Positions 1 through 64,000 of a DNA stretch of 64,000 nt are shown here, piece by piece (within the stretch, counting starts at the first letter, position 1; every line of letters begins with the position of its first letter). The stretch is taken from contig NZ_AP022577.1 of assembly GCF_010730955.1 (NCBI RefSeq), positions 248,001 through 312,000 on the forward strand, read 5' to 3'. The translations under genes and the position numbers were made by a program. The DNA comes from Mycolicibacterium aubagnense (lineage in GTDB: Bacteria; Actinomycetota; Actinomycetes; Mycobacteriales; Mycobacteriaceae). Below the pieces are notes generated by a model. The model ran no database searches and had not been told where the DNA came from. It saw nothing but the letters and a program-made list of their open reading frames with translations.

Positions 1-759
1 GATACGAAGGGTCCGCTGCGCCGGCCCGCACACCCGGCCGATGGGCACGAGTGTCGGATTGCGCCAATGGTTCTCGCACGCGGCGAGGTACGTCGCGGTG
101 TCGCGGACGCTACGGGTCAGGACGCCCTCGGAGATCATGTTGATCGGCAGGTGGCTGACCTGCTCGCCGTCGCGGTGCCGGCCGCGGCTCGGTTTGAGCC
201 CGACCAGGCCCGCGCAGGCGGCGGGGATCCGGATGGAGCCACCGCCGTCGTTGGCGTGCGCGATGGGCACGACGCCGGCCGCGACCAGCGCCGCCGATCC
301 GCCGGACGAAGCACCGACGGAGTACTCGGTGTGCCAGGGGTTTCGGACCGGCTCCTCGGTCATGTACTCGGTGGTGGCGTTGAAACCGAATTCGGGCATC
401 CGGGTCTTGCCGATCAGCGTCATGCCGGCACTGAGGAACTGCGTCGCGTAGACGCCGTCCTTCTTCGCGGGACCGGCTGTGAACGCCTCCGAACCGTGCG
501 TGGTCGGCAAGCCTGCGACGTCGGTGTTGTCCTTGATGAACGTTGGGACGCCGAAGAATTCGGCGTCCGGATCGGTGCTGTGGCGCGGTGTCGTCTCGCA
601 GGCCACCGCCCGCAGCGTGGGGTCGACGAGCTGTGCGCGGGCTGTCGCCGCAGCCGCCAGCTCGTCGGGGCTGACCTGCATGTCGCGAACCAACCGGGAG
701 AGGCCGACGGCGTCGTGGTCGCCGAGCGCGTCATCGCCGAAGGCGTGGATGGTTGACAT
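1..759 (-). CDS. amidase signature family protein (3'-truncated by window edge)
   Basis: The reading frame runs leftward from ATG at 759 and is still open at base 1, so only the first 253 residues are visible. It is an amidase signature enzyme, expected to hydrolyse C-N amide bonds. The Ser-cisSer-Lys triad can be placed: Lys76 in FIKDN, cis-Ser151 in the GASSGGSAAL loop and nucleophile Ser175 in DGGGSIRIPA. The 24-residue Ser-Ser spacing matches the family. No signal peptide is seen, so it should be cytosolic. It starts 8 nt after the lactone-oxidase stop and is the last visible gene of a three-gene leftward operon. The substrate cannot be told from sequence. Confidence 0.9.
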   Translation of the reverse strand, partial: MSTIHAFGDDALGDHDAVGLSRLVRDMQVSPDELAAAATARAQLVDPTLRAVACETTPRHSTDPDAEFFGVPTFIKDNTDVAGLPTTHGSEAFTAGPAKKDGVYATQFLSAGMTLIGKTRMPEFGFNATTEYMTEEPVRNPWHTEYSVGASSGGSAALVAAGVVPIAHANDGGGSIRIPAACAGLVGLKPSRGRHRDGEQVSHLPINMISEGVLTRSVRDTATYLAACENHWRNPTLVPIGRVCGPAQRTLRI

Positions 760-767
760 CTGGTTCC

Positions 768-2069
768 TCAATCTCCGAGCACTTGCTGTAGGTAGTCGTT
801 GGCGAAAGTCCGCCTGGGATCGAGCTTTTCGCGGACCGCGAGGAAGTCGTCGAACCGGGGGTAGCTGTCCCGCAGGTCCGCGGCGGTGCGGCCATGCATC
901 TTGCCCCAGTGCGGCCGCCCGTCGTAGCGTCGCATGATCTGCTCGACCGCGGCGAAGTACTCGGTCGGGTCGTCGCGCACGTAGCGGTGCACCGCTACGT
1001 AGGCGCTGCGGCGTCCGTACGCGGTGGACAACCAGTTCTCGTCCGCCGCGGCGGCCCGGACCTCGATGGGAAACCCGATGCGCCAACCACGTTCGGCGAT
1101 CAGGCTGCGCACCTCGTCGAAGGCGGCGCCGACCGACTCGTAGGGGACGGCGTATTCCATCTCGCGGAACCGCACGCGCCGCGGCGAGGTGAAGACGCGA
1201 TCGGAACGCTGGGTGTGCTCACGGTCGGACAGGAACCGGGTGACGATGCGGTTCAGCACCGGAACGGCGGTCGGCAGTGCGCTGCCCACCGCACAGATCG
1301 CGCCCAGCACACCGTTCTCCACCAGTTCCTCCTCGATCCATTGGGAGACGGGATTGGTGGACTCGAGCGGGGTGTAGGCGGGCAGCCGGATGTTGGCCTT
1401 GGTGAACGCGACGTCGGTGTGCGGGAACCAGAAGAACTCGAAATGGTCGGTGTGCGTGCAGCGTTCATCGAAGGTCGCGATGATCTCATCGACCGGCTCG
1501 ACGCGTTCAATGGCGTGGATCGCAAAACTGGGGACACATTGCAACGTCACCTCGACGATGATGCCCAGCGCACCCAGGCCGACGCGCGCCGCCGGCAGGA
1601 GTTCGCTGTTCTGCTCCTCGTCGATCCGGACCAGCTCGCCGTTGCCCGCGACCAGCGTCAGCCCGACCACCTGAGTTGCCAGTCCGCCGAACGTCACCCC
1701 GGTGCCGTGGGTGCCGGTGGAAATGGCCCCGGAGATGGTCTGCCGGTCGATGTCGCCCATGTTCTCGAGCGCCAGTCCCTGCGTGGCCAGCAGCGACGTG
1801 AGCTGCCACAGTGGTGTGCCGCCGCCGACGGTGACCCGCTTGCGGTCCCGGTCGACACCGAGCACACCGGCCAGTGCGCCCAGAACCACCTGAATGTCCG
1901 GTGCCACGGCAATGCCCGTGAAACTGTGCCCGGAGCCGACGACCTTGACCCGGCGGCCCGCCGCGGAGGCGCGGGCGACGACGTCGCAGACGTCCGCGGC
2001 AGTGTGGGGCCGCAGCACCTCCGCCGGCTGCGCGGTCGCGCAACGTCCCCAATTCGTCCACTGGGTCAT
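768..2069 (-). CDS. FAD-linked aldono-lactone oxidase/dehydrogenase (L-gulono-1,4-lactone dehydrogenase type)
   Basis: A 433-residue VAO-type flavoprotein. The N-terminal FAD-binding domain contains GSGHSFTG at about 45-52, where His48 is the position that binds FAD covalently in many members, and a G-T-H-G-T-G loop around 117-122. The C-terminal half is an aldonolactone-oxidase domain ending with the HWGKMH region and an NDYL tail typical of the family. It resembles the mycobacterial Rv1771-type L-gulono-1,4-lactone dehydrogenase, which oxidises the lactone toward ascorbate using an acceptor other than O2 (family knowledge). The ATG overlaps the upstream aldolase stop by 4 bp, so translation is probably coupled. 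Confidence 0.85.
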   Translation of the reverse strand: MTQWTNWGRCATAQPAEVLRPHTAADVCDVVARASAAGRRVKVVGSGHSFTGIAVAPDIQVVLGALAGVLGVDRDRKRVTVGGGTPLWQLTSLLATQGLALENMGDIDRQTISGAISTGTHGTGVTFGGLATQVVGLTLVAGNGELVRIDEEQNSELLPAARVGLGALGIIVEVTLQCVPSFAIHAIERVEPVDEIIATFDERCTHTDHFEFFWFPHTDVAFTKANIRLPAYTPLESTNPVSQWIEEELVENGVLGAICAVGSALPTAVPVLNRIVTRFLSDREHTQRSDRVFTSPRRVRFREMEYAVPYESVGAAFDEVRSLIAERGWRIGFPIEVRAAAADENWLSTAYGRRSAYVAVHRYVRDDPTEYFAAVEQIMRRYDGRPHWGKMHGRTAADLRDSYPRFDDFLAVREKLDPRRTFANDYLQQVLGD

Positions 2070-3334
2070 AGGAATGTTTGCCCTTCGCCTCGGTAGGTGG
2101 CGGCCGCACCGACGGTGTGTCCGTCCCGGACCAACAAGAATCGGTCGACGTGCTCGCTGAGCTCACCGGCCTTGCAGTGCCGGAACCACACGCGGTCACC
2201 GATGGCCAGTGCGGCAGCGGCCCTTCCGGTGACCGGGGTCTGTACCTCGCCGGCCATCTCCGCGGCCAGCAGACTCAGCCCCGGAGGCCAGACCGGTTGC
2301 GGCACCCGGTCTTTGGCCGGCGGTCCGGAGGCGATCCAGCCGCCGCCGAGTACCGTCGCGATCTGCGGTGCGGGCTTGCGCACGACCGACAGCGCGAACG
2401 CCGCGGCCGGTGCGGGTGAGAAGCCACGGTAGGTGTCGAACAGGTGGGGACCGAAAAGGCCACTGCCCGCGGCGACTTCGGTGACCGCGGGATCGGAGGC
2501 GGTGTACTCGATGGATCCGGTCCCGCCGCCGTTGACGAACTCGAGGTCCGCCACCTGCCGTACCGCGGCCACCGCGCGACCGCGGCGTTCGAGCAGTTCG
2601 TCCTTGGACCGTCGTTGCATCCATCGGATCAGTCGGGACCGTGCGGCCTGGCCCCGCACATCGTCACCGACACCGGCAATCTGAGCTTCGTAGGACATGA
2701 GGCCCACCAGCGAGAAGCCCGGGCGGCCGGCGATGGCCACAGCCAGGGCGCGGGCCTGTGCGGCGGTGTGGACGGGGGAGCGGCGTACGCCGAGATGGCC
2801 GAGTGCCGGTGCCTGCCACGACGCGTCGAGATCGAGACACACCCGGAGCGCGGGCCGCGTCGACGGCGCGGCGACGGCGTCCAGCAGATCCAGCTGCGCC
2901 ACGTCGTCCACCATGAGGGTCACCCGGGCCGCCAACTCCGGCGACGACGCCAACCGGGCTATCGCGGTGCGGTCGGCTGTCGGGTAACCGACCACGATGT
3001 CGTCGTGCGGGGGATGCGCCGCATCGCCCTCGGCCAGCCACAGCGCTTCGGGCAACGTGAAGGCCAATACGCCGGCATAGCCGTCGACGGCGGTGACGGC
3101 GTCCAGAATCGCCCGCGACCGAACCGATTTGGACGCCACCCGGATCGGTGTTCCAGCAGCGCGGCGGCGCAGGTCGTGCACGTTGTGGCGCAGCGCGCCG
3201 AGGTCGATCGCGGCCAGTGGCGTTTCGAGATGCGAGGTCGCGTCGGTCAATGCCGGCCAATATGTGGCCGGACGCGCCCACGACCCCTCGACGGAAGGCG
3301 GATCCGACAGATCGACCGGCATTGACGACACCAT
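2066..3334 (-). CDS. alanine racemase N-domain / D-threonine aldolase-like PLP protein
   Basis: Fold-type III PLP enzyme related to amino-acid deaminases, D-threonine aldolases and alanine racemases. An N-terminal barrel carries the Schiff-base lysine in RVASKSVRS (Lys69 from the chosen start). A C-terminal D-Ser-dehydratase-like beta domain includes a final HCKAGEL segment typical of the metal/PLP aldolase group. The frame is open back to 3409, but homology starts late. ATG 3334 or 3322 or GTG 3331 are all possible, and none has a good Shine-Dalgarno. It is the first gene of the leftward operon with the lactone oxidase and amidase, and is divergent from the AraC gene, which may regulate it. 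The exact reaction is not known. Confidence 0.75.
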   Translation of the reverse strand: MVSSMPVDLSDPPSVEGSWARPATYWPALTDATSHLETPLAAIDLGALRHNVHDLRRRAAGTPIRVASKSVRSRAILDAVTAVDGYAGVLAFTLPEALWLAEGDAAHPPHDDIVVGYPTADRTAIARLASSPELAARVTLMVDDVAQLDLLDAVAAPSTRPALRVCLDLDASWQAPALGHLGVRRSPVHTAAQARALAVAIAGRPGFSLVGLMSYEAQIAGVGDDVRGQAARSRLIRWMQRRSKDELLERRGRAVAAVRQVADLEFVNGGGTGSIEYTASDPAVTEVAAGSGLFGPHLFDTYRGFSPAPAAAFALSVVRKPAPQIATVLGGGWIASGPPAKDRVPQPVWPPGLSLLAAEMAGEVQTPVTGRAAAALAIGDRVWFRHCKAGELSEHVDRFLLVRDGHTVGAAATYRGEGQTFL

Positions 3335-3423
3335 GGATCGGGAGCTAACCGCATGTCGCTGGGTGCGCACGAGGGCATCGGTGACCACAATGGGGGGAAA
3401 ACCGGACACATGTAGGAGGTGGG

Positions 3424-4428
3424 GTGGACAAGGAAAACGCGGCGTTCATCCCGACGTCGGTGCTCGTCAACGTCGTCGACGTGGCCGATCGCGCGGGTCT
3501 GCCGACCGAGCGGTGGCTGGCCGCCGCGGGCCTGTCGGCCGCGACGCTCAACTCGCCCGACGCGCGGGTCTCGTTCCGGCAGGCGGCGCTCGTCCTGCGG
3601 CGTGCGGTGCGCGCCATGCCGGACCGCGGACTGGGGATCGATGTCGGGGCCCGTGACATGTTCGTGTCGTTCGGCGTGCTCGGACTGGCCATTCGCTCCG
3701 CGGAAAACCTGGGCATGGCAATGCAGGTCGGCCTCGAACTGCATCAGAGCGCCGGCAGCCTGATGGACGTCGGCGCCGAGCTCATCGGCGACACCTTTGC
3801 GCTGCGGGCCTACGAGCGGCACCCGGAACCGGAGCTGCTGCCCTTCCTGTGTGAGGAGCTGTTCTGCAGCGTGCTGGTCACCGTCAGGACCGTGCTCGAG
3901 CTGCCCCAGCAGACGCCCGAGTACGTACAGGTCAGCTATCCCGCACCGGTCTACGCGCACCGGTATCGCGAGTTCTTCGGCTGCCCGGTCCTGTTCAACG
4001 CCGACGCCAACCGGCTGGCGTTCCCCGATCCGCTGTGGTCGCAGCGGCTACCGCGCGCCGATCCGGCCACGCACGCGGTCGCGGTCGCCGCCTGCCGCGA
4101 CATGTTGACCCAGGGGGAGCCGCCGACCGACGTGGTGCAGACCGTCGAGACGATGTTGCGCGACAGCGTGCGAGACCCGCTGACCATGGCCCAGATCGCC
4201 AAACGGCTGGGTATGACGGAGCGCACGCTGCGTCGGCGTCTCGGTGCCGATGGTCAGCAATTCAGCGCGCTCCGCGACAAGGTCCGCAGCGAACGGGCAC
4301 GGTATCTGGTCCGTGAGACGGCGATGCCGGTGCACGCCATCGCCACCGAGGTCGGGTTCACCGACCCGCGGGAATTCCGCCGGGCGTACGTCAAATGGAC
4401 CGGTCATCCGCCTACGCACGATCGATAG
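3424..4428 (+). CDS. AraC family transcriptional regulator
   Basis: A 334-residue regulator starting with GTG at 3424, 4 nt after a strong AGGAGGT (3414-3420). Residues 1-200 resemble the arabinose-binding-like effector domain found in mycobacterial AraC/OruR-type regulators. The C-terminal 90 residues hold the double helix-turn-helix, recognisable from MAQIAKRLGMTERTLRRRL and the second helix region VHAIATEVGFTDPREFRRAY. It diverges from the aldolase-oxidase-amidase operon across a gap of about 90 bp, the usual arrangement for a local activator. The gene's stop abuts that of the convergent FAD monooxygenase. Confidence 0.9.
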   Translation: MDKENAAFIPTSVLVNVVDVADRAGLPTERWLAAAGLSAATLNSPDARVSFRQAALVLRRAVRAMPDRGLGIDVGARDMFVSFGVLGLAIRSAENLGMAMQVGLELHQSAGSLMDVGAELIGDTFALRAYERHPEPELLPFLCEELFCSVLVTVRTVLELPQQTPEYVQVSYPAPVYAHRYREFFGCPVLFNADANRLAFPDPLWSQRLPRADPATHAVAVAACRDMLTQGEPPTDVVQTVETMLRDSVRDPLTMAQIAKRLGMTERTLRRRLGADGQQFSALRDKVRSERARYLVRETAMPVHAIATEVGFTDPREFRRAYVKWTGHPPTHDR

Positions 4429-5637
4429 TCACGACCGATAATCCGGCAGGTCGATGGACTCGGCCGTGGAGAACCACTTGCGCCCGGCATATAACCGAAG
4501 CGGCCAGCGCTGCACCCATTTCATGGCGGTCGCTCCGGTGGAGATCTCCCGGTCGGTCATCGGTGCGTAGCCGTCGAGGCCCCCGGGCAGATCCTGACAC
4601 CGGTCGACGTACGGCCGCATGACCTTCTCGTAGCGCCGCAGCGCCGCCTCGATGCCGGCAGCGTCGAGCGCCGCGGCCGGTCCGAGTTCACCGGCCAATA
4701 CGTAGGCACCGACGAGGGCCAGGCTGGTCCCCATCCCGGACAACGGCGATGCGCAGTAGCCGGCGTCGCCGCACAGCGTGACCCGGCCCGTCGACCAGGT
4801 GTCCATGTGCACCTGGACAAAGTCGTCGAAGTAGAAGTCGTCGGATCGTGCTGCGGCACTGAGTAGTTCGTCGCAGTACCACCCGGCGTCGCGGAACCGG
4901 TCGGCCAGTAGAGCTCGCTGCGCGTCGGCGTCGCGGCGGTCGTACTCGATGGGCTCGGACCGGAATGCCAGACCGGCCTTGGCGGTCGCGGCGTCGTGCG
5001 AAGGGCGCAGCGAGGCGTTGAGCCCACCGGCGGCCTGGAACATCAGGAACCAGCCATCCAGACCGATCATGTCCGGTGCGGTGAACCAGGCGTTGTAGCC
5101 GCCGAGCCGCCGGATGAACTGTTCTTCCGGGCCGAACGCCAGCTGCCGCACCGCCGAATGTGGGCCGTCGGCGCCGACGACCAGATCGGCCTCGAGCACG
5201 CTGCCATCGGTCAGCGCCGCACGCACGCCCGAGCCGTCCTGATCGAGCGCCGAAATCCGGGTGCCGAAGCGGTACTCGGCCGCCTCGCAGGTGGCCTGGT
5301 AGAGGACATCGGTGAGGTCGCCGCGCAGGATCTCGAACTCGGACACGATCCCGTTGCCGTCGAACGCCTCGACCGGCATCTCCGCCCGTCGGGTGCCATC
5401 AGAGCGCACCCAGGCGATGCCGCGTTGATACAGGCACCGCTCGGTCATCGCTGTCATGAGCCCCATGCGGCTCACCACTTCGCGGCCGGCGCCGCGCAGG
5501 TCGACCGTCTGCCCGCCCGGACGGATGCCCGGCGCCGCCTCGACGATCACCACCCGGTAGCCGGCACTCGAGAGCCAGTGGGCCAGTGCGGGTCCGGCGA
5601 TCCCGGCGCCGCTGATCAACACCGTTGGTCGCGCCAT
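4429..5637 (-). CDS. FAD-dependent aromatic-hydroxylase-type monooxygenase
   Basis: A 402-residue flavoprotein of the p-hydroxybenzoate hydroxylase (PHBH/UbiH) class. It has the three fingerprint motifs: GAGIAGPALA near residue 10 (ADP of FAD), the internal D-G motif in VVGADGPHSAVR, and the G-D motif in LCGDAGYCASPLSGMG for the FAD ribityl. The ATG at 5637 is chosen because the Rossmann strand starts immediately after it. The reading frame itself is open far upstream (to about 7323), but that stretch is antisense to the sulfatase and is rejected. Substrate unknown. Such enzymes hydroxylate or oxidise aromatics, polyketides or tetracycline-like drugs using NAD(P)H. Confidence 0.85.
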   Translation of the reverse strand: MARPTVLISGAGIAGPALAHWLSSAGYRVVIVEAAPGIRPGGQTVDLRGAGREVVSRMGLMTAMTERCLYQRGIAWVRSDGTRRAEMPVEAFDGNGIVSEFEILRGDLTDVLYQATCEAAEYRFGTRISALDQDGSGVRAALTDGSVLEADLVVGADGPHSAVRQLAFGPEEQFIRRLGGYNAWFTAPDMIGLDGWFLMFQAAGGLNASLRPSHDAATAKAGLAFRSEPIEYDRRDADAQRALLADRFRDAGWYCDELLSAAARSDDFYFDDFVQVHMDTWSTGRVTLCGDAGYCASPLSGMGTSLALVGAYVLAGELGPAAALDAAGIEAALRRYEKVMRPYVDRCQDLPGGLDGYAPMTDREISTGATAMKWVQRWPLRLYAGRKWFSTAESIDLPDYRS

Positions 5638-5700
5638 GGGCGAAAGCCTATGGCATGTGGCCGATCCCGGGGTTTTCAGCGTGCCGACGGCATTCGCTCC

Positions 5701-5706
5701 TAGGCT
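5701..5706 (+). promoter_or_regulatory. -10 element (TAGGCT) of leaderless sulfatase promoter
   Basis: TAGGCT fits the mycobacterial TANNNT -10 consensus and lies 6 nt before the sulfatase ATG at 5713. That puts the transcription start at or beside the A of ATG, as in leaderless mRNAs. No Shine-Dalgarno is present. Inference from spacing only. Confidence 0.5.
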
Positions 5707-5712
5707 GGCCCC

Positions 5713-7383
5713 ATGGCGGATATCGACCGACGGACAGTACTCAAAGGCACGGCGGCAGCAGCGGGGGTTGCCGCGGCGGGGGTGGGCGGCTACCAATTGT
5801 TGTCCCGGGCGGGCCGTGACCATTCGGCAGGCAGGCCCAACATCCTGGTGATCATCGTCGACCAGATGCGCGCGCCCCAATGGTTCCCCGACGCGACGAA
5901 GCTCGGCGAACTGCTGCCCAACCTGGACCGCCTGCGGCAGCGCAGTGTGTCCTTCGAGTCGCACTACTCGGCGTCCAACATGTGCACGCCATCGCGCGGT
6001 GTGCTGACCACCGGGCTGTACTCGCATCAGACGGGCTGCCTGTACACCGGCGAGGGGGCCACCGAATCCACCCTGGCGCCTCGCTTTCCGACGTGGGGCA
6101 CCATGCTGCGCGAGCAGGGTTACCGGACCTGGTGGTGGGGCAAGTGGCACCTGGGTGATGTTGCCGACACCACGCCGGACGGCCTTGACGTCCACGGCTT
6201 TTCGGGTGGCACGTACCCATCGCCGAACGGCGGACCGAACCAGGGGCTGAAGGTCGACCACACCATCGTCGACCAGTTCGACGGGTGGTTCGCCGACCAC
6301 GCGGGCAGCGGACCGTGGTGCACCACAGTGTCCCTGGTGAACCCGCACGACATCTGCTGGTGGCCGAGAAACCCACTGCCCGATGATGTTCCGCACGTGT
6401 TCTCCGGGCTGCCCGTCAACTTCGAGACGCCCGAGGACATGCGCCGGCGCGGTAAGCCGCAACTGCAGATCGACTATATGAACTTCATGTCGCCGCTCAT
6501 GACGGGCCCGGTGCCGTATTCCGGTCCCGAGATGGCGGTGCAATGGGCTCGGTGCCTCGACAACTACCTGTGGCTGCACCAGCAGGTGGATGTCCAGATC
6601 GGCCGGGTGCTCGCCACCCTGGCGTCGCGCCCGGACGTGGAGCGCGACACCGTTGTGGTGTTCACCTCGGACCACGGTGAGTACGCCGGCTCGCATGGCC
6701 TGCGCGGTAAGGGCGCGGCGATCTATGAGGAGTCCATCCGGGTGCCGCTGTACATCCACGACCCCGCCGGCCATCTGACCCCCAAACCTGGTGAGCGCCG
6801 CGGACAGCTGACCTCCAGTGTGGACATCGCGCCGCTGCTCCTGACCATCGCCGCCGGCGGTAACGGCTGGCGCTCCGACGGCCGCTTCACCTATCTGCAG
6901 GTGCGCGGCGATATCGCCGCCGTTGCGGCCGATTCCGGTGCGGCGGGCCGTCGTTGGGTCGCGCACGCCACCGACGACATGTCCGTGGAGGAAATGGCGA
7001 CGCTGATGAAATCGCCCGCGGTGCAGAAGATGATGGGCGGCCGCCCGCTGTCCACCGAGATTCCGACCTCGGCGCCGAGTCACATCGTCGCGGTGCGCAC
7101 GCCGGATGCGAAGTTCGGCCGCTACTCCTACTGGCAGCGCGGCGGCATGGAGACGGACCATTCCCGCAAGATCGACTACGAGCTCTACGACTACGAATTG
7201 CCCTCGGGCGCAAACGAACTTGATAACCAGGCAGGCCGCAGCACCAAGCAGGCCCGGTTGCAAGGCTTGCTCGACAACGAGGTGCTGCCCGAGCTGCGGG
7301 CGCCACTGCCGGCCTGGATGCACGACGCCCAGGAGCAGGGCATGGCTGACATGCAGCGACTCACCGCAGCTCGAGCCGGATAG
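5713..7383 (+). CDS. Tat-exported arylsulfatase-family hydrolase
   Basis: A 556-residue sulfatase. The N-terminus has a twin-arginine signal (DRRTVLKG at 5-12, then an Ala/Gly-rich hydrophobic core to about 33), so it is probably exported folded. The catalytic motif C-T-P-S-R is at 91-95; Cys91 would be oxidised to formylglycine by an FGE-type maturase not seen here. A metal-site segment VIIVDQM at 47-53 has Asp50-Gln51 where many sulfatases have Asp-Asp. TSDHGEYAG around 315 supplies the second metal Asp-His pair. Its start is probably leaderless. It is convergent with the serine hydrolase, and the stops abut. It may release sulfate from sulfate esters; the substrate is not predictable. Confidence 0.9.
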   Translation: MADIDRRTVLKGTAAAAGVAAAGVGGYQLLSRAGRDHSAGRPNILVIIVDQMRAPQWFPDATKLGELLPNLDRLRQRSVSFESHYSASNMCTPSRGVLTTGLYSHQTGCLYTGEGATESTLAPRFPTWGTMLREQGYRTWWWGKWHLGDVADTTPDGLDVHGFSGGTYPSPNGGPNQGLKVDHTIVDQFDGWFADHAGSGPWCTTVSLVNPHDICWWPRNPLPDDVPHVFSGLPVNFETPEDMRRRGKPQLQIDYMNFMSPLMTGPVPYSGPEMAVQWARCLDNYLWLHQQVDVQIGRVLATLASRPDVERDTVVVFTSDHGEYAGSHGLRGKGAAIYEESIRVPLYIHDPAGHLTPKPGERRGQLTSSVDIAPLLLTIAAGGNGWRSDGRFTYLQVRGDIAAVAADSGAAGRRWVAHATDDMSVEEMATLMKSPAVQKMMGGRPLSTEIPTSAPSHIVAVRTPDAKFGRYSYWQRGGMETDHSRKIDYELYDYELPSGANELDNQAGRSTKQARLQGLLDNEVLPELRAPLPAWMHDAQEQGMADMQRLTAARAG

Positions 7384-8607
7384 CTATAAACCCAGCGCCT
7401 GGTAGGTCCGCTTCACGAATTTCGGACGCGCCGAACGGAGCTTGGCTTGAGAGGCGTTGCCCGCGACCGCGGCTGCGGCATCCACGCTGAGCTCGGGCTG
7501 ATTCTGGATCAGGTAGATCAGGATCAGGTTCGCGCTCGGGTCCGCCTGCCACCAGGTGCCGAACGCGCCCGGCCAGCTGAACGTGCCGGGGCCACCCGGG
7601 CCGAAGAACGGCGTCGCCTTGGCCTCGTCGGTCACCAGCGACAGGTTCAGCCCGAAGCCGCGGCCGATCCAGAACGGCGCACCGAGGAAATTCTGCGACT
7701 TCTGCTCGGCGGTCAACCGGTCGGTGCGCATCGACTGCACCGATTCCTCCGACAGCACCCGCACTCCGTCGATCTCGCCGCCGGCCAGCAGCATCCGCGC
7801 GAAGGTCAGGTAGTCGTCGACCGTCGACCAGAGACCGCCGCCGCCGGCGCAGAACGTCGGCGGCACCACCTGCGGCGGCCCCATCTTCCCGGGCTGCAGG
7901 CTGAGCGAGTCCCCATTGGCGACCAGCTGGTACATCGTTGCCGCGCGACGCCGGCCCGAGTGCGTCACCGCGAAACCGGTATCGACCATGTTCAGCGGCT
8001 TGAATATGCGCTCCGCCAACACATCCGGCAGCGGCTTGCCCTCGATGCGGGACAGGATGAAGCCCAGCACGTCGGTGGACTGGCTGTAGGTCAGCGCGTC
8101 ACCGGGCTGGTGGGCCAGGGGCAGCTGGCCCAGCTCGGCCAGCCAGCGGTCCGGGTCCTGCAGCGACTGCAGCTTGTTGTATGCCCTGCCCAGTGGCGGC
8201 GGCACCGTGAACCCGTAGGCCAGGCCACCGCGGTGGGTCATGAGGTCCTCGATGGTGATGGGCCGCCGAGCGGGTACGGAACGCTCCAGCGGACCCTCGA
8301 TGCTCGTCATCACCCGCGGGTTGGCCAGCTCGGGCACCCAGTTCGCGATGGGGTCGGTCAGGGCCAGCCGGCCCTCGTCGACCAGCGTCATGGCCGCCGC
8401 GACAGTGATGGGCTTGGACATCGACGCGATGCGAAACACGGTGTCGCGCTCCATCGGCAGCTTGGCCTCGACGTCGCGGTGGCCGAGCGTGTTGACCTGC
8501 CGCACCGCGCCGTCCTGCCACACCAGCGTGACCGCGCCGGCCAGCAGGCCGGTGTCGATCGCCGCGCTGACCGATTCGGTATTCGCGTCGAGATTCACCC
8601 CGGTCAC
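7384..8607 (-). CDS. serine beta-lactamase-like hydrolase (class C / esterase family)
   Basis: A beta-lactamase-fold serine hydrolase with the S-x-x-K nucleophile motif at 62-65 (SMSK in RIASMSKPIT). There is a Y-S-Q in place of Y-x-N (LTYSQSTD) and a C-terminal G-x-G region (FFGPGGPGTF). No signal peptide is apparent from the GTG at 8607, giving 407 aa. The frame is open to 8757, and ATGs at 8652 and 8682 are alternatives, so the start is uncertain. Family members include EstB-type esterases and penicillin-binding-like proteins, and true beta-lactamase activity should not be assumed. It diverges from the MHS transporter. Confidence 0.8.
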   Translation of the reverse strand: MTGVNLDANTESVSAAIDTGLLAGAVTLVWQDGAVRQVNTLGHRDVEAKLPMERDTVFRIASMSKPITVAAAMTLVDEGRLALTDPIANWVPELANPRVMTSIEGPLERSVPARRPITIEDLMTHRGGLAYGFTVPPPLGRAYNKLQSLQDPDRWLAELGQLPLAHQPGDALTYSQSTDVLGFILSRIEGKPLPDVLAERIFKPLNMVDTGFAVTHSGRRRAATMYQLVANGDSLSLQPGKMGPPQVVPPTFCAGGGGLWSTVDDYLTFARMLLAGGEIDGVRVLSEESVQSMRTDRLTAEQKSQNFLGAPFWIGRGFGLNLSLVTDEAKATPFFGPGGPGTFSWPGAFGTWWQADPSANLILIYLIQNQPELSVDAAAAVAGNASQAKLRSARPKFVKRTYQALGL

Positions 8608-8691
8608 GTTAGCTGGTGGGTGCCGCGGCTCTCGCGGTGCCGTCCGAGCCATCGGGAAGCCAAATCGCTCGGCCGCCGGCATGCGGTAGGC

Positions 8692-8697
8692 AATACT
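8692..8697 (+). promoter_or_regulatory. -10-like AATACT before the MHS transporter
   Basis: AATACT ends 7 nt before the GTG at 8705, the spacing expected for a leaderless transcript. No Shine-Dalgarno is visible. Weak because the first base departs from TANNNT. Confidence 0.3.
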
Positions 8698-8704
8698 GCC
8701 TGAC

Positions 8705-10033
8705 GTGGCTGCAGAAACCCGCACGCCGATGAACAAGGTGGCGTTCGCCAGTTTCATCGGTACCGCGATCGAGTTCTACGACTTCTACATCTACGGGACG
8801 GCCGCGGCGCTGATCTTCCCGCAGGTGTTCTTCCCGAACCTGCCGCCGGCCATGGCGACCATCTCATCATTGGCGACCTTCGCGGTCGCGTTCTTGGCCC
8901 GCCCGATCGGCGCGGCGGTTTTCGGGCATTTCGGAGATCGGCTGGGCCGCAAGAAAACTCTGGTCGCGACGCTGCTGATCATGGGTCTGTCGACCGTCGG
9001 CGTGGGGTTGGTGCCCAGCACGGCGTCGATCGGTCTCGCGGCGCCGATCATCCTGTTGACCCTGCGCGTGTTCCAGGGCTTCGCCGTCGGTGGCGAATGG
9101 GCGGGTTCGGCACTACTGAGCGCCGAGTACGCCCCGGCCGGAAAACGCGGTACCTACGGCATGTTCACCCAGCTGGGTGCCGGGGCGGGCCTGGCCGTCA
9201 GCAACCTGGTGGTGCTGATCGCCAACGTGACGATCGGGGAGAAGAGCCCGGTGTTCCTGGACTGGGGCTGGCGGCTGCCGTTCCTGTTCAGTGCGGTGCT
9301 GCTGGCGGTGGCGCTCTACGTGCGGCTGACCATCGACGAGACCCCGGTGTTCGTCGCGGAGCAGAAGCGGGGGACGGTGCCGCGCGCGCCGCTGTCGGAA
9401 CTGATGCGCCGGCAGGGCAAGCAGGTGCTGCTCGGTGCCGGCTGCATGGTCGGCATCTTCACCATGAGCTTTCTCGGTGGCACGTACCTGATGAGCTACG
9501 CCAGCACCCGCATCCACCATCCGCGGACCCTGATCCTCTCCGTCGGTGTGCTCGCCGGGGTGGCACTCATGGTGTTCTCGGCGATCTCGGCGGTGCTGTG
9601 CGACCGGTACGGCCGGCGCCGCATCATCCTGCTCGGTTTCGGGCTGGCGCTGCCATGGGCGTTCCTCGTCATGCCGCTGATCGACTCCGGGTCGCCGGTG
9701 GCGTTCGCGGTGGCCATCGCCGGCATCTTCTGCATCTTCGGGCTGGCCTACGGCCCCATCGGCGCGTTCCTGCCTGAGACGTTCGCCACGCGCTACCGCT
9801 ACACCGGTGCCGGGATGGCCTTCAATCTCGCCGGCATCGTCGGCGGCGCGCTGCCGCCGCTGGTCGCCGGGCCGCTGGTCGCCAGCCTCGGGAGCTGGGC
9901 CGTTGGGCTGATGATCGCCGTCTTCGTGCTGGTCAGCATCGCGTGCACGCTGGTGCTGCCCGAAACCCGGGGCGCCGAGCTCGATGATGCGCAGGACGAG
10001 ATGCGTGATGGTGACGCCGTGGCGGCCTGCTAA
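8705..10033 (+). CDS. MHS-family major facilitator (metabolite:H+ symporter)
   Basis: A 442-residue, roughly 12-TM transporter of the MHS branch of the MFS, which carries dicarboxylates, citrate, shikimate, betaine and similar metabolites with protons. The signature is clear: the IEFYDFYIYGTAA entry helix, motif A as GDRLGRKKTL after TM2, and VGGEWAGSALLSAEYAP between TM4 and TM5. A second motif-A copy is CDRYGRRRI after TM8. GTG 8705 is used; ATG 8729 is an alternative. The substrate cannot be assigned. It lies just upstream of the pyr operon, and its stop codon forms part of the putative pyr promoter. Confidence 0.9.
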   Translation: MAAETRTPMNKVAFASFIGTAIEFYDFYIYGTAAALIFPQVFFPNLPPAMATISSLATFAVAFLARPIGAAVFGHFGDRLGRKKTLVATLLIMGLSTVGVGLVPSTASIGLAAPIILLTLRVFQGFAVGGEWAGSALLSAEYAPAGKRGTYGMFTQLGAGAGLAVSNLVVLIANVTIGEKSPVFLDWGWRLPFLFSAVLLAVALYVRLTIDETPVFVAEQKRGTVPRAPLSELMRRQGKQVLLGAGCMVGIFTMSFLGGTYLMSYASTRIHHPRTLILSVGVLAGVALMVFSAISAVLCDRYGRRRIILLGFGLALPWAFLVMPLIDSGSPVAFAVAIAGIFCIFGLAYGPIGAFLPETFATRYRYTGAGMAFNLAGIVGGALPPLVAGPLVASLGSWAVGLMIAVFVLVSIACTLVLPETRGAELDDAQDEMRDGDAVAAC

Positions 10034-10036
10034 GCT
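10031..10036 (+). promoter_or_regulatory. candidate -10 (TAAGCT) of the pyr operon
   Basis: TAAGCT fits TANNNT and overlaps the TAA stop of the transporter. Transcription would start near 10043, leaving a leader of about 58 nt that contains the PyrR hairpin. Position is inferred from motif and layout only. Confidence 0.35.
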
Positions 10037-10050
10037 ACGCGGCTAGTTAG

Positions 10051-10091
10051 ACGTCCTTTAACGACCCGTCCAGAGAGGCGGAGAAGGAGGT
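10051..10091 (+). promoter_or_regulatory. PyrR-responsive leader hairpin overlapping the pyrR Shine-Dalgarno
   Basis: The inner stem CCGUC/GGCGG (one G-U pair) closes on a loop reading C-AGAGA-G. It contains UCCAGAGAGG (10069-10078), which matches the PyrR-binding consensus (UCC-N-G-N-GAGG). Outside it, ACGUCCUU (10051-10058) can pair with AAGGAGGU (10084-10091), the pyrR Shine-Dalgarno, with a single mismatch. The structure would hide the ribosome site when stabilised by UMP/UTP-bound PyrR. PyrR-dependent translational repression has been reported for M. smegmatis pyr genes; that this leader acts so is inference from sequence. Confidence 0.7.
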
Positions 10092-10100
10092 CAGGTACTC

Positions 10101-10694
10101 GTGGCTGCTCACGAAACTGGCGTGCCCGGCGACTCTGCCGACCGGGAATTGCTGTCCGCCGCCGACGTCGGCCGGACCATCTCGCGCATCGCCCATCAGA
10201 TCATCGAAAAGACCGCGCTCGACGCGCCGGACGCCCCGCGCGTGGTGCTGCTCGGCATCCCGACCCGCGGCGTCACCCTGGCCGCCCGGATCGCCGAGAA
10301 GGTCAAAGAATTCGCCGATGTCGACCTGCCGCACGGTGCGCTCGACATCACGCTGTACCGCGACGACCTGAACTTCAAACCGCCGCGGGCGCTGGCGTCG
10401 ACCTCGATTCCCGAAGGCGGCATCGACACCGCGACGGTGATCCTCGTCGACGACGTGCTGTACTCCGGCCGCTCGGTCCGGTCGGCCCTGGACGCGCTGC
10501 GCGACATCGGCCGCCCGCGCATGGTGCAGCTGGCGGTGCTCGTCGACCGCGGCCACCGCGAATTGCCCATCCGTGCCGACTACGTCGGCAAGAACGTCCC
10601 GACGTCGCGCAGCGAGAACGTCAAGGTGCGGCTTTTAGAGACAGATGGAACAGACTCCGTCGCTATCGCTCCCCATGGAGGACCCACCAGGTGA
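10101..10694 (+). CDS. pyrR: bifunctional pyr operon regulator / uracil phosphoribosyltransferase PyrR
   Basis: A 197-residue PyrR. The PRPP-binding loop [12 protein letters not shown] lies at 113-124 and the N-terminal domain carries the conserved IPTRGV region at 53-58. It binds RNA in response to pyrimidine nucleotides and has weak UPRTase activity (family knowledge). The GTG at 10101 is 10 nt after AAGGAGG and is preceded by the PyrR-type hairpin, so the protein probably represses its own operon. The stop overlaps the pyrB GTG by 4 bp. First gene of pyrR-pyrB-pyrC-(Rv1382-like)-carA-carB-pyrF. Confidence 0.97.
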
Positions 10695-11644
10695 AACATC
10701 TGCTGTCCGCCTCGGACCTGAGCCGCGATGCGGCGACGGCCATCCTCGACGACGCCGACAGGTTCGCCGAAGCGCTGCTGGGCCGTGACGTCAAGAAGCT
10801 CCCGACGTTGCGCGGCCGCACCGTCATCACCATGTTCTACGAGAACTCCACCCGTACCCGGGTGTCGTTCGAGGTTGCCGGCAAGTGGATGAGCGCCGAC
10901 GTCATCAACGTCAGCGCTTCCGGGTCGTCGGTGGCCAAGGGGGAGTCGCTGCGGGACACCGCGCTGACCCTGCGCGCCGCGGGCGCCGACGCCTTGATCA
11001 TTCGGCACCCGGCTTCCGGTGCGGCACAACAGCTTGCCGAGTGGACGGCTTCGCCCGAGGGCCCGTCAGCGAGCCCGTCGATCATCAATGCCGGCGACGG
11101 CACGCACGAACATCCGACCCAGGCGCTGCTGGACGCACTGACCATCCGACAGCGGCTCGGCGGCCTCGAGGGCCGGCGGGTGGTGATCGTCGGCGACATC
11201 CTGCACAGCAGGGTGGCCCGGTCGAACGTCTCGCTGCTGTCGACGCTGGGTGCCGAGGTGGTGCTGGTGGCGCCGCCGACGCTGCTGCCGGTGGGAGTTT
11301 CGGAGTGGCCGGTGACGGTGTCGCATGACCTGGACGCCGAACTGCCGGCCGCCGACGCCGTGCTGATGCTGCGGGTGCAGGCCGAGCGGATGAACGGCGC
11401 GTTCTTCCCGTCGGCACGCGAGTACTCGGTGCGCTACGGACTTTCGGAGAAGCGACTGGCCGGCTTGAGCGAGGACACGGTGGTGCTGCACCCCGGTCCG
11501 ATGCTGCGCGGCATGGAGATCGCCTCGTCTGTCGCGGACTCGTCGCAATCAGCTGTACTGCAACAGGTTTCGAATGGGGTGCATGTTCGCATGGCAGTGC
11601 TGTTCCAGCTTCTCGTGGGTGCGGACCGGGAGGTGATCGCGTGA
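10691..11644 (+). CDS. pyrB: aspartate carbamoyltransferase catalytic subunit
   Basis: A 317-residue ATCase catalytic chain, committing carbamoyl phosphate and aspartate to carbamoyl-aspartate in de novo pyrimidine synthesis. The carbamoyl-phosphate loop S-T-R-T-R is at 53-57 and HPTQALLD lies about residue 138. No pyrI regulatory chain is in the window, consistent with trimeric or PyrC-associated ATCases of actinobacteria. The start is GTG with a 4-bp overlap of the pyrR stop. The stop overlaps the pyrC GTG in the same way, so the whole stretch is translationally coupled. Confidence 0.97.
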
Positions 11645-12960
11645 GCAAGAGCACGGTGATTTCCGGGGTCCGGCTGTACGGCGAGGGTGATCCGGTTGAC
11701 GTGCTGATCTCTGATGGTCAGATTGCCGAAATCGGTAGCGGCCTGACGGGTGACGAGGTCATTGACGCCGCCGGCCAGATCATGCTGCCCGGCTTCGTGG
11801 ACCTGCACACCCACCTGCGCGAGCCCGGCCGCGAGTATGCCGAGGACATCGAAACCGGTTCGGCGGCAGCGGCGCTCGGCGGGTACACCGCGGTCTTCGC
11901 CATGGCCAACACCGATCCGGTCGCCGACACCGTCGTGGTCACCGACCATGTCTGGCATCGCGGGCAGCAGGTCGGCCTGGTCGACGTGCACCCGGTCGGC
12001 GCGGTAACCGTCGGACTCGACGGCAAGCAACTCACCGAGATGGGCCTCATGGCCGCCGGTGCCGGGCAGGTTCGGCTGTTCTCCGACGACGGCGTCTGCG
12101 TCGACGATCCACTGGTGATGCGCCGGGCCCTGGAATACGCTGCGGGACTTGGGGTTCTGATTGCCCAGCACGCCGAAGAGCCGCGGCTGACGGTCAACGC
12201 TGTCGCGCACGAGGGCCCGAACGCCGCCCGGCTGGGACTGGCCGGCTGGCCGCGCTCGGCCGAAGAATCCATCGTGGCCCGGGACGCGATCCTGGCCCGC
12301 GACGCCGGCGCCCGGGTGCACATCTGTCATGCCTCGACGGCGGGCACCGTCGAGCTGATCAAGTGGGCCAAGGCTCAGGGCATCTCGATCACCGCCGAGG
12401 TCACCCCGCACCACTTGCTGCTCGATGACAGCCGGCTCGCCGACTACGACGGCCGCAACCGGGTCAACCCGCCGCTGCGTGAGGCCAGTGACGCCGAGGC
12501 GCTGCGCCAGGCCCTGGCGGACGGGGTGATCGACTGTGTCGCAACCGATCACGCGCCACACGCCGAACACGAGAAGATGTGCGAGTTCGCGCACGCGCGT
12601 CCCGGCATGCTCGGCCTGCAGACCGCGCTGTCGGTCGTGGTGGAGACCATGGTGGCGCCCCGGAGCCGCCCCGGCGGCGACATCGAACCCGGTCTGCTCA
12701 CCTGGCGCGACGTCGCGCGCGTGATGAGTGAGGCCCCGGCCGCCATCGTCGGCCTGCCCGACCAGGGCCGCCCCCTGGCGGTCGGCGAACCCGCCAACCT
12801 GACCGTGGTGAACCCCGACGCCACCTGGACGGTGCAGGGCACCGACCTGGCCAGCCGCTCGGACAACACCCCGTACGAGTCGATGACGCTGCCCGCCACC
12901 GTCACGCTGACGATGTTGCGCGGCAAGGTCACCGCGCGGGACGGACAAAGTCCAGCGTGA
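11641..12960 (+). CDS. pyrC: dihydroorotase
   Basis: A 439-residue class I dihydroorotase of the amidohydrolase superfamily, cyclising carbamoyl-aspartate to dihydroorotate. The zinc ligands His56 and His58 are in [10 protein letters not shown]. The later His residues are in VHICHAST and AEVTPHH, and the catalytic Asp is in ATDHAPH. Length is usual. It is coupled to pyrB by a GTGA overlap and to the next membrane-protein gene by another GTGA overlap at 12957. Confidence 0.97.
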
Positions 12961-13460
12961 ACACCGGGACGTTGATCACCTACCTGGTGCTGGCCGCCGT
13001 CGTGGTGGTGCTGCTCGGGTTCGCGATCCGGCAGATGCTCAAGGGCTGGATGCACCGGGTGCAGCGCCAGGCCGGCGCCGTCGGACTACTGCCGGCACTG
13101 CCGGACACCGTGGGGCCGCCGATCGTGCCCGCCACCAAGGGCATGTACATCGGCAGCACCTTCGCGCCGAGCTGGCAGGACCGAATTGCGGTGGGCTCCC
13201 TCGGATTTCGCAGCAAGGCCGTGCTGACGCGCTATCCCGAGGGAATCATGCTGCAGCTCACCGGAGGCAGCCCGATCTGGATTCCCGAGGAATCCATCAC
13301 CGCCATCCGCACCGAGCGGGCCATCGCCGGCAAGGTGCTCACCTACGACGGGATTCTGGCCATCCGGTGGAAGCTGCCGTCGGGCACTGAGATCGATACC
13401 GGATTCCGTAGCGACGACCGTCGCGAACTGGCCAAATGGGTTGAGGAGGACAGCAAGTGA
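12957..13460 (+). CDS. membrane-anchored PH-like protein of the pyr operon (Rv1382-like)
   Basis: A 167-residue protein with one N-terminal TM helix (about residues 6-25, rich in L/V) followed by a basic stretch ([10 protein letters not shown]) and a soluble beta-rich domain. Its short strands and a W-rich segment (WIPEESI) resemble bacterial PH-like domains. An equivalent gene sits between pyrC and carA in M. tuberculosis (Rv1382). It overlaps both neighbours (GTGA at each end), so it is part of the pyr operon, but it has no known pyrimidine function. It is probably an inner-membrane protein with its domain in the cytosol. Confidence 0.85.
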
Positions 13461-14589
13461 CCCAGACCGATCAGACCGCCGTACTGGTGCTGGAAGACGG
13501 CCGGGTGTTCACCGGAACGCCGTTCGGCGCCGTGGGCGAGACGCTGGGTGAGGCGGTGTTCTCCACCGGCATGTCCGGCTACCAGGAGACGCTGACAGAC
13601 CCGAGTTACCACCGGCAGATCGTGGTGGCCACCGCCCCACAGATCGGCAACACCGGCTGGAACGGCGAGGACAACGAGAGCCGCGACGACAAGATCTGGG
13701 TCGCCGGCTACGTCGTCCGCGACCCGTCGCCGCGCGCCTCCAACTGGCGCGCCACCGGCACCCTCGACGACGAACTCGTGCGTCAGGGCATCGTCGGCGT
13801 CGCGGGCGTCGACACCCGCGCCATCGTGCGGCACCTGCGCAACTTCGGTTCGATGAAGGCCGGCGTCTTCTCCGGTCCGGCTCTGGCGGACACCGACACA
13901 CTGGTCGAGCGCGTGCGCAACCAGCCGTCGATGCTGGGTGCCGACCTGGCCGGCGAGGTCAGTACGGTTGACCGGTACGTCGTCGAACCCGTTGGGGCGG
14001 AGCGCTTCTCGATCGCGGCCATCGATCTCGGGATCAAGACCAACACCCCGCGTAACTTCGCGGCCCGCGGCATCCGCAGCCACGTGCTGCCGTCGTCGGT
14101 GACGTTCGACGAGATCGCCGCCCTCAAGGTCGACGGCGTGTTCCTGTCCAACGGCCCGGGTGACCCGGCCACCGCCGACCACATGGTCGAGTTCACCAAG
14201 CAGGTGCTCTCGGCCGGAATCCCGTTGTTCGGCATCTGCTTCGGCAACCAGATTCTCGGCCGTGCGCTCGGTCGCTCGACCTACAAGATGACCTTCGGCC
14301 ACCGCGGTATCAACATCCCGGTCGTGGAGCGGGCCACCGGCCGCATCGCGATCACCGCGCAGAACCACGGCTTCGCGCTCGAGGGGGAAGCCGGGGAAGA
14401 GTTCGACACCCCGTTCGGCCGCGCCGTGGTCAGCCATACCTGCGCCAACGACGGTGTGGTGGAAGGTGTTTCGCTGCTCGACGGACGCGCGTTCTCGGTG
14501 CAGTACCACCCCGAAGCGGCGGCCGGCCCGCACGACGCCGAGTACCTGTTCGACAAGTTCGCCAACCTGATGGCAGGGGAGGGCAAGTA

Positions 14590-14590
<1 letters not shown>
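13457..14590 (+). CDS. carA: carbamoyl-phosphate synthase small (glutaminase) subunit
   Basis: A 377-residue CarA. The N-terminal half is the CPSase small-chain domain ([17 protein letters not shown]). The C-terminal half is a class I glutamine amidotransferase with nucleophile Cys261 in [17 protein letters not shown] before it and the His-Glu pair in [10 protein letters not shown]. It supplies ammonia to CarB through a tunnel. The GTG start overlaps the upstream stop by 4 bp and the stop shares a base with carB's ATG (TAATG). It feeds both pyrimidine and arginine synthesis, so PyrR control of the operon may also influence arginine. Confidence 0.97.
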
Positions 14591-17927
<3,337 letters not shown>

Positions 17928-17931
<4 letters not shown>

Positions 17932-18740
17932 GTTTCGGGCCCAAACTGCGCGCCGCCATGGCGCAGCGGGGTCCGCTGTGCCTCGGCATCGACCCGCACC
18001 CGGAGCTCCTGAGCGCCTGGGGTCTGCCGGTGTCGGCGGACGGCGTGGCCAGGTTCAGTGACATCTGCGTCGAGGCGTTCGCGGGCTTCGCGATCGTCAA
18101 GCCGCAGGTCGCGTTCTTCGAGGCCTACGGGTCGGCGGGCTTCGCGGTGCTGGAGCGGACCATCGCCGGGTTGCAGGACGCCGGGGTGCTGGTGCTGGCC
18201 GACGCCAAGCGTGGTGACATCGGATCGACCATGGCCGCCTATGCCCAGGCCTGGGCCGGCGATTCGCCGCTGGCGGCCGACGCGGTGACGGCGTCGCCGT
18301 ACCTGGGCTTCGGCTCGCTGCGGCCGCTGCTCGACCTCGCGGCCGCCAACGGCCGCGGGGTGTTCGTGCTGGCCGCCACGTCCAACCCGGAGGGCGCGTC
18401 CGTGCAGCGCGCGATGGCCGGTGGGCGCACGGTGGCGCAGTCGATCGTCGATTCCGTCGCGACAGTGAACAACGCCGCCGGTGCTGGCTCGGTTGGCGTC
18501 GTCGTGGGTGCGACGCTGGCGGAGGTTCCGGATCTGTCCCAGCTGGGCGGACCGGTGCTGCTGCCCGGCGTCGGCGCTCAGGGCGGACGCCCGGACGCGC
18601 TCGCCGGACTCGGCGGAGCCCGGCCCGGCACGCTGCTGCCCGCGGTATCCCGCGAGGTGCTCCGTGCTGGACCGGACGTCGCCGCCGTGCGCGCAGCGGG
18701 GGAGCGGCTGCGCGACGCGGTGGCCTACCTGGCCGGATAA
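17928..18740 (+). CDS. pyrF: orotidine 5'-phosphate decarboxylase (type 2)
   Basis: A 270-residue type 2 OMP decarboxylase, last step of UMP synthesis. The catalytic Asp-x-Lys-x-x-Asp is in [10 protein letters not shown] with Lys94, and the phosphate-binding region PGVGAQGG lies near 210. GTG start with a 4-bp overlap of the carB stop. It is the last gene of the pyr operon and converges with a secreted-protein gene whose stop is only 4 bp away, so no room exists for a separate terminator between them. Confidence 0.96.
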
Positions 18741-18744
18741 CCCG

Positions 18745-19152
18745 TCACAGCGGGATCCAGATCGGGCCCAGCCAGAAGCCCCACGCATTGAAGCCCTGGT
18801 CGAACACGGGGTTCACCCACTGGCCGTTGTACGCGAACGGCTGGTGATCCCAGCGGGCGTCATCGATGCCGCGGTGGTACCAGTCGCGGCCGCGGTCATC
18901 ACGCCAGCCGTCACGGTCTTGGTGCCAGTCGACGCCGCGCTGCCAGCCACCGTCGCCGCCACCGCGCTGCCAGCCACCGTCGCCACGCCCCCAGCCACCG
19001 TCGCCGCGGTGGTCGTCATGGCCCGAGCACGGTGCGCCGGGCGGGCACCACCCCGGGTCGGCGCCGGCCGTTGCCAGGCCGATGCCGAACAGTCCGGCGG
19101 CGCCGATGCCGGCCGCCAGTGTGGATGCGGTTAGCGCCCTCTTCACCTTCAT
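18745..19152 (-). CDS. small secreted Gly/Trp-rich protein, paralog A
   Basis: A 135-residue protein with a Sec signal peptide (KVKRALTASTLAAG onward, predicted cut after A-G-A before DPGW). The mature part has Cys residues in CPPGAPC and a Gly-Arg-Trp-Asp spacer with repeated GGW-x-RGD/RG units. The conserved C-terminus runs from HQPF through YNGQWVNPV to GPIWIPL. The ATG at 19152 is preferred because GGAG lies 7-8 nt upstream; the frame extends to 19164. It is a tandem paralog of the gene at 19519-19902: signal peptide and tail nearly identical, spacer different. Function unknown, probably envelope or extracellular. Confidence 0.8.
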   Translation of the reverse strand: MKVKRALTASTLAAGIGAAGLFGIGLATAGADPGWCPPGAPCSGHDDHRGDGGWGRGDGGWQRGGGDGGWQRGVDWHQDRDGWRDDRGRDWYHRGIDDARWDHQPFAYNGQWVNPVFDQGFNAWGFWLGPIWIPL

Positions 19153-19164
19153 AGCTGACTCCAT

Positions 19165-19459
19165 TTCTGAGCAAAGTGGCCTTCTGCATTAGTCGTGGGG
19201 CGGGGTTGTCGCCTCACCGCTGTGACGCTATGACGGTCCGATAGGCGCACACTTAGCTGAACTTAGGTGTGTGCTGTGTGCGCAATGAAGGCGCGCGGAC
19301 CGGGGTACCCAACACCGCCTACTCGGAGGGCTGGCGGCTGTGAAAGTGTGTGGTGAGAGGTGGTTTCGTGGTGGTCATCACGCCGACAACGCCGGTTCTC
19401 GGTGGTCCGCGTCGTATCGGATTCGGGTTCGCTGGTCTGCCTCGGCCGGGACCAACGGC
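19165..19459. other. intergenic region upstream of secreted paralog A
   Basis: No supported gene. It carries tandem octamers GCTGTGAC-GCTATGAC (19219-19234). On the minus strand these read GTCATAGC-GTCACAGC, similar to the direct repeats described for the response regulator MtrA. It also carries the 16-mer TTAGGTGTGTGCTGTG (19263-19278), which recurs at 19995-20010 upstream of paralog B. Both probably belong to the promoter region of paralog A. The rest shows nothing recognisable. Confidence 0.4.
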
Positions 19460-19492
19460 CAACGGCCCACCACGCGATGTGGTGGGCCGTTG
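19460..19492 (-). terminator. stem-loop terminator candidate after secreted paralog B
   Basis: Perfect 14-bp arms (CAACGGCCCACCAC and its complement) around a 5-nt loop, 27 bp beyond the stop of the leftward gene at 19519. No clear U-tract follows, as is common for mycobacterial terminators. Confidence 0.6.
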
Positions 19493-19518
19493 AGGTTCGG
19501 CACGGTGTCAGGCGCCCG

Positions 19519-19902
19519 TCACAGCGGGATCCAGATCGGGCCGAGCCAGAAGCCCCACGCGTTGTGCCCGTTGTCCCAGACCGGGTTCACCCACTGACCG
19601 TTGTAGTCGAACGGCTGGTGGTCGGCGCGGGCATCGTCGATGCCGCGGTGCTGCCAGTCGCGGCCCTGGTTGTCATGCCAGTTGTCGTCGCGGCCGACGG
19701 GAGCGGCCGGCCCGCGGTTGTCACCGGGGCCCTGGTTGCCGGGACCGCGGTTGTCTCGGTGGTCATCGTGCTGGCCGCACGGCGCGTTCGGCGGGCACTG
19801 GCCCGGATCGGCGTTGGCGCCGGCCAGGCCGACGCCGAACAGCCCGGCGACACCGATACCGGCGGCCAGGGTGGATGCGGTCAACGCTCGCTTGAAGTTC
19901 AT
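19519..19902 (-). CDS. small secreted Pro/Gly-rich protein, paralog B
   Basis: A 127-residue paralog of the gene at 18745-19152. The signal peptide (MNFKRALTASTLAAG onward, cut predicted after A-N-A before DPGQ), the CPPNAPC motif and the C-terminal block from HQPF through YNGQWVNPV to GPIWIPL are shared. The middle differs, being rich in GPGNQGPGDNRGP-like units rather than GGW repeats. ATG 19902 has GAGGACGG upstream. It is followed by a stem-loop terminator, so A and B are separately transcribed. Function unknown; proteins with this W-x-x-P/IWIPL tail are common in mycobacteria. Confidence 0.82.
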   Translation of the reverse strand: MNFKRALTASTLAAGIGVAGLFGVGLAGANADPGQCPPNAPCGQHDDHRDNRGPGNQGPGDNRGPAAPVGRDDNWHDNQGRDWQHRGIDDARADHQPFDYNGQWVNPVWDNGHNAWGFWLGPIWIPL

Positions 19903-20688
19903 CGCTGCAGTCCGTCCTCTTCATGTCGTGGGCGTGATGTCGCCGCACTGGACCCGAAGTTAGGGCTGCCTAATGTGTGCCCACTTTGGTGTCGTTAGGT
20001 GTGTGCTGTGCGTACCGCAACAGTTTGGCCACGGGGCGCTGGCTGTTCCCTGCGGAAAGGGTGTCTAGGTGGGAAAGTGTTGGGCCAGAAACGGTTTGGT
20101 CACAATCTTCACCCCGGCTGATTGTGGAATTGTTCACCGGTGCCGGTGAATCGCAAAGCGGTCGAGTTTGCGGAGCCCGCTCGACAGCGCGAATCTGTGC
20201 TGGCCGGCCTGCGTCGCGCCAGGCTCGACCGGTCAACGAACCGGCCGCTTCCTGCCTATTTGGGCGGTCGAGCCACCCAAATAGGCGTCGCCGGGTCGTG
20301 GGCTCGTCACCGGTGTGTACCGACCGCTCACCCTCGGCACCGACACGCCCGACACGCCGTGACCTGCGAAAATTTTCCTGAATGACCCGGGATGACGGCC
20401 CGAAAATCGGGCGGGCCGGGTACCGGCCGAGCTGCCGTCGTCCCGCTGAGTGCTCAAAACCGTTGATACGCAGGCATATTTGTGTCGGGTGGGCCGGATT
20501 TTCGACCTCGCTGAGCTTGCGCCCAACGGCCATTCGGAGCCGCCGTTCGCACTACACGCTGGGGTTTTAGCTTCGTTACCCGGGGGGTGGGGTTAGCGCT
20601 TGTCGGGAAGCGTGGGTACGGTCGTCGTCGCTGGCTGGTTCACCCCAGCCGTGACAGAAATTATTTGACGGAGATACGGAGGAACCCC
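19903..20688. other. 786-bp stretch without a supported gene
   Basis: Reading frames here look like shadows: no Shine-Dalgarno, no domain signal. It contains the 16-mer TTAGGTGTGTGCTGTG at 19995-20010 (repeat of 19263-19278), an 11-bp dyad at 20254-20286 and a small GCCCGA/TCGGGC hairpin at 20398-20412. The mihF promoter/leader is presumably in its last 120 bp, with a possible TAGCTT -10 at 20568. M. tuberculosis has a PE/PPE pair at about this place; nothing like it is seen here. Confidence 0.4.
20254..20286. repeat. inverted repeat, 11-bp arms
   Basis: GCCTATTTGGG at 20254-20264 and CCCAAATAGGC at 20276-20286 around an 11-nt centre that can itself extend the stem. It may be a transcription terminator or an operator. 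No gene end is close by. Confidence 0.45.
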
Positions 20689-21006
20689 GTGGCCCTTCCC
20701 CAGTTGACCGACGAACAGCGCGCGGCAGCGTTGGAGAAGGCTGCTGCCGCACGTCGAGCACGTGCCGAGTTGAAAGACCGGCTCAAGCGCGGCGGCACCA
20801 ACCTCAAGCAGGTCCTGACGGACGCCGAGACCGATGAGGTCCTCGGCAAGATGAAGGTTTCGGCTCTGCTGGAAGCCCTGCCCAAGGTCGGCAAGGTCAA
20901 GGCGCAGGAGATCATGACCGAGCTGGAGATCGCTCCGACCCGCCGTTTGCGCGGCCTGGGTGACCGTCAGCGCAAGGCCCTGCTGGAAAAGTTCGACTTT
21001 TCTTGA
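20689..21006 (+). CDS. mihF: mycobacterial integration host factor
   Basis: A 105-residue mIHF, the small basic nucleoid protein of actinobacteria that binds and bends DNA and is essential in mycobacteria. The GTG at 20689 gives MALPQLTDEQRAAALEKA, the accepted short N-terminus, with GGAGG 7 nt upstream. The frame is open to 20587, but that extension should be ignored. The helical DNA-contact region is PKVGKVKAQEIM at about 63-74, a helix-two-turn-helix-like module. It is followed by the conserved LRGLGDRQR. gmk follows 39 bp downstream, probably co-transcribed. Confidence 0.96.
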   Translation: MALPQLTDEQRAAALEKAAAARRARAELKDRLKRGGTNLKQVLTDAETDEVLGKMKVSALLEALPKVGKVKAQEIMTELEIAPTRRLRGLGDRQRKALLEKFDFS

Positions 21007-21045
21007 TCTGACGCAAGACTGACGAGCAGTAGGGGCCGGGCGGCG

Positions 21046-21600
21046 ATGAACCGTGTTGTTGTGCTGTCCGGCCCCTCTGCCGTGGGTAAGTCCACGGTCG
21101 TGCGCTGCCTGCGCGAGCAGGTGCCCGACCTGCATTTCAGTGTTTCCGCCACGACGCGCGCAGCGCGCCCGGGCGAGGTCGACGGTGTCGACTACACGTT
21201 TGTCTCGGCCGCGGAGTTCCAGCGCCTCATCGATGAGGGTGAGCTGCTCGAATGGGCCGAAATCCATGGGGGGCTGCAGCGCTCCGGCACCCCCGCCCGG
21301 CCCGTCCGGGAAGCCATCGCCGCTGGTCACCCGGTGCTTATCGAGGTCGATCTGGCCGGCGCCCGGGCCATCAAAGAATCCATGCCCGAGGTGTTGACGG
21401 TGTTCCTCGCGCCGCCCAGCTGGGCTGAGCTGGAGAGCCGGCTCGTCGGTCGCGGCACCGAGAGCGCCGAGGTGCAAGCCCGTCGTCTGGATACCGCGCG
21501 GGCCGAAATGGCCGCTCAGGACAGTTTCGATGTGACTGTTGTGAACAGTCAGTTGGAATCTGCCTGTGCAGAATTGGTATCCTTGCTGGTGGGCCGCTGA
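21046..21600 (+). CDS. gmk: guanylate kinase
   Basis: A 184-residue guanylate kinase converting GMP to GDP with ATP. P-loop GPSAVGKS at 9-16. The GMP-binding region includes [19 protein letters not shown], and the lid and guanine-contact segments ([11 protein letters not shown]) follow. The start at ATG 21046 has a weak G-rich upstream site (GGGCGG). It is slightly shorter at the N-terminus than the M. tuberculosis annotation. Downstream is rpoZ, the order seen in M. tuberculosis. Confidence 0.96.
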
Positions 21601-21646
21601 GCGGTCTGCGCTGCACTGCACAGAACCGCACAGATGTCGCTGATAG

Positions 21647-21979
<333 letters not shown>

Positions 21980-21998
21980 GGCCGCGTAGGCGCCCAAT

Positions 21999-23258
21999 AT
22001 GGCCGACCGCAAGCGCATCGTCGTCGGAGTCGCCGGAGGTATCGCCGCTTACAAGGCCTGCACCCTGGTTCGTCAGCTGAGCGAGGCCGGTCATTCGGTC
22101 CGCGTCGTGCCGACCGAGTCGGCGCTGAAGTTCGTCGGCGCTGCCACCTTTGAAGCGCTGTCCGGCAATCCCGTGCACACGGGAGTGTTCGAGGACGTCT
22201 CCGAGGTACCCCACGTCCGGTTCGGTCAGCAGGCCGACCTGGTCGTGGTTGCACCGGCCACCGCCGATCTGATGGCACGCGCGGTGGCGGGCCGCGGCGA
22301 CGATCTGTTGACCGCAACCTTGCTCACCGCGCGCTGTCCGGTGCTGTTCGCCCCGGCAATGCACACCGAGATGTGGATGCACCCGGCCACCGTCGACAAC
22401 GTCGCCACCTTGCGGCGCCGCGGCGTCGTGGTACTGGAACCTGCGTCCGGGCGTCTCACCGGCGCCGACAGCGGTGCGGGACGGCTGCCTGAGGCCGAAG
22501 AGATCACCACGTTCGCCCAGCTGCTTCTGGAGCGCGGTGACGCGCTGCCCCGGGACCTGGCCGGGGTGAAGGTCGTCGTCACGGCAGGAGGCACCCGCGA
22601 GGCCATCGACCCTGTCCGCTTCATCGGGAACCGCAGTTCGGGCAAGCAGGGCTACGCCGTGGCCCGCGTCATGGCCCAGCGTGGCGCCGAGGTCACCCTG
22701 GTCGCCGGCAATACCGCCGGCCTGGTGGACCCGGCCGGCGTCGACGTCGTGCACATCAGCTCGGCGGCGCAGCTGCGGGATGCAGTCTTCAAGTACGTGG
22801 CCGATGCGCACGTCCTCGTGATGGCCGCCGCGGTCGCCGATTTCCGTCCTACCGAGGTAGCGACCACCAAGATCAAAAAGCGGCACGGTCCCGGCGAAGC
22901 GGACGACGCGCCCGTCATCGAACTGACCCGGACCGACGACATCCTGGCCGGCGCGGTGCGGTCCCGCACCGACGGTCAGCTGCCGAACCTGCGTGCCATC
23001 GTCGGATTCGCCGCCGAGACCGGCGATGCGAACGGCGACGTGCTGTTCCACGCCCGGGCGAAGCTGCAGCGCAAAGGCTGTGACCTGCTGGTTGTCAACG
23101 CGGTGGGAAACGGCCGGGCCTTCGAGGTCGACGTCAACGACGGTTGGCTGTTGGCTGCGGACGGGGCCGAGTCGGCGCTGGAGCACGGGTCCAAGACCTT
23201 GATGGCGAGTCGCATCGCCGATGCGATCACGGCATTCTTGCGTGGCAAGGACGAATGA
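21999..23258 (+). CDS. coaBC: bifunctional phosphopantothenoylcysteine decarboxylase / phosphopantothenate-cysteine ligase
   Basis: A 419-residue Dfp/CoaBC making 4'-phosphopantetheine for CoA. The N-terminal FMN-dependent CoaC decarboxylase (about 1-190) starts RIVVGVAGGIAAYK. The C-terminal CoaB ligase starts near residue 190 (VVVTAGGTREAIDPVRFIGN). It includes the CTP/dimer region with the KIKKRHG segment. Length and order are standard. It starts 19 bp after rpoZ. The fusion is a recognised mycobacterial drug target. Confidence 0.96.
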   Translation: MADRKRIVVGVAGGIAAYKACTLVRQLSEAGHSVRVVPTESALKFVGAATFEALSGNPVHTGVFEDVSEVPHVRFGQQADLVVVAPATADLMARAVAGRGDDLLTATLLTARCPVLFAPAMHTEMWMHPATVDNVATLRRRGVVVLEPASGRLTGADSGAGRLPEAEEITTFAQLLLERGDALPRDLAGVKVVVTAGGTREAIDPVRFIGNRSSGKQGYAVARVMAQRGAEVTLVAGNTAGLVDPAGVDVVHISSAAQLRDAVFKYVADAHVLVMAAAVADFRPTEVATTKIKKRHGPGEADDAPVIELTRTDDILAGAVRSRTDGQLPNLRAIVGFAAETGDANGDVLFHARAKLQRKGCDLLVVNAVGNGRAFEVDVNDGWLLAADGAESALEHGSKTLMASRIADAITAFLRGKDE

Positions 23259-23369
23259 ACATCGTCTGGACCGCGTCGCGGAACGGTTTGCTGCGTAGGG
23301 GTAGACGACAGTTGACAGCCGGGCGTGGATATTATGCGCCGGACCAAAGTTTTGGAAGGGATTTGCGAC

Positions 23370-24578
<1,209 letters not shown>

Positions 24579-24593
24579 GCCTCTTCCGCACAA

Positions 24594-24633
24594 GCGAATG
24601 TCCCCGCACGCGATGGCGTGCGGGGACATTCGC
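24594..24633 (+). terminator. perfect 18-bp stem-loop terminator after metK
   Basis: GCGAATGTCCCCGCACGC at 24594-24611, loop GATG, then its exact complement at 24616-24633, 15 nt after the metK stop. Only GTTTGGT follows, so it is a GC-rich terminator with a weak U-tract. Confidence 0.75.
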
Positions 24634-24744
24634 GTTTGGTCGGCAGGATGCGCCGACCGGTTGCGGTTGTGCACCTCTGGTTGCCGGAGATGTCAGACTC
24701 GGGGTGCGGCAGACCGCTGCCGCGTCGGCGACCGGGAGGGCACG

Positions 24745-26439
24745 ATGAGCCGAAACACCTTGGGACAGTTGGTCCGTACCTGCGTTGACACCGCCTTGGC
24801 GCGCCGCGCCGAGTGGGATCGGCTCGACGCCGCCGTCGGCGACGGGGATTTCGGTAGCAGCGTGGCCCGCGGTGCCCAGGCACTCGCCGCCCACTGGGAC
24901 GCGCTGGAGCGCAGCACGGCCGAGAAGTTTCTCGGTGCGGTCGGTGCGCTGCTGCGTCGTGAAATGGGTGGCAGTTCAGGACCGTTACTGGCGGTGGCAT
25001 GTGAACGCGCCGGTGCCGCGGCGGGTGACGTGGAGGCAATCGACATTGCGATGGCCGCGGCGATGCTGCAGGCCGCGGCGGTGGGCGTCGCCGAGTACGG
25101 CCAGAGCTCGGTCGGCGACAAGACGCTGCTCGACGCCCTCGTCCCGGCTGCTGATGCGGTAGCGCAGGTCGCTGCGCAGGGCGGCGACACCGCAGCGGCA
25201 TACCGTGCGGCCGCTGCGGCCGCCGCGAGCGGTGCCCGCGCCACCCGGGATTACGTTGCACGGCGCGGGCGTGCGGTGTACTCGGCCGAACGCAACGTCG
25301 GCGCGCCCGATCCTGGCGCGGTGGCGGTCGCAGAGATCGCCGCCGCAGTGGCGGCCGGGGCCGGGGTCGAGGCGCCGGACCTCAGCGACCTGCAGCCCCA
25401 GACGACCCAGCCGGTCGACACCGCTGATGCCGCCTCGTCGACGAAGAAGTTCCTCAACGATCCCGTCCATGCCGCCCTCGACAGCCTGGCAGGCTTCGCT
25501 CGCTCGGTGCCGGAGCTCGTTCGATGGGATGACGTCGAGCAGATCATCGTCCGCGCGACACCGTTACCCGCCGGACAGGTCGGGTTGGTGTCCGGCGGCG
25601 GTTCGGGTCACGAGCCGCTCCATGCCGGATTCGTCGGGCCGGGGATGCTGACGGCCGCGGCGCCGGGTGCGGTGTTTGCGTCGCCGAGCGTCGATCAGAT
25701 TCTGGCTGCCACTCGGGCCGCTGCCGCGGGCGGGGGCGTCCTGCACATCGTGAAGAACTACACCGGTGATGTGCTCAACTTCCGGCTTGCGGCCGAAGCC
25801 GCTCAGGCCGAGGGGATCGACGTGGCGAGCGTGTTGGTCGACGACGACGTCGCGGTCAATGACTCCGCGCACACCGTCGGTAAGCGTGGCACCGGGGCAA
25901 CGCTCTTCGTCCACAAGATCGCCGGCGCGGTCGCCGGGGCCGGCGGCACGTTGGAACACGTACGCTCAGCGGCTGCCGATGTCGTGCGGCGCAGTGCCAG
26001 TTTCGGGTTCGCACTGACATCGTGTTCACCGCCGGGGGCGGGTCCGATCCTGACTCTCGGTGCCGACGAGATCGAGGTGGGTGTCGGAATTCATGGTGAG
26101 CAGGGCAGGCGTAGCGATGTTGTGCGCCCGGCCGCGGACCTGGTTGCCGAGGCCGCCGACATCCTGGTCGCCAGTCTGGAACTCGGTGCCGGCAGTCGCG
26201 TGGCCGCGTTGGTCAACGGGATGGGCGGCACTCCACTGATGGAGCTGTACATCCTGTTCAACGACCTTGCCGACGAGCTCGCGCGCCGGCACATCAGCAT
26301 CGAGCGAAATCTGGTCGGCAATTACGTGACCAGCCTGGACATGGCCGGTGCGTCGTTCACTCTCGTGGCTTTCGATGATCAGTTGGCCACGCTGTGGGAC
26401 GCGCCCGTGCACACTGCCGCATTACGTTGGGGCTGCTAG
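24745..26439 (+). CDS. dihydroxyacetone-kinase-family protein, DhaL-DhaK domain order
   Basis: A 564-residue ATP-dependent ketose kinase. Residues 1-200 form a DhaL-type nucleotide domain with the Mg-ADP motif VGDGDFGSS (31-39). Residues 235-564 form a DhaK-type substrate domain with SGGGSGHEP and His450 in GIHGEQG, the residue that binds the substrate carbonyl as a hemiaminal. Classical single-chain enzymes are K-L; here the order is L-K. Related mycobacterial enzymes phosphorylate erythrulose as well as dihydroxyacetone, so a tetrulose kinase is possible. The start is ATG 24745 with GGGAGGG 5 nt upstream. It stands alone; the next gene is convergent. Confidence 0.85.
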   Translation: MSRNTLGQLVRTCVDTALARRAEWDRLDAAVGDGDFGSSVARGAQALAAHWDALERSTAEKFLGAVGALLRREMGGSSGPLLAVACERAGAAAGDVEAIDIAMAAAMLQAAAVGVAEYGQSSVGDKTLLDALVPAADAVAQVAAQGGDTAAAYRAAAAAAASGARATRDYVARRGRAVYSAERNVGAPDPGAVAVAEIAAAVAAGAGVEAPDLSDLQPQTTQPVDTADAASSTKKFLNDPVHAALDSLAGFARSVPELVRWDDVEQIIVRATPLPAGQVGLVSGGGSGHEPLHAGFVGPGMLTAAAPGAVFASPSVDQILAATRAAAAGGGVLHIVKNYTGDVLNFRLAAEAAQAEGIDVASVLVDDDVAVNDSAHTVGKRGTGATLFVHKIAGAVAGAGGTLEHVRSAAADVVRRSASFGFALTSCSPPGAGPILTLGADEIEVGVGIHGEQGRRSDVVRPAADLVAEAADILVASLELGAGSRVAALVNGMGGTPLMELYILFNDLADELARRHISIERNLVGNYVTSLDMAGASFTLVAFDDQLATLWDAPVHTAALRWGC

Positions 26440-26457
26440 TGCCGTCCGCGCCCACAC

Positions 26458-27936
26458 TCACGCGCTGAACTCGTAGTCTTCGAGGTCGAACCGGCGGCTG
26501 CGGACGTAGGCCTCCACCGTGGTGGCCGGCCGTAGTGGCACATCGCCGTTCTTGTCGAAGTAGTAGCTGTTGGCGCTCTGGCAGCTGTCCTGCCAGAACA
26601 CCTGGCGGTGACGTTTGCGGAGCATCTCGGCGAAGTAGCGGTCGTTGGCCTCCTGCGAGACTTCGATCCGTTGGGCGCCAACCCTTTCCGCGCGCTGCAG
26701 ACACCGCACGATGTGGTGGACCTGGGCTTCGATCAGGGCGAAGTAGGACGAGCCCACGTAGCCGTACGGGCCCATGACGGTGAAGAAGTTCGGGAAGCCG
26801 GGGATGCTGACGCCTTCGTACGCCTGCAGTCGCTGCGTCTCCCAGAACTCGCCGAGGGTGTGGCCGCCGGCCCCGGTGACGGGAAACGTCGGCACGCTGT
26901 CGACGTCCATCACCTTGAACCCGGTGGCCAGGATCAGCACGTCGACCTCGTGCTCTTGCCCGTCGGCGGTGCGTACCCCGGCCGGGGTGATCCGTTCGAT
27001 GGATTCGGTTACCAGACTGACATTTTCGCGGTTGTACGTCGCCAGGTAGGTGTTGTGGAAGCCCGGGCGTTTGCAACCGACCGCGTAGCGCGGGGTGAGC
27101 TTGTCGCGGATGACGGGATCATGCACCTCACGGCGCAGGAACGACCGGCCCATGCGGGCCGCGCCGTCGGCCAACGGGAACACGCTGTAGTACTGCGCCG
27201 ACAGCGGGAACGTGAGCTCGACGTAGGCCTGGCTGGCCAGCCGCTGCAGCGTTTTGCCGCCGGGGATGCGCATGGCCCAGCGGGCCGCGGCCGGCAGGGG
27301 CAGGTCCAGTTTGGGGAAGCACCAGATGGGCGTGCGCTGAAACACGGTGAGGTGGTCCACGATCGGCGCGATCTCCGGGATGACCTGCACCGCCGAGGCG
27401 CCGGTGCCGATGATCGCGACCCGCTTGCCACTCAGGTCGATGCTGCTGTCCCAGCGCGCGGTGTGCATCGTGATGCCCGCGAAATCGGCGACGCCCTCGA
27501 TGTCCGGTGGCTTGGGCACCGTCAGCACGCCGCTGCCGTTGATCAGGAACCGCGCGGTGACGGTGCCGGAATCGGTCTGCACGCGCCACAGGTCGGCATC
27601 GTCGTCGTACGCGGCGCCGGTGACGTGGGTGCCGAAGCGGATCCGGTCCCGCAACCCGTACTTGTCGACGCAGTGTTCCGCGTAGGCCTTGAGTTCGTGG
27701 CCCTTGGCGTAGGTGCGGGACCAGTCCGCACTCTGTTCGAACGAGAACTGGTAGGAGAACGACGGGATATCCACGGCGACACCGGGATAGGTGTTCCAGA
27801 ACCAGGTTCCGCCGGGTCCGGAGCCGGCTTCGAGGATTTGGTAGTCACCGAGCCCGGCCCGGTCCAACAGGATGCCGGCTCCGATCCCGGAGAAGCCGGC
27901 GCCGACGATAACGGTCTGGACATCAGGCGTTGTCAT
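26458..27936 (-). CDS. Baeyer-Villiger type flavin monooxygenase
   Basis: A 492-residue class B flavoprotein monooxygenase. It has an N-terminal FAD Rossmann motif (GAGFSG, 12-17), the BVMO signature F-x-G-x-x-x-H-x-x-x-W (Phe152, Gly154, His158, Trp162) and a second NADPH Rossmann motif (GTGASAVQV near 178). The ATG-type ATGFKVMD motif lies near 340. It is like EthA and Rv1393c-type proteins, converting ketones to esters with NADPH and O2. M. tuberculosis also has such a gene near metK. A hairpin at 27969-27995 sits just upstream of its start. Confidence 0.92.
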   Translation of the reverse strand: MTTPDVQTVIVGAGFSGIGAGILLDRAGLGDYQILEAGSGPGGTWFWNTYPGVAVDIPSFSYQFSFEQSADWSRTYAKGHELKAYAEHCVDKYGLRDRIRFGTHVTGAAYDDDADLWRVQTDSGTVTARFLINGSGVLTVPKPPDIEGVADFAGITMHTARWDSSIDLSGKRVAIIGTGASAVQVIPEIAPIVDHLTVFQRTPIWCFPKLDLPLPAAARWAMRIPGGKTLQRLASQAYVELTFPLSAQYYSVFPLADGAARMGRSFLRREVHDPVIRDKLTPRYAVGCKRPGFHNTYLATYNRENVSLVTESIERITPAGVRTADGQEHEVDVLILATGFKVMDVDSVPTFPVTGAGGHTLGEFWETQRLQAYEGVSIPGFPNFFTVMGPYGYVGSSYFALIEAQVHHIVRCLQRAERVGAQRIEVSQEANDRYFAEMLRKRHRQVFWQDSCQSANSYYFDKNGDVPLRPATTVEAYVRSRRFDLEDYEFSA

Positions 27937-27968
27937 GTGTCGTCATCTTTCCGCGAGCAGACGTAATG

Positions 27969-27995
27969 CGGTCGTTTTTGCCGCAAAACCGACCG
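27969..27995. repeat. imperfect dyad between lipH and the BVMO
   Basis: CGGTCGTTTTTGC at 27969-27981 and GCAAAACCGACCG at 27983-27995 pair with one mismatch. It is 23 bp past the lipH-like stop and 33 bp before the BVMO start. It could be the lipH terminator or an operator for the monooxygenase. Confidence 0.45.
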
Positions 27996-28017
27996 TTTCG
28001 CCTCTGCTGGGAGAGAA

Positions 28018-29004
28018 CTACGCGTAGAGGGCAGCCTTCAGGGCCGCCAGGCCGCGGTTGGTGGCCTCGGTGGCCACCGGCGAGGCCAGAGCGAGGCTGA
28101 CGAAGCCGTGCACCATGGTCGGTTCGTTGCTCAACTCGACCGGAACTCCGGCGGCGGCAAGCAGTTTGGCGTAGTGCGCGCCGTCGTCGCGCAGCGGGTC
28201 GTGCTCGGCGGTACCGATGTATGCCGGCGGCAGGCCGGCCAGCGACTCGGCATTCGCCGGGGCCAGCTCGGTCGGCAGCGTCGAGGCATCGCTGATGTCC
28301 ATGCCGGGCAGGTACCACGACAGGAAGGCCGCGGTCACGTTGCTGTTCAGCATGGGGGCATCGGCGTTCTCGGTGAACGACGGCAGTGTGACGTCACCTG
28401 TGGTCGCCGGGTACCAGAGCAGCTGGAACGCCAGGGCCGGGCCCGCGGTGTCGCGCGCCCGCTGCGCCATCACGGCAGAGATGTTGCCGCCGGCCGAGTC
28501 GCCGGCCACCGCCAGGCGCGTCGGGTCACCACCGAGTTCAGCAGCGTGCGCGCCGACCCACTGCAGCGCGGCCCAGGAATCTTCGATGCCGGCCGGGAAC
28601 GGATGCTCGGGCGCCAGGCGATAGTCGACCGACACCACGATGGCGCGGGCGCCGACGGCGTGGGCCCGGGCCACATGGTCGTGCGAATCCAGATCGCCGA
28701 TGGCCCAGCCGCCGCCGTGGTAGAAGACCACCACCGGCAGCGGGCGCGTCTCCCCGTCGATGGGCGGCCAATAGATGCGGGCCGGAATCTGGCCCGCGTC
28801 ACCGCAATCGAGGATGCGGTTCTCGATCCGCAGGTCCGGCAGCATCGCGGCGGGCGGCCGCACCGCGGCGATCTTGGCCCGGGCCACCTCGACGCCGTCG
28901 TCGATGGTGAACTCCAGCGGCACCGCGTCCAGGAGGGCTTTGAGGATCGGGTCGATACCAGGGCGTTCTGCGGACGTCACAGCGTCGGGCTCATCCAGGG
29001 TCAT
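28018..29004 (-). CDS. HSL-family alpha/beta hydrolase (LipH-like esterase)
   Basis: A 328-residue hormone-sensitive-lipase-type carboxylesterase. The oxyanion motif HGGGW is at 96-100, the nucleophile Ser170 is in GDSAGG, the acid Asp is in EHDPLRDDG, and the catalytic His is in VHGFVSL near the C-terminus. No signal peptide. It lies 3 bp after the stop of the next esterase upstream, so the two form an operon. The equivalent genes in M. tuberculosis are Rv1399c/Rv1400c (lipH/lipI). These enzymes prefer short-chain acyl esters. Confidence 0.9.
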   Translation of the reverse strand: MTLDEPDAVTSAERPGIDPILKALLDAVPLEFTIDDGVEVARAKIAAVRPPAAMLPDLRIENRILDCGDAGQIPARIYWPPIDGETRPLPVVVFYHGGGWAIGDLDSHDHVARAHAVGARAIVVSVDYRLAPEHPFPAGIEDSWAALQWVGAHAAELGGDPTRLAVAGDSAGGNISAVMAQRARDTAGPALAFQLLWYPATTGDVTLPSFTENADAPMLNSNVTAAFLSWYLPGMDISDASTLPTELAPANAESLAGLPPAYIGTAEHDPLRDDGAHYAKLLAAAGVPVELSNEPTMVHGFVSLALASPVATEATNRGLAALKAALYA

Positions 29005-29007
29005 GCC

Positions 29008-29931
29008 TCAGGCTAACGCGACCCGGAGCGCGGCGATGGCGCGGTCGGCCGCCGCCGTCGTCGCCGGCACCACACCGTGATAGCCCAGGTAGCCGTGCAC
29101 CAAGGTCTCGGCATTGTGCACCTCGGCGGAAACCCCTGCTGCGGTGAGCATCTCGCCGTACCGGATGCCGTCGTCGCGCAGCGGGTCGTGCCCGGCGACG
29201 GCGATGTACGCCGGTGCCAGCCCGGCCAGGGACTCGGCGCGCGCCGGCACCAGGGCGGCCGGTGGGTTTCGTAGGTCGACACCCGTGGCATAGAGCAGCG
29301 AGAAACCGCCGACGGCGTCGCGACCCAGGACCGGTGCGTCGGCGTTCTCGGTGAACGACGGCAGCGTCGTGTCCCAGGTCGTTGCCGGGTACCACAGCAG
29401 CTGGGCGCGCAGGGGGATACCGGCGTCGCGGGCCAGCTGGGCGACCACGGCGGCGAGGTTGCCGCCGGCCGAATCACCGGCGACGGCAAGACGATTCGGG
29501 TCACCACCGATCTCTCCGGCGTGGTCGGCCACCCACTGCGTGACGGCCCAGACGTCGTCCACCGCGGCGGGGAAGGGATGCTCGGGGGCCAGTCGGTAAT
29601 CCACCGATACCACGACGGCGCCGGTCCCGGCGGCATGCAACCGGGCGGTGCCGTCGTAGGTGTCGAGATCGCCGACCACCCAGCCGCCGCCGTGGAAGAA
29701 CAGCACCACCGGTGCCGATGGTTCGACGTCCGCAGGCCAGTAGATCCGGACCGGCACGTCTTCGACGGTGCGGTCCTCGGCGCGGACCTCCGGGAACACG
29801 GCCTTGCGGGGCAGCTCTCGGAACCGCGCACGGGCGGCTTCGGCACCGCCGTCCATGGTCAATTGGAACGGAACTGCTTCCAGTACCTTTTCCAGAATGG
29901 GATCGAGCGGGGGACGCACAGTGTCCGACAT
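29008..29931 (-). CDS. HSL-family alpha/beta hydrolase (LipI-like esterase)
   Basis: A 307-residue paralog of the following esterase gene. HGGGW at 80-84, nucleophile Ser154 in GDSAGG, acid in GHDPLRDDG and His in VHGYLGYHG. It is first in the two-gene leftward unit. Its ATG (complement of 29929-29931) overlaps by two bases with the ATG of the rightward YhhN gene (29930-29932), a CATG arrangement. The promoters must therefore lie inside the opposite gene or the mRNAs must be leaderless. Substrate expected to be short-chain esters; lipid class not predictable. Confidence 0.9.
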
Positions 29932-30649
29932 GAGTTCACCGTACGCACCGCGCCGGCGGCTGTGGGTGGGGGCCGCCGTGGTCGCCGCGGGCTACGGCGT
30001 CTTCCTCATCGTGACGGCGCTGCGGTTGCCCTCGGGCGCCGACCTGACCGGCCAGTTCGCCCTGCAGCCCGAGATCAAGGCATTGCCCGCACTGCTGCTG
30101 GCCGTGGCCGCGGCCGGACACACCATCGTGCGCGAACGCCGCTGGCTGGTCGCCGCACTCGTGTTCTCGGCAGGCGGTGACTTCCTGCTGGCGATCCCCG
30201 GGTGGCCGCTGGGATTCGTGTTCGGGCTCGGCTCGTTCCTGATCGCACATCTATGTTTCCTGGCCGCCCTGCTACCGCTCGCCCGGCGTACCCCGGCCGC
30301 CACCGCCGGTGCCGGGGCCTTGGTGGTGGTCTGCATCGGGCTGATCGTCTGGTTCTGGCCGAGCCTGGTCGCGCAGCAGATGACCATCCCCGTCACCGTG
30401 TACATGGCGGTCCTCGTGGCCATGGTGTGCACCGCGCTGTTCGCCGACCTGCCGACCCGGTGGACCGCGCTCGGCGCACTGTGTTTCGCAGTGTCCGACG
30501 GCATGATCGGGATCAGCAAGTTCGTCCTCGGTAACGAGGCGCTGGCGGTCCCGATCTGGTGGGCCTATGCCGCGTCGTTGCTCCTGATCACCGCCGGGTT
30601 CTTCGCCGGCCGGACGGTGTCGGCCGCGTCTGCTACACCGGCTGCGTGA
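29930..30649 (+). CDS. YhhN family membrane protein (lysoplasmalogenase-like)
   Basis: A 239-residue polytopic protein with about eight TM helices, matching the YhhN/TMEM86 family whose characterised members hydrolyse lysoplasmalogens. Visible family features are the [13 protein letters not shown] segment around 78-90 and the [13 protein letters not shown] segment near the C-terminus, each with the conserved acidic residue. The start at 29930 shares bases with the divergent lipI-like start; later in-frame GTGs are possible. Its stop overlaps the priA GTG (GTGA). Corresponds to Rv1401 by position. Confidence 0.8.
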
Positions 30650-32646
30650 CCGTCACCAGGGCGCAGGCCGAACACGAGCCCGTGGCCCGGGTGCTGCCGA
30701 TGCTGTCGGTGCCGCACCTGGACCGCGAGTTCGACTACCTGGTGCCCGCCGACCTGTCTGACGACGCCCAGCCGGGTGTCCGGGCGAAGGTCCGGTTCAA
30801 CGGCCGGCTGGTCGACGGCTTCATTCTCGAAAGACGTTCGGACACCGACCATTCCGGCAAACTCGGCTGGCTGGACCGCGTGGTGTCTGCGGAGCGGGTG
30901 CTGACCCCGGAAGTGCAGCGCCTCGCCGAAGCGGTTGCCGCCCGGTACGCGGGCAGCCGTCCCGACGTGCTGCGGCTGGCCATTCCGCCCCGGCACGCCA
31001 CCGTCGAGAAACAGGCGCCGCCGGAACTCCCGCCGTTCACCCCGCACGAGGTCGACGCCGGCGCCTGGGCGCACTACGGCCGCGGTGCGCAGTTCCTCGA
31101 GGCGCTCGGCGAGGGCCGGGCGGCCCGCGCCGTGTGGCAGGCACTGCCGGGGGAGGACTGGGCCACGCGGCTGTGTGAGGCCGCGGCCGTCGTCGTCAAC
31201 ACCGGCCGGAGTGCGCTGCTGATCGTCCCCGACCAGCGCGACGTCGACGCCGTCCACGCCGCGGCCCTGACGCTCGTCGACGAGTCCCGGGTGGTCGCGC
31301 TGTCCGCGGGTCTCGGGCCGTCGCAGCGCTATCGGCGGTGGCTGTCGGTGCTGCGCGGGGCGGCGCGGCTGGTGATCGGCACCCGCAGTGCGGTGTTCGC
31401 CCCGGTCGCCGACCTCGGATTGATCGTCGTGTGGGATGACGGCGACGACTCGCTCGCAGAACCCCGCGCGCCCTATCCGCACGCTCGTGAGGTCGCGATG
31501 CTGCGGGCGCACCAATTACGTTGCGGCGCAGTCATCGGCGGCTTCTCGCGTACCGCGGAGGCACAGGCGCTGGTGCGCAGCAAGTGGGCGCACGACCTGG
31601 TGGCCGGCCGCTCCGTCGTACGCGCGAGGGCGCCTAGGGTCGTCGCACTCGATGACGACGCCCACACGCACGAACGGGACGCCGCCGCCCGCACCGCGCG
31701 GCTGCCGTCGATGGCGCTGGGGGCCGCGCGGGCGGCGCTGAGTGCCGGGCGGCCGGTACTGGTGCAAGTGCCGCGCCGCGGCTACGTTCCCGCGCTGGCG
31801 TGCGGCAAATGCCGGACCATTGCCCGGTGCCGGCACTGCACGGGCCCGCTGTCGCTGCCCGACCGGGACACCGTCGGCGCCGTCTGCCGCTGGTGTGGCC
31901 GCCAGGACAGCGTGCTGCGCTGTGGCCGGTGCGGCTCGGATGCCGTGCGTGCTGTGGTGGTCGGTGCCCGGCGGACCGCGGAGGAGCTGGGCCGCGCCTT
32001 TCCGGGCGTCCCGGTGGTCACCTCCGGTGGCGACGCCGTGGTGACCGACGTACCCGCCCGCCCCGCGGTCGTGGTGGCGACCCCGGGCGCCGAACCACGC
32101 GCCGACGGTGGCTACGGCGCGGCACTGTTGCTGGACGGGTGGGCGTTGTTGGGCCGCCAGGATCTGCGCGCCGCCGAGGACACGCTGCGCCGGTGGATGT
32201 CGGCGTCGGCCATGGTGGTCGACCGAGCCTCCGGCGGCACCGTCGCGGTGGTGGCCGAATCGTCGATCCCGACGGTGCAGGCGCTGGTGCGCTGGGACCC
32301 GGTCGGGCACGCCGATTCCGAGCTCGACGGCCGCATCGAGGTCGGACTACCGCCCGCGGTGCATCTCGCGGCCGTTGACGGCATCCCCGAGGCGGCGGAT
32401 GCGCTGTTGCACGCCGCCGAACTGCCGCCCGACGCCGAGGTGCTGGGCCCGGTCGACCTGCCGTTCGGCGCGCGCCGACCACCCGGGCTCGACCCCGGGG
32501 CGCCGGTGCACCGGATGCTGGTGCGGGTGCCGCGCGACCGTGGGTTGGTGGTGGCGGCAGCGCTGCGCCGGGCCAGCGGTGTGCTCAGTGCCCGGCACGA
32601 TCACGAGCCGGTGCGGGTGCAGATCGACCCGCTGCATATTGGGTGA
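30646..32646 (+). CDS. priA: primosomal protein N' (PriA-like, degenerate helicase)
   Basis: A 666-residue PriA of the actinobacterial type. The N-terminal 3'-OH binding domain ([10 protein letters not shown]) and the paired zinc-binding cysteines (Cys386 to about Cys429: C-x2-C, C-x2-C, C-x2-C, C-x2-C) are kept. The helicase motifs are not: the expected G-x-T-G-S-G-K-T Walker A is replaced around [11 protein letters not shown], and the DEAH box reads VVWDDGDD. It probably acts in replication restart without unwinding. The start is GTG 30646, overlapping the YhhN stop; the frame extends upstream to 30559 without support. Confidence 0.9.
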
Positions 32647-32651
32647 GTGGG

Positions 32652-33158
32652 TCAGTCGACGTCTTCGAGACCGGTCAGAAGCAGCCGCGCGATGCGGTCG
32701 AACTCGTGGCGGTCCCGATCTGAAAGCACGGACAGGATGCTGGTTTCGTTCTCGAAGTGCTCGGTCACGGCGATGTCGACGAGATGCAGACCTCGGTTGG
32801 TGAGCGCGACCCGGATAGCGCGCCGGTCGTCCTCGTCCGCGACCCGCTGCACCAGTCCGGCTTTTTCCAGCCGGTCCAGGCGGCTGGTCATTCCGGCTCG
32901 CGACATCATCAGAGTGTCGGCGAGGCCGGAGGGGTTGAGCTCGTAAGGCTGCCCTGAACGTCGCAGTGTCGCAAGGACATCGAACTCGCCGCGCTGCAAT
33001 CCGTGTGCCGCGAATACCGATTCGATTCGGTCACTCGCCGCTGCCGCGAGCCGGCCCAGCCGCCCGAGGATGGCCATGGCCGTACCGTCGAGGTCCGGCC
33101 GTTCTCGCCGCCACTGCTCCTGGATCACGTCCACCGCATCCGTCTTCTTCGCGCCCAC
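32652..33158 (-). CDS. MarR family transcriptional regulator
   Basis: A 168-residue MarR protein with the winged helix clearly readable: GEFDVLATLRRSG (helix before the HTH), LADTLMMSRAGMTSRLDRLEKAGLV (HTH) and DEDDRRAIRVALT (wing with the D-x-R-A-x-x-V-x-L-T signature). GTG 33158 starts at GAKKTDAVD; the frame runs to 33206 through AT-rich promoter DNA and is not credible there. It diverges from a cupin gene across a 71-bp AT-rich region with dyads, so autoregulation and control of the cupin are likely. Its stop is 5 bp from priA's. Confidence 0.88.
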   Translation of the reverse strand: MGAKKTDAVDVIQEQWRRERPDLDGTAMAILGRLGRLAAAASDRIESVFAAHGLQRGEFDVLATLRRSGQPYELNPSGLADTLMMSRAGMTSRLDRLEKAGLVQRVADEDDRRAIRVALTNRGLHLVDIAVTEHFENETSILSVLSDRDRHEFDRIARLLLTGLEDVD

Positions 33159-33169
33159 AGGAGCACATG

Positions 33170-33219
33170 TTATTCGATGCAATATAATTTGATAGCGAAT
33201 TATCAACTACCGAATTATC
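33170..33219. promoter_or_regulatory. shared MarR/cupin promoter with operator-like repeats
   Basis: An AT-rich island in a GC-rich genome. It holds a consensus TATAAT (33183-33188) reading toward the cupin and a perfect dyad TTGATA-N6-TATCAA (33189-33206) just downstream of it. The direct repeat CGAATTATC occurs at 33196-33204 and 33211-33219, with an inverted copy TTATTCG at 33170-33176. This is the expected layout for a MarR operator blocking the cupin promoter. Confidence 0.65.
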
Positions 33220-33229
33220 TGGAGCGCGC

Positions 33230-33727
33230 ATGACCACCGACTTCCGCCCCGCCGCCATCCGCCGGCCTGAAGATGCCGAGATCATTGGCGGCCCTTCCAC
33301 CTCCGTGCGGCTGCTCATCGACTCCAACGAGGCAGGCGGGACGGTCAGCACTGTCGAGGTGACCATGACGCGCGGCGCGGACGGCGCGATGCCGCACTAT
33401 CACACCCTCTCCGACGAGCTGTTCTACGTGGCTGACGGTGAACTCCAGGTCATGGCAGGGGACGAGATCGTGACCGTCTCCGCCGGTGGGGCCATGGTCG
33501 TCCCCAAGTTCATGCCGCATGCGTTCGGCGCCGCCCCCGGGATGCCGGCCCGCATTCTCATCGCCCTCATGCCCGGCGTGGAACGCCACGGCTACTTCCG
33601 ATTCCTCGAGCGCCTCGCGGGCGGCGAGGCTGCGCCGGCCGATATCGACGCCGCCCAGGCGGACTATGACAACCACTTCATCGACGCCCCGCGGTGGTGG
33701 GCAGAACGTGAGGCCAACCGCGCCTGA
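33230..33727 (+). CDS. cupin-domain protein
   Basis: A 165-residue single-domain cupin. The two cupin motifs supply a likely metal site: His56, His58 and Glu63 in PHYHTLSDE, and His97 in PKFMPHAFG. ATG 33230 has GGAG 6 nt upstream. It is paired divergently with a MarR regulator, a frequent arrangement for small-molecule dioxygenases or isomerases and for enzymes acting on the MarR ligand. Reaction unknown. Followed after 72 bp by fmt, which has its own promoter. Confidence 0.85.
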   Translation: MTTDFRPAAIRRPEDAEIIGGPSTSVRLLIDSNEAGGTVSTVEVTMTRGADGAMPHYHTLSDELFYVADGELQVMAGDEIVTVSAGGAMVVPKFMPHAFGAAPGMPARILIALMPGVERHGYFRFLERLAGGEAAPADIDAAQADYDNHFIDAPRWWAEREANRA

Positions 33728-33785
33728 ACCCACGTTCGGCGCCCGGTCAGCTCGGACCGTGGACCGCGAGGCCGCGTTCGTTGGC

Positions 33786-33791
33786 TAGCCT
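33786..33791 (+). promoter_or_regulatory. -10 element (TAGCCT) before fmt
   Basis: TAGCCT ends 8 nt before the fmt GTG at 33800, compatible with a leaderless or nearly leaderless mRNA. No Shine-Dalgarno is present. Confidence 0.45.
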
Positions 33792-33799
33792 GGTACCTC

Positions 33800-34726
33800 G
33801 TGCGCATAATATTCGCCGGGACACCGGAACCCGCGCTGCCGTCGTTGCGTCGGCTCATCGCGTCGCCCCGCCATGAGGTGGTCGCGGTGCTGACCCGACC
33901 CGACGCGGCCTCCGGTCGGCGTGGCAAGCCGGCGCCGTCCCCGGTGGCGGAACTTGCTCTGGCCGAAGGTATTCCGGTGCTGCGGCCGGCCAAACCCAAC
34001 GAGCCGGAGTTCGTCGCAGAACTCGCCGAGTTGGCACCGGACTGCTGCGCCGTCGTCGCCTACGGTGCCCTGCTGCGTGACGAACTGCTGGCCGTGCCGC
34101 GGCTGGGCTGGATCAACCTGCACTTCTCGGTGCTGCCGGCCTGGCGCGGCGCCGCCCCGGTGCACGCCGCCATCGCCGCGGGCGATGAGGTGACGGGCGC
34201 CACGACCTTCCAGATCGAACGTGCCCTGGACTCCGGCCCGGTGTACGGCGTGCTGACCGAGGCGGTGCGGCCCATCGACACCGCAGGTGACCTGCTGGCC
34301 CGCTTGGCCGACGCCGGCGCCGGTCTCCTCGAGACGACACTCGACGGTGTCGAGGACGGCGCACTGACCGCGGTGCCGCAGCCCACCGATGGTGTGACGA
34401 TTGCCCCCAAGGTCACCGTCGAGGACGCGCGGGTGCGGTGGGACCTGCCCGCGCACGTCGTCGACCGCCGCATCCGCGCGGTCACGCCCAACCCGGGGGC
34501 CTGGACCGAGATCGGCGACCTGCGGGTGAAACTCGGCCCGGTGGTTCCGGTCGAGGCAGAACCGTTGGCGCCCGGTGCAATTCGCGCGGAGAAGGCCGGC
34601 GTGCTGATCGGCACCGGGAGCGCTCCGGTGCGGCTGGGCATGGTGCAGCCGCCGGGGAAGAAATTGATGAATGCGGCGGACTGGGCGCGCGGCGCCCGGC
34701 TGGATGAAGGTGTGGTGGCCCGGTGA
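33800..34726 (+). CDS. fmt: methionyl-tRNA formyltransferase
   Basis: A 308-residue Fmt transferring formyl from 10-formyl-THF to initiator Met-tRNA. The N-terminal Rossmann-like domain has the start [15 protein letters not shown] and the THF-binding/catalytic [14 protein letters not shown] region with the conserved Asn-x-His (NLHFSVLP). The C-terminal OB-like domain follows from about 205. GTG start; the stop overlaps the rsmB GTG by 4 bp. Length as usual. Confidence 0.96.
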
Positions 34727-36261
34727 AAGGTCCGTCGGAACAGAACAGCGCTGGGCGCGAAGGACGCGACCGCGGCAAGAGCGGCGGCGATCGGGCACGG
34801 CAGGGCCGCCCGAACAACCAGGCTCGCGCAGGCGGCCGGGATCGTCAGGACCGGCAGCCGGGCCGGTCGCAGCCCCGGCCGGCGGACACCGAACGTCGGG
34901 CCCCCCGCGGCCCGCGCCGCAAGCCGCTCGACCCGGCCCGCCAGGCGGCATTCGATGTCCTGCGCGCGGTGTCCGAGCGCGACGCCTACGCCAACCTGGC
35001 GCTGCCGGCGATCCTGCGCGAGCGTGACATCACGGGCCGCGACGCGGCCTTCGCCACCGAGCTGACCTACGGCACCTGCCGCTGCGTCGGACTGCTCGAC
35101 GCGGTGATCGAGAGTGCCGCCGGCCGGCCCACCGACCGGATCGACCCGGTCCTGCTGGACCTACTGCGGCTCGGCGCCTACCAGTTGCTCCGCACCCGGG
35201 TCGACGCCCATGCGGCCGTGGATACCACCGTCGAACAGGCCGGCATCGAATTCGATTCGGTGCGTGCAGGTTTCGTCAACGGCGTGCTGCGCACCATCGC
35301 GGGCAAGGATGAGGCCGCCTGGGTGGCCGAACTTGCGCCGTCGGCCGCTGCCGACCCGATCGGCCACACCGCCTTCACCCACGCCCACCCGCGCTGGGTG
35401 GCCCAGGCCTTCGCGGACGCGCTCGGAGCCGACGCGGGGGAGCTGGACGCGATGCTCACCAGCGACGACGAACGCCCCGTCGTGCACCTGGCGGCCCGGC
35501 CCGGCGTGATCAGCGCCGACGAGTTGGCCGCGGCGGTCGGCGGCGACGTCGGCCGGTACTCGCCGTACGCGGTGTACCTGCCCGGCGGCGACCCCGGCCA
35601 GCTGGACCCGATCCGTGACGGGATGGCCCAGGTGCAGGACGAGGGCAGCCAACTGGTGGCCCGCGCCCTGACCGAGGCGCCGCTGGAGGGCAACGACACC
35701 CGGTGGCTGGACCTGTGTTCGGGGCCGGGCGGCAAGACCGCGATGCTGGCCGCCATCGCGGCCCAGTGCGGCGCCGAGGTCACTGCTGTCGAACCGACGG
35801 AGCACCGGGCGGATCTGGTCGAACGCAACACCTCCGGCATGGGTGTCGAGGTGCTGCGGGTCGACGGCCGCGAATCGGGTCTGGAGCCGGGATCCTTCGA
35901 CCGGGTCCTGGTCGACGCGCCCTGCACTGGTCTGGGCGCTTTGCGCCGTCGGCCCGAGGCGCGGTGGCGCCGGCAGCCCTCGGACGTGCCGGGGCTGGCC
36001 CGGCTGCAGCGTGAATTGCTCGCTGCGGCAATCAAACTCACCCGGCCCGGCGGTGTGGTGCTGTACGCGACCTGCTCGCCGCACCTGGCCGAGACGATCG
36101 GCGTGATTGCCGACGCCCTGCGCCGCCAGCCTGTCGAGGCCATCGATGCCCGGCCATTGTTCGCTCCGGCGGACCGGCTCGGGCCCGGACCATCTGTGCA
36201 GTTATGGCCACATCGGCATGGCACCGATGCAATGTTCGCGGCCGCGCTCAAAGTAGTCTGA
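34723..36261 (+). CDS. rsmB: 16S rRNA (cytosine-967-C5)-methyltransferase family protein (RsmB/Fmu)
   Basis: A 512-residue RsmB. Residues 70-210 form a NusB-like RNA-binding domain ([20 protein letters not shown]). The SAM methyltransferase domain has [28 protein letters not shown] with the first catalytic Cys and ATCSPH with the second. The N-terminal 65 residues are an unusual Arg/Gly/Gln-rich, probably disordered basic tail that may be an RNA-binding extension. GTG 34723 overlaps fmt, which supports the long form. The stop is 5 nt before rpe. Confidence 0.94.
36254..36259 (+). promoter_or_regulatory. -10 element (TAGTCT) before rpe
   Basis: TAGTCT ends 7 nt before the rpe ATG at 36267 and shares its last base with the rsmB stop codon. 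Consistent with an internal leaderless promoter. Confidence 0.45.
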
Positions 36262-36266
36262 CCGCC

Positions 36267-36974
36267 ATGGCAGGTCCATCTCCCGTCGCTCCGCTCGCCC
36301 ATGCCCCACTGATCGCCCCGTCCATCCTTTCGGCCGACTTCGCCCGGCTCGCCGACGAGACCGCGGCGGTCGCGGGCGCCGACTGGCTGCATGTCGACGT
36401 CATGGACAACCATTTCGTCCCGAACCTGACGCTGGGCCTGCCGGTCGTCGAGAGCCTGTTGAAGGTCACCGACATCCCGATGGACTGCCATCTGATGATC
36501 GACGACCCGAAGCGCTGGGCCCCGTCGTACGCCGAGGCCGGTGCCTACAACGTGACGTTCCACGCTGAGGCGACCGACGACCCGATCTCCGTCGCCCGCG
36601 ACATCCGCGCGGCCGGTGCCAAGGCGGGCCTGTCCGTCAAGCCCGGCACCCCGATCGAGCCGTACCTGGAAATCCTGCGGGACTTCGACACCTTGCTGGT
36701 GATGTCGGTGGAGCCCGGCTTCGGCGGCCAGAAATTCATCGCCGAGGTGCTGCCGAAAGTGGCCCTGGTCCGTAACCTCGTCGATGCCGGTGAGCTGACC
36801 CTGGTCGTCGAGATCGACGGCGGCATCAACGACGAGACCATCGAGGCGGCCGCCGCGGCCGGCGTCGACTGCTTCGTCGCGGGTTCTGCGGTCTACAACA
36901 CAGCCGATCCGGGTGCCGCGGTGGCGGCCCTGCGGCGCCAGGCCGCGGCTGCCTCACCGCACTTGGTGCTGTGA
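36267..36974 (+). CDS. rpe: ribulose-phosphate 3-epimerase
   Basis: A 235-residue TIM-barrel epimerase interconverting ribulose-5-P and xylulose-5-P in the pentose phosphate pathway. Metal/catalytic residues are readable: [30 protein letters not shown], the [10 protein letters not shown] phosphate loop, and DGGIN with the late Asp. Start ATG 36267 is preferred over longer in-frame starts inside rsmB. It supplies ribulose-5-P, the RibB substrate, and sits next to riboflavin genes. The stop overlaps ribD's GTG. Confidence 0.96.
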
Positions 36975-37993
36975 CGCCCGAGGCGCTCGACGCCGCGGTG
37001 CTCGACGCGATGCGGATGGCCATCGGCCAGGCCGACGCGGTCAAAGGCACCACCTACCCGAACCCGCCGGTCGGCGCGGTAATCCTGGACCGCGACGGCG
37101 ACGTGGCCGGCGTCGGCGGGACCCAGCCGGCGGGGGAGGCGCACGCCGAAGTGATGGCGCTGCGGCGGGCCGGGACCCGTGCTGCGGGCGGCACCGCCGT
37201 GGTGACGCTCGAGCCGTGCAATCACCAGGGCCGCACCGGCCCCTGCGTCGATGCGCTGCTGGACGCCGGGGTGGCGGCGGTGGTGTTCGCCGTGACCGAC
37301 CCGAATCCGGTGGCCGCGGGCGGTGCTCAGCGACTGATCGATGCCGGTGTGACCGTGTCCTCGGGCGTCCTCGCCGACGAGGTGTGCGGCGGGCCGCTGC
37401 GGGAGTGGCTGCACCGCCAGCGCACCGGCCGGCCTCATGTGACGTGGAAATTCGCGGCCAGCGTCGATGGCCGCAGTGCCGCGGCCGACGGCACGAGCCA
37501 GTGGATCACCGGCCCGGCCGCCCGGGCCGACGTGCACCGGCACCGCGGGGTGGCCGACGCCATCGTCGTCGGAACCGGCACTGTGCTGGCCGACGACCCG
37601 TCGCTGACCGCCCGCCTGCCCGACGGCACCCTGGCGGCGCGTCAGCCGCTCCGGGTGGTGGTCGGGGAACGTGAGATCTCGTCCGAGTCGAACGTGCTCA
37701 ACGACGATTCGCGCACCATGGTGATCCGGACGCACGACCCGTTGGAGGTGCTCCAGGCGCTGTCGGACCGGACCGACGTGATCCTCGAGGGCGGCCCGAC
37801 GCTCGCCGGGGCGTTCGTCCGGGCCGGGTTGGTGGACCGGATTCTCGCGTATCTGGCGCCGATGCTGCTGGGCGGACCGATCACGGCGATCGACGATGTC
37901 GGCGTGCCGACCATCTCGCAGGCCCGCCGCTGGCGTTTCGACGGGGTTGCCACGGTCGGTGCCGACGTGCGCCTCAGCCTGGTGCCGAACTGA
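36971..37993 (+). CDS. ribD: bifunctional riboflavin deaminase/reductase RibD
   Basis: A 340-residue RibD/RibG. The N-terminal cytidine-deaminase-like domain (1-145) has the zinc motif HAEVMAL and [11 protein letters not shown]. The C-terminal reductase domain (150-340) starts [17 protein letters not shown] and has [12 protein letters not shown]. Together they convert the GTP cyclohydrolase product to the ribitylamino-uracil phosphate. GTG start, coupled to rpe by a 4-bp overlap. The remaining rib genes follow 3.5 kb downstream after an inserted exporter/lipoprotein pair on the other strand. Confidence 0.95.
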
Positions 37994-38320
37994 TTGCTCG
38001 GGCGCGTTCCAGCGAACTTTTTGCGCCGCCCGCGGCGGTCTGAGGGGTGACAAGCCGTGCTGAATCACCCGAATTGATTCCCGCACGAGCCTGAGACGTG
38101 CGATTCACCGTGGCGCGCAATGTGATTGGCCTCACCGCCACCCATCTTTAGTTTTGCTAATCGTTACCAGTTCGAGATCAACGCCTCGACATTGGCGCAG
38201 GAGGCCGGGATGTCGCAGCCGTAAAATTAGGGGCACAGACCGGGTCACCTGGATCCGGCCGAAATATCGCGCTCACCGATGTCGTTAGAGCGAAGGTGAA
38301 CACGAGCAAAGGATACGAGC
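37994..38320. other. 327-bp intergenic region before a small ORF
   Basis: No gene recognised. It holds a good -10 candidate TAAAAT at 38222-38227 reading toward the small ORF at 38321, which would leave a leader of about 90 nt. A four-codon ATG-TAA string with AGGAGG before it (38199-38224) ends within that -10. Nothing else is evident. Confidence 0.4.
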
Positions 38321-38563
38321 ATGACTGCACTGCAGGACTGGCTCAGCTTCCGTCCGGTTGAAGATGGCATCAAAGACATGGTGTTCCGGCCCCTGCGGGC
38401 GGTCCTGAGTGTGGTCGAGGACTTCGACGACGCCGTGGATGGGGCGCTGGTACGCCTGGCGGCACACACGAACGGGTTCCACTCGGAGCCTGCGCCGGCG
38501 CCGACCCCGGCATACATCCCGGACAACGTGGTGCTGATGCGCCCGGGCCTGGAGCGGTGCTGA
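38321..38563 (+). CDS. small acidic protein of unknown function
   Basis: An 80-residue ORF with mycobacterial-like codon choice, AAAGGA 8 nt before the ATG and its own -10 candidate. The protein starts MTALQDWLSFRPVEDGIKD and has an amphipathic helical first half with several acidic residues and an Ala-Pro-rich linker. It ends with a single Cys at the C-terminus. No signal peptide or TM. It is followed by a 13-bp direct repeat and a 42-bp palindrome. I do not recognise a family. It is expressed alone between ribD and the convergent exporter gene. Confidence 0.55.
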   Translation: MTALQDWLSFRPVEDGIKDMVFRPLRAVLSVVEDFDDAVDGALVRLAAHTNGFHSEPAPAPTPAYIPDNVVLMRPGLERC

Positions 38564-38591
38564 ACCGGCGCACATGAGCGCGCGGGCCCGT

Positions 38592-38618
38592 TGACGAAAC
38601 AACGCTGACGAAACAACG
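38592..38618. repeat. tandem direct repeat, 13 bp, 14-bp period
   Basis: TGACGAAACAACG occurs at 38592-38604 and again at 38606-38618, separated by a single C. The second copy runs into the left arm of the palindrome at 38613. Confidence 0.7.
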
Positions 38619-38654
38619 GAGCCGCAGAGTCGATCGACTCTGCGGCTCCGTTGT
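38613..38654. terminator. 42-bp perfect palindrome, bidirectional terminator
   Basis: Two 21-nt arms that are exact complements, centred on GATC at 38632-38635. It lies between the convergent small ORF (stop 38563) and the exporter gene (stop 38671), where a bidirectional terminator is expected. No long U-tract on either side. Confidence 0.75.
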
Positions 38655-38670
38655 CGTTTGGGCTGATGGC

Positions 38671-40248
38671 CTAAGCCACCGGCGCCGGATTGACCTCCGG
38701 AGCGGTCTCCGGTTCGTCGGCCTGCTCGTGGCGGCCGGCGATCAGCAGACCCGCCACTGCACCCACCACGCAGACAACGGCGGTGATCAGGAAGATCGAG
38801 CTGTACTGCATGGTGTACGCGGCCCTGGTGTTCCGCGCGATCTGCTCCGCAGCGTCGGCGAGGTCGACGCCTTTCACCGGTGGCATCGCAGCCAGCGCCT
38901 GCTGAACCTTGTACAGGCCGTATGCGGACAGGGCCGCCATGCCGATCAGCATGCCGATCATCCGGGACACCACGACGGCGGCCGAGGCGATGCCGTGCTG
39001 GGCCGTCGGCACCACCCGCAGGGTCGCCGAGGTCAGCGGACCGATGACCAGACCCAGCCCCAGGCCGGCGATGATCAGGTCGGTCGGCAGCTTCGGCAGC
39101 GCGACGACCACGAGGTCGTGAGTGGCCTCCAGCACGTTCATGTCCCAGTGCGACACCAGCAGATACGCGGCGGCCGCGATGAGCAGGCCGGCGAACGCCA
39201 CGATGCGGTCGCCCACGCGGGTGGCGATCCACCCACCGACCAGGGCGCCGACCGGCAGCGCACCCAGGAACCACGCCAGCTTGAAGACCGCGTGGGCCTG
39301 GTCGATGCCGAGCACGCCGCGGCTGAACAACTCGACGTTCACCAGCGTGACCATCAGTGCCGCGCCCGCACACAGCGATGACGCCAGACCGGCCAGGAAC
39401 GGCCGGAAGTGCACGCCTACCGGATCGATCAGCTTGGTGCGGGCGATCTTCTCCCAGGCGAAGAACGCGACCGCCGCCACTGCCGCGGCGATCAGCAACG
39501 GTGGACCGTTTTCCGGCAACACCTGCTTGCCGTCCGGGTTGGGGTTGTACAGACCCCAGGTCGCGAGCCCGAGCGCGACGGCCAGCAAGACGCCGCCCAG
39601 CACGTCGATCTTCTCCGGCGTCTCGGTCTCGACGCGCGAGGGCAGGCTGTAATGGATCATCACCATGGCCGCAATGGTCAGCGGCACGTTGATCCAGAAA
39701 ACATCGCGCCAGTCGTTCAGCAGCCACACCACACCGACGCCGTACAGCGGGCCGAGCACGCTGCCCAGCTCCTGCGCGGCACCGATACCCCCGAGCACCC
39801 CGGCGCGGTTGCGCGCCGCCCACAGATCGGCGGCCAGTGCCAGCGTCACCGGCAGGAGCGCGCCGCTGGCGACCCCCTGGATGGTCCGGCCGATGATCAG
39901 CTGGATCAGCGGCTCGATCATGTCGTTCGCCGGAGCGAACATGCCGGCCATCGCCGTAACGATCGAACCCACCGCGAACAGCGCCAGGCTGGCCTGCAGC
40001 ACCAGTTTGCGGCCGAACCGGTCCGAGGCCCGGCCCAGCAGCGGCATCGCCGCTATATAGCCCAGCAGGTACCAGGTGACCACCGGCGTGACCTGCTGGA
40101 TCTTGTTGATCGGGATGCCGATCCCGTCCGGCGGGTCCTTCATCATGTCGGTCATGATCGTCACGACGACATAGGTGTCGAGCGCGCCGAGCAGGACCGC
40201 GAGGCTACCCGCGGCGATGGCGACGTGGCGGTTGTTGCCCCCGGCCAT
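38671..40248 (-). CDS. P55-like MFS exporter (Rv1410c type)
   Basis: A 525-residue DHA2-type major facilitator with about 14 TM helices. Visible are [18 protein letters not shown] (TM1 with the motif-D1-like Asp), motif A as [11 protein letters not shown] and motif C in [39 protein letters not shown]. It ends with a Glu/Pro-rich tail. In mycobacteria this protein works with the lipoprotein LprG to export triacylglycerides and affects drug tolerance (established for Rv1410c/Rv1411c). Its ATG overlaps the lprG stop (TAATG), so the two are made together. Confidence 0.93.
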
Positions 40249-40973
40249 TACTGAACGTCGGGCTTGTTGACGGTGACCGGCTTACCCCAATCCGTCAGGG
40301 TCATCTGCAGGCTGTTGCCCGGGCTGGTCTCCAGCTGCGCCTGCGCCAGCTGGTGGTTGCCGCCCTCTTCGATCCAGGCGGTACCCGGCAGCGCGTTGGT
40401 GACCTTCAGCTGCGGAGCGATCTTGTTGACTGCGTCGGCACTGACGGTGCCGGTGACCTTCACGGTCTTCACGCCGTTGATGTCTTCGCGACCCACGGCC
40501 TTGGCATCGGTGAAGTTGTCCAGGATGTTGGCCAGGCCGGTCTCCGGGCGCAGGATCGCCGAGATGTCGTAGATGGCGTCGGCGGGGCCGAAGTCGGACA
40601 GGGGGCCACCGGCCGACAGCGAGGCGTACAGGTGGTTGTCGTAGACCACGAACGGGGCGTCCTGGACGCCCATGCCGCCCACCGACAGGTTGGCCTTGCC
40701 CTGGCCGGCGACGGCCGGGGTCAGCGTCATGTCACCGGTGAGCTTGGTCACCGTCATCTTGGCGATCTTGCCGTTGACGGTCAGAACCAGGTGCACGCTC
40801 TGCTGGCCGCGGGTGGTGTCGGCGGACTGCTTGAGCAGCGTGGCTGCGTCGGGCAGCGGGGTCGAGGGTGCCTCGGACTTGGAGCAGCCCGAGACCAGGA
40901 GCACCCCGGCCATCGCGGTGGAGAGTAGGGAAACAAGCATGGCGGAGCGTTTGCGCGTCTGCATGTCCTGCAT
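40248..40973 (-). CDS. lprG: lipoprotein LprG
   Basis: A 241-residue lipoprotein: short basic N-terminus, hydrophobic stretch and lipobox LVSGC with the acylated Cys near residue 30. The mature LppX/LprAFG fold is recognisable from [11 protein letters not shown], a [25 protein letters not shown] core and [16 protein letters not shown]. The family binds triacylated lipids in a hydrophobic pocket and hands them outward with the P55 exporter. ATG 40964, with AGGA just upstream, is an alternative start. First gene of the lprG-P55 operon, divergent from the GNAT gene. Confidence 0.93.
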
Positions 40974-41029
40974 CGTAATAGGTGCGCCTGACTAACAAGT
41001 TGTCTCGATGGCCCGGTAGAACCACAGGC

Positions 41030-41524
41030 ATGGTTGCTGAGGTCGAATTCCTGGCGGTTCCCATCGATGCCGGTGACGGCGCGGCGCTGGTCGGCGCGAT
41101 GGAGGCCGAGATGGCGGAACTGTATGCCGACGTCCGCGGCGGGCTCGATCTGAACGCACCGGACATGCCCAAGGCCGGGCCGGCCGAGCTCGGCCCGCCG
41201 CACGGCGTCTACCTGGCCGGATACCGCGACGGCCGGCCGGTGTGCGGAGGCGGGCTCAAGCGGCTGCCCGACGGGGCCTGCGAGATCAAGCGGATGTACG
41301 TGGCGCCGGAGGCGCGCGCGCAGGGGCTGGCCCGAATCCTGTTGCGGGCCTTGGAGGACGCCGCCCGTGGGCTCGGTTACACGGTTGCCCGGCTCGACAC
41401 GGGGTCGCGGCAGCCGTATGCCCAGCGGTTGTACGAAGCGGAGGGATACCGGCCGATCCCGAATTTCAACGGCAACCCGGTGGCGCACTACTTCGGCGAG
41501 AAGCGGCTTTCGGGGGATAGCTAG
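41030..41524 (+). CDS. GNAT family N-acetyltransferase
   Basis: A 164-residue GNAT. The acetyl-CoA motif A is readable as IKRMYVAPEARAQGLARILLRALEDAAR (Q/R-x-x-G-x-A/G variant), followed by LDTGSRQPYAQRLYEAEGY typical of motif B. ATG 41030 is chosen because the fold starts soon after; an upstream GTG at 40982 would lie in the lprG promoter region. Substrate unknown. Its TAG stop doubles as the first bases of the ribE -10. Confidence 0.82.
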   Translation: MVAEVEFLAVPIDAGDGAALVGAMEAEMAELYADVRGGLDLNAPDMPKAGPAELGPPHGVYLAGYRDGRPVCGGGLKRLPDGACEIKRMYVAPEARAQGLARILLRALEDAARGLGYTVARLDTGSRQPYAQRLYEAEGYRPIPNFNGNPVAHYFGEKRLSGDS

Positions 41525-41527
41525 GCT
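41522..41527 (+). promoter_or_regulatory. -10 element (TAGGCT) of leaderless ribE
   Basis: TAGGCT overlaps the preceding TAG stop and ends 7 nt before the ribE ATG at 41535. Transcription would start on or next to the ATG. No Shine-Dalgarno and no FMN riboswitch seen. Confidence 0.5.
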
Positions 41528-41534
41528 GGTGCGC

Positions 41535-42143
41535 ATGTTCACCGGCATTGTCGAAGAGCTCGGCGAGATCGTCAGCAAGGACCAACTGGCCGACGCGGCC
41601 CGCTTCGTCATCCGCGGTCCGTTGGTCACCACCGACGCCGGCCACGGTGATTCGATCGCGGTGAACGGTGTCTGCCTGACCGTCGTCGACGTCCTGCCCG
41701 ACGGCGCGTTCTCCGCCGACGTGATGGCGGAAACCCTCAACCGGTCCAGCCTGGCCGGTGTCGAGGTCGGCGGCCGGGTGAACCTCGAGCGCGCCGCGGC
41801 GATCAACAGCCGGCTGGGCGGGCACATCGTGCAGGGTCATGTGGACGGGGTTGGCACGGTCCTCGCGCGCACACCCTCGGAGCACTGGGAGGTCGTGCGC
41901 ATCGCGCTGCCGCCGCAGCTGGCCCGGTATGTGGTCGAGAAGGGCTCGATCACCGTCGACGGGGTATCGCTGACGGTGTCCGGCCTCGGCCGTGACGAGC
42001 AGGGCGACTGGTTCGAGATCTCTCTCATCCCAACGACGTTGCAGCTGACGACGTTGGGCCGCGCCCCGGTGGGCACCACGGTGAACCTGGAAGTCGACGT
42101 CATCGCCAAATACGTCGAGCGGTTGCTCACCCCGGCGCAGTAG
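41535..42143 (+). CDS. ribE: riboflavin synthase alpha chain
   Basis: A 202-residue riboflavin synthase with the duplicated lumazine-binding barrels: MFTGIVEELG at the start with the conserved F-T-G-I, SIAVNGVCLTV in barrel 1, IVQGHVDGVG at the boundary and SITVDGVSLTV in barrel 2. It dismutates two lumazines to riboflavin. Named ribC in M. tuberculosis. A small dyad (42154-42179) separates it from ribBA. Confidence 0.96.
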   Translation: MFTGIVEELGEIVSKDQLADAARFVIRGPLVTTDAGHGDSIAVNGVCLTVVDVLPDGAFSADVMAETLNRSSLAGVEVGGRVNLERAAAINSRLGGHIVQGHVDGVGTVLARTPSEHWEVVRIALPPQLARYVVEKGSITVDGVSLTVSGLGRDEQGDWFEISLIPTTLQLTTLGRAPVGTTVNLEVDVIAKYVERLLTPAQ

Positions 42144-42153
42144 CGGGCCGTCA

Positions 42154-42179
42154 CGCCGTGTCCGCTGAGCGGACCGGCG
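42154..42179 (+). terminator. hairpin between ribE and ribBA
   Basis: CGCCG-T-GTCCGC, loop TGA, GCGGAC-CGGCG: an 11-bp stem with one bulge, 11 nt after the ribE stop. It could terminate part of the transcripts or stabilise the ribE 3' end. Confidence 0.45.
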
Positions 42180-42261
42180 GGAGTAAGTCGGCGTGTACCA
42201 GTGGTTCATACTGGTAGGTGATCAACTTGGCCCTGATGTGGCCACGGCAAGGGTGGTGGAG

Positions 42262-44438
<2,177 letters not shown>

Positions 44439-44464
<26 letters not shown>

Positions 44465-44924
44465 GTTCGTCTGCCGGACCAGGGTTTTGGGAACTCTCGG
44501 CCGGATCGGCCGTGGCGACGAAACCGAAGTCCTGGTAGACCCCGAGCGCCGCCGCATTGTCGCGGTGCACCCGCAGGGTCACGGTGTGCGCTCCCAGCTC
44601 ACGTCCCCAGTCGATCGCCGCGGTCAGCAGGGTGCGCGCCACCCCGCGACCACGCGCGGTCGGATCGGTCCACAGCGAGTACAGGTACACCGACCGGGGG
44701 CTGGCCCGATGCGCGGCGATCAGGCCCACGAGGCGGTCGTCCTGGGCGAGGGCGAACTGGGCGTGGGCCCGCAGCCGCCGGCGCCATTGCGTCCCGGTGA
44801 AGCTCATCTCGGTGCGGTATTCGGCGTCGTCGGTCCCCGCGGAATCGGCCAGCGCGCGCAGCCGTAGCGCGGCGAACATCCGCCAGTCGGCCTCGGTGAG
44901 CCGGATCACCCCTGTCGGTGTCAC
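44439..44924 (-). CDS. GNAT family N-acetyltransferase
   Basis: A 161-residue GNAT with an acetyl-CoA loop in LWTDPTARGRGVARTLLTAAIDWGRE (R-G-R-G-V-A) and a following VTLRVHRDNAAALGVYQDFGF. It begins VIRLTEADWRMFAALRLRAL. It overlaps the 3' end of the Rv1417-like gene by 26 bp tail to tail. The C-terminal tail after the motif-B phenylalanine is Ser/Pro-rich and may be poorly conserved. Substrate unknown. Confidence 0.85.
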
Positions 44925-45004
44925 GTGCGATCCGCCTCCGGCTTCTCGCCGGTCGTCATATCCGTCCGATCACGAGGCCCACCTGTCCGCGCCCTCCCAT
45001 GGGA

Positions 45005-45010
45005 TAGAAT
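45005..45010 (+). promoter_or_regulatory. -10 element (TAGAAT) of the murL operon
   Basis: TAGAAT is 9 nt before the GTG at 45020, so the message would be leaderless or have 1-3 leader bases. It lies in the only non-coding gap (44925-45019) before the operon and supports independent expression. Confidence 0.5.
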
Positions 45011-45019
45011 TTGCTGATA

Positions 45020-45763
45020 GTGACCGATTTTCGCATGCCTTCGCCGCCGCTCGACGTCGCGGCGATCGCACCCGCCGAACTGGTCGGCCGCCTTGGCTCG
45101 TACCCGACGGTGACCGTGCCGATCTACCAGGGCCGGACCGTCGACATGGCCTGGCTGTGGCATCACCTCGCCGAACCCGCGGACTACTTCGGGCTGACCA
45201 TGCCGTCCGAGGCTGACCTCGGCGCTGCGGTGGCGCGCTTCTCGGGGCAGTTGGTGGCCGCGACCATCACGATCGTGGACGGCGGCCGGTGCGCGGTGAC
45301 AGGCACGCCTTCCCAGGTCTACGCACCCGATCCGGTACGCATCGGCCGGCGCGACAGCGAATGGACCGCACCGGCGGCGAGGGACGAGCGGTGGCTGCGG
45401 ATGGCGGCCCGGACGACCAGCCTGGCCACCGTTGACCACCTGCTGCGCCGGCTGGCTGAACAGGGTTGCGCGGACGGCATCGCACCCGGTCCGGACGTCA
45501 CCCCGCCCGTCGCCGGCGCTCTGGTGCTCGACGTCGGTGCCGAGCGGGTCGGTGTCGAGAATCCGGAGCCCGTCTCGATCCTCGAGCAGTTGCACACCTG
45601 CGGTGTCGTGCGATCCGTCGCATCTCGCGCAGCGGTGCCCGTCGACGCGGTGCGTCACGCCTGGTGGATCTCGCCGCGGTACCGCACCCATCCCGTCGCA
45701 CAACTCGGCGACCGCACTGTCCCCGTTGATTCGTCCTACCCGCCGTTCCTGGAGCAGCTGTGA
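45020..45763 (+). CDS. class IV aminotransferase-like protein, apparent pseudoenzyme, coupled to murL
   Basis: 247 residues, not a named family that I can be sure of. By eye it follows the fold-type IV (PabC/DAAT/IlvE) layout. There is GSYPTVTVPIYQGRTVDMAWLWHHL (26-50) in place of the GxFETxRV...HLxRL region, ARTTS...LLRRLAEQGCADGIA (130-155) where the PLP lysine helix should be, and a CGVVRSV turn. The tail HAWWISPRYRTHPVAQLGD resembles the FLTNS...PV strand. The residue expected to be the Schiff-base Lys is Arg131, and the expected PLP-N1 Glu in V-T-E is Pro162. It is probably not a PLP aminotransferase. GTGA overlap with murL. It may be a partner or regulator of MurL. Confidence 0.6.
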   Translation: MTDFRMPSPPLDVAAIAPAELVGRLGSYPTVTVPIYQGRTVDMAWLWHHLAEPADYFGLTMPSEADLGAAVARFSGQLVAATITIVDGGRCAVTGTPSQVYAPDPVRIGRRDSEWTAPAARDERWLRMAARTTSLATVDHLLRRLAEQGCADGIAPGPDVTPPVAGALVLDVGAERVGVENPEPVSILEQLHTCGVVRSVASRAAVPVDAVRHAWWISPRYRTHPVAQLGDRTVPVDSSYPPFLEQL

Positions 45764-47091
45764 CCAAACCTTTTGTCCCACAGTCCTACAAGTCGTTTCG
45801 TATCGACGGCTTCGACATCGAGGGCGGCGTGTTCCACGGGCGCTACACCATGTGCGGGGCCGATTCCGCCGACGACGTCAGCTTCGCCGAGACCGTCGAT
45901 TTCGGGGACAGCCTGGCCGGTGGCCGGCCCGACGACCGGTTGCTGCGGCTGCTGACGCTGACCTGCGCACTGAGCTACTACAAGGCGGCCGCGCCGCCGC
46001 AGATCGAAATCGCTTTCCCGACTTATGATTTCGAACGGGAGTATCTGCGCCAGGTGCTGGCGGGCGGCTTGGGTGAATACGCCTACCGCAACAACCTGCC
46101 CGGCGCGCTGAGCCCGGAGATCACCGGTGATCGCGCCCAGATCGGTGCGCAGCAGCCCGACACCTGGAATCCCGACGCGGCCCCGTTGGTGCCGGTCGGC
46201 GGCGGCAAGGACTCGGTGGTGACGATCGAGGCGCTCACCCCGCTGCAGCCGGTGCTGTTCAACGTCAACAAGTTCGACCCGATCGACCGGTGCATCGAGA
46301 TCAGCGGGCTGCCGCACGTGCGCGTGATGCGGTCCATCGACCGCACCCTCATCGACGTCAACGCCGCCGGCGCCTACAACGGCCACATCCCGGTCACCGC
46401 GATCAACAGCATCATCGGCTTGATCGTGGCGGACGCCAACGGCCTGGGACCCGTGGTGCTGTCCAACGAGCGTTCGTCCAACGTCGGCAATGTCGAATGG
46501 ATGGGCCAGGACATCAACCACCAATGGTCCAAGAGCGTCACCTACGAGACGCTGTTGCGGGACACCCTCGCCTCGTATGGGCTGAACCCGGACCGGTACT
46601 TCTCGCTGCTGCGCGGCCTGTCGGAGTCGCAGATCGCCGATCGGTTCGCCGCCAGTCCCCAGTATTTCCGCGCCTTCATCAGCTGTAACCGGCCGTTCGC
46701 CCTGGATGCCGGCCGGCGCGGTGCCACCTGGTGCGGCCACTGCCCGAAGTGTCAATTCGTGTTCGTCCTGATGGCGCCGCGCCTGGGCAGAGCCGAGGTG
46801 GAGGCGATCTTCGGGCGAAACCTGTTCGAGGACACAGACAGTCGCGCCGAATTCGCGGACATCCTCGGTGTCGGTGCGCACAAGCCGTTCGAATGCGTCG
46901 GCGAGTACTACGAGGCCGCCGAGTCGATGCTGACCATTCTCGACGACGAGGCCTGGACCGGACTGCCGCTGGTGGAGGAATTCCGCAGTGTGCGAGCCGA
47001 TCTGGAGCGCGTCGCCGCCGACCACGACGACAGCTCCGCCGTGCAATACGTGCCCGAGCGCTATCGCGCCGCCCTGGCGGGTCGTCCATGA
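45760..47091 (+). CDS. murL: UDP-MurNAc-L-Ala-L-Glu epimerase, MurL type
   Basis: A 443-residue protein matching the MurL family, which in Xanthomonas epimerises the terminal L-Glu of UDP-MurNAc-L-Ala-L-Glu to D-Glu with ATP. A PP-loop nucleotide motif GGGKDS is at 147-152. It is followed by FNVNKFDPIDRC, an ERSSN segment, and a C-x2-C-x2-C cluster (Cys325, 328, 331 in WCGHCPKC) that may bind zinc. No signal or TM. It is coupled by 4-bp overlaps to the gene before and to a Mur ligase after. That is the known MurD2 partner arrangement and the main reason for the assignment. Confidence 0.82.
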   Translation: MTKPFVPQSYKSFRIDGFDIEGGVFHGRYTMCGADSADDVSFAETVDFGDSLAGGRPDDRLLRLLTLTCALSYYKAAAPPQIEIAFPTYDFEREYLRQVLAGGLGEYAYRNNLPGALSPEITGDRAQIGAQQPDTWNPDAAPLVPVGGGKDSVVTIEALTPLQPVLFNVNKFDPIDRCIEISGLPHVRVMRSIDRTLIDVNAAGAYNGHIPVTAINSIIGLIVADANGLGPVVLSNERSSNVGNVEWMGQDINHQWSKSVTYETLLRDTLASYGLNPDRYFSLLRGLSESQIADRFAASPQYFRAFISCNRPFALDAGRRGATWCGHCPKCQFVFVLMAPRLGRAEVEAIFGRNLFEDTDSRAEFADILGVGAHKPFECVGEYYEAAESMLTILDDEAWTGLPLVEEFRSVRADLERVAADHDDSSAVQYVPERYRAALAGRP

Positions 47092-48437
47092 CGTCCCAGC
47101 GCCCAGACCTCGACGGTGCCGCCGTCGGTATCTGGGGTTTCGGCAAGGAGGGCCAGTCGCTGGCCCGTACCGCGGCCGCCGCGGGGGCCGCGCGCATCGA
47201 TGCCGTCGATGATGCGGGGCGGGGGACCCTGGATGCGCCCGGCGATATCGCGAATCTGAATTTGTGGCGCGGTACCGAGCACCTTGCCCGCCTCGCGGAC
47301 TGCGACGTGGTGTTCCTCAGCCCCGGGATACCTTGGCATCAGCCGTTTTTCGCCCAACTGCGCGACGCCGGCAGCACGTTGTCCAGCGCGGCCGACTGGT
47401 ACCTGCGCCGGTACGCTGCCCAGACTGTCGGCGTCACCGGGACCAAGGGCAAGAGCACGACAGCGTCGTTCCTGACGCACCTGCTGTGCCGGCTCGGCGC
47501 GGATGCCGTGGTCGCGGGAAACATCGGCACCCCGCTGTCGGATCTGGAGCCCGGAGCGGACGCCGTCGTGGTCGCCGAGCTGTCCAGCCAGCAGTGCGCT
47601 CTGGTGACCGCGTCGCCGCGAATCTCGGTGATCACCAATCTCTTCGAGGACCACCTGGATTGGCACGGCGACATCGGCGCCTACCACAGTGCGAAGGCCA
47701 ACGTCTTCGCCTGCGGCGGTGAGATTCTGGTCACCACACCGCAGGTGCTCGGCGTCCTGCATCGCCTCGGCATCGCGCTGCCGCCGGTGGTGCGCACCGT
47801 CGATGCAGACGAGGCCGCCCGCACCCAGGCTGAGCTCGGGGCGGGCGATTATGTGATGGCCTATGAGCACAACGTCGTCAACGGCGCCCTGGCTGCTGTC
47901 GCTGCCGCCGAGGTGATCGGCCGGCCGGTGGCCGAGGACGAATTCATCGGTGCGGTAACGACATTCGAAGCATTGCCGCACCGGCTCCAGGTTGTGCGGC
48001 GCACCGGGGGAGTGCGCTGGATCGACGACACCCTGGCCACCACGGGCGAGAGCGTGGTCGCCGCATTGCGCTCGATGCGCCCCGACGACCGGGTGGCCGT
48101 CATCGTCGGCGGCATGGACCGTCAGCTCGACTACGAACAGATCGACGACTACCTGCTCTCGGGCGCGCGTGACGTTCACCTCATCCAGGGCCCGACCAAC
48201 GGGACCTCGATCGGGCGCCGCTTCGCCGCCGCACACCCGGAGTCCGTGCACCCGGTGGACAGCCTGGAGGCGGCGGTACGGGCAGCGGCCGCGGTACCAG
48301 GTGTGACGGCCGTGCTGCTGTCGCCGGGCGCGGCCAGCTATGACCTGTTCGCCAACTACGTGGCAAAGGCCGCGGCGTTCTGCGAGTTCATCGACGCCCA
48401 CCTCGGGGCGTCGGATGCTGTCAGCCAGTCGAACTAA
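47088..48437 (+). CDS. murD2: Mur ligase, MurD2 type (adds L-Glu to UDP-MurNAc-L-Ala)
   Basis: A 449-residue Mur ligase with three domains: an N-terminal Rossmann domain (GIWGFGKEGQSLAR), an ATP-binding middle domain with P-loop GVTGTKGKST at 115-124 and the DHLDWHG metal segment near 200, and a C-terminal domain (PHRLQVVRRTGGVRWIDDTLATT, with VGGMDRQLDY). It is MurD-like, but the adjacent murL makes MurD2 the best call. MurD2 uses L-Glu instead of D-Glu; this cannot be read directly from residues. ATGA overlap with murL. The stop TAA is part of the uvrC -10. Confidence 0.82.
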   Translation: MTSQRPDLDGAAVGIWGFGKEGQSLARTAAAAGAARIDAVDDAGRGTLDAPGDIANLNLWRGTEHLARLADCDVVFLSPGIPWHQPFFAQLRDAGSTLSSAADWYLRRYAAQTVGVTGTKGKSTTASFLTHLLCRLGADAVVAGNIGTPLSDLEPGADAVVVAELSSQQCALVTASPRISVITNLFEDHLDWHGDIGAYHSAKANVFACGGEILVTTPQVLGVLHRLGIALPPVVRTVDADEAARTQAELGAGDYVMAYEHNVVNGALAAVAAAEVIGRPVAEDEFIGAVTTFEALPHRLQVVRRTGGVRWIDDTLATTGESVVAALRSMRPDDRVAVIVGGMDRQLDYEQIDDYLLSGARDVHLIQGPTNGTSIGRRFAAAHPESVHPVDSLEAAVRAAAAVPGVTAVLLSPGAASYDLFANYVAKAAAFCEFIDAHLGASDAVSQSN

Positions 48438-48440
48438 CCT
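48435..48440 (+). promoter_or_regulatory. -10 element (TAACCT) of leaderless uvrC
   Basis: TAACCT contains the murD2 stop TAA and ends 6 nt before the uvrC GTG at 48447. No Shine-Dalgarno. Suggests uvrC-rapZ-yvcK-whiA has its own promoter, separate from the murL operon. Confidence 0.5.
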
Positions 48441-48446
48441 GTAACG

Positions 48447-50474
48447 GTGCCTGATCCATCGACGTACCGGCCCGCGCCGGGAACCATCCCGTTGGAACCG
48501 GGGGTATACCGGTTCCGGGATCCGCATGGCCGGGTCATCTACGTCGGCAAGGCCAAGAGCCTGCGCAGCCGGCTGAACTCGTACTTCGCCGACCTGTCTG
48601 CGCTCGCGCCCCGCACCCGCCAGATGGTGACCACGGCCGGCAGTGTCGAGTGGACGGTCGTCACGACCGAAGTCGAAGCGCTGCAACTGGAATACAACTG
48701 GATCAAGGAGTTCGATCCGCGGTTCAACATCCGGTACCGCGACGACAAGTCGTACCCGGTCCTGGCCGTCACCCTCAATGAGGAGTACCCGCGGCTGTTC
48801 GTGTACCGCGGGCCGCGTCGCAAGGGCGTCCGGTACTTCGGCCCGTACTCGCACGCCTGGGCCATCCGCGAGACGCTCGATCTGCTCATCCGGGTCTTTC
48901 CGGCGCGCACCTGCTCGAACGGAGTGTTCAAGCGGCACAACCAGATCGGCCGACCCTGCCTGCTGGGCTACATCGACAAGTGCTCGGCCCCCTGCGTCGG
49001 CCGGGTGACCGCCGCCGAGCACCGCAAGATCGTCGACGACTTCTGCGACTTCCTGGCCGGCAAGACGGACCGGCTGGCCCGGGACATGGAACAGCAGATG
49101 GCCGAGGCCGCCGAGGAATTGGAGTTCGAGCGGGCGGCGCGGCTGCGGGACAACATTTCGGCGCTCAAGCGAGCGCTGGAGAAACAGGCGGTCGTGCTCG
49201 GCGACGGTACCGATGCCGACGTGGTGGCCTTCGCCGACGACGACCTCGAGGCCGCCGTCCAGGTGTTCCACGTCCGCGGCGGCCGGGTCCGCGGCCAGCG
49301 CGGCTGGGTCATCGAGAAATCCGGCGAGCCGGGTGAGTCGGGTGAGGACTACCTGGTGAGTCAGTTCCTCACGCAGTTCTATGGTGATCAGGCCGAGCTG
49401 CGCGGCACGGCACCGACCGACGAGATCACCAACCCGGTGCCCAAAGAGGTTCTGGTTCCGGCACTTCCGGACAACGCGGATGAACTCGCCGACTGGTTGT
49501 CCGGTCTGCGTGGTTCCCGGGTGCAGCTGCGGGTGGCACAGCGCGGCGACAAGCGTGCCCTGGCCGACACTGTGCAACGCAACGCGCAGGATGCACTGGC
49601 GCAGCACAAGCTCAAGCGGGCCGGCGACTTCAACGCCAGATCGGAAGCACTGCAAAGCATTCAGGATTCGCTGGAGCTGGATGACGCGCCGCTGCGCATC
49701 GAGTGCGTCGACATCAGCCACGTGCAGGGCACCGACGTGGTGGCCTCGCTGGTGGTGTTCGAGGACGGACTGCCCCGCAAATCCGACTACCGGCACTACG
49801 CCATTCGCGAGGCCGCGGGCGACGGCCGGTCCGACGACGTCGCGTCCATTGCCGAGGTGACCCGCCGGCGCTTCGCGCGCCACGTGGCCGACACCCAGGT
49901 CCGCGCGGACATCGACGGTGCCGACACCGGCGAAACCCCGGCGCGGCCAAAGCGATTCGCCTACCCGCCCAACCTGTTCGTGGTCGATGGCGGCGGGCCC
50001 CAGGTGAATGCGGCGGCTACTGTGCTCGACGAATTGGGTGTCACGGATGTGGCCGTCATCGGCTTGGCTAAACGTCTGGAAGAGGTGTGGGTTCCCGAAC
50101 AGCCGGACCCGCTGATCATGCCGCGCAACAGCGAAGGCCTGTATTTGCTACAGCGGGTGCGTGACGAAGCCCACCGGTTCGCCATCACCTATCACCGCAG
50201 CAAGCGGTCCAAGCGGATGACGGCGTCGGTGCTCGACGCGATCCCGGGCCTCGGTGAGCACCGGCGCAAAGCGTTGGTGACCCACTTCGGTTCGGTGGCG
50301 CGGCTGAAAGAGGCCGGCGTCGACGAACTGACCGCGGTCCCCGGCATCGGTGCGGCCACGGCCCAGGCGGTGGTCGACGCCCTGCGGTCGGCTCACCCCG
50401 TCGGCACCGCTGATTCCCAGCCGGATTCGGCGGCGGCGCCGACCGATATCGACAATGATCGGACACCAGAGTGA
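48447..50474 (+). CDS. uvrC: excinuclease ABC subunit C
   Basis: A 675-residue UvrC for dual incision in nucleotide excision repair. Domains in order: GIY-YIG nuclease ([21 protein letters not shown], 18-38), a Cys-containing region ([15 protein letters not shown]), the UVR UvrB-binding coiled coil (about 200-240, [13 protein letters not shown]), the RNase H-like endonuclease ([11 protein letters not shown]...VVFEDG, and VVDGGGPQV), and a C-terminal helix-hairpin-helix pair ([18 protein letters not shown]). The extra C-terminal tail is polar. GTG start, probably leaderless. Confidence 0.96.
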
Positions 50475-50499
50475 GCGCGCAGCAGATGAGCAGCGGGAG

Positions 50500-51417
50500 A
50501 TGGACGAGGTCGTGACAGACGAACAGATGGACGGCGCTGCTGGTGACGCCGCCGGTGAGATCGACGTGGTTCTGGTCACGGGTCTGTCCGGTGCCGGTCG
50601 CGGCACCGCCGCCAAGGTGCTCGAGGACCTCGGCTGGTACGTCGCCGACAACCTGCCCCCGGAGCTGATCACCCGCATGGTCGAGCTGGGTCTGGCCGCC
50701 GGTTCCCGCATCACCAAGCTGGCCGTGGTCATGGACGTCCGGTCCCGTGGTTTCACGGGAGACCTGGACTTTGTTCGCCGCGAATTGGCGACCCGCAGCG
50801 TCTTCCCGCGGGTGCTGTTCCTGGAGGCGTCCGACGACATCCTGGTGCGCCGCTATGAGCAGAACCGGCGCAGTCACCCGCTGCAGGGCAACCAGACTCT
50901 CGCGGAAGGCATTGCCGCCGAACGGAGATTGCTGGAGTCGGTTCGTGCCACGGCCGATCTGGTCATCGACACCTCGACGCTGCCGGTACCGGCGTTGCGC
51001 GCGAGTATCGAGCGGGCTTTCGGCGAGGAGGCGGCGACCGGCACGAGCGTGACGGTCGAATCGTTCGGCTATAAATATGGTCTGCCGATGGACGCCGACA
51101 CCGTCATGGATGTCCGGTTCCTACCGAATCCGCATTGGGTCGACGAGTTGCGGCCCCACACCGGGCAGCATCCGGCGGTTCGGGACTACGTGCTGGGACA
51201 ACAGGGCGCTGCCGAGTTCGTGGACACCTACCATCGGCTGTTAGGGGTTGTGATCGACGGCTATCGCCGGGAGGGGAAGCGCTACATGACCGTGGCCATC
51301 GGCTGTACCGGCGGCAAGCATCGCAGCGTGGCGATCGCCGAAGCGCTGGCGGGCCGGCTGCGTGGCGGTGACAACCTGACTGTGCGTGTGTTGCACCGGG
51401 ATCTGGGGCGCGAATGA
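50500..51417 (+). CDS. rapZ: RNase adapter / nucleotide-binding protein RapZ
   Basis: A 305-residue RapZ (Rv1421-like). Walker A GLSGAGRGTAAK begins near residue 24. The C-terminal GlmZ-binding-type domain is indicated by DVRFLPNPHWVDELRP and IGCTGGKHRSVAIAEAL. It binds UDP-GlcNAc-pathway metabolites in enterobacteria; in actinobacteria its role is less clear but it is always next to yvcK and whiA. Start is uncertain: ATG 50500, GTG 50512 or ATG 50455 (overlapping uvrC by 20 bp) are possible, and the N-terminal 20 residues are acidic and variable. Confidence 0.93.
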   Translation: MDEVVTDEQMDGAAGDAAGEIDVVLVTGLSGAGRGTAAKVLEDLGWYVADNLPPELITRMVELGLAAGSRITKLAVVMDVRSRGFTGDLDFVRRELATRSVFPRVLFLEASDDILVRRYEQNRRSHPLQGNQTLAEGIAAERRLLESVRATADLVIDTSTLPVPALRASIERAFGEEAATGTSVTVESFGYKYGLPMDADTVMDVRFLPNPHWVDELRPHTGQHPAVRDYVLGQQGAAEFVDTYHRLLGVVIDGYRREGKRYMTVAIGCTGGKHRSVAIAEALAGRLRGGDNLTVRVLHRDLGRE

Positions 51418-51439
51418 CTTCCCGCACGCGAGGAGGAAA

Positions 51440-52522
51440 ATGACCGCCGCTCGTGAAGAGGTCGGCGGACCTGCGCGCATCGTCGCGCTCGGTGGCGGAC
51501 ACGGTTTGTACGCGACGCTGTCGGCGGCGCGCCGGCTGACGCCGCACGTCACGGCCGTCGTCACGGTCGCCGATGACGGTGGTTCGTCGGGCCGGCTGCG
51601 CTCGGAGCTGGACATCGTGCCCCCGGGTGACCTGCGAATGGCGTTGGCGGCCTTGGCATCTGACAGTCCGCATGGACAGTTGTGGGCCACCATCATCCAG
51701 CACCGCTTCAATGGCAGCGGCGCGCTGGCCGGTCACCCGATCGGCAACCTCCTGCTCGCCGGCCTCAACGAGGTGCTGGCCGACCCGGTCGCCGCGCTCG
51801 ACGAGCTCGGCCGGATCCTCGGGGTCAAGGGCCGGGTGCTGCCGATGTGTCCCATCGCGTTGCAGATCGAGGCCGACGTGTCCGGGCTCGAGGCCGATCC
51901 GCGGATGAGTCGCGTGATCCGCGGTCAGGTCGCGGTCGCCACCACGCCGGGCAAGGTGCGCCGGGTCCGGCTGCTGCCGGGCGATCCGCCCGCCACCCGG
52001 CAGGCGGTCGACGCCATCATGTCGGCCGATCTCGTGGTGCTCGGTCCGGGCTCGTGGTTCAGCAGCGTGATCCCGCATGTGCTGGTGCCCCAGCTGCTGG
52101 CCGCGTTGCAGGCGACCGAGGCGCGACGGGCATTGGTACTCAACCTCGCCGCCGAGCCGGGGGAGACGGCCGGTTTCTCGGCCGAACGGCATGTGCACGT
52201 GCTGTCGCAGCACGCCCCCGGCCTGACGGTGCACGACATCATCGTCGACGCGGCGAGTGTCCCCAGTGAGCGGGAACGCGACCAACTGCGCCGGGCCGCC
52301 TCGTTTCTCGAGGCTCAGGTCGAGTTTGCTGACGTATCCCGACCTGGTACACCTTTACATGACCCGGCACGACTTGCGGCTGCGCTGGAGCGGGTGCGTC
52401 TCAATGGCAGCGCACCGGCCCGGCCCGCATACGAGCCATCCACTCCCGCCGCTCGGTCGGCCGACGGATTCCGTCCGCAGCCGACCCCTGAAGGACCAAG
52501 AGGTGACGATTCGTGGCGATGA
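51440..52522 (+). CDS. yvcK: gluconeogenesis factor YvcK/CuvA family protein
   Basis: A 360-residue CofD-like YvcK (Rv1422-like). ATG 51440 follows AGGAGG by 3 nt. Family segments are [51 protein letters not shown] and [14 protein letters not shown]. YvcK proteins bind UDP-GlcNAc/UDP-Glc and are needed for cell shape on gluconeogenic carbon; the M. smegmatis protein CuvA is polar and wall-related. The C-terminal 35 residues are Pro-rich and probably disordered. Overlaps whiA by 10 bp. Confidence 0.94.
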
Positions 52523-53496
52523 CGTCGGAAGTGAAGGACGAGCTCAGCCGGCTTGTCGTCAACTCTGTGACGGCACGCCGGGCCGAGGTGGCGTCGCTGC
52601 TGCGCTTCGCCGGCGGTCTGCACATCGTGGCGGGTCGCGTCGTCGTCGAGGCCGAGGTGGACCTGGGCAGCATCGCGCGGCGGCTGCGCAAGGACATCTA
52701 TGACCTGTACGGCTACAACGCCGTCGTGCACGTGCTGTCCGCCAGTGGCATCCGCAAGAGCACCCGGTACGTGGTGCGGGTTGCGCAGGACGGCGAGGCA
52801 CTGGCACGGCAGACGGGGCTGCTCGATATGCGCGGCCGGCCGGTGCGTGGCTTGCCGGCCCAGGTGGTCGGCGGCAGCGTCGGGGACGCCGAGGCGGCCT
52901 GGCGCGGCGCGTTCCTCGCGCACGGTTCGCTGACCGAGCCCGGCCGGTCGTCGGCGCTGGAGGTCAGCTGCCCCGGACCGGAGGCGGCACTGGCGTTGGT
53001 GGGCGCGGCCCGTCGGCTCGGGGTGAGCGCCAAGGCCCGCGAGGTCCGCGGTAGCGACCGGGTGGTGGTGCGCGACGGCGAGGCCATCGGTGCGCTGCTG
53101 ACCCGGATGGGCGCCCAGGACACCCGGCTCAACTGGGAAGAGCGACGGATGCGCCGCGAGGTGCGTGCCACCGCCAACCGGCTGGCCAACTTCGACGACG
53201 CGAACCTGCGCCGGTCCGCCCGGGCGGCGGTCGCGGCTGCGGCTCGGGTCGAGCGGGCGCTCGACATCCTCGGTGACACGGTGCCCGATCATCTGTCGGC
53301 CGCCGGGCGATTGCGCGTCGAACACCGGCAGGCCTCGCTCGAGGAGCTGGGCCGGCTCGCCGATCCGCCGATGACGAAAGATGCTGTGGCGGGCCGGATT
53401 CGCCGCCTGCTGTCGATGGCCGATCGCAAGGCCAAACTGGACGGGATTCCAGACACGGAGTCGGCCGTCACCCCCGATCTGCTCGACGACGCGTAG
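52513..53496 (+). CDS. whiA: DNA-binding regulator WhiA
   Basis: A 327-residue WhiA: an N-terminal LAGLIDADG-like (inactive homing endonuclease) domain (about 90-200, recognisable at [11 protein letters not shown]) and a C-terminal helix-turn-helix domain ([25 protein letters not shown]). In streptomycetes it works with WhiB on sporulation septation genes; in mycobacteria it is conserved and probably essential. Start GTG 52513 or ATG 52519 two codons later. It closes the uvrC-rapZ-yvcK-whiA group. Confidence 0.95.
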
Positions 53497-53533
53497 CGCA
53501 CGTCGGCCGGTATTCACCGGACAGGAGTCGTAC

Positions 53534-53554
53534 CCGACGCGTGGCACGCGTCGG
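53534..53554 (+). terminator. hairpin after whiA
   Basis: CCGACGCG and CGCGTCGG pair around a 5-nt loop, 38 bp beyond the whiA stop. It separates whiA from the gap operon, which has a TAGGCT -10 candidate at 53582-53587. Confidence 0.5.
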
Positions 53555-53581
53555 AGTCCGGCGTGGAGTTCGTCACAGCAC

Positions 53582-53587
53582 TAGGCT
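53582..53587 (+). promoter_or_regulatory. -10 candidate (TAGGCT) of the gap-pgk-tpiA operon
   Basis: TAGGCT lies 54 nt before the gap GTG, giving a leader of about 47 nt with AAGGAG at 53629-53634. No convincing -35 seen. Confidence 0.4.
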
Positions 53588-53608
53588 GGCTGAGGATTCA
53601 CCGCATGA

Positions 53609-54661
<1,053 letters not shown>

Positions 54662-54695
54662 ATCGCACGTAAGAGCACGTAAGAGAAAGACAGGT

Positions 54696-55922
54696 ATGAG
54701 CATCAAGACCCTCGATGAGCTGTTGGGCGAAGGCGTAGAGGGGCGGGGCGTCCTGGTCCGCTCCGACCTGAACGTCCCACTCGACGAGAACGGCAACATC
54801 ACCGATCCGGGCCGGATCATCGCCTCCGTCCCGACGCTGGCCGCGCTGGCCGACGCCGGTGCCAAGGTCGTCATCACCGCCCACCTGGGCCGGCCCAAGG
54901 GCGGCCCGGACCCCAAGTTCTCGCTCGCACCGGTCGCCGCAGCGCTCGGAGAGAAGCTGGGCCGGCACGTCCAGCTGGCCGGTGACGTCGTCGGCACCGA
55001 CGCGCTCGCCCGCGCCGAGGGCCTGACCGACGGTGATGTGCTGCTGCTGGAGAACATCCGCTTCGACCCGCGTGAGACCAGCAAGGACGACGACGAGCGT
55101 GCGGCCCTGGCCCGCGAACTGGCGGCTCTGGTCGAGGGCGCCGACGGCTCGCCCGGCGCGTTCGTCTCAGACGGCTTCGGGGTGGTACACCGCAAGCAGG
55201 CTTCGGTGTACGACGTCGCGAACATCCTGCCGCACTACGCGGGCACGCTGGTGGCCACCGAGGTCAAGGTGCTCGAGCAGCTGACCAGCTCGACCGAGCG
55301 GCCGTATGCCGTCGTGCTGGGTGGCTCCAAGGTGTCCGACAAGCTCGCCGTCATCGAGAACCTCGCCACCAAGGCCGACAGCATTGTCATCGGCGGCGGC
55401 ATGTGTTTCACCTTCCTTGCGGCCCAAGGGCTTTCCGTCGGCACCTCGCTGTTGCAGGAAGAGATGATCGACACCTGCAAGCGCCTGCTGGACACCTACG
55501 CCGACGTCATCCACCTCCCCGTCGACATCGTCGTGGCCGACAAGTTCGCCGCGGATGGCGAACCGGAGACCGTGGCCTCCGACCGCATCCCCGAAGGCAA
55601 GATGGGCCTGGACATCGGCCCCGAGTCCGTCAAACGGTTCACCGCACTGCTGTCCAACGCCAAGACCGTGTTCTGGAACGGCCCGATGGGCGTCTTCGAG
55701 TTCCCGGCCTTCGCCGACGGCACCAAGGGTGTGGCCGAAGCCATCATCACTGCTACGTCCAAGGGCGCGTTCAGCGTCGTGGGCGGCGGCGACTCGGCGG
55801 CCGCAGTGCGCCAGCTCGAACTCGCGGAGGACGGCTTCTCGCACATCTCGACCGGTGGCGGCGCGTCGCTGGAGTACCTCGAGGGCAAGACCCTCCCCGG
55901 CATCGAAGTCTTGGAGTCGTAG
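54696..55922 (+). CDS. pgk: phosphoglycerate kinase
   Basis: A 408-residue two-domain PGK. Substrate-side residues are in [12 protein letters not shown] and [10 protein letters not shown]. The ADP-side segments are [17 protein letters not shown] and [10 protein letters not shown], and the hinge and C-terminal GGGDSAAAV loop are present. It transfers phosphate from 1,3-bisphosphoglycerate to ADP. It starts 34 bp after gap and ends 3 nt before tpiA, so the three are one operon. Confidence 0.97.
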
Positions 55923-55925
55923 AAC

Positions 55926-56711
<786 letters not shown>

Positions 56712-56755
56712 AACGGCAAACTGGACCTGTGCCGTGATGTCCGTTAGACCACCGG

Positions 56756-56761
56756 TAAGCT
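56756..56761 (+). promoter_or_regulatory. -10 element (TAAGCT) of leaderless secG
   Basis: TAAGCT ends 7 nt before the secG ATG at 56769, giving a leaderless start. Suggests secG is not dependent on the gap promoter. Confidence 0.5.
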
Positions 56762-56768
56762 GAGCGTC

Positions 56769-57005
56769 ATGATTTTGGCCCTGCAGATCACGTTGATCAT
56801 CACCAGCGTCTTGGTTGTGTTGCTGGTGTTGCTCCACCGGGCCAAGGGCGGCGGTCTGTCGACGCTGTTCGGCGGCGGTGTGCAGTCCAGCCTGTCCGGC
56901 TCCACCGTGGTGGAGAAGAACCTGGATCGCCTGACGTACTTCATCACCGGCATCTGGCTGGTGTCGATCATCGGCATCGCGCTGCAGATCAAGTACGGCG
57001 CCTAG
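56769..57005 (+). CDS. secG: protein translocase subunit SecG
   Basis: A 78-residue SecG: TM1 about 2-22, the conserved loop HRAKGGGLSTLFGGG, and TM2 about 53-71. It is an accessory subunit of SecYEG. Position after tpiA is conserved in actinobacteria (Rv1440). Leaderless start proposed. A strong stem-loop follows the stop. Confidence 0.95.
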   Translation: MILALQITLIITSVLVVLLVLLHRAKGGGLSTLFGGGVQSSLSGSTVVEKNLDRLTYFITGIWLVSIIGIALQIKYGA

Positions 57006-57029
57006 ATTCGGCTGCCCAGCTTCAGCTTG

Positions 57030-57066
57030 CAGAACCGGCCACGCCTGCCAGGCGTGGCCGGTTCTG
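57030..57066 (+). terminator. 18-bp stem-loop terminator after secG
   Basis: CAGAACCGGCCACGCCTG at 57030-57047 and its exact complement at 57049-57066, with one central base (effective loop of a few bases), 24 bp after the secG stop. TCTG follows; no real U-tract. Confidence 0.7.
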
Positions 57067-57215
57067 TCTGTTGTGCCGGCACTGACAGGAAGCGTCCAGC
57101 CAGTGCTGGGCTGGTGCTTAAGTCGATGACAGGGCGCGCTTAGCGCCGACCCCTACGCTCGCCTCGGTACCTCCAGGGCAGTCGTGGGTTGCTGGCGGAT
57201 AAGGCGGAGTCTGTG

Positions 57216-57854
57216 GTGAAACGTGTTCGGGCGAGCGCTGGTGCGATGGCGCTACTCTGCATGGCCGGCGGGGTGGCCCCCGGTCCGGCCGGAGCCGACC
57301 CACTACCTATCGCCGATGTCAAGCAGTCTGTCAATACGGAAGACGGTTGGCGCCTGGGCGTTTCGCTGACCCAGATGACCGTCAATTCGGTGCCCAACAT
57401 GGCCGCGACGGCCTTCACCCGAGAGGGTTTCGTCACCGGGCGGGCCGAGGCCGGCATCGAGGGCAGCGGCTCGTCGGCGGTCAACAACGGGACGCTGATC
57501 GTCGGCCTGCAGCTCGGGTGCCAGGTCGACCTCAGCGAGGGTGCGAGCGTCGGCGGAGACGCCGACATCGGGGTCAACCCGGGGTTCAGTGGAAACGTGC
57601 TGAATGCCATCGGTCCCTATGCCGATCTGGAAGGCAACGTCTCGGTGAACCTGTTGCCGGGCACCATCACCAATGTGGTGCTGGGCAAGAAGTCGCTCAA
57701 GGGCCGTACCGGCGGCATCACCGTCCACGATGCTCACGTCAAGGTCGACGCCTGCGGTGGGGCCGTGGCGATCCGCTTCTTCTCTACGGCCACCATCGAC
57801 ACCGACAAGAACGACGACAGCGTGAATGCGTACGGGGACATCGTGCAGCTATGA
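57216..57854 (+). CDS. MspA-family porin
   Basis: A 212-residue outer-membrane (mycomembrane) porin-family protein. The signal peptide ends A-G-A before DPLP at about residue 28. The mature chain shows the MspA pattern: LTREGF-type segment as FTREGFVTGRAEAGI, short alternating beta strands, GVNPGFSGNVLNAIGP and a final NAYGDIVQL. It has two Cys (GLQLGCQV, VDACGG) that classical MspA lacks. GTG 57216 or 57213, with GGCGGAG before them; the frame runs to TTG 57189. MspA proteins are octameric channels. The stop overlaps the next gene. Confidence 0.85.
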   Translation: MKRVRASAGAMALLCMAGGVAPGPAGADPLPIADVKQSVNTEDGWRLGVSLTQMTVNSVPNMAATAFTREGFVTGRAEAGIEGSGSSAVNNGTLIVGLQLGCQVDLSEGASVGGDADIGVNPGFSGNVLNAIGPYADLEGNVSVNLLPGTITNVVLGKKSLKGRTGGITVHDAHVKVDACGGAVAIRFFSTATIDTDKNDDSVNAYGDIVQL

Positions 57855-58321
57855 GTGCCGTGCGAACGCTTGTCAGGCCCGGCCGTCGGTGGGCCGCCGC
57901 AGTCGGCGTGGCGGCATGGGCGGCGTCGGCCTGGTTGACCGTCTCGTCGCCGGCATATGCCGACTGCACCGGTGCCGGCGACTTCGGCGCAGGGTCGGGT
58001 TGCGCCCCGCCGGGCGGCGGCAGCTCATCTGCCAAGGCCTGGCCGCCGACAGCCGTGGACTGGCCGCCCAACGCGGATTCGGATAGCGGCGGCGGGGGCG
58101 GCGGCGATCATGGCGGTGGCGATTCCACCTCGACCCCGATCGTGATGCCGGACGGGCAACAGCCATCAACGACGACGTCGCGTTCGGGTAGTTCATCCGG
58201 TGCCGCGGACACGACCACCACAACGTCATCGGCGCCGATCGTCCCGGCTGGGCCGCCGGCACCGGTGACGACGGTCACGCTGACCACGACACCGATCGTG
58301 GTCCCGACCCCGGCACCCTGA
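57851..58321 (+). CDS. secreted Thr/Pro/Gly-rich protein coupled to the porin
   Basis: A 156-residue protein with a Sec signal (basic RTLVRPGRRW, hydrophobic Ala/Val core, cut predicted after A-Y-A before DCTG). The mature part is low complexity: a C-x11-C pair near its start, Gly/Ser-rich middle and a Thr/Pro/Val-rich tail ending PTPAP, with no folded domain evident. ATG overlaps the porin TGA (ATGA), so both are made together. It may be a wall-spanning or O-glycosylated partner of the porin. This is inference. Confidence 0.78.
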   Translation: MSAVRTLVRPGRRWAAAVGVAAWAASAWLTVSSPAYADCTGAGDFGAGSGCAPPGGGSSSAKAWPPTAVDWPPNADSDSGGGGGGDHGGGDSTSTPIVMPDGQQPSTTTSRSGSSSGAADTTTTTSSAPIVPAGPPAPVTTVTLTTTPIVVPTPAP

Positions 58322-58365
58322 GTGCCAAGTGCTGCGGCACCGGCGTCCGCCGTCAATACTGAGGT

Positions 58366-61173
58366 ATGCCAGAGGCTCCCGACGTTCCAGACACCACGCT
58401 GCTGCCGATCGGATCGGTTCAGCGCACCGAAGTCGGCCGGGAGGCCACAGAGCCGATGCGTGAAGACATTCGCCTGCTCGGCGCCATCCTCGGTGACACG
58501 GTTCGCGAGCAGAACGGTGACGCCGTGTTCGATCTCGTCGAGCGGGCGCGAGTGGAGTCGTTCCGGGTGCGGCGGTCGGAGATCGACCGGGCCGACCTGG
58601 CAGCGCTCTTCTCCGGCATCGATATTCATCAGGCCATCCCGGTCATCCGAGCGTTCACCCATTTCGCGTTGCTGGCCAACGTTGCCGAGGACATCCACCG
58701 CGAACGGCGGCGTGCCGTGCACGTGGCAGCCGGGGAGCCTCCGCAGAACAGCAGCCTGGCCGCGACGTACCGCAAGCTGGATGAGGCCGGGGGATTGGAC
58801 GCGGCGGCGGTCGCCGATGCGCTCCGCGGCGCGCTCGTCTCACCGGTGATCACCGCCCATCCCACCGAAACCCGGCGACGGACCATCTTCGACACCCAGA
58901 ACCGGATCACCGACCTGATGCGGTTGCGGCTGCACGGGCACACGCGCACGCGCGACGACCGCGACATCGAGACCGAGTTGCGGCGGCACATCCTCACCCT
59001 GTGGCAGACGGCGCTGATCCGGTTGTCACGGTTGAAGATTCAAGACGAGATCGCCACCGGTCTGCGTTATTACCCGGCCGCGTTCTTCGACGTCATCCCG
59101 CAGGTCAACGCCGAGGTGCGCGCCGCGCTCCAGGCCCGCTGGCCCGGTGCCGCGCTGCTGGAGACGCCGATCCTGCGGCCAGGATCCTGGATCGGCGGCG
59201 ACCGTGACGGCAATCCCAACGTCACCGGCGACGTGGTGCGGCTGGCGAGCGGCAGCGCGGCCTACACCGCGCTGGACCGCTACTTCGCCGAACTTCTTGC
59301 GCTGGACCACGAATTGTCCATGTCGGCGCGGCTGGTGCGCGTGAGTGACGAGTTGCAGGCGCTGGCCGACCAGCATCCTGAACCGGCCCACGCCGACGAA
59401 CCGTACCGCCAGGCGCTGCACGTGGTCCGCGGGCGCCTGACGGCCACGGCCGCCGAGATCCTCGACCGGCAGCCCGAGCACGAGCTGGGCCTCGGGTTGC
59501 CGCGCTACGTCACACCGGGCGAGCTGCTCGCCGACCTGGACGTCATCGATGCCTCGCTCCGTGCCGGCGGTACCAGTGTGCTGGCCGACGATCGGTTGGC
59601 TCGGCTCCGAGAGTCTGTGCGGGTCTTCGGTTTTCACCTGTGCGGCCTCGACATGCGGCAGAACTCCGAAGTGCACGAGCAGGTGGTCGCCGAACTGCTG
59701 GCCTGGGCCGGTGTGCACCCTGACTATGCGTCGCTGCCGGAAGACGAGCGGGTCGCCGTGTTGGTCGCCGAGCTGTCCACCCGCCGCCCGCTGGTGAGCC
59801 GCGATGCCCAGCTGTCCGAACTCGCTCGCAAGGAACTGGACATCGTCGCGGCGGCCGCCAGGGCCGTCGAGGTCTTCGGGGCACAGGCCATTCCGAACTA
59901 CATCATCTCGATGTGCCAGTCGGTGTCGGACCTGCTCGAGGCCGCGGTGTTGCTCAAGGAGGCGGGTCTGCTCGACGCGGCCGGGCCCGAGCCCTACAGC
60001 CCGGTCGGCATCGTGCCGTTGTTCGAGACCATCGATGACCTGCAGCGTGGATCGTCGATTCTGGAAGCGGCCCTTGCCATTCCGCTGTACCGCTCGATTG
60101 TCACTGCCCGGGGAGAGCATCAGGAGGTGATGCTCGGTTACTCCGACTCCAACAAGGACGGTGGGTACCTGGCGGCCAACTGGGCGCTCTACCGGGCCGA
60201 GCTCGACCTCGTGGAATCTGCCCGCAAGACCGGAATTCGGCTGCGATTGTTCCACGGCCGCGGCGGTACTGTCGGCCGTGGCGGTGGCCCGAGTTACGAC
60301 GCGATCCTCGCGCAGCCGCCCGGAGCGGTCAGGGGCTCGCTGCGGATCACCGAGCAGGGCGAAGTGATCGCCGCCAAATACGCCGAACCGCATGCGGCGC
60401 ATCGCAATCTGGAGACCCTGTTGGCCGCCACCCTGGAGTCGACCCTGCTCGACGTCGAAGGGCTCGGCGACGCGGCGGCGCCCGCCTATGACGTGCTCGA
60501 CGACCTCGCCGCCCGCGCGCAACGGGCCTACAGCGAATTGGTGCACGACACACCGGGATTCGTCGAATACTTCAAGGCGTCGACGCCCGTCAGCGAGATT
60601 GGCGCGCTCAACATCGGCAGTCGCCCGACGTCACGTAAGCCGACCACCTCGATCGCCGATCTGCGGGCCATCCCGTGGGTACTGGCCTGGAGCCAGTCCC
60701 GGGTGATGCTGCCAGGCTGGTACGGCACCGGCACGGCGTTCGAGGAGTTCATCGAGAACACCGAGGGTGGTCTCGAGGTACTGCGGGACCTGTACGCCAA
60801 ATGGCCGTTCTTCCGGACTGTGCTGTCCAACATGGCGCAGGTCCTGGCCAAGTCGGATCTCGGCTTGGCAGCGCGGTATTCGGAGCTCGTGGACGACGAG
60901 GCGTTGCGCCACCGTGTCTTCGACAAGATCGCCGCCGAACATGAGCGCACCATCCGGATGCATGCCCTGATCACCGGACACGACGACCTGCTCGCCGACA
61001 ACCCCGCATTGGCGCGGTCGGTGTTCAACCGGTTCCCGTACCTGGAGCCGCTCAACCATCTTCAAGTCGAGCTGCTGCGCCGCTACCGCTCCGGCGACGA
61101 CGACGAACTCGTGCAACGCGGCATCCTGCTGACCATGAGCGGGTTGGCCACCGCGCTGCGAAATAGCGGGTAG
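58366..61173 (+). CDS. ppc: phosphoenolpyruvate carboxylase
   Basis: A 935-residue PEPC making oxaloacetate from PEP and bicarbonate. Catalytic signatures: [15 protein letters not shown] with the essential His near residue 166, [16 protein letters not shown], and [19 protein letters not shown]. The C-terminus ends with the invariant N-S-G, here NSG. Its presence is typical of fast-growing mycobacteria. It starts 45 bp after the secreted-protein stop; AATACT lies 5 nt before the ATG, possibly a -10 of a leaderless message. Confidence 0.97.
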
Positions 61174-61204
61174 CCGTGTCGGCTGTTCGAATTCTGGCCG
61201 TGAG

Positions 61205-61369
61205 TCAGAGATTCGGTGGTTCGCTGCCGTGGACGGCGATCGGCCTCTTGGCCCGGCCTTTGACAAGCAGGAGAAAGCTCCATTTCATCAACATCGTCCC
61301 GAGAGCGATGAGTAAGACGATCGCGATGATCGCGATGACGACGACCAAAGCCTGGGTGCTGATAATCAT
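61205..61369 (-). CDS. 54-residue single-TM membrane protein
   Basis: A short leftward ORF that translates to MIISTQALVVVIAIIAIVLL onward: one long TM helix (about 6-38), then a basic stretch (KGRAKRP) and a polar tail. AAGAAG lies 6-11 nt before the ATG at 61369. Family not recognised. Its place at the end of a same-strand run of small membrane proteins, and the clean TM topology with positive inside tail, support it. Confidence 0.5.
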   Translation of the reverse strand: MIISTQALVVVIAIIAIVLLIALGTMLMKWSFLLLVKGRAKRPIAVHGSEPPNL

Positions 61370-61435
61370 GCTGACTTCTTGCAGTGGTTGAGTAGGGTAT
61401 TGCGCTTCAGATCGGTTGGACCTGAGCTATGGGTG

Positions 61436-61636
61436 TCATGAACTTGGCTTTGGTACAACGCAATTCGTGACCTTCGGATTGACACCCAGATAATTGAGTG
61501 GACCCGCGATGACGGTGACCGCGATCGTCCCCACGCTGGCACAGTTCTGTTCGGCGTGGGTGAAGTAGCCGCGTTGGCCGGCCGCGAAGGCGCCAATCAC
61601 CAGCCAGACGACTACCAGTAACCCTGCGTATCGCAT
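61436..61636 (-). CDS. 66-residue secreted or membrane-anchored small protein
   Basis: Starts MRYAGLLVVVWLVIGAFAAGQRGYF: a TM/signal segment of about 17 residues, then a compact domain with two Cys (NCASVGTIAVTVIAGPLNYL and TNCVV) that could form a disulfide. ATG 61636 has AGGAG 8 nt upstream. Similar small proteins occur widely in mycobacteria. A short, probably exported product of unknown function. Confidence 0.7.
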   Translation of the reverse strand: MRYAGLLVVVWLVIGAFAAGQRGYFTHAEQNCASVGTIAVTVIAGPLNYLGVNPKVTNCVVPKPSS

Positions 61637-61707
61637 GATGTGTCTCCTCTGATATTCACCCCAGGCGGCGGCGAATCACCGTCGTCGAGTCGTGTTGCCG
61701 GCCAGTG

Positions 61708-61875
61708 TTAGTAGTAATGACGGCGGCCGAAGGCGGGACGTCCCATCCGTCCCATGGCCATCAGAACCAAGCCGATGACGAGGAGAACGACCCCGATGGG
61801 CACCAGGGGCAGGTTGGTGTGGAGCAGCATTCCGGCGATGATGAGAACGATTCCGGCGATGATCATGAGGAACAT
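61708..61875 (-). CDS. 55-residue DUF6131-like membrane protein
   Basis: Two TM helices (about 2-18 and 23-41) with a short LHTNLP turn, then GRMGRPAFGRRHYY at the C-terminus. This matches the DUF6131-type small proteins common in mycobacteria, which end G-R-P-x-G-G-R-R-H-x-Y/W. ATG 61875 has only a weak GAG upstream; ATG 61866 is an alternative. Lies next to the CsbD-like gene on the same strand. Confidence 0.72.
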   Translation of the reverse strand: MFLMIIAGIVLIIAGMLLHTNLPLVPIGVVLLVIGLVLMAMGRMGRPAFGRRHYY

Positions 61876-61910
61876 CTCGTTTCGATGGCCATGTGGTGAG
61901 CGATGGCTGG

Positions 61911-62084
61911 TTAGCGTTTGAAGGCGTCTCTGATCTTGGCGCCGGCCTGTTTGGTGTTGCCTTTGAATTGATCGACGCGGCCTTCGTTGCGCAGCCGCGT
62001 GCTGCCGGTGCTTTGGCCTATGAGCTTCTTCAGGGTGCCCTTGGCCGCCTCGGCTTTGTTGGCGATTGTCTTACCGATGCTCAT
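61911..62084 (-). CDS. CsbD-like stress protein (57 aa)
   Basis: MSIGKTIANKAEAAKGTLKK followed by a LIGQSTGSTRLRNEGRVDQFKG helix and K-Q-A-G-A-K-I-R-D-A-F: the CsbD-like pattern of a small, highly charged, helical stress protein. AAGGAAGG lies about 10 nt before the ATG at 62084. CsbD homologs are general-stress genes in Bacillus and mycobacteria; the biochemical role is unknown. It is probably co-transcribed with the membrane-protein gene upstream. Confidence 0.82.
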   Translation of the reverse strand: MSIGKTIANKAEAAKGTLKKLIGQSTGSTRLRNEGRVDQFKGNTKQAGAKIRDAFKR

Positions 62085-62148
62085 TCGCTGTCGCCTTCCT
62101 TCTTTGGTCCGCCGCGACTGCGGCTGTGCTTGCGATCCGGGCCGGGCA

Positions 62149-62598
62149 CTAACGCGGCCTGCCGGGATGCGCGGTGTCCGCCGGTCGTCGACCGTGCCAG
62201 CGTCCGAACAAGGTAGACGTGCCGCCTTCCACGGTCGATTTCTTGTGGTCCACCACTGCGCTGGTGGTCGTGTCGGCCTGCTGGTGTTCGATCCGTTGGT
62301 CGCGCTCCTCGTTGAGGAACGCCGTCTCACGTTGCGAATCCTTGAGCTGGTCCCGGGCGTCTCGCCCGCGTCCTGCGGTGCGTCGTGCGCCTGCCAGCAA
62401 AATCGCAAGACCCAACATCGCCACTGCGCCGTCCACGATCCCGAACAGGAAGACGGTGCCGGTCGACCCGGTGACGTGATAGCCCAGGAGGGAGAAATTC
62501 TCGGCCAGCGGATGGGTGGCAGTCGTATTGGTGAGGATGCCGGCGAACCCTGCGATCGCCGCCATGAGCAGAACAATCAGACCGATGATGACGATCAT
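62149..62598 (-). CDS. 149-residue membrane protein with charged tail
   Basis: Two TM helices (about 2-22 and 45-70), a GYHVTGSTGTVFLFGIVDGAVAMLG segment common in mycobacterial proteins of this type, then a strongly charged helical tail (RRTAGRGRDARDQLKDSQRETAFLNEERDQR, probably a short coiled coil). ATG 62598 with AGAGGTG 5 nt upstream; the frame extends to 62634 without need. First gene of the small-protein cluster, with a promoter candidate 30-58 bp upstream. Confidence 0.78.
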   Translation of the reverse strand: MIVIIGLIVLLMAAIAGFAGILTNTTATHPLAENFSLLGYHVTGSTGTVFLFGIVDGAVAMLGLAILLAGARRTAGRGRDARDQLKDSQRETAFLNEERDQRIEHQQADTTTSAVVDHKKSTVEGGTSTLFGRWHGRRPADTAHPGRPR

Positions 62599-62953
62599 GG
62601 TGCACCTCTGAAACTTTCTAGAAGCCCAGTACACGCCCTATTTCGACCCTTGTCAACAGCGTCGAATTACATCGTCTGTCTACATTGTTGACAGCCAGTT
62701 GGGCCGCGATCGTGGATGGTGCGATGGCAGACTCGAGGGGGCTTGCAGAGTCCGTGGCCGGGGGGCCAATGCGGGCGCTGAGGATGCTGAACGCCCTGGC
62801 CTAAACGCCGGTCGCTCGTCGATGATCGTGAGGATCGCGCCGGCGATCATCGACACAGCGGCAAGCGGGACTCGGCGAAGGGCGCCGCATTTACTCGCCG
62901 CGCAGCTCATCAGCTGATCGCGGTGGCGATTGTGGGGCACGGCGTGCCTCCAG
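62599..62953. other. 355-bp intergenic region before the 13E12 gene
   Basis: Contains the promoter above and the inverted TGTCAACA/TGTTGACA pair. It also has a 9-bp dyad TCGATGATC (62819-62827) / GATCATCGA (62845-62853). Open frames on both strands look like shadows, without start sites or recognisable domains. Confidence 0.4.
62628..62656 (-). promoter_or_regulatory. promoter of the small stress-protein cluster
   Basis: On the minus strand TTGACA (62656-62651), 17-nt spacer, TGTACT (62633-62628): a consensus -35 and a 4/6 -10. It lies 30 bp before the ATG at 62598. A second TTGACA on the plus strand at 62688-62693 makes TGTCAACA/TGTTGACA an inverted pair 27 bp apart. Confidence 0.5.
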
Positions 62954-64000
62954 TCAGCTTGTGGGACTGCCACTTTCGTCGTCGTCATCGCCCCCGCTCT
63001 CGGGTGGGTAGAGCGTCGGGTGGTGGTATTGATTCGTTCGGGGTTGGCCGATGTCGAGCAGTGGTGGTGGGGTCCAGTGGGTTCGGCCGTTTTTCATGGT
63101 GGTGGTCCAGCCGCCGGTGTAGGCCAGACAGTTGTCGCAGCCGCACGCCAGGCCCAGGTTGGTGATGTTGGTGTGGCCGCCGTCACACCAGTCGGTGTCG
63201 ACGTGGTGAGCTTGGGAGCGGGAGGCGGGGGCGGTGCAGCCCGGTTTGGTGCAGCCGCGGTCGCGGGCGAACAGGGCGAAGCGTTGGGCGACGGTGGCGG
63301 TGCGCCGCGCTCGGCCCAGGTGCAGCGGTTGTGCGTTGTGCTGGTCGAAGACGACGAGGTAGTGGTCGGCCCCTGCGGTGGCGGCCATCTGGACCAGATC
63401 ACCGACCGGGATTTTCGACCCCGTGTGGGTGAGCGCGACCCCGGCGCGCTTCTCCAGCTCGGTGACGGTGGTGGTGGCCACCACGGTGACAGGCAGACCG
63501 TTGTGCTCACCGAGCATGCCCGAGGACAGCAGCATCCGGCACATCGCGGCGAACGCGTCGTGGCGACGCTGGGCGGGGCTGCGGGTGTCGGAGTTGATCT
63601 GCTCGGCTGACGGGGTACCCGACACGCAGGGCTGCGCATCGGCGGGATTACACATGCCCGGGGCCGCGTATTTGTCCACCAATGCGTCGAAGTACGCGCG
63701 CGCTTCGGGGGTCAGGACGCCCTGCAGATCCGACATCGAGTCCGGTCGTTGCCTGCCCACGGTGAGGCCGCGCTGGCGGGCCCGTTCGGCATCATCAGGC
63801 AACGGCCCATCCTGATCGAGTAGATACAACAGCGCCTCGGCGGCGGCACGCAACTCTTCGGGGGTCTGGTGCCGCGCCCCGGCGACCAGGGACTGCTCGA
63901 ACTGCCGGCGGGTCGCCAGGTCCACCCAGGTAGGCAGTTTTGTCATGGCGTGGCCGAGCACTTTGACATGTTCGGGATTGATCGCCCCGGCTGCTTGCGC
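62954..64000 (-). CDS. 13E12-repeat family protein, DUF222-HNH (5' end beyond window)
   Basis: The frame is open through base 64000, so the N-terminus is missing; 348 residues are visible. It is a mycobacterial 13E12 protein: the end of a DUF222 domain (PEELRAAAEALLYLL, LTPEARAYFDALVDKY, SPAQRRHDAFAAMCRMLL) and a C-terminal HNH domain (RDRGCTKPGC, QAHHVDTDWCDGGHTNITNL). The tail has the usual WTPPPLLDIGQPRTN. The segment where many HNH proteins have a Cys/Pro-x-His-His or D-H reads CGCDNCL, so the last metal His may be missing. These are multicopy genes sometimes linked to mobile DNA; function unknown. Confidence 0.85.
   Translation of the reverse strand, partial: AQAAGAINPEHVKVLGHAMTKLPTWVDLATRRQFEQSLVAGARHQTPEELRAAAEALLYLLDQDGPLPDDAERARQRGLTVGRQRPDSMSDLQGVLTPEARAYFDALVDKYAAPGMCNPADAQPCVSGTPSAEQINSDTRSPAQRRHDAFAAMCRMLLSSGMLGEHNGLPVTVVATTTVTELEKRAGVALTHTGSKIPVGDLVQMAATAGADHYLVVFDQHNAQPLHLGRARRTATVAQRFALFARDRGCTKPGCTAPASRSQAHHVDTDWCDGGHTNITNLGLACGCDNCLAYTGGWTTTMKNGRTHWTPPPLLDIGQPRTNQYHHPTLYPPESGGDDDDESGSPTS

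What the first reader, a model, noticed from the sequence alone, without database searches (positions are those of the whole stretch)
45005..48437. A murL-murD2 operon in a mycobacterium, inserted between the riboflavin genes and uvrC
Two adjacent coupled genes match the MurL epimerase (PP-loop GGGKDS at 147-152, C-x2-C-x2-C cluster) and a second Mur ligase with P-loop GVTGTKGKST. In Xanthomonas MurD2 adds L-Glu to UDP-MurNAc-L-Ala and MurL epimerises it to D-Glu, bypassing glutamate racemase. Mycobacteria normally rely on MurI and MurD. If active, this organism would have two D-Glu routes for peptidoglycan and might tolerate MurI inhibition, or it may use the pathway for a different wall polymer. 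M. tuberculosis has no such genes at this position, as far as I recall.
Basis: partly seen in the sequence, partly recalled or inferred. Interest (0 to 1): 0.85.

Follow-up and report, generated by a model that had tools for sequence, protein, structure and literature searches.

The report
Mycobacteria that swapped a wall pathway
One branch of the mycobacteria appears to have lost both standard genes that put D-glutamate into the cell wall and to rely instead on a three-gene MurL-MurD2 cassette, which matters because the lost enzymes are drug targets.

Summary
In detail: 45760-47091 encodes a MurL-family protein and 47088-48437 a MurD2-type ligase, in one operon behind a third gene, orf1 (45020-45763). 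The interpretation needs correcting: this is a replacement, not a second route. The window's own complete genome has no MurI and no canonical MurD. Of 396 genomes of the genus, 46 carry MurL; MurI is above cut-off in 0 of these 46 and in 343 of the other 350; canonical MurD is in 0 of 46 and in 18 of 18 controls. Carriers fall in one clade on two sets of genes, M. aurum and M. neoaurum among them. A genome of another genus has murL-murD2 exactly in murI's place. Likely mechanism, as in Xanthomonas: MurD2 adds L-Glu, then MurL, modelled here as a QueC/QatC-like PP-loop enzyme, epimerises it. New features: orf1, a class-IV aminotransferase fold without its lysine; a MurD2 with only part of the Xanthomonas L-Glu signature; a fast-evolving aminodeoxychorismate lyase in carriers. 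Annotation hides the swap, because MurD2 passes the MurD cut-off. No enzyme was assayed.

The parts
45005..45010 (+). TAGAAT, -10-like hexamer nine bases before the orf1 GTG; cassette promoter with a near-leaderless transcript (inferred)
   Evidence: TAGAAT and the GTG start are kept in register in 22 of 24 printed loci; L070 shows the motif shifted, L056 was printed at another start. Six loci of the aurum/neoaurum/canariasense group, printed apart, show TAGGAT or TAGTAT before an ATG. Function inferred.
45020..45763 (+). orf1, 247 aa: class-IV aminotransferase fold without the PLP lysine (pseudoenzyme)
45760..47091 (+). [quoted passage not shown]
   Evidence: NF041275 E 1.1e-92; the 120 homologues listed carry PF26298/PF26299 and some source names say epimerase; keeps 40 of 40 family-invariant residues
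46198..46215 (+). codons for GGGKDS, PP-loop of MurL (residues 147-152)
   Evidence: 148-152 invariant and 147 at least 90% in 49 sequences; MurL profile matches PP-loop protein TtuA there, E 1.1e-4
46732..46752 (+). codons for C325-x2-C328-x2-C331 of MurL; with C309 a likely metal or Fe-S site
   Evidence: all four Cys invariant; metal binding inferred from the QueC-like fold
47088..48437 (+). [quoted passage not shown]
   Evidence: TIGR01087 263.4 bits; L316 and R345 at E. coli MurD K319 and K348, D188 at D182; groups with MurL-linked MurD2, apart from canonical mycobacterial MurD
48447..50474 (+). uvrC, right flank (context only)
44439..44924 (-). GNAT acetyltransferase, left flank, also matched in many non-carrier loci (context only)

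Best explanation
An ancestor of one mycobacterial clade acquired a murL-murD2 pair, and the clade then lost both murI and canonical murD, so that the D-Glu step of the peptidoglycan stem is now made the MurD2/MurL way. Most likely steps: (1) MurC makes UDP-MurNAc-L-Ala as usual; (2) MurD2 adds L-Glu instead of D-Glu; [quoted passage not shown] (4) MurE onward is unchanged. Shown here: gene content, losses, synteny, phylogeny, predicted folds and active-site residues. Inferred: all enzyme activities in mycobacteria, the adenylate mechanism (a hypothesis of the discoverers for Xanthomonas MurL), and the role of orf1, which I take to be a non-catalytic accessory protein of the pair.
Against: No activity was measured. 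E. coli D182 is Asp in all 38 mycobacterial MurD2 rows, the canonical state; Xanthomonas MurD2 has Glu197 there, and E197D alone changed its stereospecificity, while D182E/K348R did not make E. coli MurD accept L-Glu; so L-Glu selectivity may be looser here and the residues do not prove it. MurL scores 311 bits against the 700-bit NF041275 cut-off. Five of 46 carriers have a sub-cut-off MurI-like match; the one looked at (M. sediminis, 104.8 bits) is elsewhere in the genome, by an RpiR-like regulator and an aminotransferase. The genome keeps an Rv0812-like aminodeoxychorismate lyase, whose M. smegmatis relative can supply D-Glu when overexpressed (PMC11309781, passages). Foldseek alone gave no PDB match below E 0.005 for MurL. 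In one search only 22 of 25-47 first-look candidates were scored in each carrier genome.
Confidence: 0.86

Rival explanations
1. MurD2 here is only a diverged MurD that adds D-Glu; D-Glu comes from the Rv0812-like lyase/D-amino acid transaminase or another side activity, and MurL does something else.
For: Asp at the D182 position as in canonical MurD; an Rv0812-like gene is present; its M. smegmatis homologue can replace MurI when overexpressed (PMC11309781, passages); Chlamydia DapF is a precedent for a side-activity racemase (PMC5885031, title and start of abstract). The lyase has diverged in carriers, which could also mean a change of function.
Against: Four of four non-carriers tested have the same lyase and keep MurI, and in M. 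tuberculosis it did not appear redundant with murI in that paper. In carriers it evolves fast and differs from carrier to carrier (47-81% identity, mean 57, against 74-85%, mean 77, in non-carriers), which looks like relaxed constraint rather than a new essential job. MurL is kept with its conserved residues and the gene order is fixed. MurD2 has Leu/Arg at K319/K348.
Confidence: 0.07
2. One reading: an extra route, or one for another polymer, beside a working MurI-MurD.
For: Only the presence of the pair.
Against: MurI and canonical MurD are absent from the same complete genome; over cut-off MurI is absent in 46 of 46 carriers and canonical MurD in 46 of 46.
Confidence: 0.01
3. orf1 is an active enzyme with another chemistry, or a subunit without which mycobacterial MurL or MurD2 does not work, so the mycobacterial system is a three-protein machine unlike the two-protein one of Xanthomonas.
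For: An open reading frame for it stands first in the operon in 33 of 33 loci that have the cassette; predicted fold is firm and has its own conserved residues such as W125, D152, P219.
Against: It evolves much faster than MurL (28-44% against 64-71% identity to the window in the distant carriers); G057 has no orf1 next to its pair.
Confidence: 0.3

Closest known systems
MurD2-MurL pathway of Xanthomonas oryzae (XOO_1320/XOO_1319), reviewed in PMC8788868
   Same: Homologous pair, MurI absent, replaces the D-Glu step; conserved MurL residues kept; Arg at the R358 position.
   Different: Asp instead of Glu197; Ala and Tyr instead of Pro433 and Phe435; extra gene orf1; found in a clade nested among MurI/MurD-using mycobacteria, with the losses visible.
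MurD2-MurL of Micromonosporaceae (Micromonospora, Salinispora; activity shown per PMC8788868)
   Same: Actinobacterial; five genomes with MurL (L072, L074, L076, L080, L085) lack a MurI match.
   Different: 41-45% identity in MurL, Glu at D182 in the eleven MurD2 read, murD2 divergent from murL in 9 of 16 loci, no orf1 match in those loci.
QueC / QatC PP-loop enzymes
   Different: Sequence identity 11-14%; substrate differs; Foldseek E-values weak.
Class-IV aminotransferases (CpuTA1 5k3w, D-amino acid aminotransferase 1daa, M. tuberculosis 6q1q)
   Same: Fold of orf1, profile match to 5k3w E 2.2e-7.
   Different: Schiff-base lysine lost in 46 of 46.

Membership tests
[quoted passage not shown]
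   E 1.1e-92 over residues 18-417 of 443
[quoted passage not shown]
   310.9 bits; not met either by six of six other MurL tried (336-664 bits): three Micromonosporaceae, M. neoaurum, and two gammaproteobacterial ones given only in part, which might pass at full length. It does not decide membership outside that order
[quoted passage not shown]
   40 of 40 columns invariant in 35 sequences outside the mycobacterial branch
[quoted passage not shown]
   needs enzyme assay
MurD2 (L-Glu-adding Mur ligase) | Mur ligase with MurD-type P-loop, His and Lys, next to murL | tested here: met
MurD2 (L-Glu-adding Mur ligase) | Glu and Arg at E. coli D182 and K348 (E197, R358 of X. oryzae) | tested here: inconclusive
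   Arg yes, Glu no (Asp) in 38 of 38 mycobacterial rows; 7 of 38 other MurL-linked MurD2 also have Asp
MurD2 (L-Glu-adding Mur ligase) | Ligates L-Glu | not testable with these tools
   needs enzyme assay
Canonical MurD | TIGR01087 cut-off (211.95 bits) | tested here: met
   263.4 bits, but MurL-linked MurD2 of Phytohabitans and Rhodanobacter also pass (287.1, 330.5), so the cut-off does not tell MurD from MurD2
Canonical MurD | Groups with mycobacterial dcw MurD; Lys at K319 and K348 | tested here: not met
   separate branch, SH-aLRT 100; Leu and Arg
Alternative D-Glu pathway as a whole | No MurI in the genome | tested here: met
   for this genome; for other carriers, five with sub-cut-off matches
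Class-IV PLP aminotransferase (orf1) | Fold | tested here: met
Class-IV PLP aminotransferase (orf1) | Catalytic PLP lysine | tested here: not met
   Arg in 44, Asp in 2 of 46

The most novel reading that the evidence does not exclude
Mycobacteria of this clade run a three-component variant of the pathway: a lysine-less D-amino-acid-aminotransferase-like protein (orf1) works with MurL and a relaxed MurD2, for example by binding L- or D-Glu or the UDP-MurNAc-dipeptide and gating the pair. This would be a pseudoenzyme recruited into peptidoglycan precursor synthesis, in a genus where MurI and MurD are taken for granted, and the switch would have freed the folate enzyme Rv0812 of its D-glutamate side duty.
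Probability: 0.3. Interest if true: 0.82.

Novelty: new variant of a known kind. Interest (0 to 1): 0.74.

Why it matters
MurI and MurD are treated as conserved essential targets; one paper calls MurI a bona fide target in M. tuberculosis (PMC5038272, passages). Most members sampled of one clade of the same genus have neither a MurI match nor a canonical MurD. The clade includes M. aurum, discussed as a surrogate for M. tuberculosis in drug discovery (PMC5508667, passages): its genome has no MurI match (its MurD was not searched by name), so a screen for MurI inhibitors in it would miss the target. Because near relatives keep the old pathway and the scars are clean, the clade is a natural experiment on how an essential, taken-for-granted step can be exchanged. 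Standard annotation hides it, since MurD2 passes the MurD cut-off while MurL is often called hypothetical.

Tried and rejected
Rejected: a second route beside MurI-MurD (both genes absent). Rejected: assembly or incomplete-genome artefact (single-contig genomes among the carriers; 23 of 23 carriers lack murI between its neighbours). Rejected for the genomes sampled: repeated gains within the genus; carriers are one clade on two sets of genes, and the only 'non-carrier' inside it, G551, has murD2 cut by the end of a 4,219-base contig. Five MurL-negative genomes also lack a MurI match: G203, G445, G460 and G488 are 55-80% complete, G551 is that cut carrier. Of these, G203 (part) and G460 do have canonical MurD, G445 and G488 show none.

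Led nowhere or weak: direct phmmer of MurL and of orf1 against PDB sequences; Foldseek alone for MurL; Pfam on MurL gave no family although precomputed records of homologues carry PF26298/PF26299; Pfam on the 46 orf1 homologues gave only PF01063 in 7 of 46, best E 0.0023. The donor was not identified: mycobacterial and G057 MurL form one branch beside Micromonosporaceae. Not checked: the dcw gap in carriers other than the window genome (their lack of canonical MurD rests on whole-genome search), canonical MurD in the eleven species reached by name, orf1 genome-wide in non-carriers, DapF side activity. All trees are quick IQ-TREE runs with SH-aLRT only. Non-carrier loci for the trees were picked by me (35 of 350 for), for mostly among those with the most similar UvrC.

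Rows dropped before counts: two weak MurL hits (G270 E 1.3e-4, G471 E 7.9e-4), both with full MurI and canonical MurD; L084 (MAG, 40% identity) from the mycobacterial loci; L056 and L060 from the tree (too few flanking genes).

Literature: searches, 75 of the held library listed no paper on MurL in mycobacteria; subscription papers, among them the original MurL/MurD2 papers, were not seen. PMC8788868: two of its three parts read; PMC5808125, PMC5508667, PMC5038272, PMC11309781, PMC3605390: passages only; PMC5885031: title and start of abstract in a listing. Recalled from the look of the sequence, not from a family call: the names gamma-glutamyltransferase, IS1380, rhomboid, Rv1339, RpiR, lipoprotein, allantoin/hydantoin genes, and dcw gene names other than the Mur ligases; Rv0812 is named from the lyase model, its neighbour and the papers.
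Full report
What is there. The window holds ribAB, ribH, a PH-domain gene, a divergent GNAT gene, then three genes on the + strand, then uvrC, rapZ, cofD and whiA. The three genes are orf1 (45020-45763), murL (45760-47091) and murD2 (47088-48437); starts and stops overlap as GTGA and ATGA. A TAGAAT hexamer nine bases before the orf1 GTG is kept in register in 22 of 24 printed loci of carriers, so the cassette probably has its own promoter.

MurD2. The 449-aa ligase passes the TIGR01087 murD cut-off (263 over 212 bits), as do two of two other MurL-linked MurD2 proteins tried (287, 331). Standard annotation would therefore call it MurD. On a tree it lies with MurL-linked MurD2 and apart from seven canonical MurD. 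At E. coli K319 and K348 it has Leu and Arg in 38 of 38 mycobacterial rows, where seven of seven canonical MurD have Lys. At E. coli D182 it has Asp, the canonical residue, in 38 of 38; 31 of 38 other MurL-linked MurD2 have Glu and 7 Asp. In Xanthomonas MurD2 the double change of that Glu and of the Arg switched the enzyme to D-Glu, and each single change altered its specificity; the reverse double change did not make E. coli MurD take L-Glu, while K319T did to some degree. The mycobacterial enzyme is thus a mixed type, and its L/D preference must be measured.

Loss of the standard genes in this genome. The window lies in a genome of 6.32 Mb in two contigs, completeness 100. TIGR00067 (MurI) has no match in it. 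Two PF01177 racemase-family genes exist, but they lie among what look like hydantoin or allantoin genes and do not match the MurI model. The best murD match is the window gene; the dcw cluster runs murE, murF, mraY, a 221-aa lipoprotein-like ORF, ftsW, murG, murC. Five of five congeners tried have full murD at 416-444 bits.

Distribution. MurL was found in 48 of 396 genomes of the genus; two hits are weak (E above 1e-4) and set aside, leaving 46. MurI: 350 of 396 match, 343 over cut-off. By my count from that listing, 41 of the 46 carriers have no match and five have one with an E-value too weak for the cut-off; all 343 are thus among the 350 others. Five MurL-negative genomes have no MurI match: four are 55-80% complete, and G551 has murD2 running off a 4,219-base contig. 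Canonical MurD, with a congener's protein as query: 0 of 46 carriers, where 40 show only the low-scoring gene beside murL and six show none at E 1e-15; 18 of 18 chosen controls have it, one being the query's genome and two showing it in two pieces. Carriers with species names include M. aurum, neoaurum, llatzerense, yunnanensis, arenosum, hodleri, canariasense, frederiksbergense, lacusdiani, sediminis and bacteremicum; in these eleven genomes MurI is over cut-off in 0 of 11, with one sub-cut-off match in M. sediminis. Seven further MurL genomes (five Micromonosporaceae, one Rhodanobacter, one MAG labelled Mycobacterium) had no match in 7 of 7.

Scars and history. In 33 loci with the cassette it follows GNAT, and in 29 of them uvrC comes straight after; three have about 2 kb between, one contig ends. 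In the two non-carrier loci read out (L159, L171) a gamma-glutamyltransferase-like gene on the - strand sits between GNAT and uvrC, and in L050 both cassette and that gene are present; so the insertion was probably beside it and most carriers lost it, though two non-carriers (L160, L175) have no room for it either. At the murI locus 16 of 16 non-carriers read rhomboid - murI - Rv1339-like - rphA, while 23 of 23 carriers lack murI there, with 100-197 bases between the matched parts in 22, and a transposase-like gene in one. Trees of cassette-flanking genes and of murI-locus genes both give one carrier clade. Mycobacterial MurL is likewise one branch. G057, of another genus in the family, has murL-murD2 between the rhomboid and Rv1339-like genes, exactly in murI's place, and lacks MurI and canonical MurD. 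Its MurL and MurD2 are the nearest outgroup to the mycobacterial ones on the trees. So the exchange happened at least twice in the family, or the pair moved between loci.

A correlated change. Mycobacteria have an aminodeoxychorismate lyase (Rv0812, MSMEG_5795) with a D-amino acid transaminase side activity that can replace MurI when overexpressed in M. smegmatis (PMC11309781). Against its model NF005887, four of four non-carriers score 503-518 bits, seven of seven carriers 241-349, the window genome 281, and G057 275. Lyases of the seven carriers are 47-81% identical to each other (mean 57), those of the four non-carriers 74-85% (mean 77), while the concatenated cassette-flanking proteins of nine of these genomes are 87-93% and 90-95%. 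The sample is small and hand-picked, the model may have been built on non-carriers, and one clade is one event, but it suggests that the lyase was released from a D-Glu duty when the pathway changed.

Alternatives. D-Glu could in principle come from that lyase. But non-carriers have it and keep MurI, it is the carriers' copy that drifts, and the strict keeping of MurL would be unexplained.

Novelty. The pathway is known, and known from Micromonosporaceae. That one mycobacterial clade has swapped to it, with orf1 and a mixed-type MurD2, I found in none of the literature searches listed. Some databases already name mycobacterial MurL proteins as epimerase, so the gene is annotated automatically in places; the exchange is what is new.

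Noticed in passing
L012:7643-11913 (G057:C34): In a genome of another genus of the family, murL and murD2 (plus a GNAT-like gene) occupy the murI slot between rhomboid and Rv1339-like genes: an in-place replacement.
   Followed up: yes
L239:1414-2220 and counterparts L235, L236, L238, L240, L244, L246, L241: The Rv0812-like aminodeoxychorismate lyase scores 241-349 bits in seven of seven carriers (275 in G057) against 503-518 in four of four non-carriers, and drifts fast among carriers.
   Followed up: partly
L229:3907-4728: M. sediminis (G516) has a MurI-like racemase away from the murI locus, 104.8 bits, below the cut-off of 146.65, between an RpiR-like regulator and an aminotransferase; four other carriers have sub-cut-off matches.
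   Followed up: partly
L207, reverse complement 2897-4351: A transposase-like gene (IS1380 type by eye) sits in the murI scar of carrier G381.
   Followed up: no
L084: A MAG labelled Mycobacterium sp. RYN_182 has a MurL only 40% identical and outside the mycobacterial branch; mislabelled bin or a further acquisition.
   Followed up: no
L013:6947-7612 (G000:C1:5384946-5385611): A 221-aa lipoprotein-like ORF with no NCBIfam match lies between mraY and ftsW, where murD is expected.
   Followed up: no
L171, L159 and L050, upstream of uvrC: A gamma-glutamyltransferase-like gene on the - strand precedes uvrC in two non-carriers and in carrier L050; L051 and L098 have a gap of the same size, 29 of 33 cassette loci have no room for it.
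   Followed up: partly
G208:C1:2401368-2402809 and G219:C1:2066009-2067499: Canonical murD is matched in two pieces in these two non-carrier genomes; cause not looked at.
   Followed up: no
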